IMG/VR virus record: IMGVR_UViG_3300002835_001210 | Coordinates: 1 to 22,215 of that record | Source: a virus | Direction: 5' to 3' (one strand) | Length of the DNA: 22,215 nt | Shown here: in pieces, positions 1 through 22,215 of the stretch | Layout of the letters: each line of letters starts with the position of its first letter | How positions within the stretch are numbered: position 1 is the stretch's first letter | Program-made: the position numbers and the translations under genes | The notes under the pieces: generated by a model | What the model saw: only the letters and a program-made list of their open reading frames with translations | Told to the model about the DNA's origin: nothing | Database searches by the model: none

Positions 1-1367
1 CCTGTTAAGTTTTTAAGATTATCGTTCACCATTTCAGCAACTACATTACCGTTTGCATCAAGTGGAGCGGCACCTGTCGTTCCTCCCAACTTAGCAGGTA
101 ACTTTACAAGCCCTCTAATCTCGTTTGGATCCATGCTTTCAAGAACCTTATTAGCCACCAACGGACTTAAAGAATTTATCGCATTTATGATAACACTATC
201 ATCTACCGTTGCAGGATAGTCTTCTATGTTCACGCCTAATTTATCAAGGAAGTATTTTTTTGGAAGACCAAGCCCTGTGATTATTTCAGAAGTTAATTCA
301 ATCCCTATCGGCTCTGTAGGAATTATCTTTGCTTCTACCGGGATTCCTGAAAGTAAAAATAATCCGCTAAATGCTTCTTCGTGTATCTGCTGCCTTTCGT
401 TTACATACGTGTTTTTAAATATCTCATAAGCATCTCTAAGTTCACTTCTGCCGCCAAGCTGCCCCTCTGTTTTAATTCCAAAAAGTGAAGGGCTTGTTAT
501 CTTATGACTTGCAAAAATCTCTTGTTGAATTAATAAATTGATATTAGTAAAGTCTTCTTTTGTAAGCTGCGAAGTACCTAAATCCGTTACCGTTACTGCA
601 TTAGCCGGGTTCTTGTTAAATGCAACCATGAACTTCTTACCCTCGCTGCCTGTAAATTTCTTTTCTAACGCTTTCTCAATTTCTCTTTTCTGCTCAAGTG
701 ATGGCTCACCTTCATTAAAGTTTATTAGCTTACTGGCTACAAAGCCATCCTTAGCCATCCCCAGCACGTGCCTGCCCATTAGTCTATCAGCATCAATATA
801 ATTTAAAGCCTGATAATAAGACGGCAAAGGATAAACGTCTGACTGATCGCCTATGCTCTTAACAAAAAGAACCTGTGAACCTTTCCTATCATTCACGTCG
901 AATGCAGGATAATCCCTTTCCTTTAATTTATCTTTAGCAGAAATCTGCTTGTAAATATCCCACTCATCTTTCACCCAAAATGTAGAATTATCATAATTCG
1001 TTCTTACCTTATGATACTTCAAATGATAGATACTTGCTATCGTTCCTCCCTTGTTCCAAATTATTTGTAAGTAGTAACCGCCGAACTTTTCATAATCCAA
1101 AACACATTTCCTTAATAACTCGTTCCACGTTTCTGAATCGTTTGGATTTTTATAATCTTTTATTTTTGCAAATCCATTTCCGAAAATGTAAGTCGCTTTG
1201 CTTTGCACAATAGCCCCATGTTTAGGGCTTTCATTGTACAAGTCATTGAGGTAAGTAGGGAAGGTATTTTTCTCGCCAAAGTTTACAATGCCACTGCCTT
1301 TGCGTTCGGTAAATACAGGCTGTTCAGCCCTCGCAAATGATACCTGTATAAGATTGTAATCTATCAT
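1..1367 (-). CDS. Phage portal protein (3' end beyond the window)
   Basis: The reading frame opens at ATG 1367 and stays open to base 1, giving about 455 residues without a stop, so the C-terminus lies outside the window. The protein would form the dodecameric portal ring at the capsid vertex through which DNA is packaged and to which the tail attaches. Visible family features are a central YPLPSYYQALNYID segment, then GFVASKLINFNEG, and near residue 270 the stretch SHKITSPSLFGIKTEGQLGG, which I recognise from portals of Bacteroidota phages. Its start overlaps the stop of the 117-residue gene by 4 bp (ATGA), indicating translational coupling. It is placed far from the terminase and downstream of capsid and tail-tube genes, which is unusual. 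The identification is by recognition of family pattern, not by a search. Confidence 0.88.
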   Translation of the reverse strand, partial: MIDYNLIQVSFARAEQPVFTERKGSGIVNFGEKNTFPTYLNDLYNESPKHGAIVQSKATYIFGNGFAKIKDYKNPNDSETWNELLRKCVLDYEKFGGYYLQIIWNKGGTIASIYHLKYHKVRTNYDNSTFWVKDEWDIYKQISAKDKLKERDYPAFDVNDRKGSQVLFVKSIGDQSDVYPLPSYYQALNYIDADRLMGRHVLGMAKDGFVASKLINFNEGEPSLEQKREIEKALEKKFTGSEGKKFMVAFNKNPANAVTVTDLGTSQLTKEDFTNINLLIQQEIFASHKITSPSLFGIKTEGQLGGRSELRDAYEIFKNTYVNERQQIHEEAFSGLFLLSGIPVEAKIIPTEPIGIELTSEIITGLGLPKKYFLDKLGVNIEDYPATVDDSVIINAINSLSPLVANKVLESMDPNEIRGLVKLPAKLGGTTGAAPLDANGNVVAEMVNDNLKNLT

Positions 1368-1717
1368 ACTACAAATGTGTTATCCTGACCATCGTATTCA
1401 TCAGGCGTAAATGAATCGCCAACAACAACCATAAAACCACTCTCCACTAAATTCAAACCTGTCGGGTCTATATTCGTTGAACTTAACTGCTCGTAAATTT
1501 CATAATTGTAATATCCGTATTGAGAGAATAATGAACCCGATATTGTTGCTTTGTTGAATCTGTAATTGTACAGGCTTGTATCAGTAGCAACATAATAAAT
1601 TATTTCATTTGTTGTTCTGTTTGTAAATTTAAAAAGAAAGTACGGATTTACAAGAACACAACTTTCCGTTGCTGTGAATAGTAACGTATTGGTAATATCT
1701 TTATTTATTTGCAGCAT
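1364..1717 (-). CDS. Small structural protein of unknown role (117 aa)
   Basis: A 117-residue protein with no membrane segment or signal peptide, rich in aromatic and beta-prone residues. The middle contains a YNYEIYEQLSSTN stretch followed by LVESGFMVVVG, a pattern I associate with small virion-related proteins encoded beside capsid and tail genes of Bacteroidota phages; the precise role is not known to me. It could be a head-tail connector or a minor tail component. The ATG directly follows the T-tract of an intrinsic terminator, so there is no normal leader and it can only be made from readthrough or an alternative start of transcription. The stop overlaps the portal start by 4 bp. Confidence 0.75.
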   Translation of the reverse strand: MLQINKDITNTLLFTATESCVLVNPYFLFKFTNRTTNEIIYYVATDTSLYNYRFNKATISGSLFSQYGYYNYEIYEQLSSTNIDPTGLNLVESGFMVVVGDSFTPDEYDGQDNTFVV

Positions 1718-1746
1718 AAAAAAAGGGTGAGGGAAATCCCCACCCC
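1718..1746 (-). terminator. Intrinsic terminator after the tail tube gene
   Basis: Read on the minus strand, an 8-bp GC-rich stem (GGGTG plus GGG pairing with CCC plus CACCC, one bulged base) closes a 4-base loop and is followed at once by seven T. This is a textbook rho-independent terminator. It lies 24 bp after the tail tube stop codon and its T-tract abuts the ATG of the next gene. It would cap high-level capsid and tube transcripts and lower portal expression. Confidence 0.85.
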
Positions 1747-1769
1747 TCTTTAGGTTTTCGTTTTAAATA

Positions 1770-2291
1770 TTATCCGGGTGTCTGTAAAGCCAATCCCACC
1801 GCATTTGTTACTTCAAGAACTGGCTCTCTTTGCTCGCCTGCGAATGTAAGATTATAGCCATTCCTGTCTCCTCCTGCAATTCCTGATGTACCTTCACCGG
1901 TTGTTAGCCATAAGCCGTTGTCCTTGCCGTACATTGTCCACCTGCCTGATAACTCCCTTGCTACAATGATAACCCTCGCTTTACCAAGCACAAGAATTAT
2001 ATTTCTTGTTGCGGCATCTCTTTTGTTGAGGGCCATTGTGAACTCATGGTTGAAGAATAGCGATCCGTTTTGTGTGTTACCTACAGGTGTGTCTTTTCCT
2101 TCGGCTGTAGCTTCTGGTATCTCAAATTTGTAAAACCTTTTTCCCGATGCTTTAGTGATGCCAGTTACTAATCCGCTGGCTTCAGCAACGGCAGTAACAT
2201 CGTAGAAGTCGATAATGTAAACTTCTTTGTTACCGCCTACCCCATCCCGGCAGTCAATGGCATAACCTGAACTTATTGAACAATTAGGCAT
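1770..2291 (-). CDS. Major tail tube protein (putative)
   Basis: A 173-residue protein opening with MPNCSISSGYAIDCRDGVGG, then KEVYIIDF, a central LFFNHEFTMALNKRDAATRN, and a C-terminal GDRNGYNLTFAGEQ block. I recognise this layout from abundant structural proteins of Bacteroidota siphophages that are generally annotated as major tail proteins. It would polymerise as rings around the tape measure to form the tail tube. It follows the major capsid gene by 2 bp and is followed by a strong terminator, as expected for a very abundant protein. An alternative is a head decoration or other major virion protein, since the gene sits beside the capsid rather than beside the tape measure. Confidence 0.7.
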   Translation of the reverse strand: MPNCSISSGYAIDCRDGVGGNKEVYIIDFYDVTAVAEASGLVTGITKASGKRFYKFEIPEATAEGKDTPVGNTQNGSLFFNHEFTMALNKRDAATRNIILVLGKARVIIVARELSGRWTMYGKDNGLWLTTGEGTSGIAGGDRNGYNLTFAGEQREPVLEVTNAVGLALQTPG

Positions 2292-2293
2292 AA

Positions 2294-3256
2294 TTAGATT
2301 GTTGATTTGAACTTCACTACTTCGGTTGTAAACGCTACGTTCACACCCATTTTAAAGGCTGCACGGAAACGACCTTCGTTGTTGTCTTCAGAATACCACA
2401 GCTTGTAATTAGCTTCTTCACCTTCGGCATCAACCGCAATTGCAACGTTAGATAATCTCATCGCATACATATCACCTGTTCCGTTCAAGCCGTGTACAGC
2501 TTCTATACGGATGCCTGTACCCGGTACAGTAAGCCCACCGTAGTTAGATTTGTCGTTGAAATTGTAAGAGAAAAGATTAGCCGCTACACCTGCATCTACA
2601 TACAAGTCGTATGCAGCATACTCCATGAAGATAACAGTATCAGTTTTGCCTTTCAAAGCCGCTGGGATAGCGTTCTTCACGGCACGAACAGCAGGGATGA
2701 TGTTAGCTGATGTTAGCCCGGTAATTACTCCAATTCCTGTAAAAGAATTTACGTTTGCATCAACTGGTGAACCTGCATCAATCAATTTGATAAGTCCATC
2801 AAACTTGTTAAGGTTCATATTTCCTGATGCTGTATCACCCTGCCATAATGCTGTTTCCAGTTGGTTTGCGATACGCTCGTTCTTACGGTTAGTCCATGCT
2901 GCTTCCCATGCTGCTGGCTCAAATGATTCATAGGTAGAACCTGCCCTCATTGCTTCCTGAATGAAGGAAGTTTCCAATGTCTTGTAACAAAGGGCTTCTT
3001 CCACTTTGATTTTTCCAACGGTAACGGTACGCTGTGAATAGGTAGTTGTGCCTGATGGATTCCATCCACAAGCATCTGTCTGAAATGGTGCATCGGTATC
3101 CATAAGAGGAATTGCCTCTGCACTCTTTACCTTTGTTAAAACGATACCGCTCTTAGCGATAAGTTCCTGTGTCTTTGCACCGAAGATAGCCGCTGTCAAT
3201 AACGGTTCTACCGATTGCCGTGTGTACGCTCCAATGCCTGATAATGTAAATGCCAT
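2294..3256 (-). CDS. Major capsid protein
   Basis: A 320-residue protein with the usual size and composition of an HK97-fold major capsid protein: an N-terminal region with MAFTLSGIGAYTRQSVEPLL, a mid region MNLNKFDGLIKLIDAGS typical of capsid proteins in which a helix and loop precede the P-domain, a VIFMEYAAYDLYVDAG strand-helix segment, and a C-terminal RFRAAFKMGVNVAFTTEVVKF strand. Capsid subunits form the icosahedral head. It lies just after the scaffold-like gene and the XkdF-type protease gene, which supports the call. The start is preceded by a CCTAAAAAAAA tract and no Shine-Dalgarno sequence. Fold assignment is inferred from pattern and context. Confidence 0.85.
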   Translation of the reverse strand: MAFTLSGIGAYTRQSVEPLLTAAIFGAKTQELIAKSGIVLTKVKSAEAIPLMDTDAPFQTDACGWNPSGTTTYSQRTVTVGKIKVEEALCYKTLETSFIQEAMRAGSTYESFEPAAWEAAWTNRKNERIANQLETALWQGDTASGNMNLNKFDGLIKLIDAGSPVDANVNSFTGIGVITGLTSANIIPAVRAVKNAIPAALKGKTDTVIFMEYAAYDLYVDAGVAANLFSYNFNDKSNYGGLTVPGTGIRIEAVHGLNGTGDMYAMRLSNVAIAVDAEGEEANYKLWYSEDNNEGRFRAAFKMGVNVAFTTEVVKFKSTI

Positions 3257-3267
3257 AGTAGTTTTTT

Positions 3268-3969
3268 TTAGGAAAACAAGATTTTAGTAATGTTTTTTAT
3301 TGTTTCGGATGGTTGCTTAACATCCGCTTTAAAATGATTCTTTTTTTCTACAGTCGGATCTGGTGCTGCTGTTGGTTGCTCTGTTAATGCTTGTACAACT
3401 TCGATAACACCACCTAATACTTTGTTCGATGTTTCTTTGTGCGCTTTCATTTCAACCTGAACACCTTCGATGCTTGTGCGATATGCTTCTACTGCATCCG
3501 CTTGTGCTGCTTTTGCAAGTTCATAACCCATGCAATTCTGCATCAATGCTTTGTTCATCTTTTCCAAAGCTGCAATTCTGTCTTCAATAGTTGCAGCGAA
3601 CTGCATCTTAGAAAACTCTTCCATCTGTTGGATGCTCATTGGTGCAGGTGCTACAGGTGCTACAGGCTTCACTTCTGAAATTATTCCACCCTCTGCAACT
3701 ACCAATACTGTTCCGTCCTGTAAAGTATGCTCGCCTGCTGGTGCTGTAACTTCCGCACCGCTAACGTCTTTAATTTTTACAACTCCGCCTGCTTCGAGCT
3801 TATCAATGCTTACAATCGTAACGCCATCGTTTAACGTGTAATCTGTGCTCATTGTAACTGGTGCTACTGGTGCAGCAGCAGGAACTACAGGAGCAACTGG
3901 TGCAGGGTTTACAAGTGTGTTAAAGAACTCTTTAACCTGCTTTAATATTTCGCTTGCATTTCTTTCCAT
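3268..3969 (-). CDS. Scaffold-like protein
   Basis: About 233 residues from ATG 3969; a TTG nine bases further upstream is possible but less likely. Three parts are visible: a short N-terminal helix and a Pro/Ala/Val-rich linker (PAPVAPVVPAAAPVAPV); a beta-rich unit with two similar halves, each with a TL-DG core followed by Val-rich strands (about residues 43-100); and a C-terminal helical region with predicted coiled-coil character rich in Lys, Glu, Gln and Ala. A long charged helical protein located between protease and major capsid gene is the position of a capsid scaffold, which guides assembly and is then digested. The beta unit resembles extensions found on such proteins in Bacteroidota phages. 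No enzyme motif is visible. Confidence 0.65.
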   Translation of the reverse strand: MERNASEILKQVKEFFNTLVNPAPVAPVVPAAAPVAPVTMSTDYTLNDGVTIVSIDKLEAGGVVKIKDVSGAEVTAPAGEHTLQDGTVLVVAEGGIISEVKPVAPVAPAPMSIQQMEEFSKMQFAATIEDRIAALEKMNKALMQNCMGYELAKAAQADAVEAYRTSIEGVQVEMKAHKETSNKVLGGVIEVVQALTEQPTAAPDPTVEKKNHFKADVKQPSETIKNITKILFS

Positions 3970-4007
3970 ACTTATCAATTATACATTTATAATTTATTTG
4001 TAACTTT

Positions 4008-4580
4008 TTAGCTCAATAACTTTTTTAAACTGTTCAGAATTTCCTCATCAGTTTTTTTCGGAACATCGTAAATAAACAAACCTTCCACGCTAAAACCTTT
4101 AAACTTCCCTTCCTTAACATCTTGCCAAACCTGCTCATTCTCAATGTACATTGAACCGAACCAACTACCATCAGGCGCATCCTCATAACCCGCCATTGGC
4201 TTTATGCCTCGCTTTGTATCACTGATAAAACTTTCAAATAAAACAATGTCAGCAAGTGGCGTGGCGTGCATCTCGTTTACATTGGATTGGTACTTTTTCT
4301 TTGCGTACTTGATAGCAATAGTTTTTATCGTGTCCGCATCGAATACAATGTAATGGCTTCCAAACTCATCGTTTTCCCTGTAGATAGGCTTGTCCGCTAT
4401 CATCAAAGGGCCCGATACTATTCTCTGCTCCTCGCTTTCAATTTTGTATTTCTGTTTGTGAAGATTGAAGAACTGAAAGTCCTCTTGTATAGCAGGTAAG
4501 TCAACAAGCGCAACGGCTGTAACCTCGCTCGCCCCCTCAATGTTGGGGTTAATCTTTAGTTTATAGACAGGAAAATCCAT
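4008..4580 (-). CDS. XkdF-like prohead protease
   Basis: A 190-residue protein matching the XkdF-type putative serine protease domain. Visible landmarks are ALVDLPAIQEDFQFF near the N-terminus, RIVSGPLMIADKPIYR (about residues 53-68), a His in NEMHATPLADIVLFES, and the C-terminal PDGSWFGSMYIENEQVWQDV followed by GKFKGFSVEG. The family is thought to process scaffold and capsid proteins during prohead maturation; the conserved His and the Ser in FSVEG are plausible catalytic residues, by inference. The next genes downstream encode its presumed substrates, the scaffold-like and capsid proteins. The 33-bp gap to the tape measure gene holds nothing recognisable. Confidence 0.82.
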   Translation of the reverse strand: MDFPVYKLKINPNIEGASEVTAVALVDLPAIQEDFQFFNLHKQKYKIESEEQRIVSGPLMIADKPIYRENDEFGSHYIVFDADTIKTIAIKYAKKKYQSNVNEMHATPLADIVLFESFISDTKRGIKPMAGYEDAPDGSWFGSMYIENEQVWQDVKEGKFKGFSVEGLFIYDVPKKTDEEILNSLKKLLS

Positions 4581-4613
4581 AAACTAATTATACTTTAAAA
4601 TCCAAAATGTAAC

Positions 4614-6350
4614 TTAATTGATACGTGCTGCCCTGTTTAAACGCCTGATTCTTTCCTGATTACCGCTTACGTCTGTTTCCAATACATAAGCCCTTGCAGC
4701 CACGTTCCCAATGGCGTTAATGGATTGTTGGTTGAGGTTTGTTGTTGTGGCTTGTGGGGAGAAATTGCCAAGCGAAGGAGCGGCAACCGAACCACCTCCA
4801 CCGCTGCCCGGTACTCGCACGGAGTTTATAGACTTTACCGCCCTCAATCCTGTGGCAATAATTGCAGCCACGTTAGCTATTTTGCTTATCGTTCCAAAAG
4901 GTTCAGGTAACGTACTCTTTGCCCTTATCACTTCGGTTGCTCCTTGATAAGTATTTATTAGTGCTGTTGCGCTTGCTAATACCTTTCCTGCTGCTGTTTG
5001 TTTTCCAACAACGTCTGCAAGTTTATTTGTTGAATCTGCAACTGATTGCAAGTTAGCAACCCTTTGCGCTGCTGCATCTTGTTCAGCCTTTAATAATTCC
5101 GCATCTGATTTTAATTTTAAGTTAGCATAGAACTGCTCCCAGAATATTTTATTTTCTGCTGATTTTCTTGCAGCTTCTTCTTCTTGCTCTGCCTGTGCAT
5201 CGAATTGCTTTTGTGCATTTTCTAAAGCTAAATCATCCGCTTCGTTAGATTGTTTTGATATTGCTTTTTTGGCTTCTTGTAAATCCTGAAACGCCTTTAA
5301 TTCTTTTTCGTATTGCTCTTGCTGTTTTTTTGCTCTTTCTTTTGCAACTCTATCCGCTTCATTAGCTGCATCAATAGCAGCTTTATCTCTAATCTGTTTT
5401 AGCTTTAACTGATTATTCAGTTCCGCTAACTGCCCTTCTTCGTTTATCTTCTTTGCTTGCGCTACAGCCTCATCGCCCCTGTCTTCATCTAATGAATAAG
5501 CCTGCCTGATAAAATTATTCTGTGCCTCGAGTTTCTTCCTCCTGTACTCCTGTTCAATTTGGAATATCTCTTCTTCACTCGCTCCTGCAAGTTTCGCCCT
5601 CGCTATTGCAAACTTCTCTTCCCTGTCTAATCTTGTGTTGATTCTTTTTAGTTCGTCCTCCGCATTTTTTAAAGTTAGGTCGTTAAACTTCTTTTGCGAT
5701 TCCGCTGCCTTATCAGCAGCACTTGTAAACTCTTGAAATGCCTGCACAGCCTCCCCGATAAGTACAACAAGTAAACCAATTCCTGTAGCCGCTATCGCTC
5801 CCTTTAGAACTTTAAATGATGTTGATGTTGTTTCTACTCCTTGACCAAACAACTTCATTACAATAGCTGCCGCCTTAGTCGCTAATTCATTTGCCTTGAT
5901 AAATACAGTGCTGTTTTTTATCTGCGCTCCCAAAGCAATAAACGCATCCTTAGCAGCAAGTATCCCGTTAAGGCCTTGACTTAAAGCCATCACGGAATTG
6001 AGTTTGACTAAAGTTTCTTCAAGTTCTTTGCTCTCCGTTCCAAACAAAGCCTGTGCTCCCTGCAAAGCCTGAAATCCACTTACTGCACCTGTTACAGCAC
6101 CTGCAAGAGCGTTGAACTTCGCATCCGGGTTAAAGGCTTCACTCAACTGCTTAGCATCGCCAATAGCATCTTTTAAATTTGCTACTTTCTTTGCTGCCTC
6201 TATCGCTTCCTTTGATGTTGCACCAAACTTTTCATTGAGCGTTAATAGTTCCTGATTCGCATCCCTTAGCTGTTTCTTAAACGAACCAACGGAGGATTCC
6301 GCTGCTTTACTGCTTACTTCAAGTTCTAACGCTACTGTTGTCTTTGCCAT
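4614..6350 (-). CDS. Tail tape measure protein
   Basis: A 578-residue, strongly helical protein. Residues 1-110 contain Ala/Lys/Glu-rich helices with a GSFKKQLRDANQELLTLNEK start typical of tape measure proteins. A hydrophobic stretch follows near residue 190 (IAATGIGLLVVLIGEAVQAF), then a long Gln/Glu/Lys/Ala coiled coil from about 215 to 430, a second hydrophobic Ala/Ile region, a Gly/Ser linker (PGSGGGGS) and the C-terminal AYVLETDVSGNQERIRRLNR tag seen in tape measures of Bacteroidota phages. It sets tail length; at about 0.15 nm per residue this would suggest a tail near 85-90 nm, an estimate only. The start is directly adjacent to the fibre-like gene stop codon. Confidence 0.82.
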   Translation of the reverse strand: MAKTTVALELEVSSKAAESSVGSFKKQLRDANQELLTLNEKFGATSKEAIEAAKKVANLKDAIGDAKQLSEAFNPDAKFNALAGAVTGAVSGFQALQGAQALFGTESKELEETLVKLNSVMALSQGLNGILAAKDAFIALGAQIKNSTVFIKANELATKAAAIVMKLFGQGVETTSTSFKVLKGAIAATGIGLLVVLIGEAVQAFQEFTSAADKAAESQKKFNDLTLKNAEDELKRINTRLDREEKFAIARAKLAGASEEEIFQIEQEYRRKKLEAQNNFIRQAYSLDEDRGDEAVAQAKKINEEGQLAELNNQLKLKQIRDKAAIDAANEADRVAKERAKKQQEQYEKELKAFQDLQEAKKAISKQSNEADDLALENAQKQFDAQAEQEEEAARKSAENKIFWEQFYANLKLKSDAELLKAEQDAAAQRVANLQSVADSTNKLADVVGKQTAAGKVLASATALINTYQGATEVIRAKSTLPEPFGTISKIANVAAIIATGLRAVKSINSVRVPGSGGGGSVAAPSLGNFSPQATTTNLNQQSINAIGNVAARAYVLETDVSGNQERIRRLNRAARIN

Positions 6351-7001
6351 TTAAAATAATTTTGCTTTTGTCCACTTCATACTTGTTAGCGGTAATATCT
6401 TTGCAGTTCCGTTATTAGTCGCAAACTGAAATTCTACAAATCCATTATTAGATGAATTCTTAATTGTAACGATAACCCTAAATGGAACATTTCTATCATC
6501 GTGAGTAGCTATTGATTTTCCAAGTGTTTCAGATGCAGAAATAATACTCGTGTGCATTGGCTCGTCTGTTTGGTTCAATCCTCCTTCATAATATCCGCTT
6601 ATGGTTGCATCGGTAGGTATTTTAATTGCCAACCTTAAACCTGAATTACTTCCGGCATTTACACAAATTCCGTTTATTTCAACAATATAACTTTCATTTG
6701 CTTTGATGTAAAAAAAATGCCCGGTGCCTGTTGCTTCTGTACTTGATGTTGTAATATCGTTTTGATTATAAATACAACCTTCGCCATTGTTAGCAGTCCA
6801 GTAAGTACCGTTGCCTATGTATGCGCTATTGCCAACAACTGCAAATCCTGTCTTGTAATTCGTAGTATCCGATGGAGGTCGGAAGTTACTGTCCGCAATA
6901 AAGCCCGGTGCTTTTATGAACTTGCTCGAGTAAACTATTCTGCTGCCCGGCTGTGCATAAGCAAACCCGAAACACATCAACAAAGTAAACACGTATTTCA
7001 T
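6351..7001 (-). CDS. Fibre-like virion protein with signal peptide
   Basis: A start at ATG 7001 gives 216 residues and a 1-bp overlap (TGATG) with the upstream tail gene; an upstream ATG at 7037 would add 12 residues. The first 17 residues, MKYVFTLLMCFGFAYAQ, are a convincing Sec signal peptide with an AYA-Q cleavage site. The region PPSDTTNYKTGFAVVGNSAY resembles tail fibre repeats, and the C-terminal part (YIVEINGICVNAGSNSG, later VEFQFATNNGTAKIL, ending TSMKWTKAKLF) resembles the beta-sandwich that ends many phage fibre proteins. It lies between tail protein and tape measure genes. It may be a receptor-binding protein or a secreted protein that modifies the host surface. The secretion signal is odd for a protein assembled in the cytoplasm. 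Confidence 0.68.
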   Translation of the reverse strand: MKYVFTLLMCFGFAYAQPGSRIVYSSKFIKAPGFIADSNFRPPSDTTNYKTGFAVVGNSAYIGNGTYWTANNGEGCIYNQNDITTSSTEATGTGHFFYIKANESYIVEINGICVNAGSNSGLRLAIKIPTDATISGYYEGGLNQTDEPMHTSIISASETLGKSIATHDDRNVPFRVIVTIKNSSNNGFVEFQFATNNGTAKILPLTSMKWTKAKLF

Positions 7002-9247
7002 CAGTAATCTAAGTTTATAACTTTTAATAATTCGCATTTCGTTAATTCATCGCCGTTGGTATTGAAATCAATAACCTTCATCAATCTAAACAAAGCCCCA
7101 TCAATGTAAATCAGCCTTTTGAAATCTAAGTCGTAAATGTCCTGAACTGTCAACTTAAATGAACCAGTTAGCAACTTACTGTCTTTATCTGTTATCTCGG
7201 CCAAGTAAGGCGAGTAGTATGTATTGAATAGATTGTTTGTAAGGTTGCCGCTTAGCAACGTAAAATAAAGCTGTTTCGGTGCGCCAAAGTTTATATCGCT
7301 TGCCGGTGCATCGGGATCGTCTAAATGCCCACCATAGCCATAATAATCATAATTTGCAATAGGAGTAGTTCCATCCAAGATATTGTAACTGGTAACATCT
7401 GTAATTCTTTTTACCTGCAATAATCTAATATTGTGATCCATTGCTTCTTCAAATGAATCATTGCCTGACTTCTTATAAACGGCAGGATAAACCTTATCCG
7501 TACCATCAGCTCCGAATAATACACTTGATGAGAATATAACCTCTACCGTTTCAGTTTCTTTCGCAAACTCATAAGCAGTATCATAAATCCTATCGCCGTA
7601 ACCTTCGTTAAATTTCTTTCTGTAATTCTCATTATAGAAGTCGCTGTCCTGTTTAAATTTAAGATTGTAAAACCTTGCATTAAGTTCACTCATCGGCTTT
7701 ATCCTGTAAGGCTCTCCCCTGTTTAATTTATCGCTCCAATCTAAAAAGTTTGTAGTTTGATAAAAGTCCGGGTAAGGCTCTATCATCAAATGCTTTTCAA
7801 TAAATTTATCCTCGCTTACTATTAGATTAAACATTTTCAAAACGGAAGTAAATAAATCCTTTTGAAATATACCCTGCGGTAATGATGGGTTTATCTCTAC
7901 CGTTTCGCTTAATGGCAAATCAACAAATCCCGGAGGATCTTTTTGCGTTACTATTTCTGCGCTGTCAACACTTACAATACATAGTGCTGCAAAAACAAAT
8001 GAAGCAAATTTAACGGCAATCGTATCGCCTGTGTTTAACGTCTTTGTTATTTCAAGTTCAATATCAAATGTACCAGTAACAAGTGTTCTACTAACATCAT
8101 CAATATAAACAGTAACCGCTCCCGGTGTTGTGCTTGTAACTGTGCCTCTTAGATTTACTTTTGTCTTTGTTGTAATTGTTGGCGTTCCTGTATACGTGAA
8201 TACGCCTGATGAATAACTAAAGTCATTTAATGTAGTGCTGCCGAATAAAACATTTACTGGGCCTAATGTGCTTATATTCTGTTGTGTTGTGCTTGCTCCA
8301 TTTACGTAATCCGTTACGTTGTTCTTAAACAGTCCTTTTTGGTTGTTCCCAATTACCAATCTTTTAAAAAAAGCAGTATCAAAAAAAGAAGACTGCCATG
8401 TATAGCCTGCCTCTGTGATTATCCTGTTAACGTAATCCCTTAAATACAGTGCAGGCCTAAAGGCTGAATACTGAAAGTTTACTTTATCTTCGCTTACATT
8501 TCCGTAATCAGTAAGCGGATAGAAATATCCTTCTCCCTGATTAAGTGTATAGCTTATTATTGGAATCGTCTGCTCCAATGTAACTGCCTCAACTACTTTG
8601 AACCTTGTTGCACCTGTAGTTAGAAATTCAACGCTTAGAATTGTAAACGCTCCGTTGTTTGATGCTGTACTTGAAACCGTAAAAGTTTGTCCTGCTTTTA
8701 ATTGCCTGAAATTAACTCCAAAAAAAATAATGTAATTAAATCCACCCGAAGCAATAAACAATGTTTCTTTCGGTATGTATTGAAAATTACCTAACCAAGT
8801 ATCTGCTATATTTGAAACAGAATAAACATGGTTGTAATTTGAGAAATCAATATCCTGTAATCTTTTGTTTCCAAGTTTATTTATAAATCCGCCCAACTCG
8901 CCAATAATCGAAACTTCATACTCAATAAACTTCCCATCTATAATAATCTCAAGCAAACGAACAACTCCTTTAATAACCTGCAAGCCGTTTACTTCATAGA
9001 TACATTTGGCCGATAGTGCAGCATTGAAATTGTACAGCACATTCGGCTGCCCATCTACCGTGAAATTAGAATTGTTTATTTCAAATATATTCCCAAATAT
9101 GTTATTGTTGTTGGTTGTTCCAGGAATGATAATCGTTTTGCTGAATGAAGTAGACTTGCTGTCAAGGTTTACAATATCATCAACGGCATAGGTTATCTGA
9201 TTAGACAGCCCTTCAGACAAGTCTAATTCGTAACCTTCCATTATCAT
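7001..9247 (-). CDS. Large tail/baseplate-like protein
   Basis: About 748 residues from ATG 9247; ATGs at 9265 and 9241 are alternatives, and 9247 is chosen because it avoids overlap with the upstream stop and follows AAGGTAGG. The N-terminus has LDLSEGLSNQITYAVDDI and then STSFSKTIIIPGT, a pattern I know from large tail-tip or baseplate proteins of Bacteroidota phages. The rest is beta-rich, with Tyr, Asn, Thr and Phe abundant and no membrane span. No hydrolase motif is obvious. Its position before the fibre-like and tape measure genes supports a role at the distal tail. The stop overlaps the fibre-like gene start by 1 bp. Confidence 0.68.
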   Translation of the reverse strand: MIMEGYELDLSEGLSNQITYAVDDIVNLDSKSTSFSKTIIIPGTTNNNNIFGNIFEINNSNFTVDGQPNVLYNFNAALSAKCIYEVNGLQVIKGVVRLLEIIIDGKFIEYEVSIIGELGGFINKLGNKRLQDIDFSNYNHVYSVSNIADTWLGNFQYIPKETLFIASGGFNYIIFFGVNFRQLKAGQTFTVSSTASNNGAFTILSVEFLTTGATRFKVVEAVTLEQTIPIISYTLNQGEGYFYPLTDYGNVSEDKVNFQYSAFRPALYLRDYVNRIITEAGYTWQSSFFDTAFFKRLVIGNNQKGLFKNNVTDYVNGASTTQQNISTLGPVNVLFGSTTLNDFSYSSGVFTYTGTPTITTKTKVNLRGTVTSTTPGAVTVYIDDVSRTLVTGTFDIELEITKTLNTGDTIAVKFASFVFAALCIVSVDSAEIVTQKDPPGFVDLPLSETVEINPSLPQGIFQKDLFTSVLKMFNLIVSEDKFIEKHLMIEPYPDFYQTTNFLDWSDKLNRGEPYRIKPMSELNARFYNLKFKQDSDFYNENYRKKFNEGYGDRIYDTAYEFAKETETVEVIFSSSVLFGADGTDKVYPAVYKKSGNDSFEEAMDHNIRLLQVKRITDVTSYNILDGTTPIANYDYYGYGGHLDDPDAPASDINFGAPKQLYFTLLSGNLTNNLFNTYYSPYLAEITDKDSKLLTGSFKLTVQDIYDLDFKRLIYIDGALFRLMKVIDFNTNGDELTKCELLKVINLDY

Positions 9248-9248
9248 C

Positions 9249-10424
9249 CTACCTTGCATGGGCATACCTTGTTTGGTTTAATTCTATTTCAATTTCAAAA
9301 ACTCGCAGCCTGTTGTTTATGATCGTGCTGAACTCATAGTTACTTGTCTTTATAGTTACCGGGTACAAGTACCCATCTATCTCTGCATACACCTGTGGCG
9401 ATAATAGAAGCTCATACAGCCATTCGTAATCCGCATCCGTTGGCGCATCCATTGTAAGGTTATAAGTAAAGCTCCCCCGCTGTGCGTGGTTTATCTTACT
9501 CTCTACCGCTTTGTTGCCTGTGTAATAGTCTACACTTGACAGCCCAAACTTGTAATCTCGTTTTGTAAATCCTTTGCGTTCTACCTCCATGTTCAACCTT
9601 CGTACCAATCCGAATCGTGCCGTATCAAACAAGCCCCATGCGTTCATGAAATGCAGCGGAATAGCCTTGTATCCCCTGTCGCAAATAATATCCACCCGGA
9701 AAATATTATCTGCACCGTTCAAATAAACTTCGTAGTATTTACAATTAATTCCAATAAGTGCGCTGCCTGCATAGTTGTTTATTGCCGATGGGCTTATATT
9801 CAACTGGTGATACTCTGATGCACTGGCTGAAATAGCCCCCAAGTTGGTTGTAGTAAATGAACCATTATAATTGAATACATTTACAACTAAAGACAAAGAT
9901 GCCATCCTGTTAAAGCCTACCATTAATTTCTCGCCAATATAAGTTGAGCCTGAAATTTCAGGGTAATCTATACTTGTTCTTAAAGGTCGGGATGTTACCC
10001 ATGTGTTGTCGTAATCCGATATTCCCTTGATACGTCTTTTAAAAATAGGTGGACGCCAGTTAAACGTCCTTGTGGTTCCGCTGATTAAATTTAATGAAGT
10101 AACACCGCTAATCTCTTCACCGTATCTTACTTGATAATCCAAACCAACTTCACCGCTGATGTTAGGCTTTGCACATGAAACTGAATTATCGAATGTTACC
10201 CAATCATAGGTAATCGAGTTCTTTACAATAGCGGAAGCATTTAAGTAACCCCTGTTTGTTGTCGGGTCGGGAAATTGCTTAACTCTTACTTTCTGAACGC
10301 CACCGATGAAAATATCAAAGACGTATTTAAATCCCACCGTTGTTCCGCTTGTGCTTGAAACTACGTGCCATAAATCATCCTGTATTGATGGCTTACCCGA
10401 TGGCGTGTTGATTATTGTTATCAT
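9249..10424 (-). CDS. Distal tail-like structural protein (391 aa)
   Basis: A 391-residue beta-rich protein. It starts with MITIINTPSGKPSIQDDLWH and contains a FKYVFDIFIGG segment, a RLNMEVERKGFTKRDYKFG block (about residue 275), and a C-terminal domain ending in RVFEIEIELNQTRYAH. This kind of protein recurs beside the large tail protein in Bacteroidota phages and is generally annotated as a virion or tail protein; I infer a baseplate or distal-tail adaptor role from context. It overlaps the gp10-like gene by 4 bp (ATGA) and the next gene begins right after its stop. No catalytic motif is visible. Confidence 0.6.
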   Translation of the reverse strand: MITIINTPSGKPSIQDDLWHVVSSTSGTTVGFKYVFDIFIGGVQKVRVKQFPDPTTNRGYLNASAIVKNSITYDWVTFDNSVSCAKPNISGEVGLDYQVRYGEEISGVTSLNLISGTTRTFNWRPPIFKRRIKGISDYDNTWVTSRPLRTSIDYPEISGSTYIGEKLMVGFNRMASLSLVVNVFNYNGSFTTTNLGAISASASEYHQLNISPSAINNYAGSALIGINCKYYEVYLNGADNIFRVDIICDRGYKAIPLHFMNAWGLFDTARFGLVRRLNMEVERKGFTKRDYKFGLSSVDYYTGNKAVESKINHAQRGSFTYNLTMDAPTDADYEWLYELLLSPQVYAEIDGYLYPVTIKTSNYEFSTIINNRLRVFEIEIELNQTRYAHAR

Positions 10425-11053
10425 CTTTTTTTACCTAATTTAATACCGCTCAATGTAATTGTTACGTCCGTGCCGAATGAATCAAGTATCTCCTGCTCGA
10501 AGCCTTTAAAAGTTTCTTTAAATGCTTTGTCGAAGTACATCGTTGACTTAATACCTTGCCGCTTAATCATGTAGCCCAGCGCGTTTACTTGCGTCTGCTC
10601 CTCTGTCAATCTTTTGCCTTTCGCTTCGTTACCAATTCCGAATGCAACATCTTTCTTTACATTCCTTACTCTGCCTTTGTTGTTCTTGATGTACTTCGCT
10701 AATGACCTTTTCATTGTATCGGGAACGCCGAAGTTCTTAAACTTATAAGGCGAACCGGGCGCATTCTTACTGCTCTTTACTCCTCTTACTCCCTTGTTTA
10801 TGAAGTCGTAATAGTCAAGCATGAACATTCTTAAATAAATACTTCCATCCTCAACACTTACGACCGGATCAACGCTGTCTGCTAAGTTGCCTTCGCTTAC
10901 GTTGTTGCTTTTTTCTAAGTTATTCCTCAACGCCAAAGCAAACCTCGCCCCATAGTCTGCCATCTTTTTTTGAGTAGCATCCAATTTAACAGGGCCGTAT
11001 AAATTCTTTTCCTCCCCTTTCGTGTCCAGAAAACTTAAATCACTTTTTGGCAT
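10421..11053 (-). CDS. gp10-like tail completion protein
   Basis: A 210-residue basic protein with features of the HK97 gp10-like or minor tail completion family: an N-terminal helix (MADYGARFALALRNNL), then the central YYDFINKGVRGVKSSKNAPG, which resembles the tyrosine, glycine and GVRG-type core of this family, and a C-terminal helix (YFDKAFKETFKGFEQEILDS). Such proteins terminate or cap the tail tube so that it can join the head. It starts inside the 3' end of the chaperone -1 frame (14-bp overlap) and overlaps the next gene by 4 bp, so these genes form one tight tail-assembly unit. The family call is by motif recognition. Confidence 0.7.
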   Translation of the reverse strand: MPKSDLSFLDTKGEEKNLYGPVKLDATQKKMADYGARFALALRNNLEKSNNVSEGNLADSVDPVVSVEDGSIYLRMFMLDYYDFINKGVRGVKSSKNAPGSPYKFKNFGVPDTMKRSLAKYIKNNKGRVRNVKKDVAFGIGNEAKGKRLTEEQTQVNALGYMIKRQGIKSTMYFDKAFKETFKGFEQEILDSFGTDVTITLSGIKLGKKR

Positions 11054-11315
11054 TGAGGTATTTCTTTTTTTCTTTTAAGTAAACCAAATCGTTTAAGAAC
11101 TGAATAACAGGCAAAGCCCAAACATCGTCTAATTTAATTCTTTCGTATTCTGCCACCTGTTCGCTGCAGCTATTCCATCCAAAACTTGATGCAAACCTTT
11201 CAGCTGCTCCTCTGCCTGTTCTTTGCTCATCCCCTTGCTCATCAGTGTCATTTTCAAATAGTGATGGGAACTTTTCATTGATGCTGTGAATAATCTGCAA
11301 AAAAAAACACAACAA
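11040..11315 (-). CDS. Chaperone -1 frame extension (probable frameshift product C-terminus)
   Basis: This frame is open for 91 codons from 11315 to a TGA at 11040, in the -1 frame relative to the chaperone-like gene. It has only one internal ATG (at its upstream end) and no convincing independent start near its conserved-looking end. Its last 40 residues (ERIKLDDVWALPVIQFLNDL then VYLKEKKKY) read like a real protein and resemble the C-terminal domain of chaperone extensions. The middle (about residues 20-35, rich in Asp, Glu, Gln, Arg and Gly) looks like a shadow of the zero frame. Two readings remain: a -1 slip on the nine-U tract at 11299-11307 giving a long fusion, or a later slip near the zero-frame stop. 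The first has a canonical slip site; the second fits the protein quality better. Confidence 0.5.
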   Translation of the reverse strand: MLCFFLQIIHSINEKFPSLFENDTDEQGDEQRTGRGAAERFASSFGWNSCSEQVAEYERIKLDDVWALPVIQFLNDLVYLKEKKKYLNAKK

Positions 11316-11749
11316 GAAAATGCAACTTTAAAGTTGCATTTCAGCATCTTTTCAGCCAAATCCTCATGCTCTGTTCCGTCTATTGGCTTTTCCCTGCCTA
11401 ACCAATTACAAGGAATTACAGCCGATGCCATCATCTTGTGCAGGTTCTCAATGTGGTTCTTGCCAAACTCAATGCCTTCCACGTACTTGCCAGCTTTCAT
11501 TTTCTTTATGTTCAGCTCAATCTTGTAAAGCCTGAAACCAAGTACAAAGTACTTAGGTATCTTTTTCCCCTGAAAATCAAAAGACTTATTTATTCTTTCA
11601 CATAACCTGCTGAACTTCTTAATGCTCATCTTGTCTACTTCTTGTTCCGTCTTCCCGGTTAAGACCATAACCATTTGAGTTGCCTTGTCCATTTCGTTCA
11701 GGTCGAACTCATTAATGATGTTCAGTTGCTGAAATTGCTCAATGTTCAT
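11129..11749 (-). CDS. Tail assembly chaperone-like protein, short form
   Basis: A 206-residue, mainly helical protein beginning MNIEQFQQLNIINEFDLNEM, with a MSIKKFSRLCERINKSF block near residue 41 and a C-terminal MSKGMSKEQAEEQLKGLHQV helix. The first part matches proteins of Bacteroidota phages that I associate with tail assembly chaperones, which hold the tape measure before tube polymerisation. The layout is consistent with the two-product arrangement of lambda G and GT: a second frame, offset by -1, overlaps the 3' half and continues past this stop. The zero frame also looks genuinely coding right up to LKGLHQVLDG. The tape measure gene is about 4.7 kb further on, not adjacent as is usual. 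Function is inferred. Confidence 0.62.
   Translation of the reverse strand: MNIEQFQQLNIINEFDLNEMDKATQMVMVLTGKTEQEVDKMSIKKFSRLCERINKSFDFQGKKIPKYFVLGFRLYKIELNIKKMKAGKYVEGIEFGKNHIENLHKMMASAVIPCNWLGREKPIDGTEHEDLAEKMLKCNFKVAFSCCVFFCRLFTASMKSSHHYLKMTLMSKGMSKEQAEEQLKGLHQVLDGIAAANRWQNTKELN
11299..11307 (-). other. Possible -1 ribosomal slippery tract (nine U)
   Basis: On the minus strand the codons are GTT TTT TTT TGC, so a U-UUU-UUU heptamer sits in frame and would allow both tRNAs to re-pair after a -1 slip. The overlapping open frame is exactly the -1 frame. No strong downstream stimulatory stem was found by eye. Confidence 0.5.
11319..11340 (-). repeat. 22-bp perfect palindrome inside the chaperone-like gene
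   Basis: The sequence from 11319 to 11340 equals its own reverse complement and is centred on CTTTAAAG. In RNA it could fold as a 9-bp stem with a 4-base loop. It lies 11 bases 5' of the nine-U tract on the coding strand. The stem is AT-rich and fully within coding sequence. Confidence 0.6.
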
Positions 11750-11766
11750 ACTTTAATATACTTTTT

Positions 11767-12927
11767 TTAGATAATTGTGTAATGACCGTTCGCCGCCCCT
11801 GACTTGAAGATGCGCCAAGCCAATGCCAATGCACACACGGAATCATCGTGAAGCCCTGTTGGTGCTGAATACTTTACGCCGTTCTTTGTGTATTCGTATT
11901 CGAAGTTAGAAAGTTCATCTGCAATAATGCCAGCAGGAAAATTTATCTTTCTTTGCTGAATGGCTATCGCTAACATCTCCATCAACTGCTGCTTACTTGT
12001 GTTTGAAAACTTAAACATATCTAAGTAGTAACGCCTATCAACCATCTCCGCTACAGGATCGCCAACGCCTGTAGTGTCTATTGATATTGGAACTACAGGT
12101 AAATTATTTATGTGGGTAATGGTTTGCTTCCAATCCTTTTGAAACCTGTCAAACCAACAAACAGATCCGTTTACGTCCAGCCCGATAATTACAGTCCAGT
12201 CGTATGACTTCGCTAAATCAATGCCAAAGCAAACAGGTGGTAAGTTAGATAGCGGATAAGTGCATTGCTCAATGAAGTTTAGCCCAAACGGATTAGCCGT
12301 GTTGTCTGCGAACTGTGCTAAGTACTCCTGATTAAACGCCACTTCCGGCAAATCCCGCTTAGCATCGTCTACCTCTGTCGGGTCGATGAATGGGTTATCG
12401 TATGTACTCATCGTCCATGACTGCCAGTTGGCTTCACCTGTTACGCCACGTTGATGCAACTTGTAAAAATCATTCTTGCCTTTCGGGGTTGAAAGAAACC
12501 ATGCGCCACCTTTTAAATCAGTAAGCGTAGGCCTGATGGCTTGTGTCCATGATTCCCATAAGTTCTTAACAAATGCAGCTTCATCTACTACCACCTCCTT
12601 ATATTTTCTTGAACGTCCTGCCTGTGGGTTGTCTAAACTCCAGAACTCAATCTTACCGCCTGTGATCAGTTCAATGAATTGGTTATCGTGTTTTCTTACT
12701 ACAGCCTCATTTAAAGCCAATAGGCACTCGTTGTAAGTGCCTTCAAGTAGTTTGTATGTTGGCGCGAAGTAACCGGAAGGGAAGCCCTTTATTGCCGTTT
12801 CGGAAAGTATGTTTACCGCCATTGCCGATTTGCCGAAACGCCTGCCGCAATTCGCTACGTTAAACCGTTTCCGTTCCTGTATCATCCTGACCTGATTCGG
12901 ATGCAGGTCGTTGAGGTATACGTCCAT
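11767..12927 (-). CDS. Terminase large subunit
   Basis: A 386-residue packaging ATPase and nuclease. The Walker A motif GRRFGKS is at residues 28-34, Walker B VVVDEA at 112-117 with the catalytic Glu116, and FLSTPKGKN near 155 fits the coupling motif. The C-terminal RuvC-like nuclease shows GIDLAKSYDWT (about 235), IDTTGVGD (about 285) and HDDSVCALALA (360 on), supplying the acidic residues. Length is somewhat short for the family but all motifs are present. It translocates DNA into the prohead through the portal. The start lies 68 bp inside the small subunit gene; the ATG at 12927 is favoured because LHPNQ follows it as in relatives. Confidence 0.93.
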   Translation of the reverse strand: MDVYLNDLHPNQVRMIQERKRFNVANCGRRFGKSAMAVNILSETAIKGFPSGYFAPTYKLLEGTYNECLLALNEAVVRKHDNQFIELITGGKIEFWSLDNPQAGRSRKYKEVVVDEAAFVKNLWESWTQAIRPTLTDLKGGAWFLSTPKGKNDFYKLHQRGVTGEANWQSWTMSTYDNPFIDPTEVDDAKRDLPEVAFNQEYLAQFADNTANPFGLNFIEQCTYPLSNLPPVCFGIDLAKSYDWTVIIGLDVNGSVCWFDRFQKDWKQTITHINNLPVVPISIDTTGVGDPVAEMVDRRYYLDMFKFSNTSKQQLMEMLAIAIQQRKINFPAGIIADELSNFEYEYTKNGVKYSAPTGLHDDSVCALALAWRIFKSGAANGHYTII

Positions 12928-13324
12928 AGTTTACGTTTAGTGTTCCATCTGTCTTTACATTACTGTTTTCAGTAAGCCCGTTTAGCCGTTGGGTTATTGA
13001 TGTGCTGTAAATTCCTGCCATCCCTCCTTCAATCTGGTCTTGTCTGATTACTTTTCTTATGCGCGAACAGATGGCTGCAAAATCGCTGTATCTTCCATCT
13101 TTATTCTTAAAATAATCTTCGAGGTCGGCAATGATATTGTTTTCAAAGCAGTAGTTTTCAAAGCCTTCCATAGTCAAAGGTCTTTCCTTTTCCCTCATTA
13201 CTTGGTCTGCATCCTTGCCTACCCAATCCTTAACCTTTATTGGCTTTTCCTTTACGGTATCTCGGTAAGCCGTAAAATGTTGCCACATTGTTTCAGATGT
13301 CGGTATGTATTTATGAATTCCCAC
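12860..13324 (-). CDS. Terminase small subunit (putative)
   Basis: A 154-residue protein immediately before, and overlapping by 68 bp, the large terminase gene. The body contains KERPLTMEGFENYCFENN, then DYFKNKDGRYSDFAAICSRI and DQIEGGMAGIYSTSITQRLN, a pattern I know from small terminase subunits of Bacteroidota phages (DNA-recognition helices followed by an oligomerisation region). It would bind the packaging site and recruit the large subunit. The C-terminal tail (about residues 118-154) is polar and low in structure, and is encoded by DNA that also encodes the start of the large subunit. The call rests on pattern and context. Confidence 0.8.
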   Translation of the reverse strand: MGIHKYIPTSETMWQHFTAYRDTVKEKPIKVKDWVGKDADQVMREKERPLTMEGFENYCFENNIIADLEDYFKNKDGRYSDFAAICSRIRKVIRQDQIEGGMAGIYSTSITQRLNGLTENSNVKTDGTLNVNYGRIPQRPASESGQDDTGTETV

Positions 13325-13326
13325 GT

Positions 13327-13830
13327 TTAAATATGTATTGTTTTATCAATCCACCAATCCTCGTAAGGCTTGCCGTCATAACATACATCAGCCTTTACAA
13401 GTTGATAACCTAAGTTATTAAGCATTTGCCTTGACCGCTCCCGGAAGTCATGACCAGCCCATTCATTGCAAAGATAGTAATCATGCTCATAAGTAATCAG
13501 GGAAAAGCGCGTTGTCTTATGTGGCAACTTGATAAGCATTTCAAATGTATTCCTTGCCGGGTCAATGTCAAGTGATAAGTATTCCACTCGTTTCGGTAGC
13601 CAGTCGAATGAAGTTGTTAAAGCATTGCCGATGATTAAACGGTTCTTTCTGGTTTGTTTCCACAGTTCTTGGCATTGGTTATCTATGTCAATGCTTATTC
13701 CATCCCATCCGTTCTGCTCAAGTAGGTAGGTATTGGAAATGTTTATCGGATGGCTTGCTCCTATTTCAAGATAGTAGCCCTGTTTGATGTGGCTTAACAC
13801 CCATTCGTCTTGTCCGGCTTGGCTATACAT
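13327..13830 (-). CDS. FkbM-like SAM methyltransferase
   Basis: A 167-residue protein with hallmarks of FkbM-family methyltransferases: SQAGQDEWVLSHI at the start, the SAM-binding GYYLEIGASHPINISNTYLL (about residues 18-37), and the acidic GISIDID strand end near 45-50 that would bind the ribose. The family usually O-methylates sugars or glycan substituents. It overlaps the GT9-like gene by 8 bp and stands 2 bp before the small terminase gene, so it is embedded in the phage operon. The substrate is unknown; a glycan built by the adjacent glycosyltransferases is a natural guess. It is shorter than many FkbM enzymes (about 200-260 residues) but the core is intact. Confidence 0.8.
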   Translation of the reverse strand: MYSQAGQDEWVLSHIKQGYYLEIGASHPINISNTYLLEQNGWDGISIDIDNQCQELWKQTRKNRLIIGNALTTSFDWLPKRVEYLSLDIDPARNTFEMLIKLPHKTTRFSLITYEHDYYLCNEWAGHDFRERSRQMLNNLGYQLVKADVCYDGKPYEDWWIDKTIHI

Positions 13831-14503
13831 TTATAATGGTTTCTCTCGGTTCGTTTAATGATGAACAGGTATGACCTGGGGCTTGCTCTAACCGGTAGTT
13901 TATTCCCAATCCCATCGCTATTGTACTCATGGCTGAATAACACCCTGTGAACATTTTGGCATTGTGAATTAGGTAAGCAGCTTCTAGAAATGAACAGGGG
14001 ATGAATCTAACCATCGGGCGGTTAAATATTTCCTGAAAGGTATTGTATTCGCTTTCGTATCCGATAAAGATTACATCCGGGGCCAACGTGAACAAGTAAT
14101 CGACTTCTTTTGCCCAGTTGAAATTTGGATCAGCGTAATTCGTTGTACGATTGATTACGCAATAATTAGCAATTTGGAAGTAAGCAGGTGCAGGCATCGA
14201 CTTTAACCATCCATCCTGCCATCTTTCAACCGGGATGCCCTGTCCTTTGAAATGTGCCTCAACTAAATTGTGATGATGCCCGGCGTGATCCCTGAACTTG
14301 TTTAGGTTGATGCAGTCTTCCGGTGGCGTATCAACTACCTCAACTTTTGTAATGTACGGCTGCAGACGGATAAATTCCGCTATTGAGTTGGCTCGCTGCT
14401 CATCGTACTTAGTGATGTACAACTCACCACCGCCCATCGCTTTGATGGTTGGTAAGGAAAAAATTATATCGCCTGTTGCGCCGCCGTGTGTGAATCGTAC
14501 CAT
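13823..14503 (-). CDS. GT9-like (heptosyltransferase-type) glycosyltransferase
   Basis: A 226-residue protein starting MVRFTHGGATGDIIFSLPTI, matching the glycine-rich N-terminal loop of ADP-heptose:LPS heptosyltransferase-like (GT9) enzymes. The C-terminal half has a Rossmann-like VIFIGYESEY strand, and AAYLIHNAKMFTGCYSAMST, which resembles the sugar-nucleotide binding segment of GT-B enzymes (the acceptor-site IxxA.. FxG.SG pattern of the family). It is shorter than typical GT9 proteins (about 330 residues), so the N-terminal domain is reduced. It overlaps the preceding small gene by 40 bp and the FkbM-like gene by 8 bp. Donor and acceptor are unknown. Confidence 0.68.
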   Translation of the reverse strand: MVRFTHGGATGDIIFSLPTIKAMGGGELYITKYDEQRANSIAEFIRLQPYITKVEVVDTPPEDCINLNKFRDHAGHHHNLVEAHFKGQGIPVERWQDGWLKSMPAPAYFQIANYCVINRTTNYADPNFNWAKEVDYLFTLAPDVIFIGYESEYNTFQEIFNRPMVRFIPCSFLEAAYLIHNAKMFTGCYSAMSTIAMGLGINYRLEQAPGHTCSSLNEPRETIINV

Positions 14504-14703
14504 GTGTATACTAATTTAAAAAAATCTTTAAAGCATTCTGGGCACCGTTTGTTGTAGTGATAATACTTGTCAACTCTTTCCCTGTACACCCTTAACAGTT
14601 CATCAGCCGCATGGGGTGGTATCTTTATCAACTCCCCGCACTTCTTGAATAACTCCCATTCCGGGTAATACCTTTTTATTACTTCAATATCGGCTGGTGT
14701 CAT
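14464..14703 (-). CDS. Small CPEC-containing protein (79 aa), unknown function
   Basis: From ATG 14703, which overlaps the stop of the upstream gene by 1 bp (TAATG), this encodes 79 residues; a TTG six bases upstream is a poorer start. It opens MTPADIEVIKRYYPEWELFK, is mainly helical, and has one CPEC pair in KRCPECFKDFFKLVYTWYDS, which could be half a zinc site in a dimer, or simply a redox pair. I do not recognise its function. Its 3' end overlaps the GT9-like gene by 40 bp. Confidence 0.65.
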   Translation of the reverse strand: MTPADIEVIKRYYPEWELFKKCGELIKIPPHAADELLRVYRERVDKYYHYNKRCPECFKDFFKLVYTWYDSHTAAQQAI

Positions 14704-14981
14704 TAGCAATCATCACAATTATCATTATACAATTTATCAATGATATTGATGCTTTTTTCCGCTAAGGCGGTATACTTTTCTTTCATTGATTCAATTTCTC
14801 TATCTAACTTTTCAGATAAATGTTTTACGGAATAACTATCCGCAAAAGCCATTCCTGTAATTGAATAATTCACTTTTTTAACTTCTTTTTTTTCGTACTT
14901 GCTTAACTTTAATTTAAGCTCTTCAACCTCTGCTGCTTTTTCGTTGTATTGCTCAACGATTGATTTTAATAAGTAATTCAT
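14703..14981 (-). CDS. Coiled-coil protein of unknown function (92 aa)
   Basis: A 92-residue protein with two charged helices: residues 1-35 (with EKAAEVEELKLKLSKYEKKE) and 55-88 (LSEKLDREIESMKEKYTALA), separated by a short hydrophobic GMAFADS stretch. The heptad-like pattern of Leu and Glu/Lys suggests a coiled coil. It ends NDNCDDC. The start is preceded by nine A, fitting an A-rich ribosome-binding region, and upstream lies one copy of a 45-bp direct repeat. No known family was recognised. Confidence 0.65.
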   Translation of the reverse strand: MNYLLKSIVEQYNEKAAEVEELKLKLSKYEKKEVKKVNYSITGMAFADSYSVKHLSEKLDREIESMKEKYTALAEKSINIIDKLYNDNCDDC

Positions 14982-14986
14982 TTTTT

Positions 14987-15031
14987 TTTAATTTATAAGT
15001 GATTTAAAACATTTAATTCTATACTCATTTA
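14987..15031. repeat. 45-bp direct repeat, copy 1 (left)
   Basis: Identical over 45 bp to 15275-15319. This copy is non-coding apart from supplying the TAA stop (15029-15031) of the 80-residue gene, and fills the gap in front of the 92-residue gene. Confidence 0.97.
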
Positions 15032-15271
15032 TGTTGGTCTGGTTATCCAAATTCTTGGGAAATCATCAACTTGGTTTTTTGTGTCAATTTTCCATTTATC
15101 AAACACTTCATGAATATCGTTAGTGATATCTATGCCTACTGGTTGCATTAAGCATTGCTGCAACTCTTTAATAAAATCTCGATATGCAGTCATTAAGTTT
15201 TTCCTATCTCCTTCCAAATCTCCTGTTTCCCAGTCGACAACTACCCTACCGTTTACTTGTTTGTGTGCCAT
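15029..15271 (-). CDS. Orphan gene bracketed by direct repeats (80 aa)
   Basis: An 80-residue acidic protein (MAHKQVNGRVVVDWETGDLE..., ending FPRIWITRPT) with one likely central helix (DRKNLMTAYRDFIKELQQCL). No known family is recognised. The gene is exactly framed by two copies of a 45-bp repeat: the copy before it forms the end of the glycosyltransferase gene, and the copy after it donates its stop codon. It therefore looks like a cassette inserted at the end of the glycosyltransferase gene. Recombination between the copies would remove it cleanly and leave its neighbours intact. The intact frame suggests that it is maintained. Confidence 0.65.
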   Translation of the reverse strand: MAHKQVNGRVVVDWETGDLEGDRKNLMTAYRDFIKELQQCLMQPVGIDITNDIHEVFDKWKIDTKNQVDDFPRIWITRPT

Positions 15272-15274
15272 AAA

Positions 15275-15319
15275 TTTAATTTATAAGTGATTTAAAACAT
15301 TTAATTCTATACTCATTTA
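15275..15319. repeat. 45-bp direct repeat, copy 2 (right)
   Basis: Identical to 14987-15031, with copy starts 288 bp apart. In this copy the sequence is coding: on the minus strand it gives the last residues (NEYRIKCFKSLIN) and stop of the glycosyltransferase. Confidence 0.97.
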
Positions 15320-16271
15320 CTTTTTTCATTCTAAACTGTTGCGCCCATTCGTATAATCTATTCCCCATTTCTGTTGCTGCATTTCTATGATTCAGTATTA
15401 GATTTACATACCTGAACCAATCGCCCTGACGTTCCACATAAAAAACTGGCGGATCGAAATCTAAATACGGATTAACCTTTGAACAGATTACAGGTATTTT
15501 TTTCGCTGCCGCTTCCAATAACTTTAGATTAGACTTCATCGTGTGCCACTTACTATCTTCCAACGGTAGTAGTAAGCAATCGGCATGGTTGAAGTGGTTC
15601 ATGTATTCCGTTACCGGTAGCGAAGGTAGTACTAAACCGGGTATCTTAAGTGAACAAGTGAAAGAACTTACCATTCTATCCCAGCATTGCTTGGTTACTT
15701 CATTCGAGTAAGAATAGCCTCCAATTACTGTGCTTATCCCTTTCAGGCTTGATATTCGTTTCATCGGGTACCTAAGTATTTCCATGTCGTTTACATGACT
15801 TATCCCGCCGGCCCAGAATAATCTAAAGCTATCCGATTCAATTCTTTCTTCCGTGTACTGATCTTCGCCAAACTGTATAGCGTTTGGGATTACCTCTACA
15901 TTCCTGTTAAACTGAAAGCATCTATCCGCTAACCTGTCATGTGTTACGGTTACTAAATCAGCATTCCGGATATTGTTTTCTATTCTTTCCCGAAGTTCTA
16001 CGTAAAGCTCGTAATTCAAATGAGCAGGAGGAAGCACCCAATCATCGTCTAAGTCAACAACTATCTTTGCACCTGTGATATTCCTGACGTTTTCAAGGTC
16101 ATGATCTATTCCTGCAATCCGATTGAATAGAATAATATCCCATCCCTGCTCCAGTACACCCTCTTGTATGTCGTTAGTAATATACCTCGTTCCGGGTATG
16201 TATGCTAATGGATTCCAAACCCGATGATAACCGCACCCACTTTCTCTATCTGATAGTCCAAGTATTCTCAT
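15276..16271 (-). CDS. GT-B (GT4-like) glycosyltransferase
   Basis: A 331-residue protein with GT-B architecture. The N-terminal domain begins MRILGLSDRESGCGYHRVWN, has DLDDDW at residues 73-78, and THDRLADRCFQFNRNVEVIP before the linker. The C-terminal domain has FRLFWAGGISHVNDME and, near residue 250, KSNLKLLEAAAKKIPVICS, which corresponds to the donor-binding K-x-LEA-A-x-PVI segment of GT4-type enzymes. It likely transfers a sugar from a nucleotide donor to an unknown acceptor. The last 13 codons lie within the 45-bp repeat. It overlaps the membrane protein gene by 4 bp. The phage may use it on virion protein, modified DNA or host surface glycan. Confidence 0.82.
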   Translation of the reverse strand: MRILGLSDRESGCGYHRVWNPLAYIPGTRYITNDIQEGVLEQGWDIILFNRIAGIDHDLENVRNITGAKIVVDLDDDWVLPPAHLNYELYVELRERIENNIRNADLVTVTHDRLADRCFQFNRNVEVIPNAIQFGEDQYTEERIESDSFRLFWAGGISHVNDMEILRYPMKRISSLKGISTVIGGYSYSNEVTKQCWDRMVSSFTCSLKIPGLVLPSLPVTEYMNHFNHADCLLLPLEDSKWHTMKSNLKLLEAAAKKIPVICSKVNPYLDFDPPVFYVERQGDWFRYVNLILNHRNAATEMGNRLYEWAQQFRMKKVNEYRIKCFKSLIN

Positions 16272-16513
16272 TTGAAATAATTACTTAGTAAAGCAGACCC
16301 AAACATTGCCAATGTTATTTCTGCTGCTGCTGTCGGCAGGAAATAGAAAAGTAAACCCATCCATGCACTCATGCAATAAAGACAATCAAACGGCTTCACC
16401 CTGCCATCTCGCTTTAAAATCCTCTTTATCTTCCAACCTAAGCCATACACCTCTACAAGATAATAAGCAAACGAAACGGCGGCCAGTAATTTAATTAGCA
16501 GACTTGATAACAT
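16268..16513 (-). CDS. Small CxxC membrane protein (81 aa)
   Basis: The start at ATG 16513 gives 81 residues and a 23-bp overlap with the sigma-like gene; an upstream start at 16609 would give 113 residues but a 119-bp overlap and no plausible added sequence. The protein has a hydrophobic helix near the N-terminus (LLIKLLAAVSFAYYLVEVYG), a basic loop (KIKRILKRDGRVK), a CLYCMSAW motif and one or two further hydrophobic helices. The CxxCxxxW pattern followed by a membrane helix resembles small DUF1360-like membrane proteins in Bacteroidota phages. Function is unknown; its place before the glycosyltransferase could suggest a membrane-linked task. Confidence 0.65.
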   Translation of the reverse strand: MLSSLLIKLLAAVSFAYYLVEVYGLGWKIKRILKRDGRVKPFDCLYCMSAWMGLLFYFLPTAAAEITLAMFGSALLSNYFK

Positions 16514-17018
16514 CTTGCAATTCTTTTTTAATTTTCTTGACCGTGTTGATAGCGTGATACTTCGGAATTCTGAAAAAATCCGCAACATCTTTGCAACTTC
16601 GCAACTCAATGTACTTTTTAAAAATCAAATAATCATGCTTGTCAACCTTGCTGCTCCTTGACTTTTCTTCTAAATACTTATCCGCTGCACTCGCCGGACT
16701 AAAATCAAAGTCTATTTCCTGCCGTTCTAAATGCCTGACGTATTCATCAGTATCTTTTTCAAAGTAATGTTTATTGAAAATCCGTAAATCGTTCCCGATG
16801 TTCTTTATTGTTGAAATTGCATATCCAATTAAGTTACCCTTTTCGTGCAGTTCAAACAATCTTTCATTTGATAAACTGCAAAACACTAAGAAAACCTCCT
16901 GCTTAAAATCATCCTCCATCCCCTTCGGTGCTTTCGTCTTCATCCACGATCTTACCGATTTGTTCTTCCAAAGTTCTGTAATAATCGTATTTCTTGAGTA
17001 AGGCAATGATGGCTCCAT
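16491..17018 (-). CDS. Sigma-70-like regulator
   Basis: A 175-residue protein that fits phage sigma factor-like regulators of Bacteroidota. Residues 12-55 (IITELWKNKSVRSWMKTKAP, then DDFKQEVFLVFCSLSNERL) match sigma region 2, with the acidic-hydrophobic core that contacts polymerase; GNLIGYAISTIKNI completes it. The C-terminal region has a helix-turn-helix (SCKDVADFFRIPKYHAINTV) like region 4. It could direct host RNA polymerase to late genes. The ATG at 17018 keeps the whole region 2, although it overlaps another reading frame by 110 bp. A promoter and hairpin lie just upstream. Whether it is an active sigma factor or a homologous regulator is inference. Confidence 0.75.
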   Translation of the reverse strand: MEPSLPYSRNTIITELWKNKSVRSWMKTKAPKGMEDDFKQEVFLVFCSLSNERLFELHEKGNLIGYAISTIKNIGNDLRIFNKHYFEKDTDEYVRHLERQEIDFDFSPASAADKYLEEKSRSSKVDKHDYLIFKKYIELRSCKDVADFFRIPKYHAINTVKKIKKELQDVIKSAN

Positions 17019-17094
17019 ACGTTAGATTACATTGCAGGTTTGAAATGATTACACATAGTCGAAGTTCTTTTTTTATGAATTGTTCTGCGTCCAT
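16909..17094 (-). CDS. Small overlapping ORF (61 aa), possible leader gene
   Basis: A 61-residue frame starting MDAEQFIKKELRLCVIISNL and continuing into YGAIIALLKKYDYYRTLEEQ, with plausible helices. The first 25 codons are the only coding capacity between the promoter and the sigma-like gene; the remaining 110 bp overlap the first third of the sigma-like gene in a different frame, with the stop inside the ATGGAGGATGATTTT stretch of that gene. I do not recognise a family. It may be real and translationally coupled, or a leader whose translation controls the sigma-like gene, or a chance frame. Evidence is modest. Confidence 0.45.
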   Translation of the reverse strand: MDAEQFIKKELRLCVIISNLQCNLTYGAIIALLKKYDYYRTLEEQIGKIVDEDESTEGDGG

Positions 17095-17102
17095 AATGAA
17101 AA

Positions 17103-17125
17103 CCCCTACATAGAAATGCCGGGGC
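17103..17125 (-). terminator. Weak hairpin in the leader of the sigma-like operon
   Basis: On the minus strand CCCC pairs with GGGG, and an inner CAT-ATG pairing closes a small loop; four T follow immediately, then C. The stem is short and the T-tract brief, so this is a weak terminator at best or an attenuator-like element. It sits between a promoter and the first start codon of the next operon. Confidence 0.4.
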
Positions 17126-17145
17126 TAAATCCCAAAAATGAAAAC

Positions 17146-17178
17146 CAAAACTAATTCTAATGTGCAAATTATTTCAAA
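17146..17178 (-). promoter_or_regulatory. Leftward Bacteroidota-type promoter
   Basis: Reading leftward, TTTG (17178-17175) is followed by 21 bp and then TAGTTTTG (17153-17146), an exact match to TAnnTTTG. This is the Bacteroidota primary sigma consensus with acceptable spacing. Transcription would start at about 17142 and give a leader of roughly 45-50 nt containing the hairpin before the ATG at 17094. It would drive the sigma-like regulator and downstream genes. Confidence 0.65.
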
Positions 17179-17186
17179 TTTTTTTT

Positions 17187-17423
17187 TCAATCCCCAAAAC
17201 CACTAATCCAGCATTTTAAAGAACTTGGATTGAAGCAGTTCAATGGATAGCTTTCTTTGGTAGCTCGGTAAACCTTACCTACTCTTTTTTTAAAGAACTC
17301 GCCACGTACGGTGGCGTAATCAAATCCTGTTTCTTTTTCGATCTGTCTTATGCTCATGCCTTTGGCCCGGAGTTCACGTATCTTGATACGGACAGCGTTT
17401 GAACCAATTACCATCTTACCCAT
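17187..17423 (-). CDS. Small HTH protein (78 aa)
   Basis: A 78-residue basic protein with a clear helix-turn-helix: KIRELRAKGMSIRQIEKETG then FDYATVRGEFFKK (residues about 14-47), as in Hin/resolvase-type or transposase-like HTH domains. It likely binds DNA as a small regulator. The rest is short and ends CWISGFGD. It overlaps the DnaA-like gene by 8 bp (ATGGGTAA), so the two are probably made together. A second ATG at codon 4 is possible. The region downstream (17095-17186) is a promoter region, so this gene may end the early operon. Confidence 0.72.
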   Translation of the reverse strand: MGKMVIGSNAVRIKIRELRAKGMSIRQIEKETGFDYATVRGEFFKKRVGKVYRATKESYPLNCFNPSSLKCWISGFGD

Positions 17424-17760
17424 AAATCATATTTTTAAGAGTTATGTAATGCTTTTTCGTTTCGGGTTCTGAAAATTCTAAATCTGAATAAAGTTTTTTG
17501 TAGTGGATTACGGTCGTGTGATCTCGGCCTCCTAACTTATCTCCTGCGTCTTTTAAAGTTATTCCGTTTTCCAGCATCAGCTTGGCGGCGTACATTCGGG
17601 CTGTAACAAATCTGTTATGCCTTAATTTCGACTTAACAAGAAAAGTGGATAGGTTGAAATAATCACATACCGTTTCCAGTATTTCGTCTGCTTTTACTTT
17701 TTTGGCTGCTCTTGACTTTGCCGGTATTTCAACAAATCCGCAGCATGGGCAAATTTTCAT
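17416..17760 (-). CDS. Free-standing DnaA domain IV-like protein
   Basis: A 114-residue protein. Residues 25-95 match the C-terminal DnaA-box-binding domain of DnaA: ILETVCDYFNLSTFLVKSKL, then RHNRFVTARMYAAKLML, and the signature GGRDHTTVIH at 77-86, whose residues contact the DnaA box. The AAA+ ATPase domain is absent. The N-terminus adds MKICPCCGFVEIP, a possible metal site with C4, C6 and C7. It may recruit to or compete for origin sites, or act as a transcriptional regulator; both are inference. The start follows an ACCTTAAAAT leader. It follows the 49-residue gene by 3 bp. Confidence 0.85.
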   Translation of the reverse strand: MKICPCCGFVEIPAKSRAAKKVKADEILETVCDYFNLSTFLVKSKLRHNRFVTARMYAAKLMLENGITLKDAGDKLGGRDHTTVIHYKKLYSDLEFSEPETKKHYITLKNMIYG

Positions 17761-17763
17761 ATT

Positions 17764-17913
17764 TTAAGGTTTTAGGTTTTCAATATTTTCAACTACTTTT
17801 AAACTGGCTCTGATAATTTCATCCATTTCAGAACAAGTAAGAATAACATCGTGATCTGCAGAAAGCAAATCAAATAATGGGGCGTAGCAAATTGCTTTTT
17901 CTTGTTGTGTCAT
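17764..17913 (-). CDS. Small protein, 49 aa, unknown function
   Basis: A short frame from ATG 17913 to TAA 17764, encoding 49 residues (MTQQEKAICYAPLFDLLSAD, then HDVILTCSEMDEIIRASLKV). It fills an otherwise empty 197-bp stretch between the methyltransferase and the DnaA-like gene. Its ATG is preceded by the AAAAACCTAAAAAAATG leader seen before several other genes here, the best support that it is translated. The sequence is helical and acidic, with no recognised family. Confidence 0.6.
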   Translation of the reverse strand: MTQQEKAICYAPLFDLLSADHDVILTCSEMDEIIRASLKVVENIENLKP

Positions 17914-17957
17914 TTTTTTAGGTTTTTGATGTAAGATAATTCAGTTTAGATTTTGCT

Positions 17958-18938
17958 TTAAATTAAAGATATTTGATGCACTTTTTTAAACCTATTTGAA
18001 GCCGTTTTTAAATTTTCAATACCTTGCTTATAATAACTATCTTTTAATTCAATGCCAATAGCTTTCCTACCCATTGAAACCGGGCTATAAACTTCGCTAC
18101 CAACTCCACCAAAAGGGGTTAAAACCGTTTCACCTGCGTTGCTGTAAAGTTCTACTATCCTATCAATTACGTCTAACTGCAATGGATGTACGTGTTTTTC
18201 GTCATCTTCTTCTTTGGTGTCTTTAAATGGCAATACATTATCAATCCTGATATCGTCCCAAACCGATGAAGCGTAACGCTGCCAAATTAAATGACTCATT
18301 TTGTTTTCTTTTGGATCACCTTTAAAGTTTTTCCATTTTGTTTTAAAATCTTCGTAATTGCCATACGTTTCAATGTGAGCAGGCAAAAAAGGTGTTTCCC
18401 CAAAGTATTCATTTAATCCAAAAGGATGAATTACTGGAACTTCGCTATCGCCATTTCTTGTAAATATCAAAACGTAATCAGGCATGGCAGTAAAACAACG
18501 TGTAGTATCTTCAACGATAAACTTGTGCATCAAGCTTTGCACCATTGTTCGCATACGAACCTTTAGCGGCTCTTTCCAAACTGTTATCCTGTTGCGATAA
18601 TGGAAGCCATATTTTTCATGAAGCCTAATTATTTCATGCGGAAAATCCCAAAGGAAAGAACGGTTATCAAATACATCCGTACAATGTACTGCGTTTATTC
18701 TACCCGGCTTTGTTACTCTTGCCATTTCAGCAACAAGAAATTCGTACTGCTGTAAAAATTGTTCTTTGCTTTCGCAGTTACTAAAATCATTTTCATGACT
18801 GCTGTAATTATACAGCCCTGCAAAAGGAGGAGAATAAACAACTAAGTCAATACTGGCATTTGGCAAAGTTGGAAGCACGTACATACAATCGCTGTTATAC
18901 CATGCGTAATCTTCGGTAACAATTTGTTCTTTAATCAT
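17958..18938 (-). CDS. DNA methyltransferase (N6-adenine or N4-cytosine class)
   Basis: A 326-residue type II-like amino-methyltransferase. Catalytic motif IV, SPPF, is at residues 36-39 (SIDLVVYSPPFAGLYNYSSH), and the SAM-binding FxGxG-type motif I lies near residue 285 in ETVLTPFGGVGSEVYSP, followed by GIELKDSYYKQG (motif X-like). Motif IV before motif I gives a beta-type order. The SPP variant suggests N4-cytosine, but N6-adenine is not excluded. It probably protects phage DNA from restriction. No restriction endonuclease is seen beside it. It follows the SNF2 helicase gene by 5 bp. Confidence 0.88.
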   Translation of the reverse strand: MIKEQIVTEDYAWYNSDCMYVLPTLPNASIDLVVYSPPFAGLYNYSSHENDFSNCESKEQFLQQYEFLVAEMARVTKPGRINAVHCTDVFDNRSFLWDFPHEIIRLHEKYGFHYRNRITVWKEPLKVRMRTMVQSLMHKFIVEDTTRCFTAMPDYVLIFTRNGDSEVPVIHPFGLNEYFGETPFLPAHIETYGNYEDFKTKWKNFKGDPKENKMSHLIWQRYASSVWDDIRIDNVLPFKDTKEEDDEKHVHPLQLDVIDRIVELYSNAGETVLTPFGGVGSEVYSPVSMGRKAIGIELKDSYYKQGIENLKTASNRFKKVHQISLI

Positions 18939-18943
18939 TTTTT

Positions 18944-20335
18944 TTAGTTTATAAAGTTTGGTAATTTAATTTCTTTGTTAAATGCTTTTTTGTCAATAAT
19001 AAAAGTAGAGTTTGTTTGTTTGGTAAGATTTTCAAACATGGTAATAGCTTTGTCCTTTTTTACCATAAGACTTTCCATTATTCGAGTTTGACCATCGGAT
19101 AAAATCAAATCTACGTAAACATTTCTTTTTTGCCCAAATCTCCAAAATCTTCTTATTGCCTGATAATACTGCTCATAAGAATAAGTTGGGAAATATGTAG
19201 TATGATTGCAATGCTGCCAATTTAAACCAAATGCCGTGATAGATGTTTTCGTTATTAGCTTTTTAATTTCACCATTTGAAAAAGCTAACAGAATTTCCTC
19301 CTTTTCGTCAACATTCATTTTACCTTTTACTTCTTTGGTATCTTTATCCAGTTTAGAAATTAAATCGGCTTCATCATTTAGGTTTACCCAGTAAACGCTT
19401 ACATCGTGTTTACTGGCTTTTTCAAAAGCCATTTCACAACGCTGCGTAATTGTGCTTCTAACCTCTGCCTTTATTTCAAAAAAGTTTTGAGCGGGCAAAG
19501 CGAATAGGCTATGCTGCCCATTTATTGCTAAAGGGTTTTCATTCCTGATAATAGTTTCAACTTCATGCAATTCTGGTAAAATGTGCCTATCGTCATTGTA
19601 ACCTAAATCGGAAGGCTTACGCATAGAAATTGACCACGAAGCGATCCACCGCCAGAAGTCTTTTTCGGCATGGGCTTTTAAATACCAATCAACACCCTCC
19701 CTTGCTTGAGCAATGCGACCAATCTTTACAGTATTGTTATTATTATTCTTAAAAAACTTTGTCAGCATATCCGTATAACCTAAATATCCCAACGCCTCGC
19801 TACTTGTACCAAGTTCTATAAAGTCGTTTGGCGAAGGAGTGGCTGTAAAAAGAAAACGATACTTTACTTTTCGTAGAAAGTTTGTTACCTGCTGCTTTAT
19901 TGCTCCATCAAAGTTTTTTAAAATACTACTTTCGTCCAATAAAACACAATCGAAATCAGCAGAATTAAAATTATCTAATCTTTCATAATTGCAGACAACA
20001 ATTTTTGTTTTATACTTCCCATCTTTTGAATAAGAAATATCATCAATTCCAAACTTTTCAGCCTCTTTGATAAATTGAAATGCTACAGCCAAAGGAGTGA
20101 TGATTAATACTGGTTTATTTGTATCCTGTATGTAATTTTTAGCAATAACTAATTCAATAATTGTTTTCCCAAGTCCTGTGTCTAAAAATACTGCGCATCT
20201 TCCTTTTTTAATAGCATATTCAGCTACGTGCTTTTGGTAATCAAACATCGCATCTGGGATAAAATTTGGCTTTATGCCGTAATCTACTTGCGTATGCTTC
20301 TTTGATTCTAAAAATTCTAAATAATCATTTTTCAT
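18944..20335 (-). CDS. SNF2-family helicase
   Basis: A 463-residue superfamily 2 helicase. Walker A DTGLGKT lies at residues 52-58, the Walker B DESS box near 132, motif III FTATPSPND near 163, and motif VI-like QAIRRFWRFGQKRNVYVD near 388-405. This is the SNF2-like set, with an inserted linker between the RecA lobes. It probably translocates on double-stranded DNA and works in phage replication or recombination, or in the action of the neighbouring methyltransferase and nuclease. It is preceded by AAAACCTAAAAAATG and sits 3 bp after the VRR-NUC gene. It is smaller than most host SNF2 proteins, as usual for phage forms. Confidence 0.88.
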   Translation of the reverse strand: MKNDYLEFLESKKHTQVDYGIKPNFIPDAMFDYQKHVAEYAIKKGRCAVFLDTGLGKTIIELVIAKNYIQDTNKPVLIITPLAVAFQFIKEAEKFGIDDISYSKDGKYKTKIVVCNYERLDNFNSADFDCVLLDESSILKNFDGAIKQQVTNFLRKVKYRFLFTATPSPNDFIELGTSSEALGYLGYTDMLTKFFKNNNNNTVKIGRIAQAREGVDWYLKAHAEKDFWRWIASWSISMRKPSDLGYNDDRHILPELHEVETIIRNENPLAINGQHSLFALPAQNFFEIKAEVRSTITQRCEMAFEKASKHDVSVYWVNLNDEADLISKLDKDTKEVKGKMNVDEKEEILLAFSNGEIKKLITKTSITAFGLNWQHCNHTTYFPTYSYEQYYQAIRRFWRFGQKRNVYVDLILSDGQTRIMESLMVKKDKAITMFENLTKQTNSTFIIDKKAFNKEIKLPNFIN

Positions 20336-20338
20336 TTT

Positions 20339-20629
20339 TTAGGTTTTATATTGTTTAGAAATAATTTGCAATATCTCATGGAATGTCTCGCATTTATAAA
20401 CCGTTCCTTGCCATGTATCAAAAAATGCCTGTTCATCAGCCGTTAGTTTTTTTGCGCTGTTTGGTTTGCTGCTGTCCTTCAATTCAATCAAAAAGTTTAT
20501 TCCTCTTAAGCCTACAACAATATCGGGGAATCCTTTTCCAACCATCGAAGTTATAAAAACAGAAGCTCCAATCTTTCTTAGCTGGTTTACAATTTCATTC
20601 TGATTTGCATCAATCCTTTTTGCTCTCAT
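20339..20629 (-). CDS. VRR-NUC domain nuclease
   Basis: A 96-residue protein consisting only of a VRR-NUC fold, a PD-(D/E)xK nuclease. Active-site residues are visible as Glu12, Asp36 in GKGFPDIVVG, and Glu49-x-Lys51 in FLIELKD. The family includes Holliday-junction and flap nucleases. Together with the SNF2 helicase it forms a helicase-nuclease pair common in phages, likely for recombination or junction processing. It overlaps the upstream gene by 4 bp (ATGA) and precedes the helicase by 3 bp. Confidence 0.88.
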   Translation of the reverse strand: MRAKRIDANQNEIVNQLRKIGASVFITSMVGKGFPDIVVGLRGINFLIELKDSSKPNSAKKLTADEQAFFDTWQGTVYKCETFHEILQIISKQYKT

Positions 20630-21318
20630 TTGGTTTCAAAATAGTTCTTTACTGCTATCTGACGGAGCAGCCGATTATAAAATTTTTCCTTTTCTTCATC
20701 GTCGTAAAAATAATCCTTGTCAACGTAAAGCAAATTGTTAATCCTCAAATCAGCCTCTTTTTTTATTTGTTCCTGTTCCTCTAAAGTAGGGTTTAGTTTT
20801 AATATCCGATACAACTTTGCAGGAATTAGTAAAACATTCTTGGTCATGTTCCATGTGGAACGTCCTATTTCAATCCATTCTTCATCGGTTACTGGTTCGG
20901 TTGATGCAGGTAGTTCCTTTGGTTTTTCTTTCGGCAGTTCCTTATACCGTTCTTTTGCCCATGACCGGTAAGCGTTCATAATTTGAGAAAAGTACAGGCA
21001 ACTAAAATTTTCGTAGTGTTGCGGATCTACTTCTAACTTGCCCAGTACCGCCATGTCAAAAGCTAAAAATATTTCATTAAGAGTGTGGTTGGAATAGTTG
21101 GAAATCAGGTGGTTAATCAAAACAGCCTTTTCCTCATCAGTAGGCATATTGGCGGCACGTAGGCCTACTTTAAGCATACACATCCGTAAACACTCCTTTA
21201 CCCTCTCGTGGGATTCCTGCCGTATCTTGCAGCCTTGCAAAGCCTTTTCAAACTTACCAGTTACGGAGGGCTTCCATTCTTGCGGCTGAAGTGCCAAGTT
21301 TTTGTTTTCCATTATCAT
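20626..21318 (-). CDS. Phage replication-associated protein of unknown function
   Basis: A 230-residue mainly helical protein. It contains CLRMCMLKVGLRAANMPTDE, then LINHLISNYSNHTLNEIFLA and CLYFSQIMNAYRSWAKERYK, a pattern I recall from proteins encoded beside replication initiators in Bacteroidota phages; no catalytic motif is seen. A Pro/Glu/Lys linker (PKEKPKELPASTEP) separates a C-terminal helical part. A role as a replisome accessory or helicase loader is inference. It overlaps the replication protein by 65 bp at its start, with ATG at codon 3 as an alternative, and overlaps the nuclease gene by 4 bp. Confidence 0.6.
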   Translation of the reverse strand: MIMENKNLALQPQEWKPSVTGKFEKALQGCKIRQESHERVKECLRMCMLKVGLRAANMPTDEEKAVLINHLISNYSNHTLNEIFLAFDMAVLGKLEVDPQHYENFSCLYFSQIMNAYRSWAKERYKELPKEKPKELPASTEPVTDEEWIEIGRSTWNMTKNVLLIPAKLYRILKLNPTLEEQEQIKKEADLRINNLLYVDKDYFYDDEEKEKFYNRLLRQIAVKNYFETK

Positions 21319-21901
21319 ATTGTTTCATTCGTGTAATCCATCCGGCGGCGGCGGCTTTCCAGTTTTGCATTTTGTTTTTACCGACCTTCCATCCGTTACT
21401 TTCGTAATGGTTTATGAATAATTGTGCTTGTGCCATTGCTGTAAAATCGTCTAACTTTTCCGCCATGACCTTTACTACATCGTCAATTTCGGGCGGGGCG
21501 AAATTCTTTTTTTCTAAAACAGGTTTGTAATTTGGTTGATGTATTTCTGGAACGCAGGACGTAAGTCCTATATTCTCATTTACATTTACATTAGCATTTA
21601 CATTAGCATTTACATTAGCATTAGCTTGCCTCTCGCTTTTCTTTTGCTTAGGTTTCGCTTCGGTTTCGCTTCGCGTTTGCTTATTTTTTTGCTTGTTGCC
21701 ATTTATAAACCGTTGATGATTAGCATCTAACTGTGGTTTTATAAGTGTAAAGAAACCCAACGGAACACCTGTTAAATCGGGTTCAAGATGGTTCAAACTG
21801 TAGTTGAATATAGCATTATACACCTCTGCCTGTATCTCCAAGTCAAGCGTTTGTATAGATTCATAAAAGCTGCGGTAAAAGATTACGCTATCTCTTTTCA
21901 T
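21254..21901 (-). CDS. Replication protein, DUF6291-like, with repeat linker
   Basis: A 215-residue protein with two conserved ends. Residues 1-65 (SVIFYRSFYESIQTLDLEIQ and later LGFFTLIKPQLDANHQRFING) match DUF6291-like phage proteins. Residues 145-200 hold FINHYESNGWKVGKNKMQNW followed by KAAAAGWITRMKQYDN, the segment found at the C-terminus of Bacteroidota phage replication initiators. Between them lies a Lys/Gln-rich stretch and an Ala-Asn/Val-Asn repeat encoded by eight CATTWR hexamers. It probably recruits the host replicative helicase to the phage origin, by inference. It starts 14 bp inside the first gene of the operon. Its low-complexity linker may vary in length between isolates. 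Confidence 0.72.
   Translation of the reverse strand: MKRDSVIFYRSFYESIQTLDLEIQAEVYNAIFNYSLNHLEPDLTGVPLGFFTLIKPQLDANHQRFINGNKQKNKQTRSETEAKPKQKKSERQANANVNANVNANVNVNENIGLTSCVPEIHQPNYKPVLEKKNFAPPEIDDVVKVMAEKLDDFTAMAQAQLFINHYESNGWKVGKNKMQNWKAAAAGWITRMKQYDNGKQKLGTSAARMEALRNW
21577..21624. repeat. Hexanucleotide tandem repeat
   Basis: Eight contiguous hexamers of CATTTA or CATTAG (48 bp). Read on the minus strand they are Ala-Asn and Val-Asn codon pairs in the replication protein. Unit changes keep the frame. Confidence 0.97.
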
Positions 21902-22121
21902 TAAATAATTTTAAAAGTTTCAAAATTTCGTCTTTCAAATACCCATCTTTACCAGATCCGAGCAGATAATTTTTCACCGTGTACGGGTGTACATCGCATT
22001 TATTGGCAGCCAAAACGCTAAATTTTGTTAGGTTCCCGGAGTCCTTTAATTCCCTGTAAGCCGCTTGCAGCATGGCATCTACGCTTAAATGCCGATTGCT
22101 AAAATTTATAGTATCTTTCAT
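21888..22121 (-). CDS. Small HTH-like protein, first gene of the leftward operon
   Basis: A 77-residue protein with a plausible HTH: NLTKFSVLAANKCDVHPYTV then KNYLLGSGKD (residues about 30-58), plus a C-terminal helix rich in Leu and Lys. It is the first gene after the control region, the usual place for a Cro-like or early regulator, but no strong family match is recognised. Its ATG lies 5 bp from the leftward -7 element, so the mRNA may be leaderless. It overlaps the next gene by 14 bp. Regulatory role is inference. Confidence 0.65.
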   Translation of the reverse strand: MKDTINFSNRHLSVDAMLQAAYRELKDSGNLTKFSVLAANKCDVHPYTVKNYLLGSGKDGYLKDEILKLLKLFNEKR

Positions 22122-22126
22122 AACCG

Positions 22127-22134
22127 CAAATCTA
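22127..22134 (-). promoter_or_regulatory. Leftward -7 element for the early operon
   Basis: TAGATTTG exactly matches TAnnTTTG and ends 5 bp before the ATG at 22121. No TTTG is found at the usual upstream distance; a run of A/T and a palindrome occupy that place, so the promoter may depend on another factor. Transcription would begin within a few bases of the start codon. Confidence 0.55.
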
Positions 22135-22151
22135 CAAATAATAATCGAAAG

Positions 22152-22169
22152 AAAAAAATATATTTTTTT
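22152..22169. repeat. Perfect 18-bp palindrome in control region, possible operator
   Basis: Seven A, TATA, then seven T form a perfect inverted repeat between the two promoters. Its position covers the expected -33 area of the leftward promoter. Its AT composition means chance is possible; a binding role is inference. Confidence 0.4.
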
Positions 22170-22177
22170 AAAATAAA

Positions 22178-22209
22178 TTTGGTTGGTAATTATAGGGGGT
22201 GTATATTTG
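22178..22209 (+). promoter_or_regulatory. Rightward Bacteroidota-type promoter leaving the window
   Basis: TTTG (22178-22181), 20 bp, then TATATTTG (22202-22209) matches both promoter elements with good spacing. It is the only supported rightward element; its gene lies past base 22215. Together with the leftward element it makes a divergent control region, as in lysogeny switches. Confidence 0.65.
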
Positions 22210-22215
22210 CTTTAT

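Follow-up and report, generated by a model that had tools for sequence, protein, structure and literature searches.

An 80-residue orphan gene between perfect 45-bp direct repeats in a phage operon, probably gained together with a duplication of its neighbour's 3′ end

Genes flanked by short direct repeats at operon junctions have been described in mycobacteriophages. In Island3, gene 67 and the following gene 68, an orphan of 85 residues, have copies of a ∼60-bp repeat at their 3′ ends, and Brujita has one copy (Pope et al. 2011, PMC3029335); gain versus loss was left open, and recombination at short boundary sequences was pointed to (PMC3029335). In LRRHood, genes 43 to 46 lie between 29-bp direct repeats, of which Cali has a single copy (PMC3029335). 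In T4-type phages, regulatory DNA repeated at gene junctions (PeSLs) is proposed to aid gene shuffling (PMC4503421). We analyzed a related junction in IMG/VR record IMGVR_UViG_3300002835_001210, a 22,215-base part of the genome of a phage of uncultivated bacteria; we refer to this stretch as the window. As in Island3, a small orphan follows a gene whose 3′ end is repeated at the orphan's far side, and a relative has a single copy; however, the Island3 copies have diverged and both encode protein in the same frame, whereas the window copies are identical and the second is non-coding except for the orphan's stop codon. In the Island3 record itself, the ends of the two genes match closely, with 17 consecutive bases identical, this run ending where stop and start codons overlap at the next gene. 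The likeness to LRRHood is that extra genes lie within direct repeats, one where the upstream gene ends and one before the next gene, but LRRHood has four genes on 1.35 kb, one of known function (a repressor), and the window has one 80-aa orphan. In the window, as in those two phages, the gene is absent from a close relative, and the repeat includes the upstream 3′ end and is single in that relative. Judged from these comparisons, the window case is of the same kind as Island3 and LRRHood, but younger-looking and better polarised.

A repeat search of the window returned a direct repeat matching at 45/45 positions, with a start-to-start distance of 288, which was by far the longest repeat present (Table 1). 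Since the longest exact repeats in 50 shuffles of the window reached 13 to 17 bp at most, the 45-bp repeat is not a product of chance. In gene direction (minus strand), the glycosyltransferase gene ends in copy 1 and is followed by TTT, the orphan ATG and the 80-codon ORF, whose TAA stop is formed by the first three bases of copy 2; AAAAA and the coiled-coil ATG at 14981 come after copy 2. The sole ORF inside copy 2, which is intergenic apart from the orphan's stop, is an 11-codon micro-ORF. A sequence-only reading of this DNA had described a perfect 45-bp direct repeat around an 80-residue gene, a stop codon supplied by the other repeat copy, and a repeat that is coding in one copy and non-coding in the other, all of which we found to be correct, with the orphan's stop as the exception to the last point. 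It had also taken the repeat as the last 45 bp of the glycosyltransferase gene and placed the orphan ATG 4 bp from copy 1. The 3′ end is indeed repeated, but the gene ends at 15276, so that the repeat comprises 44 nt of the gene and 1 downstream base; the ATG is likewise close to copy 1, but at a spacing of 3 nt.

Table 1. Features of the repeat-bracketed junction (window coordinates).
Feature	Position	Strand	Content or role
Repeat copy 1	15275..15319	minus	Final 44 nt of the glycosyltransferase gene with its stop, plus 1 nt; orphan leader
Orphan gene	15029..15271	minus	80 aa; present in the window phage only
Repeat copy 2	14987..15031	minus	Stop codon of the orphan, then intergenic leader of the coiled-coil gene
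Glycosyltransferase gene (phrog_7162)	15276..16271	minus	331 aa; upstream neighbour, 3′ end duplicated
Coiled-coil protein gene	14703..14981	minus	92 aa; downstream neighbour
Net insertion of 288 bp compared with the sister	14987..15274	minus	243 bp of new DNA and the duplicated 45 bp
p81	14464-14706		Next conserved gene after the glycosyltransferase gene in outgroups

Searches with the glycosyltransferase and the coiled-coil protein identified one close relative, the 33,254-base contig IMGVR_UViG_3300032322_000760 (the sister), which is colinear with the window and encodes a glycosyltransferase and a coiled-coil protein with 97% and 89% amino acid identity, respectively. At the sister's junction, the glycosyltransferase gene, TAA, AAAAAA and the coiled-coil ATG follow one another without an orphan. 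The 45-bp sequence is single there and matches at 42/45 positions, and at each of the three differing positions the two window copies have the same base. A relative with precise absence of the gene and one copy of the 45 bp, which had been named beforehand as a check, was therefore found, and the proposal that a small gene was inserted with duplication of its neighbour's end is supported by the sister's lack of 288 bp at the junction. This sister is the one close relative that covers the junction; two further close relatives with 98% terminase identity, the contigs L007 and L008, begin downstream of it. Because the window is a single metagenomic contig, a wrong join during assembly might be suspected as the source of the second copy, but the flanks match the sister unbroken on both sides, the repeat is short against usual reads, and the intervening ORF is complete and coding-like; we give such an artefact next to no probability.

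We then compared ∼30 outgroup loci with terminases 40 to 50% identical, in which the glycosyltransferase gene abuts or overlaps the next conserved gene, p81, and neither the orphan nor the coiled-coil gene is found at the junction. As the end of the glycosyltransferase gene overlaps p81 in outgroups, the coiled-coil gene, too, was probably acquired later, within the clade of window and sister. Since the outgroups are without the orphan, its gain in the window lineage takes one event, and its loss in the sister takes two. Deletion between direct repeats would yield exactly the sister's single-copy structure, so that the bracketed gene could in principle be old and have been lost there by recombination between the 45-bp copies. 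We consider this unlikely, because an earlier gain would be required in addition to the loss and because the copies are still identical despite a synonymous divergence between the two genomes of ∼0.25 per site in the glycosyltransferase gene (0.15 to 0.45 in neighbouring genes). Copy 2 is mostly non-coding yet unchanged at this divergence, which argues that it is younger than the split between window and sister; for a copy 2 as old as the split, several changes would be expected, and the estimated chance of zero changes is ∼0.001 if neutral and up to 0.08 under gene-like constraint. Gene conversion between the copies could mimic youth, and we therefore take their identity as support for a recent age and not as proof.

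The three bases shared by the window copies further suggest that copy 2 was most likely made from the recipient phage's own DNA and not from that of a diverged donor. They also bear on homologous recombination with a phage that already had the orphan beside the same boundary sequence, a route favoured for LRRHood and one of two considered for Island3 (PMC3029335). Such an exchange is distinctly unlikely here, given that copy 2 equals copy 1 at 45/45 positions, including the three at which the sister differs, and that the viral contig collection contains no exact match to the repeat's 29-base core. On balance, it is probable that, after the split, 243 bp of foreign DNA with one small gene was joined at this junction in the window lineage and that 45 bp of the phage's own sequence was duplicated in the process.

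From the structure of the junction we infer a molecular route, a selective reason for retention, and deletability. The joining was most likely illegitimate, by recombination of a template-switch or staggered-end type, the illegitimate routes being about equally probable among themselves. Copying would have followed the phage template to the end of the 45 bp, continued across the foreign gene, and returned to phage sequence 45 bp upstream, at the TAA. The only homology the insert could have offered at the re-entry point is this TAA, perhaps the orphan's own stop codon. The 45 bp duplicated by this back-step would be both the glycosyltransferase 3′ end and the leader from which the following gene is translated, so that the duplication would keep the glycosyltransferase intact and provide a leader for both the orphan and the coiled-coil gene. 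The product may have survived because its neighbours kept working and the new gene received a leader, with no special enzyme needed. Homologous recombination between the copies would cleanly delete the orphan and restore the arrangement of the sister; because the sister has exactly this orphan-less arrangement, removal without harm is plausible.

The sequence-only reading had further proposed a gene-cassette site, and this proposal was not supported. No relative whose locus was compared has a different gene bracketed by the 45-bp repeat at the junction, apart from the sister's diverged single copy the repeat was seen at no other locus and in no other viral contig, and gene indels elsewhere in the relatives are mostly repeat-free. 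Gene-sized indels (n = 35) were compared among the terminase relatives. Four gene-junction indels separate window and sister: the orphan, with its 45-bp repeat; a methyltransferase-helicase pair in the window (2,421 bp), whose repeat measures 13 bp by exact match and 16 by BLAST overlap; and two genes of the sister, one for RNase H with a 7-bp repeat (AAATGAG) and one of 86 aa with a 14-bp repeat (AATGAAAATACTCG), the flank upstream of the latter having diverged too. Exact repeats of at least 12 bp occurred in 3 of the 35 indels, against a null of 0.6% among gene ends, and the window's was the only one above 16 bp. Overlapping BLAST pieces gave the appearance of many repeats at indels, which we rejected as mostly A-rich chance overlaps after inspection and simulation, with simulated gene insertions producing BLAST overlaps of at least 16 bp in 7.5% of cases.

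The relatives contain 13 exact direct repeats of at least 18 bp, compared with 0.4 in shuffles, and both copies fall at a gene boundary in 14 of 47 repeats of at least 15 bp (2.9% expected), an excess that stems partly from paralogous gene ends (L040, L057) or terminators (L026). Window-like structures were seen in L042 (28 bp), L074 (17 bp around a 48-aa gene) and L080 (19 bp around an 87-aa gene). In L042 (1148-2038), small genes are surrounded by two copies of a 28-bp gene-end sequence that finishes in ATGA, with three occurrences of its 19-bp core, and the stop codon of the last gene lies inside the repeat, as for the window orphan. That relatives' exact repeats of at least 17 bp are often at gene ends, and that the other window/sister junction indels have shorter repeats (13 to 16, 14 and 7 bp), form the basis for reading the duplication of a gene end and leader as a preferred entry of new genes into the packed operons of this phage family, a reading we hold to be unlikely. 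Because a single indel of the 35 exceeds 16 bp and the gene-end repeats are in part paralogous ends or terminators, the 45-bp duplication reads as the trace of an individual event and not as a dedicated site.

Signals of mobile elements were sought at the repeat and among the genes. The repeat search showed no inverted ends at the 45-bp repeat, and no transposase or integrase was found among those window genes that were scanned against families, or on visual inspection of the longer ORFs of the sister, in agreement with what had been noted at the outset. The 45 bp folds no better than shuffles, and no Rfam family was found at the repeat. No promoter excess was detected there with sigma-70 patterns, and no promoter or terminator pattern of the insert's own was seen, the host's promoter type falling outside such a scan. 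One ORF so precisely bracketed could also point to a dedicated mobile cassette, or to an ultra-small transposable element, whose recombination site lies in the 45 bp; with neither inverted ends nor a recombinase among those genes, no second occurrence of the repeat or the orphan, and no such signature at other gene-sized indels, we regard it as very improbable. Three known types were considered and rejected. MPMEs resemble the insertion in being small (439 bp) and recognised in phage genomes by relatives' empty sites, but they have terminal inverted repeats and recur identically, neither of which was seen in the window. An integron-type cassette site lacked a structured site, gene exchange at the repeat, and a recombinase among the scanned genes. 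PeSLs share the placement of repeated DNA at gene junctions but consist of promoter and stem-loop motifs at high density, whereas the 45 bp, with folding no better than that of shuffles, was found at no other junction, the promoter scan being of sigma-70 patterns.

The orphan ORF looks coding, because its codon-usage score was +11.5 in frame, while three other frames scored −14 to −53, and just 0.16% of shuffles kept a frame of this length open. No relatives were found in viral contigs, species-representative genome contigs, phages, plasmids, Pfam, PHROGs or PADLOC, where the scans of contig collections with this single protein reach close relatives and more distant ones may exist. Structure prediction from the single sequence was unusable (pLDDT 47.6). 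Like a moron, the orphan is an extra gene between genes that are adjacent in the sister, but its base composition is not unlike that of the phage, with a GC content of 0.362 versus 0.387 for the window and a range of 0.33 to 0.45 for other genes. Judged by position, it may be grouped with accessory genes beside the glycosyltransferase gene.

We also noted other features of the two contigs. The glycosyltransferase gene, p81, and genes of 226 aa and 167 aa without family matches (13327-16271, minus) form a conserved block next to the terminase in many relatives. The methyltransferase-helicase pair (17958-20335, minus) encodes a DNA methyltransferase (N6_N4_Mtase) and a DEAD/SNF2-like helicase on 2.4 kb, is precisely absent from the sister, and is bracketed by AAAACCTAAAAAA (13 bp exact). 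Elsewhere in the window are a protein of 114 aa that has a DnaA C-terminal DNA-binding domain but lacks the length for the ATPase (17416-17760, minus), and a 12-bp tandem repeat encoding an Asn-Ala-Asn-Val run (21572-21619). In the sister, the extra RNase H gene (L004:788-1345) sits at an ATGA gene overlap with AAATGAG on both sides, and the 18-bp TACAAAGCACACAGATAA is present twice, once ahead of the gene and once forming its final codons. The sister's extra 86-aa gene (L004:3323-3583) precedes the glycosyltransferase gene, the first 13 bases being common to both genes, and the end of the gene upstream was exchanged too. An alanine/tryptophan-rich repetitive protein of the sister (L005:15405-15941, minus) has WAAWAA-like motifs and 9-base DNA repeats.

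Gain and loss of repeat-bracketed genes is an already described route in phages, and the window case adds one more example. Here the empty site, the filled site and the duplicated leader are all readable, and the direction can be argued from outgroups. With it, the few published mycobacteriophage cases, in which the direction was left open, are joined by a clean one from an unrelated phage group.
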